Part shown: one piece after another, positions 1-43,947 of the stretch
Layout of the letters: the number at the start of each line of letters is the position of its first letter
Numbering within the stretch: position 1 is the stretch's first letter
IMG/VR virus record: IMGVR_UViG_3300049734_000614
Location: 1-43,947 of that record
Length of the DNA stretch: 43,947 nucleotides
Reading direction: 5' to 3' (one strand)
DNA from: a virus
The notes under the pieces: model-generated
Told to the model about the DNA's origin: nothing
The model's input: the letters and a program-made list of their open reading frames with translations, nothing else
The model's database searches: none
Program-made: the position numbers and the translations under genes

Positions 1-492
1 TTTCTCATACGTTGTGACTGTTATAGGTACTACCCCGAATCCCAACGCGCCGCTTGTCAGATTGTGGATTTGCTAATCGACAAGCGGCATGATGAGTGGA
101 CATGGATTGGCAGTCGAACCGGGCATGGCTACGGCACGATCACGTTTGGCGGGGCTACACGAGCCGCTCATCGCTTCGTGTATGAGATTTATGTCGGACC
201 AATCCCGGATGGGCTTCACATCATGCACTTATGTCATCAAGGCGCTCAGGGATGTGTTACGCCAGAACACATGGCCGTCGGAACTCCGGCAGAAAACCTC
301 CGCATGAAGGCTGAAAACCACCGCCAGGGCCGAGGGCATAATCGTAAGCTGACACCCGAAATTGTGAGGCAGATGCGCCGCAAGTACGAAGCTGGCGGCG
401 TTTATGCGAAAGACCTTGCTGTAGATGCTGGAGTATCCCTGCCTACGGTCTACTTAATGCTTCGGCGAAAGACCTGGAAATCCGTCATCTAG
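1..492 (+). CDS. HNH homing endonuclease, 5' truncated
   Basis: Freestanding HNH_3-type endonuclease, a selfish intron-less homing enzyme that cuts DNA at a target site. The frame is open to the first base of the window, so the gene probably starts outside it; a GTG at 64 is the first internal start. Visible parts are an AHRFVYE strand, the core GPIPDGLHIMHLCH with its catalytic histidine, a GCVTPEHM segment and the NLRM helix. A C-terminal helix-turn-helix (KDLAVDAGVSLPTVYLML) probably binds DNA. It resembles the two complete HNH genes at 6717 and 7921 but is more diverged: the usual CDNPPC loop is CHQGAQGC here. It reads towards the plus-strand accessory genes, and the next gene starts 14 bases on with its own AAGGAGG site. 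Upstream codons include two cysteines that may be the tail of the zinc-binding N-terminus. Confidence 0.85.
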   Translation, partial: FLIRCDCYRYYPESQRAACQIVDLLIDKRHDEWTWIGSRTGHGYGTITFGGATRAAHRFVYEIYVGPIPDGLHIMHLCHQGAQGCVTPEHMAVGTPAENLRMKAENHRQGRGHNRKLTPEIVRQMRRKYEAGGVYAKDLAVDAGVSLPTVYLMLRRKTWKSVI

Positions 493-506
493 CGCAAGGA
501 GGCGCA

Positions 507-992
507 ATGATCATCACCCGCTACGCGATCGGGGTGCGACATGACGGATCGCTCAAGATGGTCGGCAAGGCGATCGCCTTCACCGACGCCGATGGTCAGC
601 AGCGCACGGCCCTGTATCACGAGGCGACAGCTTCCCAATATCACGTCAAGCTGGATAGCCCCGGCGGCATCGACCTTGCGGTGATCGATCACCTAGAGAA
701 GAACGCCATCGATCAGGTCCATCACTACGACAAGCACTCCGGCGTGCTGCTGGCGGCGCCGGTCGCCCGCTTCCTCGCCATCGATACGCCGGTGCAGGTC
801 TCCGGTGGACGCGCGCGGGTCTATCTGCCGACCGCCCAATGGCGACGGCTGCCATCCCGGCCCTACGCCCTGCCGCCGTGGACGCAAACGGTGGTCGAAG
901 TGGAATCGGTCGGGCCAGCCCCCATCCGTCGCCCGGTCGTGGCGCCCACACCCCCGCCGGTCGAACAAGGACGCTTGTGGGCTGACGGCTAA
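507..992 (+). CDS. Unknown phage protein, 161 aa
   Basis: I do not recognise this protein. It begins with ATG six bases after a strong AAGGAGGCGCA site. Residues 1-110 look like a compact alpha/beta domain (MIITRYAIGV, GKAIAFTDADGQQRTALYHEA), and the last 50 residues are rich in proline and arginine and probably disordered. It lies between the truncated HNH gene and a ParB-like gene, all on the plus strand. That makes it part of a small early or accessory module pointing towards the minus-strand virion block. There is no signal peptide or membrane segment. The clean start site and coding-like composition support a real gene. Confidence 0.7.
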   Translation: MIITRYAIGVRHDGSLKMVGKAIAFTDADGQQRTALYHEATASQYHVKLDSPGGIDLAVIDHLEKNAIDQVHHYDKHSGVLLAAPVARFLAIDTPVQVSGGRARVYLPTAQWRRLPSRPYALPPWTQTVVEVESVGPAPIRRPVVAPTPPPVEQGRLWADG

Positions 993-1014
993 GCCGCCTG
1001 CTCCTCTTGTTTCG

Positions 1015-1039
1015 CGCGATCCGCAGGAGTAGGATCGCG
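1015..1039 (+). promoter_or_regulatory. Intergenic hairpin before the ParB-like gene
   Basis: Perfect 8-bp stem CGCGATCC/GGATCGCG with a 9-base loop in the 66-base gap between two plus-strand genes. There is no T-run, so it is not a standard terminator. It may be an mRNA processing or stability element, or an operator. The next gene's GAAAGGAG site begins about 5 bases after it. Confidence 0.35.
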
Positions 1040-1058
1040 ACGGCGAAAGGAGCAACCA

Positions 1059-2174
1059 ATGCCACCCACCACCCCACGCTGGCGCGTTCTTCGGACTACA
1101 AACCTTCCCCTTCGCGACCTGACTCCCGATCCGCGCAGCATCAGCATCTACGGCGATGATGAAGATATTGACGAACTGGCCGACAGCATCAATCGGCTTG
1201 GGCTGCTCAGCCCGCTGATCGTCGCCTTCCAGCCCGCCACACTCGCCAACCTGATCATCAGCGGCAATCGTCGCTTTCGCGCCATTCAGCAGCTTGGCTG
1301 GACCGAAGCGCCCGTTGAGGTTCGGCAGTTTGATGACTGGATTACCGAGTACGAAATCCTGCTCGCCGAGAACACCTACCGCAGCGCCAAGACGAACATC
1401 CAACGCTATCGCGAACGGGACGCCCACATCGTCATCAAGGAGGCGCGGATCGCCCAAGCCGCCGCCGAACGCCAGGCCGCCGAGGCCGAAGCGGCGCGAG
1501 TCGCCGCAGAAACCACCGAGGATGATGAGGAACAATTCGGTGCCGAAATCGGCACCGAATTAGCGAAGGCTCCCCGCACCGGGCCGGTCGGCAATGACGA
1601 CGCCCACAACCAGGCCGTTGAAGAAGTCGCCGCCGAAGAAGGCGTTTCCGCGCGAACGATCGCTCGTAGCCATGCGGTGACGAAAAAGATCGACGCCTAC
1701 CGGGCCGCTGGCGAAGTCGATCTCGCCGCGATGCTCGAACGAATCGCCAATCAGGAAAGCGCCACCGCGACCGATGAACTGGTGCAGCATCGGCTTTGTG
1801 CCGAGGCGCTGCGCATCCTCCTCGCCGGGAAGGCGACGAAATCGGCGCGGGCCATCGATCTCGCCGTCGCCGAATGGCAGGCCGCCCAACCGCCCGACCC
1901 GGCGGTGCTGGAGAAAACCCGGCAGCAGGAATACAACGCGCGTCGGCACGCCTTCCTCGCGGAATTGAAAAAGGCCGAGAACATCACGCAGTACACTGCC
2001 GAGCAAATGCAGGAGTTCGCTCGCGATCCGCTCGCCGTGCCCGACGTGCTGATAGCCATCGATTACTTCGAGCGATGGCTGCCCGTCCTTCGGGCTGTGT
2101 TCACCGAGTCCGCGCCCCCCAAGCTCGTCGCCTTAAAAGGAGGCCGCGCTCATGCCACGAATGCGCATCCGTGA
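1059..2174 (+). CDS. ParB-like nuclease/partition-fold protein
   Basis: ParB/Sulfiredoxin-fold protein. Residues about 10-100 carry the ParB-N pattern: LPLRDLTPDPRS, then DIDELADSINRLGLLSPLIV, then ISGNRRFRAIQQLGW (the GxRR box), then the ENTYR-type box. A charged Ala/Glu-rich helix follows (about 120-175). Next is a helix-turn-helix-like segment (VEEVAAEEGVSARTIARSHAV) and a helical C-terminus, as in ParB/Spo0J-type regulators. Such proteins bind DNA and often hydrolyse CTP or act as nucleases; which applies here is unknown. ATG follows GAAAGGAGCAACCA. The gene overlaps the next one by 23 bases. A perfect palindrome inside the coding sequence (1534-1561) could be its own binding site. A second, shorter ParB-like protein is encoded at 38671-39351. 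Confidence 0.8.
   Translation: MPPTTPRWRVLRTTNLPLRDLTPDPRSISIYGDDEDIDELADSINRLGLLSPLIVAFQPATLANLIISGNRRFRAIQQLGWTEAPVEVRQFDDWITEYEILLAENTYRSAKTNIQRYRERDAHIVIKEARIAQAAAERQAAEAEAARVAAETTEDDEEQFGAEIGTELAKAPRTGPVGNDDAHNQAVEEVAAEEGVSARTIARSHAVTKKIDAYRAAGEVDLAAMLERIANQESATATDELVQHRLCAEALRILLAGKATKSARAIDLAVAEWQAAQPPDPAVLEKTRQQEYNARRHAFLAELKKAENITQYTAEQMQEFARDPLAVPDVLIAIDYFERWLPVLRAVFTESAPPKLVALKGGRAHATNAHP
1534..1561. repeat. Perfect palindrome, 13-bp arms, inside the ParB-like gene
   Basis: The arms AATTCGGTGCCGA and TCGGCACCGAATT are exact reverse complements separated by two A bases. They lie within codons for EQFGAEIGTELA. A parS-like or operator site is possible because the host gene encodes a DNA-binding ParB-family protein; this is inference. 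Confidence 0.6.
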
Positions 2175-2757
2175 TCCTCTCGGCCATTTGCAGATCATCT
2201 ACGAGAAGCTGGTGGCGTCCGGCATCGTGCTGACTGAGGCGAATGGCGACCTGTGGTGGCAGGCCGTGGACACCCACGCCAAGCAGAAGAAATGCGCACC
2301 CTGCGCCGCCTACCGCAAGGCGAAGATGAAAGAAGGTCATGATAAGGCCGACAAGCGCAGCGGCTATCTGCACATCGTTAGCCTCGGTTACATCTACGAA
2401 GGTCGCCCACCGCGCAAGGTGAACGATCAGATCGTCGCCGGGCAGGGCGTGTTCCCGTTGATGGTCGGCGTGCCAATCCTGGAAGTGAACGACACCGGCA
2501 AGCCCATCCAGACCAGGCGCTATCAGCGCAAGCACCTGGGCCTCTGCAACCTCGAAGAATCCCGCTACGTTGGCGCCAACCGGCGTTCGCTCCTTCGACG
2601 CCTGCAAGAGGAATGGGAAGATATTCGCGCCAGCCTGGACGCCTATGAAAAGCATCCAGAGGCCGAAAACCTGATCGCCGCTTGTCGGTTGGAGAACTTG
2701 CCGACCGAGTGGTTGGAAGCTGGCCTCGATCTCAAAGGCACCGGCACCGACGGCTAA
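2152..2757 (+). CDS. Unknown phage protein with Cys-x2-Cys, 201 aa
   Basis: Unrecognised protein. ATG follows AAAGGAGGCCGCGCTC, and the gene start lies inside the end of the ParB-like gene, so translation is probably coupled. Residues about 38-60 contain KKCAPCAAYRKAK, a possible half zinc site. The middle has a beta-rich stretch (LHIVSLGYIYEGRPPRKV, FPLMVGVPILEVND) and the C-terminus is helical and acidic. Its stop overlaps that of the convergent minus-strand small gene at 2754-2903, marking the boundary between the plus-strand module and the virion block. Confidence 0.65.
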   Translation: MPRMRIRDPLGHLQIIYEKLVASGIVLTEANGDLWWQAVDTHAKQKKCAPCAAYRKAKMKEGHDKADKRSGYLHIVSLGYIYEGRPPRKVNDQIVAGQGVFPLMVGVPILEVNDTGKPIQTRRYQRKHLGLCNLEESRYVGANRRSLLRRLQEEWEDIRASLDAYEKHPEAENLIAACRLENLPTEWLEAGLDLKGTGTDG

Positions 2758-2903
2758 CGCCGCTTCTTGCCGCCGCCCCGCCTCCGCCCACCGCCAGCCA
2801 TACTGTTGCTGATCGCGGCGGCTTTCGACTTCGAATACCCCTTGCGTTTAAGTGCTTCGTAAATACGCGGACGTTTGATCGACGCATATTTCTTCCCAGG
2901 CAT
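2754..2903 (-). CDS. Small basic phage protein (DUF7218-like), 49 aa
   Basis: Short gene with a strong AAGGAGGCGACG site before its ATG. The product begins MPGKKYASIKRPRIYEALKR and continues KGYSKSKAAAISNS. This matches the pattern of a family of tiny phage and plasmid proteins (SIKxxxxYEALxxxGxSKxxAAxISN) that I recall as DUF7218-like. The tail is Gly/Arg/Lys-rich (GGGRRRGGGKKRR), so it may bind nucleic acid. Function is unknown. It is the last gene of the minus-strand late block and its stop overlaps the stop of the plus-strand gene. Confidence 0.75.
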   Translation of the reverse strand: MPGKKYASIKRPRIYEALKRKGYSKSKAAAISNSMAGGGRRRGGGKKRR

Positions 2904-2913
2904 CGTCGCCTCC

Positions 2914-3366
2914 TTAGTTCGTCAACTCGGCGTCGAAGAACAGTTCATCGACCGTGCTGGCCAGGGTCGGATCGATCGTCAGCGTGATCTGATCACCGCT
3001 CACCAATCGCCCGAACCAGAGCAAGGTGAACGGCATCCAGGCCACGTTGTTCGGGTTCAACTCGAACGTCGCCGCCCACGACTTCACCGCCACGCCGTTC
3101 TTCGTCAGGCGGACGATCGCCTGGGCGTCCGTCCCCGCCGACCCGGTAGAGGTCAGCGTGCCCTGGGCGATGATGCGCCAGCGACCCATCGCGTGCGGCT
3201 TGATCGTGAACACCCCGTTGCGCAGCAACTCTTGCGGATCAAACTCGACCACCAGATCGTCCAGCACGTTCTGGACGCCCGGCGTGATCGCAAAGGCGTC
3301 GAGCGTGCCCTGCACCATCGCGTGCGTTGGACGCTGCAAGACGCCGTGCGCGGTTGAAACAACCAT
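2914..3366 (-). CDS. Probable virion surface protein, 150 aa
   Basis: ATG after an AGGAGGGCTGA site. The sequence is beta-strand rich (FTIKPHAMGRWRIIAQGTLTST, AIVRLTKNGVAVKSW, ATFELNPNN, DQITLTIDPTLAST). This looks like a jelly-roll or carbohydrate-binding type sandwich, common in tail fibre accessory or decoration proteins. No enzyme motif is seen. It lies at the distal end of the lysis/tail block, downstream of the membrane proteins. Function is inferred only from fold-like pattern and context. Confidence 0.6.
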   Translation of the reverse strand: MVVSTAHGVLQRPTHAMVQGTLDAFAITPGVQNVLDDLVVEFDPQELLRNGVFTIKPHAMGRWRIIAQGTLTSTGSAGTDAQAIVRLTKNGVAVKSWAATFELNPNNVAWMPFTLLWFGRLVSGDQITLTIDPTLASTVDELFFDAELTN

Positions 3367-3375
3367 TCAGCCCTC

Positions 3376-3651
3376 CTAGCTGCGATGGTTCACGGCTCGC
3401 TCCACGAGCTTCTGGTTCGTTTCGGCCACCCCGCGCCAATGCTCCACATCCTCATGGGCGAGCGCGAGCGCCGCGTCCTTTTCGGCCACGCGCTGCTCGT
3501 AGCCAGCGACGATCGCCTTGTGCGAGGAAGCCGTCAGCCACCAGCCGCGCATGAACCCGACGATCGCCAGGATGAACAGCAGCGCCAGCGGCGTCTGTCG
3601 CACCAACTCTGGGATCAATTCCGCGAAGAAGGCCGTGAGGCCCGCTGGCAC
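3376..3651 (-). CDS. Membrane-anchored coiled-coil protein (spanin- or holin-like)
   Basis: 91 residues starting at GTG 3651, seven bases after the candidate holin stop at 3656-3658. One hydrophobic segment at about residues 20-38 (TPLALLFILAIVGFMRGWW) is followed by a long charged helix (AIVAGYEQRVAEKDAALALA and on to the end) that looks like a coiled coil. One membrane anchor plus a helical tail fits an inner-membrane spanin-like or antiholin role in the lysis cassette. The host envelope type is unknown, so a true spanin is uncertain. Neighbours are a two-segment membrane peptide and an amidase. Confidence 0.6.
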   Translation of the reverse strand: MPAGLTAFFAELIPELVRQTPLALLFILAIVGFMRGWWLTASSHKAIVAGYEQRVAEKDAALALAHEDVEHWRGVAETNQKLVERAVNHRS

Positions 3652-3655
3652 CCCA

Positions 3656-3808
3656 TTACACCGGCAGCGGCGCCGCCAGAAAAGCAGCGGTCAGCAAAGC
3701 GAGTCCGAGTCCGATCAAGCTGACCCGCACAATCGTCACGTTGATCGCCGCCAGAATGAACACGATCAGCGCGATGAACATCAGCACGGTGCTCAAGGTT
3801 ATGACCAT
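3656..3808 (-). CDS. Candidate holin, 50 aa, two membrane segments
   Basis: Tiny gene with a GAAGGAG site about 6 bases before ATG 3808. Two hydrophobic stretches, about residues 3-27 (LSTVLMFIALIVFILAAI) and 31-49 (LIGLGLALLTAAFLAAPLPV), are separated by a short RV turn, giving a two-helix membrane peptide. Size, topology and position, directly between the amidase endolysin and a membrane-anchored coiled-coil protein, fit a holin that permeabilises the membrane for lysis. Small holins share little sequence, so the call rests on topology and context. Confidence 0.65.
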   Translation of the reverse strand: MVITLSTVLMFIALIVFILAAINVTIVRVSLIGLGLALLTAAFLAAPLPV

Positions 3809-3826
3809 CACTGCACTCCTTCAGGA

Positions 3827-4513
3827 TTACTCATACCCCAAATGCGTTTTGAGGGCGATGATCGCCGCCTTCGCCTGCGCTTGCTGATTCTCCGGCAAGC
3901 TCTCCGCGATATTCCATAAGACGCCAAGCTGCACAAGAATCGGATCGACGGGAACCGCTTCCTCCAGCGGCCACGGCGGCGCCGTTGGTCCGCCTTCTCC
4001 CGTTTTCAAATACGGCAGCCAGGCGTCCTTCGTCGCGCCGGGACACGCCGTCGGGTTCGCCGCGATCTCGTAATGCCCGTACACCGGATACGGACGTTCC
4101 GGGGCTTGGCCTAACTGCATCCAGGTGTTCTCAATGAGACTGCGCGTGGCGTACAAGTGCTGGTCGATGGGCGGCTGGACCGTGAAATTGCCGATCATCG
4201 CAATCGCCAGGTTCGTCACGTTGCGCTGCCCGCCCACCACGTAGCGGATCGTGTCCCACGCCCCCGTCAGATAGCACCGACCGCTGCTGAACGTCGTCAT
4301 GTGGTAGCAGTAGCCGAGAAATTCCTTCAGGTGGTACTGCTGGATCGCCATGATGATGGCGTATTCCTGGTCCAAGCTCGCCTGCGGCCCCGGATCGTTC
4401 GTGACCGTGTGATGCACGCTGATGTCGGCGATGCGACTGATGTCCCGATGACTGTAGCTGTGCGGCAGGCGGCTCGTCAGGTCGATGACTTCCAGATTGC
4501 CAATCATTGTCAC
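3827..4513 (-). CDS. N-acetylmuramoyl-L-alanine amidase (endolysin)
   Basis: Amidase_2/PGRP-fold zinc amidase that cleaves the lactyl-amide bond between MurNAc and L-Ala of peptidoglycan. Zinc ligands visible are His35 (in SVHHTV), His147 (in YGHYEIA) and Cys157 (in TACPG). A YHMTTF strand and GRCYLTG lie between them, as in the family. The C-terminal 60 residues are a helical tail (ILVQLGVLWNIAESL) that could aid targeting. There is no signal peptide, so release would need the holin. The start is GTG 4513 after GGGAGGCGCATC; ATG 4507 is an alternative. It sits next to a second, transglycosylase-like wall enzyme. Confidence 0.9.
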   Translation of the reverse strand: MTMIGNLEVIDLTSRLPHSYSHRDISRIADISVHHTVTNDPGPQASLDQEYAIIMAIQQYHLKEFLGYCYHMTTFSSGRCYLTGAWDTIRYVVGGQRNVTNLAIAMIGNFTVQPPIDQHLYATRSLIENTWMQLGQAPERPYPVYGHYEIAANPTACPGATKDAWLPYLKTGEGGPTAPPWPLEEAVPVDPILVQLGVLWNIAESLPENQQAQAKAAIIALKTHLGYE

Positions 4514-4528
4514 GATGCGCCTCCCTGC

Positions 4529-5029
4529 TTAGCGCCGTTTGTGCAGTTCCAGAACCTCGGCTATCGGCTCGCCCGCCAGAATCCGATCGGCCAGGCCCAG
4601 CGCGGCCTCGTACCGATGGCGGTTCGTGTTTTTGGCTGGGTCGCGATTGGGCTTGTTGTAGTAGCAAAGGGCGTCGAGATCGTCGCCCTCGGCTTTCTCG
4701 TAGGCGCGAACCAACTGTGGGAGCGCCCGGTCAATGGCATGGTCGGGGTCACGGTACTTCTCCAGAATCGCCGCGACCGGCAGCGGGCCGGGGTAGACCT
4801 GGGGATCGCCGCCCATCTCCCGATATTCGATGCTCCACGCCACCGTTTGTTGGAGCAATCCTTCGCTCACATCCGGCCAGAACTCGGCGTCATCTGACGG
4901 ACGCTCCGGCCTGCGCCAGCTATTGCGCAACCGACTTTCCGCGATCCCGGCGGCGACCAGGTAGCGTTCCGCCAGTCCCGTTTCCTGGGCCGCGACCCGC
5001 AAGCGCACCACGTTCGCCCATTCTTCCAC
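4529..5029 (-). CDS. Lytic transglycosylase-like protein, 166 aa
   Basis: Resembles the SLT/goose-lysozyme fold: a catalytic-glutamate-like GIAESRLRNSW near residues 28-38, followed by DVSEGLLQQTVAWS, which parallels the S-x-GLxQ motif of lytic transglycosylases that cleave the MurNAc-GlcNAc link. The rest is helical (DHAIDRALPQLVRAYEKAEG) with a CYYNKPNRDPAKN loop. Start GTG 5029. It lies between a tail glycosidase and the amidase, consistent with wall penetration or lysis. Similarity is by motif only, and a structural role cannot be excluded. Confidence 0.6.
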   Translation of the reverse strand: MEEWANVVRLRVAAQETGLAERYLVAAGIAESRLRNSWRRPERPSDDAEFWPDVSEGLLQQTVAWSIEYREMGGDPQVYPGPLPVAAILEKYRDPDHAIDRALPQLVRAYEKAEGDDLDALCYYNKPNRDPAKNTNRHRYEAALGLADRILAGEPIAEVLELHKRR

Positions 5030-5064
5030 ACCCGGCCCAGACGACGGCGGTTCCGCCCCTGGGC

Positions 5065-6636
5065 CTACCGAGGGAAACCGGCAAGCTCCTTGATCTGGCG
5101 CACGTCGATCTGGATGCCCGCCGCCGTCGGCGTCGCGTCCCGCTCGGCGTTGGCCATCGCGCCCGCCTGATCGTGGATCACGGCCAGTTCCGTCCAGAGC
5201 GATTTCTGCGGGTCGATCGCGCCTTCCACGCCGGGATAGCCGAGCAGGCGCTTGATCTCATCGACGGCGATATGGGTCGCCTGGATGTGCGGCAGCAGCG
5301 TCGGGTACGGCTGCGCCAGCATCGCGGCGGCGTTGAAGATCGCGACGAGATGCCGCCACACGCTTTGAATCTCCTTCTCCTGGGCCGCCCCCGGCGGCGG
5401 TCGCGCCGGGTCGCCGGGTACGCCATCGTCGGGGACGTCCTCGCCCTCGCCCTCGCCCTCGGCGCTCGCTGGCAGGAGTTGGAGCGGGAACGTTCCCTCG
5501 GTCACGGTCGGCGCCGTTTGCATCGTCCGGTCCATCGCTAGCACCGACACGAAGAGCTCGGTCGTCGTTGGGGAAGAGATCGTGAACTCCGGCACCTGGA
5601 ATGTGAACTGGAAATGCCCGTCCACATCATCTTTTTCGAGGTCCAAATTTTCCGCGTCGAAGCTGATCTGGTCCATAAAGCCGAGCGTATGGCCTTCGTC
5701 GTCACGCGGGGCGCGAATGAACGCCGTGCCGATGCCCTCGATCGGCTGCACCTGCCCGGCGTCGTTTTCCAAGTGCATCCGCGCCGTAAAGGACTGGCCA
5801 CAGGTCGCCGTGAAGTCTGAGTCCGCTACGAGCTTCATTGATTCCTCCTTCGCTGGCTCCGGCGGTTTCTCCACGCCGGGCGTGGTGGCGTGGTAGACGG
5901 CGGCGATGGGCGCAAGCTGGTCGGCGGGCAGCCAGAAGCGCGGCGCCCATTCGGGCGTGCCGCCCATTATGAAGATCGCGCTGGCGGTCACATCCGGCTG
6001 GTCGGCAAGCCAGCCCAGATACGCCGCCACCGTATGACACTTCGCGTCCGCGCTGATGCTCCCCGGATCGCCAACCTCATCGGCGACCAAGGGCTTGCCG
6101 TAGCGCCGCGCAAGATTGACCTCATACCCGATCAGCGATGTGTCCCCATTCTCGCCGTAGCAGTGGACGCCCACTTCTTCACACCGCTCGGCCACCGGGG
6201 CGAGGGCGTTATGCCACGCCTCGCTGTTCTGTGCGACGGCGAGGGGCGGGCAAACGAAGCGCACATCCAGCCCGGCAAGCTGCTCCTGCAAGGCGCGGTG
6301 ATAGGTCAGCAGCGCCTCGATATAGCCGAAGTCCACGGGACGGCTGTGCAGGTTCGGCTCATTGTCCAAAATGACGCGAACGGTCCCCACAGCGACGAGG
6401 ATCGCCATCCGCGCCGCGTGGGCCATGCGGGCGATCGCCAGGTCGCCATCGGCGTCGGGGCGCACGGCGGCGGCGAAATGGCGTTGCTCGAACGCCTGGC
6501 GGTTGCCGTCCCAGCCCGGCCCGGTCAAGTGGTATGGACGAAGGACGAGGAAATCGCTGGCGGAGCGGTCGAAGCGTTCCCAGGCGTCGCCTTCGATCAC
6601 GGGGATGTTGCTGCCGACCCAGCCGCCCAGGATCAC
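5065..6636 (-). CDS. Tail-associated glycoside hydrolase-like protein, 523 aa
   Basis: Residues 1-250 look like a clan GH-A TIM barrel. ILDNEPN places Glu93 as a likely acid/base, VGVHCYGENGD is a barrel strand, and KPLVADEVGD places Glu187 as a likely nucleophile. Residues about 265-400 form a beta-sandwich domain (KLVADSDFTATCGQSFTARM and following). A Glu/Gly/Pro linker leads to a helical C-terminus. It may degrade host surface glycan or peptidoglycan from the tail tip. The present start is GTG 6636 with a poor ribosome site. The gene start seems to have been disrupted by the HNH insertion at 6717-7259, which leaves an original-looking ATG stub at 7271. Confidence 0.7.
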   Translation of the reverse strand: MILGGWVGSNIPVIEGDAWERFDRSASDFLVLRPYHLTGPGWDGNRQAFEQRHFAAAVRPDADGDLAIARMAHAARMAILVAVGTVRVILDNEPNLHSRPVDFGYIEALLTYHRALQEQLAGLDVRFVCPPLAVAQNSEAWHNALAPVAERCEEVGVHCYGENGDTSLIGYEVNLARRYGKPLVADEVGDPGSISADAKCHTVAAYLGWLADQPDVTASAIFIMGGTPEWAPRFWLPADQLAPIAAVYHATTPGVEKPPEPAKEESMKLVADSDFTATCGQSFTARMHLENDAGQVQPIEGIGTAFIRAPRDDEGHTLGFMDQISFDAENLDLEKDDVDGHFQFTFQVPEFTISSPTTTELFVSVLAMDRTMQTAPTVTEGTFPLQLLPASAEGEGEGEDVPDDGVPGDPARPPPGAAQEKEIQSVWRHLVAIFNAAAMLAQPYPTLLPHIQATHIAVDEIKRLLGYPGVEGAIDPQKSLWTELAVIHDQAGAMANAERDATPTAAGIQIDVRQIKELAGFPR

Positions 6637-6651
6637 ACACCCCCGTTCAAG

Positions 6652-6716
6652 TACAATGAGGTGGCCGGGCGCTGTTGTCGCAGCCCCGGCCTGTCACCAC
6701 GACGTCGGAGGTCGGG
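6652..6716 (+). promoter_or_regulatory. Promoter -10 and hairpin leader of HNH gene (copy 1)
   Basis: A TACAAT hexamer (6652-6657) is followed after 5 bases by the stem GGCCGGG (6663-6669) pairing with CCCGGCC (6685-6691), then CACCAC and GGAGGT before ATG 6717. The same layout occurs before the HNH gene at 7921, with a compensatory base-pair change in the stem. The RNA would start at about the first stem base, giving a 5' hairpin cap. Confidence 0.6.
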
Positions 6717-7259
6717 ATGCCATCCAAGCCTAGCATTTCTCGAATTTGCGAACGATGCGGGAGGGCGTTTCTCGCCCTGCCGCGCTACGTCAATCAGGGC
6801 CTCGCCCGATTTTGCTCGCGCCGCTGTATCCACGCTGTTACGTCTTTGGCCGAATATTTCCAGCGATACGCGCAGCCTGCCGAGGGTTGCTGGCTGTGGA
6901 AGGGAAGCATCAGCGACAAGGGCTATGGCTGCGTTCACCTAAGCAGCCCCCGCCAGAAGCTCTATGCCCATCGCCTCAGTTGGATGGCGCATTTCGGCCC
7001 TATCCCCGATGGGCTGCATGTTCTCCATCACTGCGATAACCCGCCCTGCGTGAACCCTTCTCACCTTTTTCTTGGCACGCATCAGGACAATATGCGCGAT
7101 ATGGTCGAGAAGCGCAGGATGGTGATGAAACTCATGGAGGCCGATGTGTTGGCTATCCGCGCCTCCACGCAACCGAATGCTGTGCTCGCCCGCCAGTACG
7201 GGGTGAGCACGTCCACGATTTGCGACATTCAGAAGCGCCGTACCTGGCGTCATCTTTAA
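6717..7259 (+). CDS. HNH homing endonuclease, 180 aa
   Basis: Complete freestanding HNH_3 endonuclease. The N-terminal zinc ribbon is CERCG (about 11-15) with FCSRRC (about 33-38). The middle is the WLWKGSISDKGYG region; the HNH core is AHRLSWMAHFGPIPDGLHVL, then HHCDNPPCVNPSHLFLGT and DNMRDM; the C-terminal helix-turn-helix is LARQYGVSTSTICDIQ. ATG was chosen because GGAGGT sits 4 bases upstream. It is antisense to the surrounding tail genes and is closely related to the HNH gene at 7921. Its stop TAA overlaps the stub of the interrupted glycosidase gene start. This is a mobile element with no evident virion role. Confidence 0.92.
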   Translation: MPSKPSISRICERCGRAFLALPRYVNQGLARFCSRRCIHAVTSLAEYFQRYAQPAEGCWLWKGSISDKGYGCVHLSSPRQKLYAHRLSWMAHFGPIPDGLHVLHHCDNPPCVNPSHLFLGTHQDNMRDMVEKRRMVMKLMEADVLAIRASTQPNAVLARQYGVSTSTICDIQKRRTWRHL

Positions 7260-7271
7260 TCCGCCGTACAT
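7257..7271 (-). pseudogene. Stub of the original start of the glycosidase gene
   Basis: ATG at 7271 overlaps the stop of the upstream gene (TGATG), as expected for a coupled start, and reads M-Y-G-G before running into the HNH gene. The present glycosidase gene starts M-I-L-G-G-W at 6636. The shared M..GG suggests that the HNH element entered a few codons after the start and supplied a replacement start. Only five codons remain, so the case is weaker than at 8491-8520. Confidence 0.4.
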
Positions 7272-7834
7272 CAGGGCAGTCGCCGCAAGGCGCGTTCAGC
7301 AAGCATCTGGATCGCGGTAAGATCGGCCTTCGTCGCGGTGATCAGGCCGCTGTCCACCGGCTCGCCCGGTTCGCCCGGTTCCGGCGGTTCGGGTTCCGGC
7401 GGCAAGGGCGCCGCCAAGCGGCGCAGGTCGAGATTTAAATGGTCATGGTTCGTGGCGTCGGGCCAGCCGATGCCCGTGTACGAAAACGAGCCATCTTTCG
7501 CGACGATGCTCATGCCGCCTTTGGCGCCCGCGCCGACGTTGTAATTGCCGCCCCACAGCGGCACGTCCACCCAGCCCTGATCGCGGGTGACCGCATCCTG
7601 GCTCGTGCCGAACCAGGCGATCGTCACCGGGAAGCCCACGATGCCCGATCCCGCCGGGTCCAGCACGTACACGCCGCAGGTCATCGCCTGCGACTGCTCC
7701 CAAATTCTTTCTATCCTGAACTCCCTGCTCTCGAACTGTGGGCTGTCGCCGTAGCGAGCGCGCAGCCAGCCCAGGTCGCGCCGGGTGCGCGTATGGTCGA
7801 AGATCGCGACGCCACGAAAACAATCCTCAGTCAC
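7271..7834 (-). CDS. Tail accessory protein with beta-sandwich domain, 187 aa
   Basis: Unrecognised enzyme-free protein. Residues about 50-150 are strand-rich (YVLDPAGSGIVGFPVTIAWF, GWVDVPLWGGNYNVGAG, GGMSIVAKDGSFSYTGIGWP, NHDHLNLDLRR). This resembles a carbohydrate-binding-type domain found beside phage glycosidases. A Pro/Glu repeat linker (PPEPEPPEPGEPGEPVD) and a C-terminal helix follow. Start is GTG 7834. Its first residues MTEDCFRGVA are mirrored by the stub MADCFQGVA at 8520, showing that the HNH gene at 7921 separated the old start from the gene body. Confidence 0.65.
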   Translation of the reverse strand: MTEDCFRGVAIFDHTRTRRDLGWLRARYGDSPQFESREFRIERIWEQSQAMTCGVYVLDPAGSGIVGFPVTIAWFGTSQDAVTRDQGWVDVPLWGGNYNVGAGAKGGMSIVAKDGSFSYTGIGWPDATNHDHLNLDLRRLAAPLPPEPEPPEPGEPGEPVDSGLITATKADLTAIQMLAERALRRLP

Positions 7835-7854
7835 GCTCTAACCCCCCAAAGCGA

Positions 7855-7920
7855 TACAATGGAATGGTCGGGCGCTGTGCAACCAGCCCCCGACCTGACA
7901 CCACCACTTCGGAGGTAGTG
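7855..7920 (+). promoter_or_regulatory. Promoter -10 and hairpin leader of HNH gene (copy 2)
   Basis: TACAAT (7855-7860), then 5 bases on the stem GGTCGGG (7866-7872) pairing with CCCGACC (7889-7895), then CACCAC and GGAGGT before ATG 7921. Relative to copy 1 the stem has changed from a C-G to a T-A pair on both sides, so pairing is kept. Spacings from TACAAT to stem and to ATG match copy 1 to within one base. Confidence 0.6.
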
Positions 7921-8493
7921 ATGCCCATCGATTGTATCTGTCAGCGGTGCGGCCAGCCGTACATGCGCTCGCCATCTCGCGGTCCAATCACCCGTTTCTG
8001 CTCTCGCCCCTGCAAGTGGGCGTCCCATGTCGCCGCGCCACTCGCCGACCGCTTCTGGAAGAAGGTCGCGAAAGGCGACGGTTGCTGGAACTGGATTGGG
8101 CGACGGAATGCTCTCGGCTATGGCTTCCTGAAAGCCCTGAACGGGAGGAGGCAAGTCCGAGCGCATCGCATCTCGTGGGAACTGCATTTCGGCCCTATCC
8201 CTGATGGCTTGGCGGTCTTGCACCGTTGCGACAATCCGCCCTGTGTTCGGCCTGATCACCTGTTCCTCGGCACGCAGACGGACAACATGCGCGATATGTG
8301 GACGAAAGGCCGAGGCCGAAGCGATTGGACGACCCATCGGGGCGCAGGCAACGGGCGAGCCAAACTGTCGGAAGCCGACGTGTTGGCGATTCGCGCCTCC
8401 ACCGAATCCGGCGTCGCGCTCGCTCGGCAGTACGGCGTCACAAAATGCTCGATCAGCGCCGTTCGACTGCAACGGACCTGGCGGCATCTCTAG
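7921..8493 (+). CDS. HNH homing endonuclease, 190 aa
   Basis: Complete HNH_3 endonuclease and close paralogue of the one at 6717. It has a CQRCG/FCSRPC zinc ribbon, then DRFWKKVAKGDGCWNWIG. The core is AHRISWELHFGPIPDGLAVL, then HRCDNPPCVRPDHLFLGT and DNMRDM; a GRGRSDWTTHRGAGNGRAKL insert is absent from the 6717 copy. The C-terminal helix-turn-helix (LARQYGVTKCSISAVRLQRT) ends in the same TWRHL. ATG follows GGAGGTAGTG. It lies antisense between the 956-residue fibre gene and a tail accessory gene whose start it interrupts. Confidence 0.92.
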   Translation: MPIDCICQRCGQPYMRSPSRGPITRFCSRPCKWASHVAAPLADRFWKKVAKGDGCWNWIGRRNALGYGFLKALNGRRQVRAHRISWELHFGPIPDGLAVLHRCDNPPCVRPDHLFLGTQTDNMRDMWTKGRGRSDWTTHRGAGNGRAKLSEADVLAIRASTESGVALARQYGVTKCSISAVRLQRTWRHL

Positions 8494-8520
8494 CGCCACT
8501 CCTTGGAAGCAATCGGCCAC
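8491..8520 (-). pseudogene. Stub of the original start of the tail accessory gene
   Basis: GTG 8520 follows TAAGGAGGACGG, directly after the fibre gene stop, and encodes MADCFQGVAL before entering the antisense HNH stop. The functional gene at 7834 starts MTEDCFRGVAI. The DCF-x-GVA match, the better ribosome site at the stub and the matching gene order indicate that the HNH insertion displaced the real start and provided a substitute copy. Confidence 0.6.
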
Positions 8521-8529
8521 CCGTCCTCC

Positions 8530-11400
8530 TTAGTATTCCCAGCAGTACACATCATCGATGTAGAGGTAATGCTCCGCCGTGGTTTCGCGGGTGTAGATTA
8601 TCTCGACTCCAAGTCGCGCCGTCCGGTTCGGCGGGTAGGCTCCCGGCGTGTGGTTGTAGATCCGCACATGCTGCCAGGTGTTTGCGGCCAGCGCCGACGC
8701 GGTGGGACCAAACTCGCCGCCAAAGGTGTTGTAGCTCTCGCCATAATCATCCGTGTAGAAGCGCACGTAGAGGGCTGGCTGGATGAAATTCGCGCCCGTG
8801 ATCGCCACGCTCAGCTTATAGCTGAACTGGCCTGCAAAGAGACTGGCCGGGTTGTAGGGCACGGCATAGATCGACGCCAGCGATAGCTGCATCCCATCCC
8901 CAACCGTCCCACCGGCTGGAATGGTGATCCGGGCGCAGGGCGAGCCGACGATGCCGTTCGTCAGATCCTGCGTCAGCGTTACCGTGCCCCCCGTCACGCC
9001 GCCAACGACGAACAGCTCCCAGAAGGCCGGTTTGCCGCCGCTCGTCACCAGCGTGAAGGTGCCATTCGGCGGCACCGCCGCCGGGAGGCCATTGCGGATC
9101 AGCAGGCTGTTTGTCAAGCGCGGGTAGACCGGATCGCTCACCCGGCCATTCCACAAGCGCGAGAGTAGCTGGATCTCGAATTGGAGCCGCGCCCACTGAT
9201 CGGCCCAATTCACATCCTGGTAGATGAACTCGGTGCCGTTGAACGCTCCAAGCACTTCATGCGGGCCGAAGACGGTTGCGCCAGGCCGAACGACGACGTA
9301 CTCCTTAAATGCCTCGTGCAGTCGCGCAGTTTCGGCGGCAAGGTTCACGATAATTCGGAAGCCGCCCGGCATCGGCTGCCACGTATAGGCGCTCAGCACC
9401 GGCACGTCAGGGCTGGTTGGATCTTCCGCCCAGCGCGCCAATCCTGAGTTGCCGCCAAAGGACACGCCGCCGACGCCAAACCAGAAGCCGGAGCCAGTCC
9501 CCTCCGGGAAGAACGCCTCGGTGCCGGTGCTTTCGACGCCAAGCTCCGTCGCGCCACCGGGCGCGATGGCGACGTTGTCGGATGGATCGGGGTTGGCTGT
9601 GTAGCGCCAGACGCGATAGCCGCGCACCCGCTGCGGATCGCCGCCCTGCGGCACAATCGGCTGCCACTTCACGCGCCAGCCGCCCTGCTCCGGGATTACT
9701 TGCACAAAGGGCGGCGCGGGCGGCGTGTACTCATCAACCTTCCAGTGCGCCAGGTCGTTGATCAACAGCCCCTGGTTCTCGTTGAAATCCACGCTGACCA
9801 CCTGCCAGTAGTAGGCCTGGCCGGGATCGACCTGCACGAAGATGGCCAGGCCGCTGTTGCGCACCATCTCCGTCACGCCCAACGGATCGGTGGGCACTGA
9901 GGGGAACGCGCCGTCGGCTCGCCACACCACGAAGCTGCGCCAGCCGCGATCAAACCGCGCCCGGTCCCCCGCCTCAATGTGTATCCAGACGCCGCCCATC
10001 ACCGCTTCCACGTGGACGTTTTCCGGCAGCGGGCTAACGGGCGGCTCAATGTCCGATCCGAACCGGGCATGGAGACTGACGACGCCGGAATCGCGCACGG
10101 TTTTGACCGCGAAGTAGCTCCATTCTTTCGGGTTGATCGGAATCTGCTCCGCATCCAGCGGCACGCCGCGCGTCCCCGGCCAGATGTACGCCTGCATCTG
10201 CGAGATTTCTTCCTCGCCCGTCCCCGGAAACATCAGTTTCGCGCCCGCGTCAAACGCCGCATCCAGCGCCGTCCAATCCGCGTTCTCAGGTGGCAAGATT
10301 TCGCTCGCCGCAACCGCCGCAAGATAGGCGGCGTGCGTCGCGAAGTGACAGCGGCGCACGATGTAGCCCTTCAGGTCGTGGATCGCCACCCGGCCCCAGG
10401 TGATCTCGAAACCGCCCGGCATCGCTTCGACGTTGACCGCTTTCGGCGGGTCGGGCGGCGCGACTTCTTCCCATGCCGTGAACGCTATCGGGTCCAAGGA
10501 CCACGGCCCGTACACATTGTTCAAGTCCACACAGCAGATTTCGGCTTCATACGGCACGCCCGGCGTCAGGCCGTAGAGACTGCCGTCGGTGCAGAACATG
10601 ATCACATCCGCGCCCGACGAATGCGCCGTCGCGAAGCTGCCTGGCTCCTCATCATAGGGTTCGACGCCGCGCTCCATATCGCTCAATTGCCACTGCGACG
10701 TCGCCTCGTTGTAGTGATAGCGGCCTTCGATAAGCTCCTGCCCGATCCGCACGCGAATGAACTGCCCTTCGTCGCAGACAGGCCATTCCGGCTGCTGGGC
10801 GACGTTCACGCTGGTGGTTTCCGCCGCCGGAAGGTCCTCCAGCAGCGTGCTGCTCGTGTAGCCGCGCGGCTGCGGGTACGTCGGGCCGATGGTTGGCCCC
10901 CACTCGCTGCCGCCCGCCACGCGCACGCGCACCGCGTACTGCACCGCGTTGAGCGCGTACAGGTCGTACTGGCCGCGCCGCGCGATCTCGTACCGGAACA
11001 CCTGGGTCGCTTGGTAGCCGCCCGGCGATGGCCCGCCGCTGCGGCCAAAGTCATCCAGTAGGTTCAGGTTCGGCAGGATGCGGTCCACCAAGGCGCCCGC
11101 CATGATTTCTTGACTGACGCGCTTGCGCTCCAGACGGAACTGCGGATCGGCGGGGTCTCGCCCGTAGCTCACATCCCAGGTTTCGCCGACGGCGATGCTC
11201 TGGCCGTTCTGGATAATGCCGGTCTGATCTTCGGTGGCGCCGCGCACCGTGAAGCTCGCGCCGATCGGATTGCCCGTCGCGCCATCGGTGACGATCCCGG
11301 TGATCAGCGCGGACGTTTCATCCCGTTTGGGCGCGAATACTTCGAGTAGGAGGCGTTGAAATTCCGCAACGCTGGCGATCACCGGGCGCAGGATGCTCAT
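8530..11400 (-). CDS. Tail fibre / host-recognition protein with FN3-like repeats, 956 aa
   Basis: Large strand-rich protein with several fibronectin-III-like modules: repeats of the form PPxxVxVxxxxGGFxITWxxx...GYxVRR (near 315-350, 430-460, 560-600, 660-700) and sugar-binding-like beta sandwich sequence at the C-terminus (NTWQHVRIYNHTPGAYPP). The N-terminus (about 1-100) has an ITGIVTDGATGNPIGASFTV carboxypeptidase-like strand. Such proteins form the tail tip or central fibre and contact the cell. ATGA overlap with the preceding hub gene at 11397-11400 implies coupled translation. No protease or glycosidase motif was seen. Confidence 0.7.
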   Translation of the reverse strand: MSILRPVIASVAEFQRLLLEVFAPKRDETSALITGIVTDGATGNPIGASFTVRGATEDQTGIIQNGQSIAVGETWDVSYGRDPADPQFRLERKRVSQEIMAGALVDRILPNLNLLDDFGRSGGPSPGGYQATQVFRYEIARRGQYDLYALNAVQYAVRVRVAGGSEWGPTIGPTYPQPRGYTSSTLLEDLPAAETTSVNVAQQPEWPVCDEGQFIRVRIGQELIEGRYHYNEATSQWQLSDMERGVEPYDEEPGSFATAHSSGADVIMFCTDGSLYGLTPGVPYEAEICCVDLNNVYGPWSLDPIAFTAWEEVAPPDPPKAVNVEAMPGGFEITWGRVAIHDLKGYIVRRCHFATHAAYLAAVAASEILPPENADWTALDAAFDAGAKLMFPGTGEEEISQMQAYIWPGTRGVPLDAEQIPINPKEWSYFAVKTVRDSGVVSLHARFGSDIEPPVSPLPENVHVEAVMGGVWIHIEAGDRARFDRGWRSFVVWRADGAFPSVPTDPLGVTEMVRNSGLAIFVQVDPGQAYYWQVVSVDFNENQGLLINDLAHWKVDEYTPPAPPFVQVIPEQGGWRVKWQPIVPQGGDPQRVRGYRVWRYTANPDPSDNVAIAPGGATELGVESTGTEAFFPEGTGSGFWFGVGGVSFGGNSGLARWAEDPTSPDVPVLSAYTWQPMPGGFRIIVNLAAETARLHEAFKEYVVVRPGATVFGPHEVLGAFNGTEFIYQDVNWADQWARLQFEIQLLSRLWNGRVSDPVYPRLTNSLLIRNGLPAAVPPNGTFTLVTSGGKPAFWELFVVGGVTGGTVTLTQDLTNGIVGSPCARITIPAGGTVGDGMQLSLASIYAVPYNPASLFAGQFSYKLSVAITGANFIQPALYVRFYTDDYGESYNTFGGEFGPTASALAANTWQHVRIYNHTPGAYPPNRTARLGVEIIYTRETTAEHYLYIDDVYCWEY

Positions 11401-14400
11401 AGCAGGCGTTGCTCCAAGCGGATTGCCCCGGTCATGCCTTGCGAGTCGATGTCGAAGTTCGCGGAGGTCACGAAGAAATCCCGTCCATGTTCTTCCGCAT
11501 GACTCGCATCCAGTCCTGTAATGCCTTCGACGCGCACGATGTCCAGCAGCTTGAAGTCGTCAAAGCTGCCAATGTCCACGTCGATCGTGAGGCCGGTGTT
11601 CGCCTGGCGCAAGGCGATCTCCGCCGCGCGAATCGCGGCGCGAGGGCTTTGCGCGAAGCGCGTGCCAATCCGGCGAACCGGCGCTCCCAGCCGCAGCGGC
11701 GCGGGCGGCATCACCACCGTCCATTCATCCTGGGTGACGTCGTTTCGCGCCAATAACTCAACCTGACTCGCGCCGAAGCGCGGCTTGCGGACCTGCTTGT
11801 ACTGCTTTCGCGCCGACGCAAGGTTGATCGTGAAGCGCGGCACGCGTCCCTTGTTGACTTCGGTGATGCGCGGGTCCCAGCCCCACCAGAAATGGCCGTC
11901 GCGATCTTCGCTGAGGATGCAACTGCTCTTTTCGGCCAGCGATTGCAGCATGTTCAGGGCGCTGCCCGTCGCCACCTGAAAGCTGAGAATGTCGGCGCCC
12001 GCCAAACAATGCCGCTGACGGGCCGGAACGCCCGCCGCCGCAAGGATCTGGTCGGCCACATCGGCGCAGGTGAAAGCGTTGCTCGGCATGCCCGTCGCCG
12101 GGTCGAGCGCCACATCCCCGCCCACCGCATACGCCTGCAACTCGTTCAGGATGGCGCGGCCTTCGTCGCTCATTGCGTAAATCTCGAAGAAGATGTGACG
12201 GGCATACACCGGGAAGCCGTGGGTGCTGATGATCGCGTGATAGCCGAACTGGCGCGTGTTCTGCGTCACGCTCACGGGCTGATCCCAATCGAAGCTCTCG
12301 CCGATGAAGGTGACGGGATCGCTCGCTTGTTCCTGCCCGGTGATGCGAATGTCGTAGCGCGTGGGAACGGATGGCGGCGTGGCGTTCGTGCGGTTGCGCC
12401 GTCGCCAGGCGATTGCGGCGACTTGATACAGATTGGCGTAGCGCCACACCTGGCCCTGGTCCTGCAAGCTGACGCCCGTGCGAGCGGGCACCTTGATCTT
12501 GAATTGCGCTGGCGGGATGAACAGGCCGTCGCCTTCGAGCGAATGGCCTGGATGCGATTCGTCATACACATGACTGCGATTGCTGATCGTCAGCACGTTG
12601 CCGTTCTTCGCGCTGTACCAGACGAGCATCGGCACGCCATCCGGCCCGTTGCGGTTGCTCACCGTCATCTCCGCCGAATAGCCCGCTGGCGGCGTCGGCA
12701 GAAAGGTGGCGTCCGTCACGGTGATGGTGGCCATGTCGTCGGAAACGCACTGCGGCGCGGGAAACTCGTTGCAGGCGATCCGTATCCATTCGCCCGCCGC
12801 AAGCGTGTTCTCGTTGCCGATGACGGGCACGCGCTCGACCCAATCCATCCGCGTGTGGCTATCCTCGTTCCACATGATCAGTTGCGGCGGCTCCTGATCG
12901 TCTCGCGATTCGCCATAGCCGCCGCCCATCGAAGGACTGAGGCCTGGCTCTGGAAAGTTCGGCGGCATCCCGTAGGGACTCGTCACCTGCCTGCGGATGC
13001 TTTTGCCGACGGCGATGCCCTGGCGCGTGCCTGCCGCCGCATCACGAGGCACAGGCCGCGTGCCCGCGACCGAAAGCTCTGGATTGGCGATGGCCGGGTA
13101 GGGATCTCCCGGCATCGGTCCGCCCCATACATGCCGAGGGTGGACGGGCGGCGATTGAAAGTAGGTGTTCTGGTTGCCGTAGGCGTCCGTATCGCTGGCG
13201 AGGCGGCTCCAGAACTCGGTGGGAACGGTCACATTGCCCCACGCAACGAAGTCCAGCCAGTTCTCGCCGAACTTGTCGTTCTCGCCGTCATGATCGATCC
13301 AGGGATCGATGGCCGGGTTCTGGCCGATGCTGGCGCGAATGGCGATCCAGTCGCCTTCCGGGTCGAGCCAGAAGGCCGCGCCGACGTTGCGATGGGCGAT
13401 GTTCTTTTCCGCGTCCACGAACGCGCCCGGCCCCATCGGCCTGCCAAGCGAGTCGAACAGCGGATTTCCGGCGGCGTCGGTCACCGGATCGCCGGGGCGC
13501 CACGGGCGCTTGATGCCCGGCCAGTAGCCGTCGCACTCGTTGTACGGGAAGATCACCGTCCCATCCGGCGGCTCGAACTGACGGCGGAATATGTCGGCGT
13601 CGTAGCACAAAATCATGCTGCCCGTGGGCAGGATGCGCGTGTCGTTGATGTGACTGCCGTTCTTCCAGCCGAGGTTCAATCGCTGCCCCCGGCTGTTCTC
13701 GATGATCAGCGGCAGCACGCTCACCTGCGTGGCGCTGGTGATTTCATTGCCGCGCTCATCTTCAAACCGTCCCGGATCGATCGGGTTGTAGATTTCGATC
13801 CAGGTCTGCTGCTGGCGCGTGTATCTCCCGCCGTTGGCGGCGGAGCAGAACACCTGCTGGATCTTCAGCTTTTGTCCCCATTCGATGCGCAGGGACCGCT
13901 GCAAGGCGTCGCCGCCGCTTTCCAGCCAGGGACGTGCCGCCATCTGGTTGCGCAACGGACTGCCCGCGCTGGCCCAGAACGTCTGCATTTTGTTGTCGCC
14001 GGTGTTGTTCGGTCCCATGTCTCCGGCAAGGTAGCCGCCCTCATCCGGCGCCTGCCCGGCGTCTTGCAGCGTGCTGCTGGCCGTTCGACTGCCGCCTATC
14101 GCGATCAGCCCATACGTTTTCGCGGGCAGCGTTGTCAGGTTCAGGTACTTGCTCCAGCCTTCCGCCGTCGCCTGCCAGGTGGTTTTGCCATCCGGCGTCA
14201 GCACCGGCTCCGGCGGGCCGAGGAAGCCGACGAAGCGGGTGCGCCAGCTTGTGTCGGCATGGGTCACTTCATCCCACTGCTGCTGCATTATCAGCAGACT
14301 GGCATGCTCGAAGATCGTTTGACTGTTCCAGTTCGCGCCGGTGATCGTGGCCTGCCAGCCCGCGACGGCGCCGCGCAGATTGCCGCTGATGCGGATCTTG

Positions 14401-14840
14401 CTCACCTGGCGCGTGATCTCTCGCCACTGATCCACGCGCGTCCCGACGTCATAGTTGCTTGGCCCCGGCGTCACACGGCTCACGTTGTCCAGCCGCCAGA
14501 GGAAGCCGGGCGCGATGGTGATGCCCGAATACGTCACCCAGCATTCGTCGTTGATCTGAACGGCGCCCTTGTTCAGAAAGGCGATGGCGTTGTCCAGATA
14601 GATGCTGAAGCCTGTGTTCGTCCAATCGTCGCCGGGCGCAACGTCGCCAAAGGGGATGGCCAACTCGGCGCTCGCCGTGAGGGGCAACGGCTCGCCAAAG
14701 TTGAAGGCGACGCCTTCCACGTACTCCAACGCGCCGCCAATGTAGACCTTCGTGCGGGTGCGGAAGGCGCGGGCGTCCGGCCAAACAAACTCTGACCACA
14801 TGTTAGCCATGTTGGATACCACGGGCATTCCTGGAAACAC
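11397..14840 (-). CDS. Tail hub/tip protein, 1147 aa
   Basis: Very long structural protein after the fibre block. Residues about 880-1040 (TCADVADQILAAAGVPARQR, SALNMLQSLAEKSSCILSED, HFWWGWDPRIT) resemble the hub domain of phage tail baseplates (gp27/gpJ-like), in which a tip ring is assembled. The N-terminal 200 residues are beta-rich. The middle contains long loops with many Gly/Pro/Asp. It is followed with ATGA overlap by the FN3-containing fibre protein. Exact homology is not certain, but length, position and motifs fit a tail tip component. Confidence 0.65.
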   Translation of the reverse strand: MFPGMPVVSNMANMWSEFVWPDARAFRTRTKVYIGGALEYVEGVAFNFGEPLPLTASAELAIPFGDVAPGDDWTNTGFSIYLDNAIAFLNKGAVQINDECWVTYSGITIAPGFLWRLDNVSRVTPGPSNYDVGTRVDQWREITRQVSKIRISGNLRGAVAGWQATITGANWNSQTIFEHASLLIMQQQWDEVTHADTSWRTRFVGFLGPPEPVLTPDGKTTWQATAEGWSKYLNLTTLPAKTYGLIAIGGSRTASSTLQDAGQAPDEGGYLAGDMGPNNTGDNKMQTFWASAGSPLRNQMAARPWLESGGDALQRSLRIEWGQKLKIQQVFCSAANGGRYTRQQQTWIEIYNPIDPGRFEDERGNEITSATQVSVLPLIIENSRGQRLNLGWKNGSHINDTRILPTGSMILCYDADIFRRQFEPPDGTVIFPYNECDGYWPGIKRPWRPGDPVTDAAGNPLFDSLGRPMGPGAFVDAEKNIAHRNVGAAFWLDPEGDWIAIRASIGQNPAIDPWIDHDGENDKFGENWLDFVAWGNVTVPTEFWSRLASDTDAYGNQNTYFQSPPVHPRHVWGGPMPGDPYPAIANPELSVAGTRPVPRDAAAGTRQGIAVGKSIRRQVTSPYGMPPNFPEPGLSPSMGGGYGESRDDQEPPQLIMWNEDSHTRMDWVERVPVIGNENTLAAGEWIRIACNEFPAPQCVSDDMATITVTDATFLPTPPAGYSAEMTVSNRNGPDGVPMLVWYSAKNGNVLTISNRSHVYDESHPGHSLEGDGLFIPPAQFKIKVPARTGVSLQDQGQVWRYANLYQVAAIAWRRRNRTNATPPSVPTRYDIRITGQEQASDPVTFIGESFDWDQPVSVTQNTRQFGYHAIISTHGFPVYARHIFFEIYAMSDEGRAILNELQAYAVGGDVALDPATGMPSNAFTCADVADQILAAAGVPARQRHCLAGADILSFQVATGSALNMLQSLAEKSSCILSEDRDGHFWWGWDPRITEVNKGRVPRFTINLASARKQYKQVRKPRFGASQVELLARNDVTQDEWTVVMPPAPLRLGAPVRRIGTRFAQSPRAAIRAAEIALRQANTGLTIDVDIGSFDDFKLLDIVRVEGITGLDASHAEEHGRDFFVTSANFDIDSQGMTGAIRLEQRLL

Positions 14841-14864
14841 CTGACCTAGTCCACAGATCAGCCA

Positions 14865-15200
14865 TCAGGCCACCGTGGGCACGCCGTCGGCGCTCGTTTC
14901 CAGATAGCGAAGCAGCCAGTTCCCCGCCGCGTCTTTGCGGATGCCGCGCCAGCGTTCGGCGTCGATGTCGTGATCATCCAAGGCCGCGCCCACAAGCTGC
15001 TCCAGCACCAGTTGCGCCGTGTCCATCTGCTGTTTGGCGGCGGCGTAGACGTCATAGGCGGCGGCGATGCGGGCGGCGCGTTTGCCGAACAGGGGGATCT
15101 CGGCAATCGGCTCGGCGTCGGTGGATGGCGGCAAGGCGGAAAGATCGGTGGGCGCGAGCGCGTCTGGCATGGGTTTGGCTGCTCCATTGGATCGCGTCAC
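14865..15200 (-). CDS. Small tail-region protein, 111 aa
   Basis: Unrecognised. The start GTG 15200 overlaps the stop of the preceding gene in a GTGA junction, favouring this frame over the competing one at 14858. A Pro/Ala-rich N-terminus precedes a helical domain (RAARIAAAYDVYAAAKQQMD, LVLEQLVGAALDDHD) and RGIRKDAAGNWLLRYLE. It may be a chaperone or trimerisation helper for the fibres encoded next to it; that is inference. Confidence 0.55.
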   Translation of the reverse strand: MTRSNGAAKPMPDALAPTDLSALPPSTDAEPIAEIPLFGKRAARIAAAYDVYAAAKQQMDTAQLVLEQLVGAALDDHDIDAERWRGIRKDAAGNWLLRYLETSADGVPTVA

Positions 15201-15427
15201 GGCGTTGGCGCCTCCAGCATTTCGTTCGCGGCCTTGGCAGTGATGGCGTCGGTGATGTTTGTGAGCGTGGTCTTTTGCGTTGCGGTGATGAAGGTTTCCA
15301 GGTCCAGCGTCACGGGCGGCATGGCCGTTCCTTCCTCATCGAGCAACGTCACCTGCACGGCAAACCGTTTGCCTGCTGTGTGCATCGGCGGTTGGTCTAC
15401 AAGCGTATTGTCAAGAATAATCTGCAC
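15197..15427 (-). CDS. Small tail-region protein, at least 76 aa
   Basis: Unrecognised. GTG 15427 is the first start codon, but the frame stays open and coding-like further upstream (VDPFPKPKRQVPSNVGR) to about 15480, with no ATG/GTG/TTG, so the true start is unsettled. The protein has strand-like FAVQVTLLDEEGT and a helical end (ITDAITAKAANEMLEAP). It couples by GTGA to the next gene at 15200 and lies just downstream of the S74 fibre gene. Confidence 0.5.
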   Translation of the reverse strand: MQIILDNTLVDQPPMHTAGKRFAVQVTLLDEEGTAMPPVTLDLETFITATQKTTLTNITDAITAKAANEMLEAPTP

Positions 15428-15499
15428 GCGCCCGACGTTCGATGGGACTTGGCGCTTCGGCTTCGGAAAGGGGTCTACGATAACGCACCTCGTTTCTTG

Positions 15500-16723
15500 C
15501 TAGGCGGATTGACGTTCTCGCGCCGTCAGGCGGCGGTCGAGTTGTTGGATCGCGGCGACGAGCGCTACATCCAGGTTCTGCGGCGTGTAGCCTTTGCCAT
15601 CGGAAAGATACGGCGATGCGGCGTGCAATTCCTCCGCGAAGAAGCCGAGGCGCTCGCGCTGCTCGTTCACGACCCGATAGCGCCGGGGCGGGATGGAGCG
15701 CAGCCAGGCCATCGCCTGATCGGGGTCGATCACGCCACGCCGCTCCTTGTAGCGACGCCCGTTCACGAACTCGGACGAGGTGTTCGTGGTCAGGCCGCTG
15801 TTGTCGATCGTGCTGTTCACCCCAGCCGATCCTCGACCCAAGACGAACTGCGCCGAGCTGTAGTACAAGAAGGCGTGCTGGTTGTTGCTGCCGAAGTAGA
15901 TGGTCCCAGACCCCGTGGCGCTGGAGCGCCCAACCACCAGATCGCCGCGCAACAGCGAGCTATGGATCGTCATCCCGCCGGTCGCGATCCGGCCAACCGA
16001 ATCGATGAACAGCGCCAGCGTGTTCGCCCCGCCCGCCGCCGTGTAGAAATAGAGCCGCCCATTCGCGCCCGACGCCGACGACCCATCGCTGGTCGCTAGG
16101 AGGATCGCCAGGCGCTTGTCGCTACTGCCCGCGCCGCTGCTCGCAAAGCTGATCGCGCCAGCGGTCGCGCCATCGCCAGTCTGATCGCTGATGAGATTGA
16201 GCGCCCCATACGCGCCAGATCCGTACCCGGCGACTTGCAGCAGGCGCGGCGATCCACCGTCGCCGATGCTTGCTGGAGTTCGATTGATCCCGATGTGACC
16301 GTTGGCGTCAATGCGCAGCCGCTCAACCGCCCCCGTTGCGAACAACAGCACATCGCCATCGGTGTCGTGGTGGTACATGCCGGTGTTGTTGTCGCCGCCG
16401 AACGTGTGGCTCGGCCCGCTCGCCGTGCCGTAGCCGGTGTAGAGGATGCCCGGCGTATCGATGCCGTACTGCGTGAACGTCCCGGCGTGGATGCCGTTGG
16501 CGGCGATGCCGATGACGCCACTGCCTACTCGGTAGTAGCCGGTATCCGTGTCAGCAGCGAAGGCGATGCTCGGCGCGGAGAGGCTGCCGTCCGGGAACAG
16601 CGTGCCGCCGCTGGCGATGGCGGCGGCGGAGAGCGTGCCCGAAAGCGTCAAGTTAACGCCGGTGGCGCTGTCGGCCAAGCGCGCCGGGCGCACCTGGAGA
16701 TCGACGCGATCGTAGCCTTGCAT
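15500..16723 (-). CDS. Tail fibre with C-terminal S74-type chaperone domain, 407 aa
   Basis: Gly/Ser/Thr-rich beta-helical fibre (repeats such as DTDTGYYRVGSG, DNNTGMYHHDTDGD) ending in a peptidase S74 intramolecular chaperone: RRYKERRGVIDPDQAMAWLR, then RLGFFAEELHAASPYLSD, then NLDVALVAAIQQLDRRL. S74 domains help fibre trimers fold and usually cleave themselves off using a Ser/Lys pair in an S-D-x-R-x-K motif. Here the corresponding stretch reads N-G-R-R-Y-K, so the serine appears replaced and self-cleavage may be lost. A second fibre gene (16734-17993) lies upstream. Confidence 0.8.
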   Translation of the reverse strand: MQGYDRVDLQVRPARLADSATGVNLTLSGTLSAAAIASGGTLFPDGSLSAPSIAFAADTDTGYYRVGSGVIGIAANGIHAGTFTQYGIDTPGILYTGYGTASGPSHTFGGDNNTGMYHHDTDGDVLLFATGAVERLRIDANGHIGINRTPASIGDGGSPRLLQVAGYGSGAYGALNLISDQTGDGATAGAISFASSGAGSSDKRLAILLATSDGSSASGANGRLYFYTAAGGANTLALFIDSVGRIATGGMTIHSSLLRGDLVVGRSSATGSGTIYFGSNNQHAFLYYSSAQFVLGRGSAGVNSTIDNSGLTTNTSSEFVNGRRYKERRGVIDPDQAMAWLRSIPPRRYRVVNEQRERLGFFAEELHAASPYLSDGKGYTPQNLDVALVAAIQQLDRRLTARERQSA

Positions 16724-16733
16724 TACGCCCTCA

Positions 16734-17993
16734 TCAGGCGATCTGCTCGATCGCGAAGCAGAATTGGCGATAGGTCGACTCGCTCGACGCCGACGCTTGC
16801 GTGCCCTGCACCGACACCTGCCATCCTGCCGTCAGCGGCAGCACGATCGAGACGGCATACGGGAACGTGAAATCTTGGTCGGTGCCATCGCCGCCAATGA
16901 TTTCCAGGCCGGTTGCGTGGTAGGCGACGCCGTTGACGAGCAGGCGGAACTGGACGCCGACCGGCGTGCTGCCTGCGATGGCCTGAACGCTCGCGGCAAT
17001 GCGGTAGTCGCCGGTGACCGGAACGGTATAGACGCTGCCCGACATCGCGCCGAGTGGGTCATACTCCGCGCCAGCGGTGAGGGTGGCGTAGACCGCGTTG
17101 AGCGGCATCGTGCCGCTGCCGTTATAGACACAAGCACGCGGCTGGAACGGCAGCGAGAGCGCCCCCGCCGCCGAGATCGACGCCAGCAGCGTCGGTGTAA
17201 ACGACGCGCCGATGGCGCCGGACCCGTTGTGCCACTCGAACGCGCCGTTGCTCATCGAGAAGATGCTGATCGCCGTATGCCGGGCGATCCACCCGCCGCC
17301 GATAAGCTCGCCGCCCGCCGAAATCTGCCCGACGCCCGCGCCCGTCGTGCCGAGGAATAGTCCTTCGACATTGGTGGCGTGGTTCGTGATCTGCAACTGC
17401 GCCGAGCTTCCGGCCTTACGGATCGACAGCCGGTCAGCCAGCATCCAGAAGGTCGTCGGGTCGTAGCCGCCGCGCAGCGTCGGCGTGTAGGACACGCCAA
17501 CCGTCAGCCCGGTGCTCGCGTAGAACGCGACGGACCCAGACCCGCCCGCGATGATCGCCGCCGAGGTCGCCCGCGCGATCCAGTTCGTCCCGTCGTGGCG
17601 CGCGCCGCCGCTGATGTTGAAATTGCTGCCATTGAGCGAGGTGAGGTAGCCGCCCTCGTCGTTGGTCGCGTGGTTTGCGAATTGCAGTTGCGTCCCGACC
17701 CCGGTGCGCCGGGCGGCGACGTAGCCCGGAAACGTCGTCGTGACCACCGTGCCGCCGGTGCGACTGACGACGAGGAAATCCGAGAACGTATCGAACGCCT
17801 CGTTGGCGGCGCTAAACCGCAAGCTGTCGTCGGTGTAGGGCGCGATCCGCCAGTCCTTCGCGTTCGCCGCGCCCGCGCCCCGCGAGAGCCGGATCAGGCC
17901 GCTCAGGTGAAGATTGACGCCTCGGCTGTAGGCGTTCAGTCGCGCTCGGTTCGGGTTGTAGTAGCTGCCGGAGTTTATGTAGGCGTCGGTCAC
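16734..17993 (-). CDS. Tail fibre with C-terminal C1q/TNF-like domain, 419 aa
   Basis: The N-terminal and central parts repeat DNA-level and protein motifs seen in fibre shafts (THATNDEGGYLTS, THATNVEGLFLG, VGVSYTPTLRGG, IGASFTPTLLAS). The last 135 residues look like a C1q-like jelly roll (ACVYNGSGTMPLNAVYATLT, GSVYTVPVTGDYRIAASVQ, then the closing RQFCFAIEQIA), a trimeric receptor-binding head. It starts MTDAYINSGSYYNPNRARLN, similar in style to the next fibre's MQGYDRVDLQVRPARLADS, with shared NLHLSG/NLTLSG strands, so the two may share a docking N-terminus. Confidence 0.7.
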   Translation of the reverse strand: MTDAYINSGSYYNPNRARLNAYSRGVNLHLSGLIRLSRGAGAANAKDWRIAPYTDDSLRFSAANEAFDTFSDFLVVSRTGGTVVTTTFPGYVAARRTGVGTQLQFANHATNDEGGYLTSLNGSNFNISGGARHDGTNWIARATSAAIIAGGSGSVAFYASTGLTVGVSYTPTLRGGYDPTTFWMLADRLSIRKAGSSAQLQITNHATNVEGLFLGTTGAGVGQISAGGELIGGGWIARHTAISIFSMSNGAFEWHNGSGAIGASFTPTLLASISAAGALSLPFQPRACVYNGSGTMPLNAVYATLTAGAEYDPLGAMSGSVYTVPVTGDYRIAASVQAIAGSTPVGVQFRLLVNGVAYHATGLEIIGGDGTDQDFTFPYAVSIVLPLTAGWQVSVQGTQASASSESTYRQFCFAIEQIA

Positions 17994-18000
17994 CTTGCCC

Positions 18001-18549
18001 TCACCGCACGATCGTTTTCAGGCCAGCCGCCAGCGTAAACCAGGTCTGGATTGTGCCGCCGTTGATGTAGCGCACTCGCGCATAGTTCGCGAAGCGAGGA
18101 GCCTCGAATTGCACCACCGTGCCGACGGCCACCGCCGCGCCACTCGAATCGAGCCAATAGCCGGGGTAGGCCATCGAATCGGAGGAGAAGGTGTTGGCGG
18201 CGAAGGCGCTGTTTTCGCAGTGGTCGATGTACAGCGTGCCCGCCACATTGCTGCCGACGTGGCCGGTGATCATCGTCCAATCCACGTCATTGTCCGACGC
18301 GCTGGTGTAGGTCGCGCTGGCCGCGAGCACGGCGGGACTGGCGATCCACGGCTTCCAGGCGACCGGACTCGTCGCCAGCACGCCGTCCGCTCCAACCGTC
18401 AGCGGAACCCATCCTCCGCCCGCCTCTTTGCCGAAGATGATCACGAAGGGCGCGTAGCCCTGATAGTCGCCCGCGTCCACCTGCCGCCCGCCGACCTGGG
18501 CGGCTTGCAGGTCGGACACATTGATGATGTTGATTGTCGCGTCAGGCAT
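18001..18549 (-). CDS. Virion protein, 182 aa
   Basis: Unrecognised structural protein in the tail fibre block. It starts MPDATINIINVSDLQAAQV. The centre is strand-rich (SAVLAASATYTS-like, MITGHVGSNVAGTLYIDHC, VQFEAPRFANYARVRYING), consistent with a beta-sandwich attachment domain. It overlaps the end of no other gene and lies between the fibre genes and a small tail protein. No catalytic motifs. Confidence 0.6.
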   Translation of the reverse strand: MPDATINIINVSDLQAAQVGGRQVDAGDYQGYAPFVIIFGKEAGGGWVPLTVGADGVLATSPVAWKPWIASPAVLAASATYTSASDNDVDWTMITGHVGSNVAGTLYIDHCENSAFAANTFSSDSMAYPGYWLDSSGAAVAVGTVVQFEAPRFANYARVRYINGGTIQTWFTLAAGLKTIVR

Positions 18550-18558
18550 GAGGCGCTC

Positions 18559-18972
18559 CTATACGTAGTCGTCCGCGTCGCCAATCCGTTCCATCATCGT
18601 GCAGCGCACCGTCACACGTCTGCGCCAGTGAAAGCCGAACTCTCCGGCGGCTGGTCGGTGAATGATGCAGGAATAATCGCCCCAGCGGTCGCTGCCGCCG
18701 TAGCCGCCGAAGTCCACACACCGGATGTAGCCGTTCGCGCTGGGCGCAAGATCGCCGCCCGTAATCGCCCACAACGTCGTCCATTCGGCGTCGCGGATCA
18801 CTTCCCAGATCAACTCGCGACCTTCCCGCGTGTCGATCCACATCGGCTCGCCGTTCAGGTTGAGCGGCCCCGCGTTCGGCGGCAGAAATCGGACCTCCGC
18901 CGGTTGGAGCGCCAGCGGCGCCTGCAGCCCGCTGGGCGTGCTGGCCAGGGCGTACAGATAGCTGACCGGCAT
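18559..18972 (-). CDS. Distal-tail-like protein, 137 aa
   Basis: ATG 18972 overlaps the tape measure stop (TGATG), so this start was chosen over longer upstream readings that lie inside the tape measure gene. The sequence is beta-rich (PVSYLYALASTPSGLQAPLA, MWIDTREGRELIWEVIRD) with RRRVTVRCTMMERI near its end. The gene directly after the tape measure usually encodes the distal tail protein, which makes the tail-tip ring. That is a positional inference, and the protein is short for Dit. Confidence 0.55.
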   Translation of the reverse strand: MPVSYLYALASTPSGLQAPLALQPAEVRFLPPNAGPLNLNGEPMWIDTREGRELIWEVIRDAEWTTLWAITGGDLAPSANGYIRCVDFGGYGGSDRWGDYSCIIHRPAAGEFGFHWRRRVTVRCTMMERIGDADDYV

Positions 18973-21900
18973 CAGCCCGCCGCCGGAACGATGGCGCGAA
19001 GGGCGTCCGTCGCCTGGTCCCAGATCATCGCCGCAAGTCGCTCCGCATCTTCCCCCGACGTGCCGGGCATCACGTTGATCGTCAGTCCGCCTAGCATAAT
19101 CTGATGGTTGGGGATGATGCTGCCGGGCAGGTTCGGGCGGAACAACTCCGGCCCATGCTCGCCCACCCAATACGCGCCGCCGCCGATCACGGGACCGCCC
19201 CATTGCCTGGCGCCGCTGGCGTTCGGCTCGCTTTGATCGTTGATGCCGGAAAACGCCTCGCCGATGGCGCCGGTGACGCCTTTCGCGATGCTCGTGGGCG
19301 ACGGCAGTCCCGCCAGCCGCAACAGCGCCGCGCGCGCCGAATCCGCCGCCGCGCCGAGCAGATCGAAGTTCGCCTTGATGTCCAGCGCGGCTTTCCAGGC
19401 GAGATCGAAGTTGTCTTTCACCTTCTTCAACGCCTTGTCAAAGTCGCCTTTCAGGAACCCTTCGATAATCACAAGGACGTTATGGAACGGCGTCAGCGCG
19501 ATGATCACCAGGTCCGCGAAGGTGGCGATTGCGGTATTGATCCCCACGCCCAGCAGACGGAACACCTCCAGCAGCGTGCCCTGAATGAATTGCGCCCACG
19601 CCTCCAAAATCGGGATGACGTAGGTGTGCATGACCTCGGCAAACTTACGGATCGGCTCCAGCGTCAGGATGGTGAAAGCGTCGCCAAGCAGTTGCATCAG
19701 ACGGCGCCATTCCGGGACCACGTAATTGTCCCATGTGGTCATCATCAGCCCGCCGAGCCTGTTCAAAATCTCGCCGATGATCGACCAGAGCGCGTCATCG
19801 ATCTCGCCAAGCTTCGCCATCATCTCGCCGACGCGCTGGAGGCCGGTGGAAAGCTCCGGGAACTGCACCGCGAAATCCTGCTCGCCGGGGCGCCCGCCAG
19901 GGCCAAGGAACCGCTGCGCGCCCGCCTCCAAATCACCACCCAATCCGAGTCCTTGCCGGATCGTTTCAATGGACTTGGCGATGCTTTCCAGGCTGGTCGC
20001 GATCTCCTTGAACGGATCTTTCAGCCCCTCATCGATCCTGGCCAGGAAGGTGTTGATCGGCGCGAGCGCCTTATCCCAGCCCTCTTTGATCTTGTCCCAC
20101 ATCTCGCGGAACTTGGCCTCGATCTTTTCCGGCGTCGGCACGTTCAGCTTGAACTTCTCGCCCAGCTTGTCTAGTTCCGCGCCCGCCTTCTTCGCCCCGC
20201 CGCCCGCGCCCCCCGTCGCTTTCGTGAACTCGTCCATCAGGCGGATGCTGTCCTGCTGGTACTTGTTCATGTTCTTGAAGGCGTCGATCTGCGGCTGCAA
20301 GGCGTCCCGCACGCCCTCGGCGGCTTCAAGCTCGGCTTGTTTGGCGTCCGTCGCTTCCCGCTGCCGCCCCTTCACGTCGCGGATCTGCTTCCGTAGCTCG
20401 ATCTCACGCGCCAGCATCGAAAGCTCTTTTGGATCGGCTTTGCCCTTGGCGACCTGTTCCGCCAAGCGCGCCATCCGCTCCTGATCGGCAAGCTCTTGCT
20501 GGGCGTCGTTGATTTTGTCCATCTCGCTTTGCAGCGGACGAAGCTCGGCGGCGAACTGGCGGTTGATCTGGGTGATCTCCTTCTGGATGCGCGCCACATC
20601 CTCGCCCGCCTGCACCCACTCGATATAGGTTTCGATGATGCCCTGGATCTCGCCCGCCGCCGAGCCGGACGAGTCCGCGATGGCTTGCATCGTGTCCTCG
20701 CTGATCTGACCGAACTCGCGCATGTCGTTCATTGCCTGCATCAGCGCGGCGCGACTGCCGAAGATCATCTCGGCAAGGTCGCCGCCTTCGGCGCGCGCCA
20801 CGAAGCGCAGCCGCTCCTCGATCATCTTGGAGATTTCGTTGAACACCCCGAAGTCGGCGTTCAGCCAGCCCTTCATGTACTCCTGCATGGCCAGGGCGCC
20901 CCACTTGTCGATGTCGGGGAGCAGCTTGGGCGGGCTGCCCGGCTCCAGCCATCCGCTGATCGTGTCCGCGATGGCGTTCAGCACATCCGCGATAAAGCTG
21001 ACGGCGTCGGCCATGCCGTTCGCGAAGCTGATGATCAGGTTCGATCCCCAGGTGAAGGCGTCATCGATCAGCTTCTCAACGACCGGCGCGATTCCGTTGA
21101 GCGCGCCCATGATCTTGTCGCGGATGCCGCCCCAGTTCTGCGCGAAGGCCGTCGCCGCGACCGCCGCCGCAATCGCCAGCGCCGCCAGCGCCGACACCAC
21201 CAGCCCGACTGGACTGATCAGGGCGGTGATCACGACGGTGATCCCGGCCAGCAGCAGCGCGAGCGGGCCGATGGCGGCGATGATCGCGCCAAAGGTGACG
21301 ATCAGCTTCTTCACTTCGGGGTCGAGCCGTCCGAAGGCCGCGCCAATATCCACGATGACCGGGTAGAGACTGTTCAGCAGGTTGGTCAACTGCTCGATGG
21401 ACGGCCCCATTAGCGAGCCGAGGGCGCGTTCGGCGGCGTTTTGCAAGCGGGCGAAGGCGCCGGGGAGCAACTCGCCAATGGCGATGCCGATCTCGCCGTA
21501 CTTCTTCCGCATCGCCTCAAAGAGTTCGGGCAGCGCCTCGGCGGCGGATAAGGCGCCCTTCTTCGCGCGGTCTTGCAATTCCGCGACGGACGTGCCCATC
21601 TGCTCGGCCAACAACTGCCAGGCCGGGAACACTTCTCCAGCCTGTTGGGTCATTTCCTCGGCGGTCAGCTTGCCTTTGGCGATCATCTGGCTAAAGGCCG
21701 TGGTCAGCCGCATCATCGCTTCTTCGGTGCTCATCGTGGCGGATTTCGCGCCCGCCGCCGTGTTGAGCATGATCTCCATCGCGCCAGCGGCTTCATCAGC
21801 GGCGACGCCGACGCCGATCAGCCGTTGCGCCATTGGCAGCAGGTCGGCCTGCTTGACGCCGAACTTGTCGGCAAGATCGATCATCTGCTCGAAGGTTTTG

Positions 21901-22151
21901 TTCGCCGTTTCGGCGCTGCCGGTAATCGACGTCAGCGCCGTTTTGGCGCGTTGCTCGGTGACGACGAAACTGGCGCCGAGCGCCGCCATCGCCACCGTCG
22001 GCACGGTGAACGCCGCCGTCATCCGCGTGCCGAAGCTGGTCAGTTCATCGGCGACCTGATGGGCCTGCTTCTGGATCTTGCTGAGGCCAGCTTCCGCCTC
22101 GGACAGGTTGGCGCCGACGGTGATCATCAGCTTGGCGAGATTGACGACCAC
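18972..22151 (-). CDS. Tape measure protein, 1059 aa
   Basis: Sets tail length and is ejected ahead of DNA. Features: N-terminal amphipathic helices (LSEAEAGLSKIQKQAHQVAD), a TMP-like TITGSAETANKTFEQM/GVKQADLLPMAQRLIG region typical of phage tape measures, and two hydrophobic segments (about 285-345, VTFGAIIAAIGPLALLLAGI then ALAALAIAAAVAATAFAQ). Long charged coiled coils occupy 480-640, and the C-terminus has ARQWGGPVIGGGAYWVGEHG, a motif common at tape measure ends. At roughly 0.15 nm per residue the tail would be about 160 nm (family rule, not measured). It follows the gpG/gpGT chaperone genes, the standard order. Confidence 0.92.
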   Translation of the reverse strand: MVVNLAKLMITVGANLSEAEAGLSKIQKQAHQVADELTSFGTRMTAAFTVPTVAMAALGASFVVTEQRAKTALTSITGSAETANKTFEQMIDLADKFGVKQADLLPMAQRLIGVGVAADEAAGAMEIMLNTAAGAKSATMSTEEAMMRLTTAFSQMIAKGKLTAEEMTQQAGEVFPAWQLLAEQMGTSVAELQDRAKKGALSAAEALPELFEAMRKKYGEIGIAIGELLPGAFARLQNAAERALGSLMGPSIEQLTNLLNSLYPVIVDIGAAFGRLDPEVKKLIVTFGAIIAAIGPLALLLAGITVVITALISPVGLVVSALAALAIAAAVAATAFAQNWGGIRDKIMGALNGIAPVVEKLIDDAFTWGSNLIISFANGMADAVSFIADVLNAIADTISGWLEPGSPPKLLPDIDKWGALAMQEYMKGWLNADFGVFNEISKMIEERLRFVARAEGGDLAEMIFGSRAALMQAMNDMREFGQISEDTMQAIADSSGSAAGEIQGIIETYIEWVQAGEDVARIQKEITQINRQFAAELRPLQSEMDKINDAQQELADQERMARLAEQVAKGKADPKELSMLAREIELRKQIRDVKGRQREATDAKQAELEAAEGVRDALQPQIDAFKNMNKYQQDSIRLMDEFTKATGGAGGGAKKAGAELDKLGEKFKLNVPTPEKIEAKFREMWDKIKEGWDKALAPINTFLARIDEGLKDPFKEIATSLESIAKSIETIRQGLGLGGDLEAGAQRFLGPGGRPGEQDFAVQFPELSTGLQRVGEMMAKLGEIDDALWSIIGEILNRLGGLMMTTWDNYVVPEWRRLMQLLGDAFTILTLEPIRKFAEVMHTYVIPILEAWAQFIQGTLLEVFRLLGVGINTAIATFADLVIIALTPFHNVLVIIEGFLKGDFDKALKKVKDNFDLAWKAALDIKANFDLLGAAADSARAALLRLAGLPSPTSIAKGVTGAIGEAFSGINDQSEPNASGARQWGGPVIGGGAYWVGEHGPELFRPNLPGSIIPNHQIMLGGLTINVMPGTSGEDAERLAAMIWDQATDALRAIVPAAG

Positions 22152-22177
22152 GTTAGCCTCGCTCGCTCAACAGGCGA

Positions 22178-22737
22178 TCACGCCCGGCGCGGCGGGCGTC
22201 GCACCGACGCCATCCGGCGACGATCTTCATCGGCTTGTCCTTCGGCCCACATCGCCATCGACGCCCACTGCTGCCATATATCCGGCTGCGCTAGGAGTTC
22301 CCAGGGAGCGACGCCAAGGTACTTTGCCCGTTGGAGGACGGCGTACCAGAAAGGGACGCGTCCAGATTTGCCGTTGCTTCGGAGCCAGGCTCGGAGGTCG
22401 GCGCGGTCGGCGAGTTTGGGCCGATCTGCTCCTTGATCGCGTCGAAGATCGCGAACACGAGCGGCTGCGGCAGGCGCAGCATCGACTCCGCCGTGATCGG
22501 CATCACGCCGTCGTCATCTTCGATGTCCCACCCGGCGAGGTAGGCGAGGATCGTGTCCATGAAGAAGGCGCGCTGCTCTTGCGCGTTCATCGACTCGCCC
22601 TGCATGGCGCGGTCGCCAATCGCGTAGACGACGGCGCCTTCCAGATTCGACCGCACTTCCAGCGTCACGGTTTCATCGCCGTACTGCATGGTGGTGGTCA
22701 CGGTTTTCTTCAACAGGTCGGACAGCTTGATAGGCAT
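22178..22737 (-). CDS. Tail assembly chaperone gpGT, -1 frameshift product, 186 aa
   Basis: Product of ribosomes that slip back one base at C CCA AAC (22420-22414) in the gpG gene. The first 108 codons are shared; 78 more follow in the -1 frame, ending at TGA 22180-22178. The extension is clearly coding-like (FWYAVLQRAKYLGVAPWELL, WASMAMWAEGQADEDRRRM), matching the family of phage proteins that follow tail chaperones and recruit the tape measure. Without slippage this 237-base stretch between gpG and the tape measure would be unexplained. It is too short and lacks a start of its own. Confidence 0.85.
22291..22737 (-). CDS. Tail assembly chaperone gpG-like, 148 aa
   Basis: Zero-frame tail chaperone that coats the tape measure during tail building. 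It starts MPIKLSDLLKKTVTTTMQYG, with a short beta-strand pair and helices (MNAQEQRAFFMDTILAYLAG, MLRLPQPLVFAIFDAIKEQI) typical of small tail chaperones. The last 40 residues, after the slippery site, are low-complexity Ser/Thr/Pro/Ala, as expected for an unconstrained end of the unshifted product. It lies between the tail tube and tape measure genes. Confidence 0.8.
   Translation of the reverse strand: MPIKLSDLLKKTVTTTMQYGDETVTLEVRSNLEGAVVYAIGDRAMQGESMNAQEQRAFFMDTILAYLAGWDIEDDDGVMPITAESMLRLPQPLVFAIFDAIKEQIGPNSPTAPTSEPGSEATANLDASLSGTPSSNGQSTLASLPGNS
22414..22420 (-). other. Programmed -1 ribosomal frameshift site
   Basis: Heptamer C CCA AAC fits the X-XXY-YYZ rule. Pro (CCA to CCC) and Asn (AAC to AAA) tRNAs can re-pair after a one-base slip. 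The frame entered is open for 78 codons and ends just before the tape measure gene, the arrangement known for lambda G/GT. Confidence 0.85.
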
Positions 22738-22745
22738 GGTTGCTC

Positions 22746-23765
22746 CTAGAGAGTGGTGGCGTCGATGGTGTTCACGACGATGGCTTCGATGCCCTTGCCC
22801 CAGGTGGCGTCATGCACCAGCGCCGCATTGACGGCGACGTTGAACAGGCCATCGGTATCCTCGAACTGCACAGCCTCGTTCACTTGCAGCGCCATGTCAA
22901 TCTGGATGCTATAGGTCGCCGGGCCTGCGCCGATCGTCGGGCCGGTGGCCAGCAAGCGGAAGAACCGCGTGTCCCCGGCGCGGGCGGCGGTGATCCATTC
23001 CAGCCCGGCGTCGTCAGCTTCCATGTGCAGTTCCAGAGTCGCCTCCGGCAGGCTTTCGTAGACGGCGGCGTAGCTGTCCTGCGCGCTGTCCACGGTCCAG
23101 AGCGCCATCTGGCGGTTGCCGACGTGCAGGGTTCCGCCGACGACGCGAAGCTCCTTATTCGCGGGCGTGGACAGCCCGGCGTACGTGTCGGCCACGGTGA
23201 CGTCTACGGTGGCGGGCAGCACCGGCTCCAGCGGCGGCGTGGTGACGCCCGTGCTGGCGAGCACAACCGGCGGCGGGCCGATGATCAACGCCTGGCCGAA
23301 CCCCTCGGCGGCGATCGTGACGCCATCGCGACTGAACTCCAGATCGAAGCCGGTCAACACCGCGTAGCCCATCTCGTGCGCTTTCAGCGGATCGCCCTGT
23401 TGAATCCAGAGTGTTGAGAAGGGATCGCCCGCCGTACTGGATGGGGAGAAGGTGTGGGTGGCGCCGGTCGCCGCCGTGCCGGTGATCACGCCCGTGCAGA
23501 GGGCGCTGTTGAAGATGTACTGGATTTCGTTGTAGCTGATCGGGTTGGCGGGCACCGTCAGGGTGGTGAAATCCTTGTTGATCACGCTGCCGACCGGCCA
23601 TTTGTAGGCCGCGCCGCGAATCTCGATGAACTCCTGATTCGGCTGGATCTCCCAGGCCATCGTTTGCAGGCGTCGGAATTTGTCGTCCGCCGGTTTCTGG
23701 CCTGGCGAGCCAGGGGCTTCAATCGCGACCTGCACGAACTGGAATAGCGTCGAACGCTCTGCCAT
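22746..23765 (-). CDS. Major tail tube protein, 339 aa
   Basis: Strand-rich protein in the canonical tail tube position, directly upstream of the gpG/gpGT chaperones. It opens with MAERSTLFQFVQVAIEAPGS and has tube-like strand pairs (EFIEIRGAAYKWPVGSVINK, FDLEFSRDGVTIAAEGFGQA, TRFFRLLATGPTIG) plus a probable Ig-like insert in the middle. The long form (usual range about 150-350 residues) suggests an added surface domain. No enzymatic motif. Confidence 0.8.
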   Translation of the reverse strand: MAERSTLFQFVQVAIEAPGSPGQKPADDKFRRLQTMAWEIQPNQEFIEIRGAAYKWPVGSVINKDFTTLTVPANPISYNEIQYIFNSALCTGVITGTAATGATHTFSPSSTAGDPFSTLWIQQGDPLKAHEMGYAVLTGFDLEFSRDGVTIAAEGFGQALIIGPPPVVLASTGVTTPPLEPVLPATVDVTVADTYAGLSTPANKELRVVGGTLHVGNRQMALWTVDSAQDSYAAVYESLPEATLELHMEADDAGLEWITAARAGDTRFFRLLATGPTIGAGPATYSIQIDMALQVNEAVQFEDTDGLFNVAVNAALVHDATWGKGIEAIVVNTIDATTL

Positions 23766-23776
23766 AGCCCTTCTCC

Positions 23777-24220
23777 CTACGCGGTCAGCCGCGCCTTGAT
23801 GCTATACACCCCGCCAGCGTGAACAAACCGACTAGCGCCCACGACGAACGGGCGGCGGCTGGCTTCGGCGCGAACGCACTCCTGAATCTCGCCGCCATCC
23901 ACCGAGATCAGCATCGCGCGATGGAGCAACACGTCCATCCGAGCCGCGATCACGTCCACCCGGTCATATTCGCGGCGCTGGTCGATGGCTTCAATCAGAT
24001 AGGTGCAGGCGGTCCAGATCCGCACGCCGTTATGGGTCATCAGATCGGCGCCCGTCAGGAAACTGAACACCACATACGGCCACTCGGCGTTCTGCGGCGC
24101 CATCGGACCGAAGATCCGACTTTGCGTCAGCGCGGCCACTCCGCCCGCCGCCGTGTCCGCCAGCAGGGTCGCCAGCAGCCAGGCCTCAACGATGCCCGCT
24201 TCCGACCGGGGATCGGTCAT
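23777..24220 (-). CDS. Tail terminator/completion-like protein, 147 aa
   Basis: ATG 24220 overlaps the previous stop in an ATGA junction. The sequence LTQSRIFGPMAPQNAEWPYV, VVFSFLTGADLMTHNGVRIW and RVDVIAARMDVLLHR follows the pattern of the tail terminator/DUF3168-type proteins that cap the tail tube at the head end. Its place between an HK97-gp10-like protein and the tail tube gene is the usual one. Confidence 0.7.
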   Translation of the reverse strand: MTDPRSEAGIVEAWLLATLLADTAAGGVAALTQSRIFGPMAPQNAEWPYVVFSFLTGADLMTHNGVRIWTACTYLIEAIDQRREYDRVDVIAARMDVLLHRAMLISVDGGEIQECVRAEASRRPFVVGASRFVHAGGVYSIKARLTA

Positions 24221-24579
24221 AGAATGGCGTCCAGCCGCGCCTGCAACAGATGCGTCCCGTAGTCGGCGGCGGGTTGCATGTAGGGCTGCGGCGGCACCCA
24301 ATTGCCGCCCGTCGAGTAGTGGCCCAACTCCACAAACGCGGCGTAGTCCACGGCGCCGCCGCCCGCGCTGACCACGCCGCCCAGGCCGTCCGCATTCAGA
24401 TGCTTGCGGATGCTGCCTTTCAGGTCGCCGGTGTCCACCGGCACGAGGCTGTTGGCGATCATTTCCATGTCCAGCAGGGTTTCGTTGATCGCGTTTCGCA
24501 CCTGCTCGTGGAGCAGATTGTTGATCATCACGGTGTTGTCCACCGTCACTTCGGCGGTCATAATCCGTTTGTAGGCCAT
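24217..24579 (-). CDS. HK97 gp10-like head-tail connector protein, 120 aa
   Basis: Contains the family signature: ANSLVPVDTGDLKGSIR (residues about 42-58), then VDYAAFVELG and PPQPYMQPAA. HK97 gp10-like proteins act in head-tail joining or tail completion. Flanked by a head-closure-like gene and the tail terminator with overlapping start/stop codons, so the set is likely translated together. Confidence 0.85.
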   Translation of the reverse strand: MAYKRIMTAEVTVDNTVMINNLLHEQVRNAINETLLDMEMIANSLVPVDTGDLKGSIRKHLNADGLGGVVSAGGGAVDYAAFVELGHYSTGGNWVPPQPYMQPAADYGTHLLQARLDAIL

Positions 24580-24926
24580 TACTGCACCACTTCCACAACG
24601 GTCTGCCGTCGCGCCTTCCAGCTATCGCGCTCGCCCGCGTCGCTCACTTCGTAGGTCACGCCATCGATCTCCAACTGGTCGCCGCTGCGAATGTCCTCAT
24701 CATGGGGCATCTCCACGATGATCGCCGCCACGGTGCTTTCGCGGGTCGCCGCCAACTGCTCGCTGACCACCGGACGGAACACGCGTCCAATCGTTTCCCA
24801 CGTCAGCGGCGCGCCATCCACGTAGCCACCCATCTCGCCCGGCACGCGCGTCGGTCGGCGCACGATCACGGCGCTGATCATGCTGCGCTCGGCAAGGCGG
24901 CGCAGGCTGCCCATATACGCTCGCAC
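24579..24926 (-). CDS. Head closure-like protein, 115 aa
   Basis: Start GTG 24926; an internal ATG (MGSLRRLAERSM) is a possible alternative. Sequence SAVIVRRPTRVPGEMGGYVD with later VAAIIVEMPHDEDIRSGDQL and DGVTYEVSDAGERDSWK matches the small beta-barrel head-closure/stopper proteins of siphoviruses. These proteins seal the head after packaging. Positioned between connector proteins and the gp10-like gene. Confidence 0.7.
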   Translation of the reverse strand: MRAYMGSLRRLAERSMISAVIVRRPTRVPGEMGGYVDGAPLTWETIGRVFRPVVSEQLAATRESTVAAIIVEMPHDEDIRSGDQLEIDGVTYEVSDAGERDSWKARRQTVVEVVQ

Positions 24927-24929
24927 GCG

Positions 24930-25169
24930 CTAGCCCGCCGCGTCGGTCTTTGGCTCTTTTGGCGCCGCTTTCGCCTTCACTTCCACCAGCACGCCGCTCT
25001 CCAGCAACGCTTCCACCTTCGGCGTCTTGGCGACTTCCACTTCTTGGTCGCCGTACACAAGCGCCTCCCCGCCGGGATGGTCGGCATTGCGCTCGTGCAG
25101 GTGAACGTTGAGCGTGCCGGTTCCTTGATCGGGATGCTTGGCCTTGACGGTTACTAATCCTCCGGCCAT
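24930..25169 (-). CDS. Small head-tail region protein, 79 aa, paralogue of 28612-28872
   Basis: Unrecognised. It starts at ATG 25169 after AAGGAGTGTGTACCT and overlaps the previous gene end by 16 bases. The core HERNADHPGGEALVYG...KTPKVEALLESGVLVEV aligns with WERDAAHPNGEIYLVG...ETPGVLDKMATGELARV in the gene at 28612, so the two are duplicated copies. A Lys/Ala/Pro tail ends both. A possible role is a small minor capsid or connector accessory; this is unknown. Confidence 0.65.
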   Translation of the reverse strand: MAGGLVTVKAKHPDQGTGTLNVHLHERNADHPGGEALVYGDQEVEVAKTPKVEALLESGVLVEVKAKAAPKEPKTDAAG

Positions 25170-25603
25170 AGGTACACACTCCTTCCGCGCCCCGCGTACG
25201 CTAAATCGAACATCAGAGGCATTCCGGTTGGCGCCGTCGGGCTGGGCGTCACGCCCGCGCCCTCATCCAGTTCGCGATCGGCGTCGCCGCGAAGTTGACT
25301 GATCCGCTGCTCGATGCGGCTGTCGTTCACGCGCACGCGCAGGTCGCCAACCTGCTCGTCGTTCACGGCATAGTACGCGGGCAGGATGTAGGCCGCCGTG
25401 TAGAGGATCGTCGCCATCCGCAGGTGGAGCGCCGCCGTGCCTGTGGCGGATTCGGCGGTCGGCACGCGATCGATCACGTAGGCCTCGGCGCGCCCCTGGT
25501 AAATCGGACTGGCGATCACGGCGTCGGGCAGGTCGTTGGCCGTCAGGTTCACTTCGATGGCCTGGCGCACGGCGTCGTAGTCAGCCTGGATCAAGATTGG
25601 CAT
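25154..25603 (-). CDS. Head-tail connector-like protein, 149 aa
   Basis: Helical protein (YDAVRQAIEVNLTANDLPDA, HLRMATILYTAAYILPAYYA, RIEQRISQLRGDADREL) in the connector position downstream of the capsid. The pattern of a short N-terminal helix pair and a long RMATI helix fits gp6/gp15-like adaptor proteins that bind below the portal. Similarity is by pattern and context. Confidence 0.6.
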   Translation of the reverse strand: MPILIQADYDAVRQAIEVNLTANDLPDAVIASPIYQGRAEAYVIDRVPTAESATGTAALHLRMATILYTAAYILPAYYAVNDEQVGDLRVRVNDSRIEQRISQLRGDADRELDEGAGVTPSPTAPTGMPLMFDLAYAGRGRSVYLWPED

Positions 25604-25612
25604 CCGGTCCTC

Positions 25613-25978
25613 CTACGCGGCCACGCGCGTCACATCGGGCGCGACGGCCAGCAGGCCGCGCCAAACCGTGGTGATCCGTCCGTTCGTTTCCACAAGCTGC
25701 ACGTCCGCCGTCAGCAGGTTCGGCACGGCAATCGCCTCCGTATCGGCGGGATCGATGGTAATGAGCGCGAGTCCGTTCGGACCATCCGTTATCACGACGC
25801 CCGGCGTGGCGCCATCGCTGCGCTTCTGAATCGGCGCGTCCTCATCAGGGTCAGCGGCGCGATATTTTGCCGTGAAGATCAGCAGGCCGGTGGAAATGTC
25901 GATCGGCGCGCCATCGCGCACGATCGTCAAATCAAATTCACCACTATCGCCGCGCGTCATCGTGAGCCGTTCAGTCAT
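25613..25978 (-). CDS. BppU-N-like beta-sandwich virion protein, 121 aa
   Basis: Opens MTERLTMTRGDSGEFDLTIV and continues RDGAPIDISTGLLIFTAKYR, then VVITDGPNGLALITIDPAD. This is the pattern of BppU N-terminal-like/Ig-like domains that attach accessory proteins to phage particles (MxRGDxxxxxxxVxxDGxPxDLSGxxxxFTaK). It starts within the end of the 615-residue repeat protein gene, so it may act as that protein's partner or anchor. Confidence 0.65.
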   Translation of the reverse strand: MTERLTMTRGDSGEFDLTIVRDGAPIDISTGLLIFTAKYRAADPDEDAPIQKRSDGATPGVVITDGPNGLALITIDPADTEAIAVPNLLTADVQLVETNGRITTVWRGLLAVAPDVTRVAA

Positions 25979-27818
25979 TGCGTATACTCCCTACCGCCTG
26001 CGGCGTGGGCGTCAGATCGCTTTCCGCCGCTGGCCTCGCCGTTACTGTACCGTTCACGGTGCGTGGCGTGAGGGCGCTGCCAGTCGCATCCCGTTTCACC
26101 AGAGTCGCCGTCGCCAATGGCCGTTGGACAAGCGTCGCCGTCGCTGGTGGAATGTAGGTGCGGCCAGGCAGTCGCCCGAATACTGCGCCCAGCGGCGTCA
26201 GCATCGCGCCCAGGCGATGGAACAAGGTTCGTGTGAGTGCGGTCGTCGGCGTGATGGCGCCAACGCGATGAATGCGCGGCAGTCGCGCAACACTGGCCGC
26301 AAGACCAATCGCGCCGCCCAGGGCATGCTGAATTGCGGCGCCCGTGAACCCTGCTGGCGTCAGGGACGCGCCGCGCGCCGCGTAAACGCCGCGTCGGGTA
26401 ATTGCGGCGACGGGCGTGAGGACGGCGCCGACGGCGGCTTCGTAGATCGTTCCGCCAGGCGAACCAGGAACGAACGATCCCGCCGCCGACGCTATCGGGC
26501 TGATCGCGCCAGCCAAACCACGCCGTACACGTCGGCTTAGGGCGCTTCCAGGGGCGATTCCGGCGATTCTGGCCGCACGCACGCGCCGTAGCACGATCCC
26601 ACTCGGCGCCAGCGCAGCGGCGAGGGAATGCCGCACGCGCCGAACGACTGTTGCGGCGGGCGTGAGGCCAGCGCCCACGCTCGCTTCGTAGATCACGCCG
26701 CCCGGCGAGCCGGAAACGAACGACCCGGCGGCGGTCGCGCTCGGCGTGAGCGCGGAAGCAAGGGCGTCGCGCACGCGGCGAACAAGCGCCCCAACCGGCG
26801 TCAGCGCGGCCAGGGTCGGTTTCTGGACGATCCGAACAAGTGTTCTTGTCGGGGTCAAACCTGCCGAAAGCACAGCGCGCACGACCGATCGGGCCGTGAC
26901 GGTTGTGGATGGCGTCAGCGCAGCGGCAAGGGCGTCCCGCACTTTCCGCAGTACGGTCGCTGTTGGAGGAAGCGCGGCGGTCAGGCTGTGCTTTACAAGG
27001 CCGCGTTCCGCCGCCGTTGGCGTGAGTCCCGCCGTGCGCCTGGTGTGGACTTCGCCTGCGAGGGCGCCGGTCGGCGTGAGTCCGCCGCCAACAGACGACG
27101 GCGTGATCGTGCCACCCGCCGCCTCGTAGAAGGCGACCAGGATGCTGGCGCTGTCGAAGTTGCCCTGATCGGGGTCGGTGGTTTGGCTGGTCGCCGTGGC
27201 GATGCGGTACTCGCCGCGCGCGCACTGGTTGGTGGCGCTCGCGCCGCCGGTCGATTTCGCGTTCGTGACCGTGAAGGCCGTGAAGTTTGTGGACGCAACG
27301 TATGAGTCGGATGACGTTTCACAGGAGGAGCCGCGTATCCACAGATATTCGCGACTCGTCAGGCCGGAAAGCGTCAGCGAGGGAAGGTTGATCCCATCGC
27401 CCTGCACCGTGTTCGCGCCGCCGACGCTGATCGTCGTGCTGGCGCCCTTGGTGAAGGCCCAATGGGTCGCGGCGCGAGCATCCAGATTGGCGGCGAAGCT
27501 GACCGAGATCGTGCCGCCGCTATTGAGCGTGGAGGTGGCGACAACGTACCAGATCGAGCAGATCGTGCCGCCCGGCAGGGTTTGGCCGGACTGCCCGTTC
27601 TGGTGCTCCGCCGCCTTGGACCAGGTGTTCCCGGCGCTGTCCGTGACGCTGCTGACGATGTTCTGATCGCCGTCGCTGGTGTTGGTGTTGTCCAGCGCCA
27701 GGACGATGACGCCAAGCTCGCCCGCATTGAGGACGCCGGTGGTCGTGATCGTCCAGGAGTTATTCGCGCCGGGCTTTTGGCCAGCGACCCCCATCGACCT
27801 GGCGGACGCGAGCGCCAC
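25971..27818 (-). CDS. Repeat-containing virion protein with LTP repeats, 615 aa
   Basis: Two-part protein. Residues 1-235 are a beta-sandwich (GELGVIVLALDNTNTSDGDQ, ICSIWYVVATSTLNSGGTI, ASILVAFYEAAGG), resembling modules on phage surface proteins. Residues 236-600 are a run of about fifteen degenerate repeats of roughly 20-24 residues built on (A/G)xLTPxATxxRRVRxxLA, interrupted twice by GSPGG-x-IYEA spacers. Repeats are basic and alternate hydrophobic and Arg positions, so they may form a solenoid or bind nucleic acid or the capsid. GTG start directly follows the previous stop. It lies among head-tail connector genes, an unusual place for a repeat protein. Function unknown. Confidence 0.7.
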   Translation of the reverse strand: MALASARSMGVAGQKPGANNSWTITTTGVLNAGELGVIVLALDNTNTSDGDQNIVSSVTDSAGNTWSKAAEHQNGQSGQTLPGGTICSIWYVVATSTLNSGGTISVSFAANLDARAATHWAFTKGASTTISVGGANTVQGDGINLPSLTLSGLTSREYLWIRGSSCETSSDSYVASTNFTAFTVTNAKSTGGASATNQCARGEYRIATATSQTTDPDQGNFDSASILVAFYEAAGGTITPSSVGGGLTPTGALAGEVHTRRTAGLTPTAAERGLVKHSLTAALPPTATVLRKVRDALAAALTPSTTVTARSVVRAVLSAGLTPTRTLVRIVQKPTLAALTPVGALVRRVRDALASALTPSATAAGSFVSGSPGGVIYEASVGAGLTPAATVVRRVRHSLAAALAPSGIVLRRVRAARIAGIAPGSALSRRVRRGLAGAISPIASAAGSFVPGSPGGTIYEAAVGAVLTPVAAITRRGVYAARGASLTPAGFTGAAIQHALGGAIGLAASVARLPRIHRVGAITPTTALTRTLFHRLGAMLTPLGAVFGRLPGRTYIPPATATLVQRPLATATLVKRDATGSALTPRTVNGTVTARPAAESDLTPTPQAVGSIRND

Positions 27819-28493
27819 TTAGCCGCCGCTGGTGAGCGTTAGCTGCCACGTCCATTCCACGCCGTCGCCTGCCGCGCCATCCAGCGTGTAGGGGCCGACC
27901 AAGCTGCGGTCGAGCATGACGCCGCCGCCCGTGGCCGACTGGTTGAACAGGCCATGCTCGCGGACGGCGGGCGTGCCGCTGTCCACTGTGACGGTGGCCA
28001 AGGATTGGTAGATGTTCGCGGACGGCTGACTTTGCGCTCCGGCGCCGCGCACGTTGCTTGTGTACTCGGTGGTTAGCTCCGTCACCAGGGCGGTTTGCGA
28101 CGCGGCCTCGGCGGTGCTGCCGGTGCCCATCGCGTGATAGTTGAAGTTCTCTAGCTCGAAGGTGTTTGTGAAGGCGTCCACCATCGCTTCGACGCCCGCC
28201 GTGGTCATCACCTTCGTGGCCACCAGGCCATATGGCTCGCGCACAACCGCCTGTTCGCCCGTCACCCGCAAGACCGAACCTCGAATGACGGTTGCGAACA
28301 GACGCGTCTCGAAGATGGCGATGCTGCGCAAGCGATCCAGCACGTCAAGCACTGCGTCACGATCGCCGGTCTGGATCAAGCGCAGAATTGCGGCGCCTAA
28401 TCCAGTGCGGGGGCGATACCCGTTCAGCGCCCGTCGAAGCTCGGCATCTTGCAGCCAGTGGTCGCGAATGCTGACCTGGGGGATCGTGATCAT
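27819..28493 (-). CDS. Virion structural protein, 224 aa
   Basis: ATG 28493 overlaps the stop of a 39-residue gene (TGATG), preferred over a longer upstream reading. The N-terminus is helical (DAELRRALNGYRPRTGLGAA, RDAVLDVLDRLRSIAIFETR). The remainder is beta-rich (IRGSVLRVTGEQAVVREPYG, NFNYHAMGTGSTAEAASQTA, REHGLFNQSATGGGVMLDRS). The GTGS...A...Q...L pattern followed by EHGLF is common in phage coat or tail-like proteins of unknown role. Adjacent to the repeat protein. Confidence 0.6.
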   Translation of the reverse strand: MITIPQVSIRDHWLQDAELRRALNGYRPRTGLGAAILRLIQTGDRDAVLDVLDRLRSIAIFETRLFATVIRGSVLRVTGEQAVVREPYGLVATKVMTTAGVEAMVDAFTNTFELENFNYHAMGTGSTAEAASQTALVTELTTEYTSNVRGAGAQSQPSANIYQSLATVTVDSGTPAVREHGLFNQSATGGGVMLDRSLVGPYTLDGAAGDGVEWTWQLTLTSGG

Positions 28494-28609
28494 CGCTTCC
28501 CTCGCAGCTTTTGAAGCCATCGCCACAGCCAGGATCGACGGCGCCACGGGCCACGGATCACGCGCCCGCGCACGTCGCCGCCAACGCCGACGTTGCACTC
28601 GATCGTCAC
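28490..28609 (-). CDS. Tiny basic protein, 39 aa
   Basis: Starts at GTG 28609, two bases after the preceding stop, and ends in a TGA that overlaps the next gene's ATG. The product has ECNVGVGGDVRGRVIRGPW followed by a Trp/Arg-rich tail (RRRSWLWRWLQKLRGKR), an amphipathic basic helix. Start/stop coupling on both sides supports translation. Function unknown; it might be membrane- or nucleic-acid-binding. Confidence 0.5.
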   Translation of the reverse strand: MTIECNVGVGGDVRGRVIRGPWRRRSWLWRWLQKLRGKR

Positions 28610-28611
28610 GG

Positions 28612-28872
28612 TTACTTCTTCGGCGCGGTTCCGCTGGAGTCGGTCGCCGCTGGCGCCGCTTCCTTGCTTCCCACTCGCGCCAGTTCGCCGGTCGCCATCT
28701 TGTCCAGCACGCCGGGCGTTTCGCCCACTTCGGTCACTTTTGGCTTGCCGTCCACTTCTTCGCCGCCGACCAGATAAATCTCGCCATTGGGGTGCGCCGC
28801 GTCGCGCTCCCACAGAATCACCTGATCCTTCACGGCCTTCGGGCCGGAAACGACTTGAATCGTGTCTGCCAT
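28612..28872 (-). CDS. Small capsid-region protein, 86 aa, paralogue of 24930-25169
   Basis: Starts MADTIQVVSGPKAVKDQVIL after GGAGGCGATA. The core VILWERDAAHPNGEIYLVGG and the later ETPGVLDKMATGELARV parallel the 79-residue protein at 24930. A Lys/Ala/Ser/Pro tail follows. It is the first gene after the capsid terminator. Function unknown; a duplicated small head or connector accessory is the best guess. Confidence 0.65.
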   Translation of the reverse strand: MADTIQVVSGPKAVKDQVILWERDAAHPNGEIYLVGGEEVDGKPKVTEVGETPGVLDKMATGELARVGSKEAAPAATDSSGTAPKK

Positions 28873-28885
28873 TATCGCCTCCTAG

Positions 28886-28937
28886 AAAACAGCCGAGCGT
28901 GGCATGCGCAGGTGGGGTAGGCGTCCACGCTCGGCTG
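28886..28937 (-). terminator. Rho-independent terminator after the major capsid gene
   Basis: Perfect 13-bp inverted repeat CAGCCGAGCGTGG/CCACGCTCGGCTG (28890-28902, 28925-28937) with a 22-base loop, followed on the minus strand by TTTT. It sits 17 bases beyond the capsid gene stop. It probably limits read-through so that capsid is made in excess. Confidence 0.75.
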
Positions 28938-28953
28938 AGTCTATACGGAATGC

Positions 28954-30162
28954 TTACGCGGCGAGGTTCAAAATCTTTGTAGCCGTTTGTTTCATCACCT
29001 GATAGCCCTCCACTTCCGTGAAGAAGATGGCCTCGGTTTGTCGCCGGATGTACCGTTCGGTTTCTTCGATGTCCGCGCCGATCTCGAACACCCGCTCGAC
29101 GGCGGCGCGGCGGTCGAAGCCGATGATCTTGTCGGAAGGCGCGTCGTCGGTGATGCCGTAGCGGATGCCGTCCGAAAGTCGATCTTCGATCGGCGTCAGC
29201 GGCTCCACGATTCCCGGCGGCAGCACCGTCACGGCCTGGTTCTGACTGCCCGTGTTCAGCACCAATCGCTTCGCCATCGGGCCTGACTCGGCCAGAATGG
29301 TGGTCATCTGGTACGGGTTGCGCCAGAGCAGCTTGAAGGCGATCCAGGCGTTCAGCGTCAGGTTTTGCGCGGTGGTCGCGCTGTCCAGCGCGGTCAGGTT
29401 GTAGCTTGTGGCGGCGGTTCCGGCGTTGCCGTCGCCGTTCACCATCACGTCCAGCACCGTGGCGACCTTATCCACTTCGTTCTGCACGGAAACAAGCTCG
29501 ACTATGGTGGCCACGCGATCCAGGCTTTCGCGCCGCATCACTTCGTAGGTGAACTCGACGCCGCGACCGTACTTGTAGAGATTGATCGCGCGTTGGCCGA
29601 CCATCACCTGGATCACCGGGATGTTCGCCGCTTCGGCGACGCGGCTCATGCGCTTCGCCGCCGCCGCTGGCTCCGTCAGATAGGTGCTGCGGAACACGTT
29701 GCCCTGAATGCCGCGACTGTTCGCGATCACTTCGGACAAGGGGATTGCGGGACGGAACCCATCCTGGCGCAGCACGCTGTCGTCCGCGTAGGGACGCAGC
29801 GACGATCCAACCACCGAATCCAGGCTGGTCATCGCGCGCGTGCGCGGCGACTCCTTCGCGCGCCGCGCCACACGGAAGCACCATTCCGGGAACAAGGCGC
29901 GGACCTGATCGTTCTGGTTGAACGCCTCGAACGTGTCCGCATAGATGCCAAGCTCCGGGATCGATCGTGAAACGATGCCGGACTCTTTCATCAACCGTCC
30001 AAAGGCGTCAAGCTCGCCACGATCGCCGCCTTCGGTCGGGTTCAGCACGTCAAGCCACTGACTGAGGCTGCGATTGTGCGTTTTCGCGTCCCGGTACATC
30101 TGCGGTCCTACATTCTCGTAGAGTTCGCGGATGCCCACCGTGGTCACCTGGAGTTGTGGCAT
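28954..30162 (-). CDS. Major capsid protein, 402 aa
   Basis: HK97-fold-like major head protein. ATG 30162 was chosen for its AAAGGGAGAAGGAACG site. It lies downstream of the protease and decoration genes and upstream of connectors, the standard order, and is isolated by a terminator. N-terminal helices (TVGIRELYENVGPQMYRDAK, RSLSQWLDVLNP) could be a delta-type scaffold region. Later stretches YGRGVEFTYEVMRRESLDRV, ALDSATTAQNLTLNAWIAFK and EIGADIEETERYIRRQTEAI fit the spine helix and A-domain of phage capsids. There is no separate scaffold gene; the protease C-terminus may serve that role. Confidence 0.85.
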   Translation of the reverse strand: MPQLQVTTVGIRELYENVGPQMYRDAKTHNRSLSQWLDVLNPTEGGDRGELDAFGRLMKESGIVSRSIPELGIYADTFEAFNQNDQVRALFPEWCFRVARRAKESPRTRAMTSLDSVVGSSLRPYADDSVLRQDGFRPAIPLSEVIANSRGIQGNVFRSTYLTEPAAAAKRMSRVAEAANIPVIQVMVGQRAINLYKYGRGVEFTYEVMRRESLDRVATIVELVSVQNEVDKVATVLDVMVNGDGNAGTAATSYNLTALDSATTAQNLTLNAWIAFKLLWRNPYQMTTILAESGPMAKRLVLNTGSQNQAVTVLPPGIVEPLTPIEDRLSDGIRYGITDDAPSDKIIGFDRRAAVERVFEIGADIEETERYIRRQTEAIFFTEVEGYQVMKQTATKILNLAA

Positions 30163-30181
30163 CGTTCCTTCTCCCTTTCGC

Positions 30182-30607
30182 CTACAGCAGCACCCAGACG
30201 TTTGCCGTATCCGTGGCGTCGATGATTCGACCACGCGCGACCGCAAGCTCTGCGGCGGTGGCGCTCGCCACGCCACGGATATAGCCCGGCGCGGCGGTGT
30301 CCAGATCGCCCACGATCCCCAGGCCCAGCGTCAGCAACGCGCCCGTGCCCGCTGGCAGTTGGACGTAGCCGTGCGTCTGCACCGTGGCCTTGCCATCCGC
30401 CTCCACAAGCAGCAGCTTGCCTTGCACGTCGCTGCCATCGGTGGTCAGGCCGACAGTTTTCGCGGCGGTCAGCTTGACGGCTTTGCCCACCGCCGCGCTG
30501 CCCCCCGTCGCCGTGGCGCTGTAGACGATGCTCGTGCCGTCGATTGTGAAGGTTTCTGCCTCGTACTGGATGCCCGAATAGTCGAGCGTTGCGCGTGGAT
30601 CGGTCAT
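30182..30607 (-). CDS. Head decoration / capsid stabilising protein, 141 aa
   Basis: Small beta-rich protein between protease and capsid genes. Pattern TIDGTSIVYSATATGGSAAV, GKAVKLTAAKTVGLTTDGSD, VQGKLLLVEADGKATVQTHG, YVQLPAG matches capsid cement proteins (DUF2190/gpD-like) that bind the outer face of the expanded head. Directly upstream of the capsid gene and likely made with it. Confidence 0.75.
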   Translation of the reverse strand: MTDPRATLDYSGIQYEAETFTIDGTSIVYSATATGGSAAVGKAVKLTAAKTVGLTTDGSDVQGKLLLVEADGKATVQTHGYVQLPAGTGALLTLGLGIVGDLDTAAPGYIRGVASATAAELAVARGRIIDATDTANVWVLL

Positions 30608-30623
30608 CGATTCCTCCTACTGC

Positions 30624-31940
30624 TTAGGCGCGATACGCCAGATCGGGCAGCACAGCGATGGATGCTTTCTCGTTGGGAGCAAGCGGCGCCGCCGCTTCCT
30701 CGGTGGTTTGCCGTCCCTTCGTGAACAGGTCGTCGGCGTCGGATTGCCATCCGGCGCGATGGAGCTTGATCTCGGCAAGATCCAGCTTTTGCAGCATGCC
30801 GCGCCACTGTTCCGTCGGGAATTTCGCGCCCTTGGCGCGCACGCCCTCGGCAAGCGCGTCCTCGATCAGATCGACGCGATAGGCGGCGCCCACGTCCGCC
30901 AGGGGACGCAATCGCTGCAATTCCGTCACCACCCATTCCAGATCGACGCCTTCCGGCGCTCCGGCGCGGGTCAGCAGTTCGCGGATCGCGACTTCGTCCA
31001 TTTCTTCCCCCAGGGCAATCTTGTCGCGTTCGACGGCGCGCGGCGCCGGAAGAACCGGCGCTTCTTCGCCTGCATCAAGCGTAGCGGGCGGCGGATCGGC
31101 GGGCTGCTCGTTAGCCAGCGGCTCGTCGTCAACCATCACGCCTTCAATCGTGACGGCGCCGGATGTTGTGATGGCGACGGGATGAACATCCGACAGCGCC
31201 AGGCGCATCCGAAAACGCGAATCGAGCGCCTTCGCGTCCTTCTTCGTCAGCGCGCCGCTTTCCAGCAAGCGATAGGCTTTGTCTATCATTGCGCCGGGAC
31301 ACGCGCCCTTGTACACGATGGAAAACTCGGAAAGACGCGCATCTTCCACGAGGCCGATCGCCTGTACCGGCTCATCTTCGCCGTTGACGTCGTACGTCAC
31401 GCCGGGGAAATGCTCGCAGACTGTGCGGAAGCCGAACATGTCCTGATTGCAGATCGAGCAGACGATTCTGCCGCCGTGAAAGCCAATGGACACGTCGCGC
31501 AGCACGCCGCCGCGTATCCCGGCGATCAGGTCGTTCGTGTTGACGACGCCGTTGCTCCAATCGCTCAGCAGATAGGCTTCGGCCACGGTATGCGCCGGGT
31601 GGGCGCGTCGGTTGTGGATGAACGTGCCCAGCACGCTGCGTCCGATCGGCAATTGGTCAATGTCGTGACTGTTCAGCACGGCCACGCCGCTGGAGGCGTC
31701 CCGCGCGTAGTTCTGGAGACTGCTGATCCGCATCACCGTGCCGAACGCATCCATGTGACTGACGCTGATCACGGCGCGAAGGAAAAACGGCGCGTGCTTG
31801 TCGAACACGTCGGGATCGGGCGCGGCCTGGTGGGCAAGATCCATCAACTCGACGGGCGGCGCGTCCAACCCTTGGACGTTCACGCGCAGCGGACTCCAGC
31901 GGATCACGTCTGGGATGGGTTCGGCAATCGGCGCTGTCAT
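30624..31940 (-). CDS. Prohead protease with scaffold-like C-terminus, 438 aa
   Basis: Residues about 50-220 look like a U35/S78-type prohead serine protease: AVLNSHDIDQLPIGRSVLG with His92 and LRDVSIGFHGG with Ser151 as likely catalytic residues. A Cys-rich insert CSIC (161-164), Cys175 and His177 in CEHFPG could bind zinc, as seen in some phage proteases. Residues 270-438 are acidic and helical (EEMDEVAIRELLTRAGAPEG, DLIEDALAEGVRAKGAKF), a probable internal scaffold to be cleaved during maturation. Good AGGAGGCGTATCA ribosome site. It processes the capsid precursor inside the procapsid. Confidence 0.8.
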   Translation of the reverse strand: MTAPIAEPIPDVIRWSPLRVNVQGLDAPPVELMDLAHQAAPDPDVFDKHAPFFLRAVISVSHMDAFGTVMRISSLQNYARDASSGVAVLNSHDIDQLPIGRSVLGTFIHNRRAHPAHTVAEAYLLSDWSNGVVNTNDLIAGIRGGVLRDVSIGFHGGRIVCSICNQDMFGFRTVCEHFPGVTYDVNGEDEPVQAIGLVEDARLSEFSIVYKGACPGAMIDKAYRLLESGALTKKDAKALDSRFRMRLALSDVHPVAITTSGAVTIEGVMVDDEPLANEQPADPPPATLDAGEEAPVLPAPRAVERDKIALGEEMDEVAIRELLTRAGAPEGVDLEWVVTELQRLRPLADVGAAYRVDLIEDALAEGVRAKGAKFPTEQWRGMLQKLDLAEIKLHRAGWQSDADDLFTKGRQTTEEAAAPLAPNEKASIAVLPDLAYRA

Positions 31941-31951
31941 TGATACGCCTC

Positions 31952-32131
31952 CTATTGGGGCGACTTCTGGACGTTCGGCGTCGGCTGGACGCGCAGCAGC
32001 TTTGGCATTGGCGCACGCACGAAGCTGTGCGGTCCCTCATGCCCGGCGCGGTAGGCGCACAGCACGGCTTTGCCGACCACCAGGCGCATCACGTCACAGA
32101 GCGGCGTCGGCGTGGCGGTCGGATCGGTCAC
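31952..32131 (-). CDS. Small Cys/His protein, 59 aa
   Basis: Starts at GTG 32131 with no clear ribosome site and ends just before the protease gene. It has LCDVMRLVVGKAVLCAYRAG followed by HEGPHSFVR: two Cys plus a C-x6-HEGPH element resembling short zinc-binding phage and actinobacterial proteins with a GHEGPH motif. Function unknown. The frame is coding-like and fills an otherwise empty 230-base gap. The start is uncertain. Confidence 0.5.
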   Translation of the reverse strand: MTDPTATPTPLCDVMRLVVGKAVLCAYRAGHEGPHSFVRAPMPKLLRVQPTPNVQKSPQ

Positions 32132-32178
32132 GCGGGCATGATGGGCGGCGCCGCGTGGCGGCGGCTAGGACTTACCAG

Positions 32179-32571
32179 CTATCCGGCGACAAGTGGCGGG
32201 AACCAGTCCTCATCGCCTTCCGGCGGCGACGGCGCCGATGGTTCCGGCGGAAGCGTTGGAACCGATGGAACGGCTGCAGACTGACGGTTTGGCGCGAAGC
32301 TTGGGAGCGCGATTGGCACGTCGATCTTCGTCGTGCGCACGCGGAAGTCCACGTGCTTTGGTCGCACGCCGCTGCTGACCTTCACCTGCTTGCCGCCGTC
32401 AGGAAGGTCCAACCAGCCACTTTTGCGCCAGCCTTCGCCCGAATAGAGGCGACGGATCGTGCGCTCCACCCATTCGATAGCCGCCTCTTTGGTTCCGGCG
32501 ATGACGGCCACTCGTGGCGGGCAGGCCTGGTCGCTTTCCGATTCCATGACGAGCCAGATAGTGAGGTTCAT
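32179..32571 (-). CDS. Unknown protein near portal, 130 aa
   Basis: MNLTIWLVMESESDQACPPR then VAVIAGTKEAAIEWVERTIR: an alpha/beta start with a small central domain (WLDLPDGGKQVKVSSGVRPK) and a Pro/Ser-rich disordered tail (PSVPTLPPEPSAPSPPEGDE). Not recognised. Placed between portal and protease, where phages often carry small accessory genes. No catalytic residues seen. Confidence 0.6.
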   Translation of the reverse strand: MNLTIWLVMESESDQACPPRVAVIAGTKEAAIEWVERTIRRLYSGEGWRKSGWLDLPDGGKQVKVSSGVRPKHVDFRVRTTKIDVPIALPSFAPNRQSAAVPSVPTLPPEPSAPSPPEGDEDWFPPLVAG

Positions 32572-32590
32572 GGCTGCTCGTTCCGATCGT

Positions 32591-34135
32591 TTAGTTTGCG
32601 CGCGCCTGAAACGACAGCACGCGCGCTTCCGCCGGGTCTTGGTCGGTGACTAAGGGCGATTGCGGCAAGCTGCCGTTTGCATCATAGCGAGGTTCGGGCA
32701 CGTCTGCATCGTGTCCGACGGCCTTCGTTGCGGCCTCATTCTGACTGATCCAGCCCGCCGAATATTCCTCGCGGATGTTCGCGATCTCCATCGTTCGGGT
32801 TTGGGCGTCGCGGAACATTTCACTGGCGCGGTTTTCCGCAAAGCGCCACGTCACTTCGGCCTGAATGCCCTGCGCTTGCAGCGCCGTCGTCAACAACTGT
32901 CCTATCACGGTTTCGCAGCCGTGCTGGATGGCCTTGACGCCCGCTAAGTGACTTTCCCACAGTCGGTTGCTGCTCGCTTCACTGAGCCCTTCGGTCATGC
33001 CCATCAGCAGCGGACTCGTTTTCAGCGCGCGGACGGCCATCTTTTCCAGGCTGTTGATGATCGAGTCGATGCCGCCCACCGATTGACTATCGATCGCGCC
33101 GACGGGTCGGTTCACTTCCACGATGTCCGTATGGACGAACATCGCGTCCGGCTCCAGATTTGCGTAGGCGTCCTTGATCTGCTCGATGGTGGCGTTCACC
33201 CACGCCGCCCAGCGATCCGGGTCGGCGTCCGGGTCCACCGGCGCCATCGTTTTCAGTCGCTCCATGTCCACACTCAGATCCAGGCGCGTCCAGCCTTGCT
33301 GCCCGACGACTCTGCGCAGGTCGTGCAGCATCCCAAGCAGGAACAGACTTGTGAACAGCGCGGGACTCACCATCGGTCGGCCATAGGGACTGCCAGGGAA
33401 GGGATCGATTGGCAGGTAGCGGATCAGCGGCGTGTCGAGGGGAACGAAGTTTCCGCCGCCTTGGAGCTGCCCAAGCTGCCAAATGGGACCGCGCGTTGGA
33501 TCTTCCACAAGACGGAACCGCGCCGTCGCCGCGTCGGGCACCACAAGATCGACGGGCTGTCTGCCGCGTCCATCAAGCACAAGCTCGGCAAGGAAGCCGC
33601 CGCGTAGGAAGGCGTTGATGAACATCCGTCCGACGATGACGTCCATGCTGCCGTAGTAACTGCTGAGCAAGCCAAGAAACGAATCGACGGCGCTGCGTCC
33701 TTCCTCGGATTCCGTCTCAGACCCCGGCGGCGTGACGGTAAATTCCCACCCGGCGTTTGTTAAGCGAAGGAAGTCGAACAGCGCCTTGGAAACATCCGGC
33801 GAAAGATCGGCGAGAAGCTCCACAAGCTTCGCGGCGCTGAGGCGTTGCAACGCGGATGCATCCAGGTTGAACATCTGCCAGACGGCGTCCGGGTCGTTGG
33901 GCGGCACCAGGGCGAACGGCGAAACGCGCCAGCCGCCGACGGCGTCGGTTGTTTTCCTGCCGGAACCCTTGGACGCCGTCACTTGCGGCGCGGCGCGAAC
34001 GCCAGGCGTTGCTTCTGACGTGATCGCCGCGACAGGGGGCGCCTGGCGCTCGGCGCCTGGCGTTGCGCCGAAAAGTCGCGCGAAAAAGGACGTCAGGCGC
34101 AGACGCCAGGCAGTCGGTTGTTTGTGTTCGGTCAT
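32591..34135 (-). CDS. Portal protein, 514 aa
   Basis: Dodecameric portal through which DNA enters and leaves the head. It follows the large terminase and precedes the protease. Visible features: a disordered Ala/Thr-rich N-terminus; ALFDFLRLTNAGWEFTVTPP; RMFINAFLRGGFLAELVLDG; RYLPIDPFPGSPYGRPMVSP, a proline-rich loop typical of portals; a long helix RRVVGQQGWTRLDLSVDMER; and KTSPLLMGMTEGLSEASSNR, the classic MGxxEG-x5-N portal segment. The C-terminal NIREEYSAGWISQNEAATKA is also characteristic of portals. Confidence 0.9.
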   Translation of the reverse strand: MTEHKQPTAWRLRLTSFFARLFGATPGAERQAPPVAAITSEATPGVRAAPQVTASKGSGRKTTDAVGGWRVSPFALVPPNDPDAVWQMFNLDASALQRLSAAKLVELLADLSPDVSKALFDFLRLTNAGWEFTVTPPGSETESEEGRSAVDSFLGLLSSYYGSMDVIVGRMFINAFLRGGFLAELVLDGRGRQPVDLVVPDAATARFRLVEDPTRGPIWQLGQLQGGGNFVPLDTPLIRYLPIDPFPGSPYGRPMVSPALFTSLFLLGMLHDLRRVVGQQGWTRLDLSVDMERLKTMAPVDPDADPDRWAAWVNATIEQIKDAYANLEPDAMFVHTDIVEVNRPVGAIDSQSVGGIDSIINSLEKMAVRALKTSPLLMGMTEGLSEASSNRLWESHLAGVKAIQHGCETVIGQLLTTALQAQGIQAEVTWRFAENRASEMFRDAQTRTMEIANIREEYSAGWISQNEAATKAVGHDADVPEPRYDANGSLPQSPLVTDQDPAEARVLSFQARAN

Positions 34136-34168
34136 CGCAATCCCTCTGCGGGGATTGTGCGGGTTGGC

Positions 34169-34288
34169 TTATGGAGCGGCGGCGGGATCGTTCGCGTCTG
34201 CGTCCTCGGCCTCATCGGCTTCCGCTTCTTCTTCCGCGTCGTCCGCTGCTTCTTCGCCATCGCCATTGGGATCGGGGAACCAGGTCAT
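34169..34288 (-). CDS. Tiny acidic protein, 39 aa
   Basis: ATG 34288 follows a strong AAAGGAGGTCGAA site. It starts MTWFPDPNGDGEE, then is almost purely Ala/Asp/Glu to the end (EEEAEADEAEDADANDPAAA), a strongly acidic peptide. It lies between the large terminase and portal. It may mimic DNA or bind the basic portal or terminase; that is inference. A direct repeat of CTGTGCAAAG precedes its ribosome site. Confidence 0.6.
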   Translation of the reverse strand: MTWFPDPNGDGEEAADDAEEEAEADEAEDADANDPAAAP

Positions 34289-34368
34289 TTCGACCTCCTT
34301 TGCACAGACTTTGCACAGCATACGGGGATTGTGCGCTACGGCGCGACTGCGTTTCGGACTGCGTGGGA

Positions 34369-36084
34369 TTACGTGAGCAGCTTGCGCGAAACGCCGCCCA
34401 GGATCAGGACTTCATGCGCGCGCTTCGGCAGCGACTCCATAGCCACGCGGTCGTACACCATCGCGTGGAACAAATGGTCCGGGCGACTATGGACCCAATG
34501 CGGCGTTTCCTGGCCATGCTCGTCCGCGGTCACAACGCGCGTCGGCGCGGTGAAGTGCGCGATCACTTCCGGGTCGTTCGCGATCTGCTCCGGCCAGACT
34601 TCGCGCTGCTGCGCGAATGTGCTGTACACCGAGTCCATCGCCATCGTCCGATTGATCTGGATGATCCGCTCCAGCGCCTTCACGCGGAACAGCATGCCGG
34701 GCAGCGCAAGCGGCGTCGGGTAGAACGCGCGCAGCACGCGACCGGGATGCAGATTCGCCCAGCCTTCGGCGGCGTGCAACTCCGGCAGCGCGTCGATCAC
34801 GCAGCTTCGCACGCTGTACAAGCGCAGCAGATTCGTCAGTTCTTCCCAGGTGGCGACGCTTCCCATGAACAGCACGACGCGCTTGCCGAGAATATCCGCG
34901 CTGACGCGCACGTGAAAGCGCGCGCCGACGTCCACGCCCATCGTGATCCGCGACCGCTCCCCTTCGGGGACGGGCATGCTGGCCATTTGTCGCACCATCG
35001 CCTCGGTGATCTGCGCGCCTTCCGGCGTGTACGGCACGCCGAGGTCGGATCGATAGAACTCCAACTGTTCGGCGGGCGTGTCCGCGACGGCGTTCACGGC
35101 CAGGCGCTGCAAGCTGGCGAACGGAAAGGCGAGCGGCGGGATCGCGTAGCCGTGAATGCGACTCGCCTCCGGCTCCTGCGCTTCCCAGGTCCCGACCGCC
35201 AGGCGCGCCTGATCGGGCAAATCCGCTTTGCACGCGGGACAGCGCAAGCTGGCCGTTCCCCTGGCCACGGCGTTGCGCGTCCAGCGCTGGTAGACGTCGA
35301 ACGGCTCGCCATCCACGACCACATCCCGATGAAACTCGTAGACGTTTTCGACGGAACACTTCGGACACGGCTGCGCGTACACGCGCTGATCGCTTTCCAG
35401 ATAGACGGCGTGAATGCCTTTGCCGGGGATCGTCGGCGTGGAAAGGTCAAGCTCCCTTCCTATAACGCTGGCGTTCAACCGTCGCCTGGCGAGAGCGATG
35501 GTGCGCGGGTCCATCCTGTCGAACTCATCCAGGATCAGCACGTCCGCCGGGAAGGAAAGCAACTGCGCTTCGCTCCAGCCGCCGCGCAGGTACAGATAGC
35601 TGTCCCCGATCTGTTTGAAGGTGACGCCGTTGAACTCAACCGCGTCCACGAACAAGCTGCCTAAATAGGCGCTCTCTTTGCGCAAGCCGGAAAAGCGCTC
35701 CTTGGAAAAGTCGCGCAACGCCTCCGCCGTTGGGAACACGTAGGCGACGTTCAGACCGGGCTTTTCGGCCCACAGCTTCGCGCCGACGTCCAGCGCGAAG
35801 GCGGCGTAGGTGATGGCCCACTCCGATATGCCGCGTTGCGCGGGCTTGATCACGCAGATGTGCTGCCAGTCGTCCTCGTAGAGGTCTTTCAGCGGCGTGA
35901 AGCGATCGAGACTAAAGGCGCGTCCGTCGATGCTGCGATGTTTTTGCGCCCAGGCCAGCGGCGTCTGCGGCGGCGCTCCAACGTCCACGTCGCCGCCAGC
36001 GCCGAGGATTTCGCTGCTAGTGACGATCCAGGAGTCGAGCAATGTCCGCGCTGATTTTGGTAAGCGTTCGTTGGTCGGAGACAT
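34369..36084 (-). CDS. Terminase large subunit, GpA-like, 571 aa
   Basis: DNA packaging ATPase/nuclease of the lambda gpA (cos-type) family. A variant Walker A KPAQRGIS (80-87), an FPTAEALRDFSKERFSGL motif and Walker B VLILDEFDRMD (Asp186, Glu187) lie in the ATPase. A zinc-like CPKC...CPAC pair precedes the nuclease domain, with TMGVDVGARFHVRVS holding a likely metal-binding Asp. The start overlaps the small subunit gene by 68 bases and follows GAAGGCGC. Family membership suggests cohesive-end packaging, but no cos site was identified. Confidence 0.92.
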   Translation of the reverse strand: MSPTNERLPKSARTLLDSWIVTSSEILGAGGDVDVGAPPQTPLAWAQKHRSIDGRAFSLDRFTPLKDLYEDDWQHICVIKPAQRGISEWAITYAAFALDVGAKLWAEKPGLNVAYVFPTAEALRDFSKERFSGLRKESAYLGSLFVDAVEFNGVTFKQIGDSYLYLRGGWSEAQLLSFPADVLILDEFDRMDPRTIALARRRLNASVIGRELDLSTPTIPGKGIHAVYLESDQRVYAQPCPKCSVENVYEFHRDVVVDGEPFDVYQRWTRNAVARGTASLRCPACKADLPDQARLAVGTWEAQEPEASRIHGYAIPPLAFPFASLQRLAVNAVADTPAEQLEFYRSDLGVPYTPEGAQITEAMVRQMASMPVPEGERSRITMGVDVGARFHVRVSADILGKRVVLFMGSVATWEELTNLLRLYSVRSCVIDALPELHAAEGWANLHPGRVLRAFYPTPLALPGMLFRVKALERIIQINRTMAMDSVYSTFAQQREVWPEQIANDPEVIAHFTAPTRVVTADEHGQETPHWVHSRPDHLFHAMVYDRVAMESLPKRAHEVLILGGVSRKLLT

Positions 36085-36724
36085 GCGCCTTCACTATATT
36101 GGAAAGAGCCACGATGAAGTTCATGGCCTGGTCGCCTGCAAGCGTATCCTGCGCCAGCTTGATTCTGCGCGTTTCGCTGTCCACTAATCGCGCGCGCGTC
36201 ACAAGCTGCTTGGAAAGCGCGGCGCGATTGCGCGCCTCGTTCGCGCCTTCTTCTATTAAGCGGTCCATTTCGGCCAGGGCGTACTCGAACTCGGCCACGC
36301 CGTTCGCGCCCCTGGCCTGGGCTTGGCGACGACGACGCTGCGCTTCCGCTAATGCTCGCCATCGCTCGTCGCCGCCCGCGCCCTCCAACTGTTCCAGGGC
36401 TTTGGCGATCATTGCGTCCGTCAGTCGGATTTCGGCGGCAAGACTCAGCAGATCGGGGTCTTCGTGCGCGGCTTCGTAGGCGGCGAGGTAGGTGGTTGGG
36501 AGGTATTTGCTGTGTCGGCCATGCTTGAAGTTCGGTCGTGCGATGCCGCGAGCGTTGTTGCCACCGTGCATCCGGCATCGACCGTTCGGCATCGCTGGAC
36601 TTCGACATGGTTCGCCGTTGCGGGTCTTGGTTTTCGCGCCGCACATCGGACCGTGCGCGTAACTTCCCCAACGACCTTCTTCGACCTCGTTGGACGTCGA
36701 TTTCGTGGGGTTTAGTGCAGGCAT
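36017..36724 (-). CDS. Probable terminase small subunit, 235 aa
   Basis: N-terminal CGAKTKTRNGEPCRSPAMP followed by GRCRMHGGNNARG: the Cys-x-Cys/HGG pattern of HGGxSTG-type proteins that commonly sit just before large terminases. The rest is helical (AAEIRLTDAMIAKALEQLEG, ARLVDSETRRIKLAQDTLAG). It would recognise DNA for packaging. No ribosome site is obvious before ATG 36724, so translation may depend on the kinase gene ending 22 bases upstream. Confidence 0.75.
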   Translation of the reverse strand: MPALNPTKSTSNEVEEGRWGSYAHGPMCGAKTKTRNGEPCRSPAMPNGRCRMHGGNNARGIARPNFKHGRHSKYLPTTYLAAYEAAHEDPDLLSLAAEIRLTDAMIAKALEQLEGAGGDERWRALAEAQRRRRQAQARGANGVAEFEYALAEMDRLIEEGANEARNRAALSKQLVTRARLVDSETRRIKLAQDTLAGDQAMNFIVALSNIVKAHVSDQRTLTKISADIARLLDRH

Positions 36725-36746
36725 TCGCTACCGGGCTGGTGCATGA

Positions 36747-37499
36747 CTATTCCTCTGGCGTTTGAGTGGCTAGGCCTTTTAGCTGCCCGATCCACTCGTG
36801 ATTTCGGAGGATTTTCACCAAATAGTCCACGGGCAAACAGCCATCCAGCAGGGACTGTGGACTGCACCAGGCCTCCATTGTGTGCTGGACGTGCGTGTAC
36901 CGCGAGCGTACCCACGACTCCGGCTGATTCGGATTTCCCAGTCCGGTTTTTGTATACCGCTCGGACTTTCGGACTTCGCAGACTGCTTCCGGGACGACGA
37001 CGCACAGCACTTGCACAGCATACCCGAGGCGACCAGCTTCTCGAAAGAATCTGTCGTTCCCTAACCTGTCGCCTTCGCCAAGGATCACGGTGTTGGCGGG
37101 AATCGTGTGCAGCCAGGCGACGGCTATCCCGGCCACGTCCCGTCGCAGCGTATCGGTGCCGCCGTGCGGCCAGCGCGAATCGCCGAGCAGCACGCCGCCC
37201 GCATATTTTCGATGCGCGAAGGGCCAGGTTTCGCTGCTGTAGACGGCGTTCGCGAGCGCGCCTTCCACAAGCGTGGTTTTGCCCGCGCCGCTTGCGCCGA
37301 TCAGGTAGAGCAATTTCCTGCCTGGGATCGCGCGCTGGCGCGCGGGCGCGGAATCGAGCAGACGTTTTCGCAGCGCGGCGTCCCCTTGTTCGCTGTTCGG
37401 GTTCGCCAGGAAGCGCCAGGGCGCGCGTTTCTGCGACGGTGGTTTCGTGAGCGTTGCGCGCGTTGCGCGCGTTGCGCGCGTTGCGCGCGTTGCGTTCAC
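36747..37499 (-). CDS. P-loop kinase, candidate 5-hydroxymethylpyrimidine DNA kinase, 250 aa
   Basis: GTG 37499 overlaps the dioxygenase stop (GTGA), so this start replaces a longer reading inside the neighbour. After a low-complexity (ATR) repeat the kinase begins: Walker A GASGAGKTT (68-76), DSRWPHGGTDTLRRD (GGTD 113-116), ILGEGDRLGNDRFF (EGDR 142-145), and an Arg/Lys-rich lid region (RKSERYTKTGLGNPNQPESW). The GGTD and EGDRL signatures resemble phage P-loop kinases that phosphorylate hydroxymethylated pyrimidines in DNA during hypermodification. An adenylate- or other nucleotide-kinase-like role is the alternative. Coupling to a TET/JBP-like dioxygenase supports the DNA kinase reading. Confidence 0.75.
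   Translation of the reverse strand: MNATRATRATRATRATLTKPPSQKRAPWRFLANPNSEQGDAALRKRLLDSAPARQRAIPGRKLLYLIGASGAGKTTLVEGALANAVYSSETWPFAHRKYAGGVLLGDSRWPHGGTDTLRRDVAGIAVAWLHTIPANTVILGEGDRLGNDRFFREAGRLGYAVQVLCVVVPEAVCEVRKSERYTKTGLGNPNQPESWVRSRYTHVQHTMEAWCSPQSLLDGCLPVDYLVKILRNHEWIGQLKGLATQTPEE
37453..37494 (-). repeat. Tandem 9-base repeat at the kinase gene start
   Basis: Four exact copies of gttgcgcgc on the plus strand plus a partial fifth. They encode (Ala-Thr-Arg) repeats right after the kinase start codon. Copy-number slippage here would add or remove three residues without a frameshift. Confidence 0.85.
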
Positions 37500-38674
37500 G
37501 ATTCGTCCAACGTGGTGAGCGGCGCTTCCACGGTCCAGCGAAGCTGTCGGTTGATCATCACGCGATCGGCGCGGATCTGTTCTTCCTCGGCGCTGCCGCA
37601 GGCGATCATCTTGGCGCGATAGTAGAACACGCACGAAACGCGCTCGTAATGCGCGCCAAGGATCGCGGTGTTGCCGTGCCATTCGTGAAAGTCGGCGCAC
37701 AACACGCCCGTCGTCCGCAGGTCCACGGCCACGCGATGTTTCGGGAACACCAGGAAGCCGCCGGTGTAGCTCCCGGCTTCCAGAGCGGCGATCACGCCGA
37801 AGCCTTCTTGCAGATCGCCGACGTCCTTATGGATGGCGGTGCGGAAATTCCGGTTCACTGTGACGGTTGTGAAGGCCGTGCCTTCAATATGAAAGTCGGC
37901 GCTGGTTGCGTCGGCTAAGGACCGTTGGACGAAGTAGCGATCGGGGACAATCTGCGCGAACAGCGAATCGACCGTGCGCACGAAGGGGAGCGCCTTTGCG
38001 TACTGCGGGTATTTATCCATTGTGTAGGCCGTCATCCGGCAATAGGGAAACCTATCCTGGCGGTCGAAGTAGCCGATGACGCCGGATCGCACGTGGTTGC
38101 TGTAGCTGCTGTGCGAAAGCTCGCCGGTGCTGGCTTTCACGGGACGAAAGCGCACGCGACTTTTCGTGCCGATGGTGCGCGAGTCGCCGCGATCTTTTGG
38201 TGGACGAACCAAGCCGCCCGCCGCGCCGCGATTGCTTGTGACTGTTGCGGCGTTGCGCAGACTTTGATAGGCGGTTTTGCACAACTGTGGACTGATCGCG
38301 CCTGGCAGATAGCGCAGCAGCAGGTCGCCGTTCGCCTTGTAGATTTCCGTCGGTTCCTGGCGCACCACGAAGTCGTAATGACTCTCGTCCACGTAGTTGG
38401 CGGCTAACGCGTCCACCGCGTCGTCTGGTTGCGCGTGCGATAGATGGATTGTGTTCCACTGCACGTCGGGCACGACGGCGACCTTGGGAATGCGCTGCGC
38501 GAAGGTTTGCGCCTGGGCCAACGCGACGTCTTTCTGTTTGTTTGCCGCATCCGCCGCCGTGGGCGTTTCGTCGCGCCGTTTCAGCGTGTGCAGGAAATGC
38601 ACGTCCTTCAGCCTGGGGTCGCCGACGCGCACGCTGTTGCGCACGTAGCCTGGCGGACTTCCCGGCGTCGTCAC
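37496..38674 (-). CDS. TET/JBP-like 2-oxoglutarate/Fe(II) DNA dioxygenase, 392 aa
   Basis: The start GTG 38674 overlaps the ParB-like stop (GTGA) and was preferred over an upstream start inside that gene. Residues about 200-360 carry a double-stranded beta-helix dioxygenase pattern: TVTVNRNFRTAIHKDVGDLQ with the HxD iron motif His282/Asp284, GSYTGGFLVFPKHRVAVDLR, and TTGVLCADFHEWHGNTAI with distal His330 or His333. ERVSCVFYYR follows, with Arg345 as the likely 2-oxoglutarate ligand. This layout matches phage TET/JBP proteins, which hydroxylate 5-methylcytosine or thymine in DNA. The N-terminal 190 residues are unassigned. No methyltransferase lies in the window, so the substrate base is undetermined. 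Confidence 0.8.
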   Translation of the reverse strand: MTTPGSPPGYVRNSVRVGDPRLKDVHFLHTLKRRDETPTAADAANKQKDVALAQAQTFAQRIPKVAVVPDVQWNTIHLSHAQPDDAVDALAANYVDESHYDFVVRQEPTEIYKANGDLLLRYLPGAISPQLCKTAYQSLRNAATVTSNRGAAGGLVRPPKDRGDSRTIGTKSRVRFRPVKASTGELSHSSYSNHVRSGVIGYFDRQDRFPYCRMTAYTMDKYPQYAKALPFVRTVDSLFAQIVPDRYFVQRSLADATSADFHIEGTAFTTVTVNRNFRTAIHKDVGDLQEGFGVIAALEAGSYTGGFLVFPKHRVAVDLRTTGVLCADFHEWHGNTAILGAHYERVSCVFYYRAKMIACGSAEEEQIRADRVMINRQLRWTVEAPLTTLDES

Positions 38675-39351
38675 GCGTCCACGCTTTGCACGGCAAGAGC
38701 CTTGTACGCCCTGGAAACGCACGTCCACACGGTTTCACTGAGTCCATCGACTCCGTACACGCTCGCCAATGCGTCCACCATTTTGAGGAACTCCGGCTGC
38801 GTTTCCACTGTGTAAAATAGTTGCACCATCCGAATCTGCGAAACCACCAGTCCGGCCTTTTCTTCGGTGTTTGGCGCGTCCAGATCGGAATAGTCCTCAT
38901 CATCCAGTTCCAGGCCGCCCACGCTTGTAAAAGTCGGCGGCGGCAGCTTTGCGGCGTATTTCTGCAAGAACGCGGAAACCGCCTCGGTTCTGGGCTGCGT
39001 TTTCGCAAGCAGGGCCGCGTACAGCTTCGGGTCCAGCTTGGCCTGGGTGGTCACCTGGTCGTAGCTTGCCAGCACCAGGCGCATTTCCTCGTCGGAAAGA
39101 TCCACAACCAGCGTCGGCACCTGCTGATGCGGCAGCAACTCCGCGCGCAAATGACCATCCACCAGTTCGAGTCCGTCCGGGACTTCTCTGGCGATCACCG
39201 CGCCCACCATGCCCACTTCTTCCAGCAAGCCCGAAAGCGCGTCGATCTGACTGTTCGGATGCAACCGTGGGTTCGCCTCGTTCACGATCAAATCACGACC
39301 GTACACACGACGAAAATCCACGATTCTGTCGGCAATATCCACAAGCGGCAT
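38671..39351 (-). CDS. ParB-N-like protein of the DNA-modification operon, 226 aa
   Basis: The N-terminal 110 residues show a ParB-N fold: YGRDLIVNEANPRLHPNSQI, ALSGLLEEVGMVGAVIAREV, ELVDGHLRAELLPHQQVPTL (the DGHxRAE box), then VVDLSDEEMRLVLASYDQVT. ParB-N proteins of this kind often accompany phage base-modifying enzymes and may guide or nick DNA. The C-terminus is helical. It opens the dioxygenase-kinase-terminase operon. ATG 39351 lacks a Shine-Dalgarno; a promoter whose start would be near the ATG suggests leaderless translation, or it may be coupled to a small ORF ending at 39361. Confidence 0.8.
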   Translation of the reverse strand: MPLVDIADRIVDFRRVYGRDLIVNEANPRLHPNSQIDALSGLLEEVGMVGAVIAREVPDGLELVDGHLRAELLPHQQVPTLVVDLSDEEMRLVLASYDQVTTQAKLDPKLYAALLAKTQPRTEAVSAFLQKYAAKLPPPTFTSVGGLELDDEDYSDLDAPNTEEKAGLVVSQIRMVQLFYTVETQPEFLKMVDALASVYGVDGLSETVWTCVSRAYKALAVQSVDA

Positions 39352-39357
39352 ACGGGC

Positions 39358-39387
39358 AATCTAGCAAACTCCAGCCCAGGGCGTCAA
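39358..39387 (-). promoter_or_regulatory. Sigma70-like promoter of the modification/packaging operon
   Basis: On the minus strand TTGACG (39387-39382), an 18-base spacer and TAGATT (39363-39358) lie just before ATG 39351. Transcription would start at about the A of the ATG, predicting a leaderless message, which fits the missing ribosome site. Confidence 0.55.
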
Positions 39388-39483
39388 CCAGCGGCGCAGA
39401 CTACGCACGAATAGTCGCCACACCTTCCGATTCAGCGCCCTGGGCCGGGATTTCACGAGGTCAATTGGCGGCGCAATTGTCAC
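39361..39483 (-). CDS. Possible small basic protein, 40 aa
   Basis: GTG 39483 follows AAAGGGAGGAGTG, a strong ribosome site. The product starts MTIAPPIDLVKSRPRALNRK and has an Arg/Trp-rich helical end (VWRLFVRSLRRWLTPW). The stop TAG lies within the proposed -10 of the next gene's promoter, 9 bases before ATG 39351. If real, it could be translationally coupled to the ParB-like gene. Only size and ribosome site support it. Confidence 0.4.
   Translation of the reverse strand: MTIAPPIDLVKSRPRALNRKVWRLFVRSLRRWLTPWAGVC
39374..39445. repeat. 10-bp inverted repeat around the operon promoter
   Basis: GCCCAGGGCG (39374-39383, within the promoter spacer and -35) and CGCCCTGGGC (39436-39445) are exact reverse complements 52 bases apart. 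They could be paired operator half-sites for a repressor that loops the DNA. No regulator has been tied to them. Confidence 0.4.
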
Positions 39484-39816
39484 CACTCCTCCCTTTCACG
39501 AAGAACCACTCTCCGCAGCACACCTTTTCACACCACCAAGGACGAATGAATCCAAAACCCACCCCCGACAGGCGCCCGACCCACAATAGACACAATCCCG
39601 ACAGAAACAGTCACGCGCCGACACACTTCGCAAAGAAACCATGCATGCAACAGCACTATTCCACCTAGAAAACGCTAGCGCCCCCGCCAGTCCTCCGATT
39701 CCACCACGCACGAGGGATTCGAGGAGTGACCGCGCGTCACCGGTCAGCGGTCCGATCGCGGTCGGGGAGGGGTGGAGCGCACAGACGTTCCAGACGTTCT
39801 GCTCCTGGCCGAGCGC
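39484..39816. other. Intergenic stretch without a clear gene
   Basis: The plus strand from 39481 to about 39710 is strongly A/C-rich and G-poor. A minus-strand ORF here is Cys-rich (CFCRDCVYCGSGAC) but has no ribosome site and was not accepted. Nothing else convincing was seen. GAC and GTC are common here, unlike the island that follows. Confidence 0.5.
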
Positions 39817-39942
39817 CTACATCTTGTGCCTGCCTGCATTCGGGCTGGTGGCTTGCTTGGCTGCCTGCTTAGCGCGCTTGCTTGGCTGCTTACGGCTGCC
39901 TGCTTTACGGGCTAGGCGCTTGGCTGCTTTAGCGATGGTCAT
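39817..39942 (-). CDS. Small Lys/Ala-rich histone-H1-like protein, 41 aa
   Basis: ATG 39942 with no strong ribosome site. The product is MTIAKAAKRLARKAGSRKQP followed by SKRAKQAAKQATSPNAGRHK and a final Met. This is a highly basic, Ala/Lys/Arg-rich peptide reminiscent of histone H1 tails, suggesting DNA binding or condensation. It sits at the left edge of the GAC-free island; the only GAC there belongs to its ATGACC start. The larger island gene at 40789 has a similar basic Ala/Pro/Lys tail. Composition makes chance ORFs possible. Confidence 0.45.
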   Translation of the reverse strand: MTIAKAAKRLARKAGSRKQPSKRAKQAAKQATSPNAGRHKM

Positions 39943-40471
39943 AGGGATTGCTAGTGATTGTTGCCAATTGCCGTAACAATCGGATGATAGGATGCCAGGC
40001 GCCGAATCCAGGTGGCATTAGCAGCTGCTGGCGGCGCCTGGGCTTGCGGGCTGGCATTGGTGGCCTGGTGGCTGCTGGCGCCGTGGTTTCCGCTTGGCTG
40101 CTTTTCGGGCTAGGCGTTGTAGGGTATGGCCGTAGGGCTAGCATCGCGTGTAGGGCTGTTCTACGGCGCAACCTGGGGATTAGCTAGGGGAACCTATGGA
40201 ATACGGCAGCAGCATACCCTAATCGCGTGTATGGCGCGCACAACGCGGCTGGCGCGATTCGCCAGCCCGCCACGATAGGGAAATCCCCTAGTATGTTGTA
40301 TATCGTATCGGTAGGGCTGCTGGCGCCCTAGGCGGGCTGGCCTGGGCTGCTGCTGGCGCACCGCCATGCATGGCGCCTGGCATGGCCGTAGCCGCGTTGT
40401 ACGGGCTGCTGGCGGGCTGCAATGGGCAGGGTTAGGGGATTGGATTGCTGGCGCGATTCGGGCAAAGAATC
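39943..40471. other. Island stretch without a clear gene
   Basis: No confident gene. A minus-strand reading starting at TTG 40171, with an internal ATG near 40057, runs to 39929 and is basic at its end, but lacks a ribosome site. The sequence is dominated by GGCTGGC/GCCAGCC and CTGGCG words, with a hairpin GGCTGGCG/CGCCAGCC at 40247-40267. GAC and GTC are absent throughout. Confidence 0.5.
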
Positions 40472-40505
40472 AAAACGGCCAGCCCGTGGTTTGGGCTGGC
40501 CGTTT
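40472..40505 (-). terminator. Rho-independent terminator of the island operon
   Basis: Perfect 13-bp stem AAACGGCCAGCCC/GGGCTGGCCGTTT (40473-40485, 40493-40505) with a 7-base loop, followed by T residues on the minus strand. It lies 21 bases past the stop of the 87-residue gene. Confidence 0.85.
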
Positions 40506-40525
40506 GGGTAGCGCGTATTCGGTTG

Positions 40526-40789
40526 TTAGCGGCTGTAGGCGATCCATTCATGCTGGCGGAACCGGATTGGCTGGCACGGCTTGATAGCCGGATTCCGCGC
40601 AGTGAACGCCAGAACCAAACCACGGCGCGGATGCACGAACCATCGCACATCGCGCATATCGGAATAGCGCCGATCCATCGTTCGTTCTAGCGCGATCTGC
40701 GATTCCCATACCGTGGTATCAACATCGCTGGGATGCAGCCGAACCGAAACATCGATCCGGCTGCCAGGCCTGCTGCTGCGCCTGGCCAT
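40526..40789 (-). CDS. Unknown basic protein, 87 aa (island gene 2)
   Basis: ATG 40789 overlaps the upstream gene's stop (TGATG), indicating coupled translation; GTG 40792 is an alternative. The product starts MARRSSRPGSRIDVSVRLHP and contains DTTVWESQIALERTMDRRYS and DVRWFVHPRRGLVLAFTARN, a compact alpha/beta-like domain. Every Asp codon is GAT and every Glu codon GAA, since GAC and GAG are absent from this DNA. A strong terminator follows. Function unknown. Confidence 0.65.
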   Translation of the reverse strand: MARRSSRPGSRIDVSVRLHPSDVDTTVWESQIALERTMDRRYSDMRDVRWFVHPRRGLVLAFTARNPAIKPCQPIRFRQHEWIAYSR

Positions 40790-41511
40790 CACGCCACCAT
40801 CCCGGCAGGCCTGCGCCCTTTTCGGCTGGCAGGCTTGCCAGGCACGATCGGAACCTTGCTGCTGGCGGGCTTGCCACCAGGCGCCGTGGCCGGTTTCGCC
40901 AGCCGATCGCGATCGGCCTGGGCGATCGGATCAACGGCGGGCTGGCGGCGCTTGATTTCATACGCCTGGCCAGCAGCCGTAGCAGCAGCAGCCCTAGCAG
41001 CCTTGCTGGGTTTGGCTGGCGCAGCCTGGGATTGCTTGGCGCCGTTCTTGCTGGGTTTGGCTGGCGGCGCCGCTGGGATCACGGCGCCGATCCGATTGGC
41101 GTACGCGGCCTTTTTCGCCGCGATGTTGGCTTCCACTTGTTCGGCAGTGATCCGATCGGCGCGCGGCATTTCGGCGCCTGGCGGGATCAGGTAGAAGATC
41201 TTTTCCGAACGGCGCCCAGGCTTGTGGTAGTACGCCACTTCGCCCAGGTGATCCATGCCGCGAACCACGCCGTTCGCCAGCTTCCAGCCACCACCACTGC
41301 CTAGCCCAGTGCCACCAGTGCCTATCACAAGATGGTTCTGCCGCCGGGCGATTTCCGCCTGGCATTCGGCAAACGTGCCAGCGCCGAATTGCACGTTGGG
41401 CTGTTCATGGCGCACCGAAAGTTGCACCCAGCGCCAGCCAGGCTGCTTTACGTTCTGCGGCTTCGCGGGCTGCTGCGCCACGAACGTAGGGGTTTGGGAT
41501 CGCTTAGCCAT
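40789..41511 (-). CDS. Unknown protein with basic Ala/Pro/Lys tail, 240 aa (island gene 1)
   Basis: ATG 41511 is preceded by AAGGAG, which holds the only GAG/CTC inside the island. Residues 20-110 form a folded-looking domain (GWRWVQLSVRHEQPNVQFGA, GTFAECQAEIARRQNHLVIG, GVVRGMDHLGEVAYYHKPGR, RSEKIFYLIPPGAEMPRADR). Residues 150-240 are a disordered basic tail (APAKPSKAARAAAATAAGQA, PGKPASRKGRRPAG) like histone H1 or DNA-condensing tails. Codons with GAC, GTC, GAG and CTC are not used. First gene of a two-gene operon with its own terminator. Function unknown; DNA binding is inferred from the tail. Confidence 0.7.
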   Translation of the reverse strand: MAKRSQTPTFVAQQPAKPQNVKQPGWRWVQLSVRHEQPNVQFGAGTFAECQAEIARRQNHLVIGTGGTGLGSGGGWKLANGVVRGMDHLGEVAYYHKPGRRSEKIFYLIPPGAEMPRADRITAEQVEANIAAKKAAYANRIGAVIPAAPPAKPSKNGAKQSQAAPAKPSKAARAAAATAAGQAYEIKRRQPAVDPIAQADRDRLAKPATAPGGKPASSKVPIVPGKPASRKGRRPAGMVA

Positions 41512-41591
41512 TGGCTACTCCTTGGCGCTAGTGAAATTTGGCAGTGGTAATCACTGCTGGTAGCGCCACGGGAACCATACAGCCCGATTCA

Positions 41592-41656
41592 CGCGGGATT
41601 CGGCCTGGGATCGGCTGCTGGCACGGCCAGGCGGCAATGCCAGGCCGAATCCCGCG
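41592..41656. repeat. 17-bp perfect inverted repeat with 31-base spacer
   Basis: CGCGGGATTCGGCCTGG (41592-41608) is the exact reverse complement of the arm at 41640-41656. It would form a very stable stem in single-stranded DNA or in the leader RNA of the island operon. No T-run follows, so it is not a standard terminator. Confidence 0.8.
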
Positions 41657-41752
41657 ATTCGCGATCTAATGAAGCGATAGCGCCGATTCACGTTCAAATC
41701 ACGCGATTCCAGGCGCCGATCCCAGGCGCCAATACCGGCGCCAATCTAGCCT

Positions 41753-41774
41753 AAAAGTACCATCCGAAAAGTAC
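41753..41774. repeat. Direct repeat AAAAGTAC x2
   Basis: AAAAGTAC at 41753-41760 and 41767-41774, 14 bases apart start to start. Possible binding sites for a regulator of the island operon; no further support. Confidence 0.35.
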
Positions 41775-41896
41775 TATGCCCAGGGCTTGCCTGCCTGCTT
41801 CGCGATGCCAGGCGCCACGCGTGGGCGCCCATACCAGGTGGTATGAACGGCTGTTCGGATTTGGGCCGAATTTCGGCCAATTGGCGGATTGGTTTT

Positions 41897-41902
41897 ATTA
41901 TA
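41897..41902 (-). promoter_or_regulatory. TATAAT -10 element in AT-rich patch
   Basis: Perfect TATAAT on the minus strand within TTGTATAATAAAA, next to the near-palindrome CAATGTG/CACTTTG (41904-41920). The -35 is weak. It would give the island operon a leader of nearly 380 bases including the 17-bp inverted repeat. Confidence 0.45.
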
Positions 41903-41960
41903 CAATGTGAAACACTTTGTAGTAGCAGGCAAGCGGCGCTTGGCTGCTTTCCCAAGCCAA

Positions 41961-41981
41961 CTTGCCTGCATAGCAGGCAAG
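41961..41981. repeat. 9-bp-arm hairpin
   Basis: CTTGCCTGC, loop ATA, GCAGGCAAG: a perfect tight stem-loop between the AT-rich patch and the GAAC-N4-GTTC cluster. A part copy, GCAGGCAAGC, lies at about 41926. Confidence 0.6.
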
Positions 41982-42098
41982 CACAATATCTAGTGGCGAA
42001 CACCAGTTCCGAACGGCTGTTCGGATCATCGGTATACAGAATGGGGAATTAGAACGGGTGTTCTGGCGAACGCCTGTTCTGGCGGAAAGGAGCCTCTC

Positions 42099-42272
42099 GT
42101 GAGAGAAAGCCAGCCGGTACGGACAGCCCGTACGGAGCGTCCGCGCGCGCCAAACGACCGCGAACGACTGTCGAAAACGAAAAAATCGAGCCTCGGTCGA
42201 ATCCGACCGAGCCGCGTGAGCCTCCGTCGTTTGACCGACCGAGCGGACCCGACCGCGCCCGACCGAGCGTGA
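42099..42272 (+). CDS. Candidate small basic protein, 57 aa, behind LexA-like boxes
   Basis: GTG 42099 lies 6 bases after GAAAGGAG. Two GAAC-N4-GTTC dyads lie at 42052 and 42068 and a TATACA element near 42033, so a regulated promoter could drive it. The product opens MRESQPVRTARTERPRAPND and is rich in Arg/Ser/Lys (SKTKKSSLGRIRPSRVSLRR). Its TGA overlaps another GTG (GTGA), starting a chain of very short ORFs. The opposite strand is also open here, so the coding strand is not settled. Confidence 0.45.
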   Translation: MRESQPVRTARTERPRAPNDRERLSKTKKSSLGRIRPSRVSLRRLTDRADPTAPDRA

Positions 42273-42609
42273 CCGAGCGACGCCGCGCGGACCCGCCAGC
42301 GTGACCGTCCCCTCGTGCGCAAACGCTGGCCGGTACGGACAGACCGCTTCGACAGGACGGCGCGTCCAGCGTGAGAGGACGAAAATTTTGGACAGTCCGT
42401 CCGCTCCCTCGGCCTGGCGATTCCGCCTGATTCGTCGGTCCAGTGTGACCGTCCCCTCTGCCGCAAAAGCCAGCCGGTACGGACCCATTTTCCAGGATGG
42501 AGGCGCTGTCGCGTGACCTTCCGAAAAAATCGTCGCGCGTGACCGACCGATCGCGCGCGCCAGGGCGTGGGAGCGTCCCGCCCTTAAAAAGCCAGCCGGT
42601 ACGGGCCCA
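42106..42609. repeat. Four copies of a CCGGTACGG-centred repeat
   Basis: Shared block AAAGCCAGCCGGTACGG or close variants at 42106-42122, 42321-42338 (AAACGCTGGCCGGTACGG), 42466-42482 and 42588-42604. Three copies are preceded by (G/A)(C/G)CGTCCC-type sequence a few bases upstream, and copies 1 and 2 continue GGACAG. Core spacings are 216, 144 and 122 bases. The segment is extremely rich in GACC/GGTC words. Confidence 0.8.
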
Positions 42610-42616
42610 TTTCTGA
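42269..42616 (+). other. Chain of tiny GTGA-overlapping ORFs
   Basis: Four further plus-strand ORFs each begin at the GTG of a GTGACC junction that holds the stop of the one before: 42269-42304 (11 aa), 42301-42516 (71 aa), 42513-42542 (9 aa) and 42539-42616 (25 aa). They contain echoes of one another (VPSCANAGRYG, VPSAAKASRYG, LKSQPVRA). A minus-strand frame is open from 42662 to 41898 and also shows repeated peptides (PYRLAF..EGTVTL). Whether any of this is translated is unclear; the DNA repeat itself may be the functional unit. Confidence 0.35.
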
Positions 42617-42658
42617 CGACGACGACGATTTCTGAGATCGCGACGATTTTCCAGGACC

Positions 42659-42802
42659 TCACCCTCGCAAAACGAGACCTCCAAAAAACAGTCCCCCCCT
42701 CTCATTCGGTCGGCGGAAATGCCGAGAAACCAGGACGCGGCGCCCGTTCGGCGCCTCACAAAGAACCTGCGCCGTCGCCAATTGCTCCACTACCGGCTTC
42801 AC
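42659..42802 (-). CDS. Possible small protein, 47 aa
   Basis: GTG 42802 opens a coding-like frame, MKPVVEQLATAQVLCEAPNG then RRVLVSRHFRRPNERGGLFF, ending at TGA 42659-42661. It starts inside the terminator of the upstream gene and has no good ribosome site, so support is weak. Its stop overlaps a GTG that opens the long minus-strand frame across the CCGGTACGG repeats. Confidence 0.35.
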   Translation of the reverse strand: MKPVVEQLATAQVLCEAPNGRRVLVSRHFRRPNERGGLFFGGLVLRG

Positions 42803-42830
42803 CGAAAAGCCCCGTCCCCGAAGGGACGGG
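42802..42830 (-). terminator. Rho-independent terminator after the DUF6573-like gene
   Basis: Perfect 8-bp stem CCCGTCCC/GGGACGGG (42811-42818, 42823-42830) with a stable TTCG tetraloop on the minus strand, followed by GCTTTT. It lies 11 bases past the stop of the gene at 42841. Confidence 0.8.
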
Positions 42831-42840
42831 ACGCGCCAAC

Positions 42841-43191
42841 CTAGTAGTCGGCAGGGTCCAGGATCGTCCAGCCCTCGCCGCGCACATGCATCAGCCAGAG
42901 CGTGTGCAGTCGTCGCTCCGTCCGAAAGCCGAACGGCAGCGGTCCGGACGACGGACGCTTCCGATTCTTCATCAGCACACTGCACAAAAAGAGCAGATCG
43001 TGCAAGCGTCCTTCCAGCGACTCGCCCGTGGAGGAATCGGCGTGCAGAAGCGCGCTCACCCCGGTCGAAACGCAGGTTTGCTCCACGAAGCCGTAGCCGC
43101 GCGCCTGCTCCGAAACATCCTCCAGCACGCCGTCCGCAATCGCCTGGGCGCGCGTGTAGACGGAAATCACTTCCCACTCTCGCTCGTTCAT
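42841..43191 (-). CDS. DUF6573-like phage protein, 116 aa
   Basis: Starts MNEREWEVISVYTRAQAIAD then GVLEDVSEQARGYGFVEQTC, the recognisable opening of the DUF6573-type family found in phages and plasmids (xVIxxYTRAQAIxDGxLxDV). The middle GRLHDLLFLCSVLMKNRKRP and the end LHTLWLMHVRGEGWTILDPA also fit. Function unknown. It overlaps the gene upstream by four bases (ATGA) and follows a GGGAGGCGATC site. A terminator follows directly, so it ends this operon. Confidence 0.75.
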   Translation of the reverse strand: MNEREWEVISVYTRAQAIADGVLEDVSEQARGYGFVEQTCVSTGVSALLHADSSTGESLEGRLHDLLFLCSVLMKNRKRPSSGPLPFGFRTERRLHTLWLMHVRGEGWTILDPADY

Positions 43192-43772
43192 GATCGCCTC
43201 CCAAGAAATTCGGCGCCGCGCGCGCCTTTGGCGTCGCGCCCGAACAGACGTTCTTCTTCGACAGATCCCGCCGCGACCGCCACGCCGCCGCTCTGATAGC
43301 GACCCAACTGCCAGTCCTTGTGCTGCGGGTCCACGATCACGCGATGGAAGATTTGCTCCGTGCGGGTGAACGGCAAAACGCGACGGTTCGGGTCGCTGGC
43401 GCGAACGCCGCGAGCAGGATCGGCGTCGCCGGGACGGATGGTTCCGAACCCGTCATAGGCGGGCGGGCACGTCGTCCACAGAGTCATCTCCTGCGGCCAG
43501 AAGGACGGCATTTCGGATTCGCAGCGATAGGCGTAGTCCCGCGCTTCGTCGTTCTCATAGACGACCTGCACTTCATAGTAGGTTCCGAAGTCGTGCGGAT
43601 TGCCCTTCACCTTGAAGCGCGCGCCCTCCGGCTCTGGACCGATCGTGATCCGCAAGGCGTCGATGAAGCGGCGGCATTCATCGCGCGCTTTCTCGGCGTC
43701 ATAGCTGGGCATGCCCACCTGCTGACACGGTTCTTCCACCGGAACGCAGGTCAATTCCATGTAGTCGCTCAT
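43188..43772 (-). CDS. Unknown phage protein, 194 aa
   Basis: Unrecognised. ATG 43772 overlaps the previous stop (ATGA) and has an AAAAAAGGAGCAACCAACG site. It begins MSDYMELTCVPVEEPCQQVG, then a helix (YDAEKARDECRRFIDALRIT), a strand-rich core (ARFKVKGNPHDFGTYYEVQV, NDEARDYAYRCESEMPSFWP) and an Arg-rich C-terminus. The central part resembles small DNA-metabolism accessory proteins only in general style. Partner of the DUF6573-like gene. Confidence 0.65.
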   Translation of the reverse strand: MSDYMELTCVPVEEPCQQVGMPSYDAEKARDECRRFIDALRITIGPEPEGARFKVKGNPHDFGTYYEVQVVYENDEARDYAYRCESEMPSFWPQEMTLWTTCPPAYDGFGTIRPGDADPARGVRASDPNRRVLPFTRTEQIFHRVIVDPQHKDWQLGRYQSGGVAVAAGSVEEERLFGRDAKGARGAEFLGRRS

Positions 43773-43947
43773 CGTTGGTTGCTCCTTTTTTGGGGCGTCA
43801 CGCCCACGTATTGCGCGATCATCCCATCGATGATCGACGCGCTTTCCTTCACCCAGATGGACAAGGTTTGCGGCTTGCCAGTGTGCGGGTGATTTTCTCC
43901 ACCGACCGCCAGCAACAGGCGCGTCCCCTCCCCGGACGGCTCGTAGG
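43769..43947 (-). CDS. Unknown protein, C-terminal fragment (gene continues past window)
   Basis: The minus-strand frame is open from the window edge to TGA 43771-43769, which overlaps the next gene's ATG. The last 58 residues include GEGTRLLLAVGGENHPHTGK, PQTLSIWVKESASIIDGMIA and QYVGVTPQKRSNQR. The ATGA coupling and coding-like sequence support a real gene. Family not recognised. Confidence 0.6.
   Translation of the reverse strand, partial: YEPSGEGTRLLLAVGGENHPHTGKPQTLSIWVKESASIIDGMIAQYVGVTPQKRSNQR

Follow-up and report, generated by a model that had tools for sequence, protein, structure and literature searches.

A local three-letter-word exclusion over 2.2 kb at a probable phage genome end

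The window analysed here (the whole stretch of viral DNA, 43,947 bp) is a contig covering about half of a siphophage genome. It encodes an HNH endonuclease (1-492), the tape measure protein (18972-22151), the capsid protein (28954-30276) and the large terminase subunit, which serves as position reference. Between the terminase gene and the island described below sits a pair of genes for a TET/JBP 2-oxoglutarate oxygenase and a ParB-domain partner, a pair that recurs in Pelagibacter phage HTVC112P. The oxygenase, whose activity may be DNA base modification, has its HxD/H iron site (H300, D302 and H348, plus R363, invariant). A primase was looked for on this half-genome contig and not found, and the window proteins that were scanned included no recognisable methyltransferase.

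The island itself carries two coupled genes followed by a terminator-like hairpin (Table 1). No Pfam, PHROG or phage relative was found for the larger product, and its single-sequence structure model was unusable (pLDDT 43). A search for known RNAs and tRNAs found none, and a hairpin candidate at the right edge was discarded, its strength not exceeding that of shuffled sequences. The right flank holds four copies of a 26-nt repeat with the core GCCAGCCGGTACGGAC, as well as the A/T motif AAAATTTT, and the genes at 42841-43772 run towards these repeats. Searching for relatives through the flank repeat AGCCAGCCGGTACGG returned 82 single matches, all attributable to chance.

Table 1. Coordinates of the features at the island and in its surroundings.
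Feature	Position	Strand	Basis or remark
Large terminase subunit (GpA ATPase)	34369-36084	-	Pfam PF05876, 9e-21; position reference
TET/JBP 2-oxoglutarate oxygenase	37496-38728	-	Pfam PF12851, 2e-21; island neighbour
ParB-domain protein	38671-39351	-	PHROG matches; partner gene of the oxygenase
Island depleted of GAC/GTC/GAG/CTC	39812-42089		Maximum-likelihood edges; putative terminal repeat, one copy
Lone GTC in maximum-likelihood island	39938-39940		127 bp from left edge
Strictly GAC/GTC-free stretch	39939-42121	both	Direct count
Terminator-like hairpin	40473-40505	-	Directly after the two-gene operon
Second small gene, 87 aa from ATG	40526-40789	-	Start overlaps stop of first gene (coupled)
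Gene for 240-aa basic protein	40789-41511	-	ORF with upstream AAGGAG; C-terminal half Ala/Pro/Lys-rich
Lone CTC inside island	41518-41520		Part of Shine-Dalgarno AAGGAG of gene 40789-41511
GAC- (3.6x) and GAG-enriched (2.8x) flank	42105-42705	+	Enriched on + strand only; A-tract rich
26-nt repeat, copy 1	42105-42130	+	Core as given in the text
26-nt repeat, copy 2	42321-42346	+	
26-nt repeat, copy 3	42465-42490	+	
26-nt repeat, copy 4	42587-42612	+	
A/T motif	42382-42389		Unique in window
Terminator-like hairpin	42809-42832	-	Of gene running towards the repeats

A scripted count finds neither GAC nor GTC in 39941-42121, as an earlier note on this DNA had claimed, in a window that contains 635 GAC and 889 GTC. 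At the window's mean density, about 76 such words would be expected in the resulting gap (39938-42122, 2184 bp; log10 p = -29.7 by the gap statistic). This is no general bias against these words, as the next-longest GAC/GTC-free gap anywhere in the window measures 171 bp. GAG and CTC are likewise almost absent, with three of each in 39941-42121 and five of these six at the right edge (42090-42103), and the earlier statement that GA precedes no letter but A or T holds throughout the island with a single exception, the CTC at 41518. A maximum-likelihood density fit to the four words together (background 0.056 per bp) delimits an island of 2278 bp, in which two survivors, that CTC and the GTC at 39938, stand against about 127 expected. 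Sequences generated from the island's own dinucleotides (Markov-1, 2000 trials) never contained fewer than 18 GAC/GTC or 26 GAG/CTC.

The purge extends over coding and non-coding DNA alike, as had also been noted (35 and 46 GAC/GTC expected in the respective parts of the island). Every Asp codon in the two coupled genes is GAT (11/11: five in the larger gene, six in the smaller) and every Glu codon GAA (12/12: nine and three), with no GAC or GAG in either gene, and none of their 22 Val codons is GTC, the larger gene included. Elsewhere in the window GAC is preferred over GAT (267 vs 169) and GAG over GAA (216 vs 196); Asp, Glu and Val codon choice is thus overridden by compliance with the word exclusion. 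The island's GC content (0.61) is close to that of the remaining window and GATC is present at a normal level (21 vs 22.5 expected); CAG/CTG and GGCGCC are enriched, TAG/CTAG occur in excess, and distinct 6-mers are slightly fewer (1184 vs 1235-1472 in background). Longer candidate motifs were rejected as the avoided unit: TCGA, CTGA and AGGA are low too, but partly as a consequence of the GA(G/C) rule, and CTGA is the sole marginal leftover (1 vs 9).

The segment adjoining the right edge had been described as very rich in the same words, and it is, but mainly on one strand. Counts in 42105-42705 are 31 GAC (8.7 expected), 13 GAG (4.7), 15 GTC (12.1) and 11 CTC (8.0), the enrichment being significant for GAC (p = 3e-9) and GAG (p = 0.001) on the plus strand. 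The tetranucleotide GACC, which reads GGTC on the minus-strand template, occurs 18 times against 1.9 expected. The plus-minus asymmetry of the flank is 18, compared with a mean of -7.5 (sd 8, maximum 14) over 390 overlapping windows in 1-39600. About half of the GAC excess derives from repeated motifs, since masking them lowers the GAC count from 31 to 19 against the 8.7 expected. No matching enrichment of GTC/CTC was detected in the left flank of the island.

We compared the window with its distant relatives by terminase and capsid, the 81-85-kb siphophages Seuss, Lumi, JWF and EAb13 (terminase identity to the first three 23-27%, with capsid matches as well). These phages have direct terminal repeats of 1748, 2298, 1466 and 2177 bp, respectively, whose near edges lie 3.8, 3.5, 4.9 and 4.1 kb upstream of the terminase gene. 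The island, 2.2-2.3 kb long and starting 3.7-3.9 kb upstream of the terminase gene, falls inside both ranges. In the relatives, a gene running towards the repeat is followed by a terminator, repeats, an A/T motif and then terminal-repeat genes running away; the window presents the same order in mirror image, with inward genes (42841-43772), a terminator (42809-42832), repeats, AAAATTTT at 42382 and island genes running away. The small genes without known function are a further likeness. The agreement is good but incomplete. All four relatives carry AAAATTTT or AAATTTTTGA 8-30 nt outside the terminase-side edge of the terminal repeat, whereas in the window 260-290 bp separate AAAATTTT from the island edge, and this edge is the one facing away from the terminase gene, so that a mirrored layout must be assumed and the true repeat may extend to about 42.36 kb. 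The two also differ in the neighbouring genes: a Prim-Pol gene, none of which was found in the window, lies between terminase and repeat in Seuss, Lumi and JWF, and the present phage has the TET/ParB pair there.

The match in position and size makes it fairly likely that the island constitutes the greater part of the direct terminal repeat of this phage, which has probably been collapsed to a single copy in the assembly. The suggestion of a packaging or origin signal in the earlier note is supported in a general sense, in that the position corresponds to the packaging-end region of the relatives.

The exclusion, a real and very strong local property of this probable genome end, is unmatched as far as tested. 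In a survey of 3.35 Mb from other viral loci, no gap devoid of a given 3- or 4-mer exceeded an expected count of 25, compared with 76 here. Further genomes yielded a gap with an expected count of 40, a simple repeat-coding stretch. Word-free gaps elsewhere proved to be of another kind, those at 89.9-92.4 kb of G012, 25.9-27.4 kb of G005 and 16-879 of L168 being a repetitive coding stretch, an AT-rich insertion and an Ala/Lys/Glu-rich repeat, respectively. Conservation in homologous phages, which the earlier note had put forward as a check, was not observed: no GAC-free island is present in terminase relatives sharing 43-55% identity (L093-L110) or in six contigs of these relatives. Nor is the island a general feature of TET phages, since 80 IMG/VR loci with TET relatives and two complete TET phages (HTVC112P and P12024L) show none. 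Single-sequence scans with terminase, capsid or TET found no close relatives. Literature searches yielded no DNA region of 2 kb in which both strands, coding or not, lack a three-letter word, and to our knowledge no such region has been described.

Among the mechanisms considered, the best fit is that neither strand of a terminal repeat is allowed to contain the site at which the phage's own primase starts, template 5'-(G/C)TC-3'. We favour this proposal, but as possible rather than probable; both the identification of the purged word with a primase start and the formation of overhangs in its absence are inferences. The phage primase would start at template 5'-(G/C)TC-3', the word excluded from the repeat on both strands. 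When a replication fork reaches the end of a linear genome, copying of the terminal part of the lagging-strand template requires a primer that begins within it; in a repeat devoid of start sites, lagging-strand synthesis would halt at the inner border and leave the whole repeat as a 3' single strand. The plus-strand overhang at one end and the minus-strand overhang at the other would be complementary, and their annealing could join genomes into concatemers for packaging. The absence of the word from both strands would follow from the same repeat serving both ends. Start sites (GAC/GAG on the plus strand, templates on the minus strand) would be concentrated at the inner border, allowing the lagging strand to be completed as far as the repeat.

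Several features of the locus bear on this proposal. An excluded word of three nucleotides, avoided on both strands and blind to coding, is as long as the site at which a primase starts. Furthermore, for a leftward fork the proposal predicts GAC/GAG on the plus strand just inside the border, which is what 42105-42705 displays; of the two inner borders, the right one is enriched and the left one is not. The T7 gp4 primase needs 5'-GTC and prefers (G/T)2GTC (PMC12839067), the same trinucleotide as here, where GACC/GGTC is preferred in the flank, but CTC is avoided here too and no primase gene accompanies the island on its contig. Among the points weighed against primase-start avoidance, one extra weak priming site would cost little, so that total purging would need large populations. 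Also counted against it were the absence of the island from the nearest terminase relatives, the mild word depletion in the terminal repeats of the four siphophages, the unenriched left flank, the share of repeated motifs in the GAC excess on the right, the displaced A/T motif and the failure to find a primase on the contig. T7 is not known to have a start-free terminal repeat, nor is its own short one known to be free of GTC. As a general rule, whereby some phages bar the start word of their own primase from the entire terminal repeat and so program kilobase-long complementary 3' overhangs at each end for concatemer formation, the word then revealing primase specificity, the proposal is doubtful.

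Avoidance of a restriction target had also been suggested as a cause. The ordinary type acts genome-wide and on 6-bp palindromes, and this phage exhibits it: 6-bp palindromes number 402 against 863 expected, with GCCGGC (0 vs 44) and GGATCC (0 vs 12.6) as examples. It is likewise word avoidance under selection, but its genome-wide reach and 6-bp targets fail to explain a local rule on 3-bp words. A more specific version, in our estimate unlikely, would hold that the DNA entering first must be free of a short-word target of a host defence nuclease or a CRISPR PAM; the terminal repeat would enter, its two genes would disarm the host and the remainder would follow. The location of the island in the presumed terminal repeat and its two-gene operon without known relatives agree with such an order of entry, and a complete purge would be easily selected if a single cut per molecule were lethal. 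Phage T5 provides a parallel, as its first-injected (first-step-transfer) terminal repeat lacks EcoRI sites and is thus a terminal stretch free of a word present elsewhere in the genome; the T5 case differs in that it concerns the 6-bp site of one enzyme, whereas here every GAC/GTC and nearly every GAG/CTC is missing and one strand is enriched in them next door. That adjacent enrichment is not predicted by first-entry avoidance, the 3-bp words are shorter than restriction sites, the palindrome avoidance of this phage is not local, and the island has GATC at a normal level and an excess of CAG/CTG and GGCGCC.

Because the TET/JBP oxygenase gene adjoins the island, a link to DNA modification is possible. 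The oxygenase and its ParB-like partner might modify DNA at GA(G/C)/(G/C)TC, with the terminus having to stay unmodified for binding by terminase or host polymerase or at an origin; alternatively, the terminus might be made too late for modification, in a phage whose nuclease attacks sites lacking the modification. Among the nine contigs tested (the window and terminase relatives), the present one alone has TET and alone has the island, but the TET-bearing loci and phages surveyed above have none, strand asymmetry is not predicted, the window proteins scanned include no recognised methyltransferase, and the genome-wide avoidance of type II sites suggests that the DNA is not broadly protected; we consider modification quite unlikely as the cause. 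The one-strand enrichment next to an empty zone, together with the HNH gene, would also accord with a phage nicking enzyme (the HNH protein or the terminase nuclease) acting at GA(G/C), from whose nicks the repeat must escape and for which 42105-42705 would be a landing zone. GA(G/C) is, however, frequent everywhere else in the genome and we know of no enzyme with this nicking specificity, so a nickase appears distinctly improbable. Finally, the island might have no function and reflect low complexity, foreign origin or mutational bias, as long word-free gaps in other viruses are repeats or AT-rich insertions, shorter gaps occur in L168 and in KB12-38, distinct 6-mers are slightly fewer than in background and TAG/CTAG are in excess. 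Against this stand the unchanged GC content, the many unrelated sequences within the island and the purge of four words from coding and non-coding DNA down to two survivors, one of them in a ribosome-binding site, and a functionless origin is very unlikely.

What appears to be new here is the loss of a three-letter word from 2 kb of DNA, on both strands and in coding and non-coding parts alike. Should primase-start exclusion be its cause, the island would support, from sequence, the long-held view that linear phage genomes are joined into concatemers through complementary 3' ends left unprimed, and primase specificity would become readable from genomes. Should avoidance of a nuclease or of modification be the cause instead, the island would point to an enzyme not yet known, whose target spans three bases and is relevant only at the genome end.

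The known terminal repeats of Seuss, Lumi, JWF and EAb13 exhibit only mild depletion in any word. CAG/CTG is depleted about two-fold in those of Seuss, JWF and EAb13, even when coding DNA alone is compared, but not in that of Lumi, and the presumed end of PMBT3 shows the same two-fold CAG/CTG depletion, the coding-only comparison included. KB12-38 contains 879 bp without GCA/TGC, located 3.85 kb upstream of its terminase gene. These CAG/CTG and GCA/TGC depletions may represent either a weaker version of the exclusion in the island or heterogeneity of the background; under primase-start exclusion, the CAG/CTG depletion in the Seuss, JWF and EAb13 repeats would be a partial form of start-word exclusion.

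The TET/JBP oxygenase and the adjacent ParB-domain protein are likely to constitute a DNA hypermodification cassette, and TET was absent from all eight of the other contigs tested in the terminase-relative lineage of the window. To the right of the island purged of GAC/GTC/GAG/CTC, several GTGACCG motifs and the 26-nt repeats surround AAAATTTT, which occurs only once (at 42382); this repeat-bearing segment is a possible terminase or origin site.

Features of the window, with coordinates and strand
Feature	Position	Strand
HNH endonuclease, left contig end	1-492	+
Second ParB-domain protein, left contig end	1059-2174	+
TET/JBP oxygenase and ParB-domain gene pair	37496-39351	-
Non-coding, C-rich, 460 bp, separating ParB gene from island	39352-39811	
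26-nt repeat, four copies, core GCCAGCCGGTACGGAC	42105-42612	

Strong avoidance of 6-bp palindromes was observed genome-wide (counted over 1-39500), with GCCGGC (0 observed, 44 expected), CGGCCG (0, 29) and CCCGGG (0, 18) missing and CCGCGG found once against 26 expected.

Gaps in, or depletion of, short words were also seen on other phage sequences. Phage KB12-38 lacks GCA/TGC over 879 bp (L309:35358-36237; ~22 expected), inside an unannotated gap 3.85 kb upstream of its terminase, which matches the island of the window in relative position. In the terminal repeats of phages Seuss (L087), JWF (L091) and EAb13 (L311), CAG/CTG occurs at about half its frequency elsewhere, at or below that of every same-size window. 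Finally, a contig with a related terminase lacks GAC/GTC over 863 bp at its end (L168:16-879), 3 kb upstream of that terminase, but this gap falls within repeat coding DNA rich in Ala/Lys/Glu.
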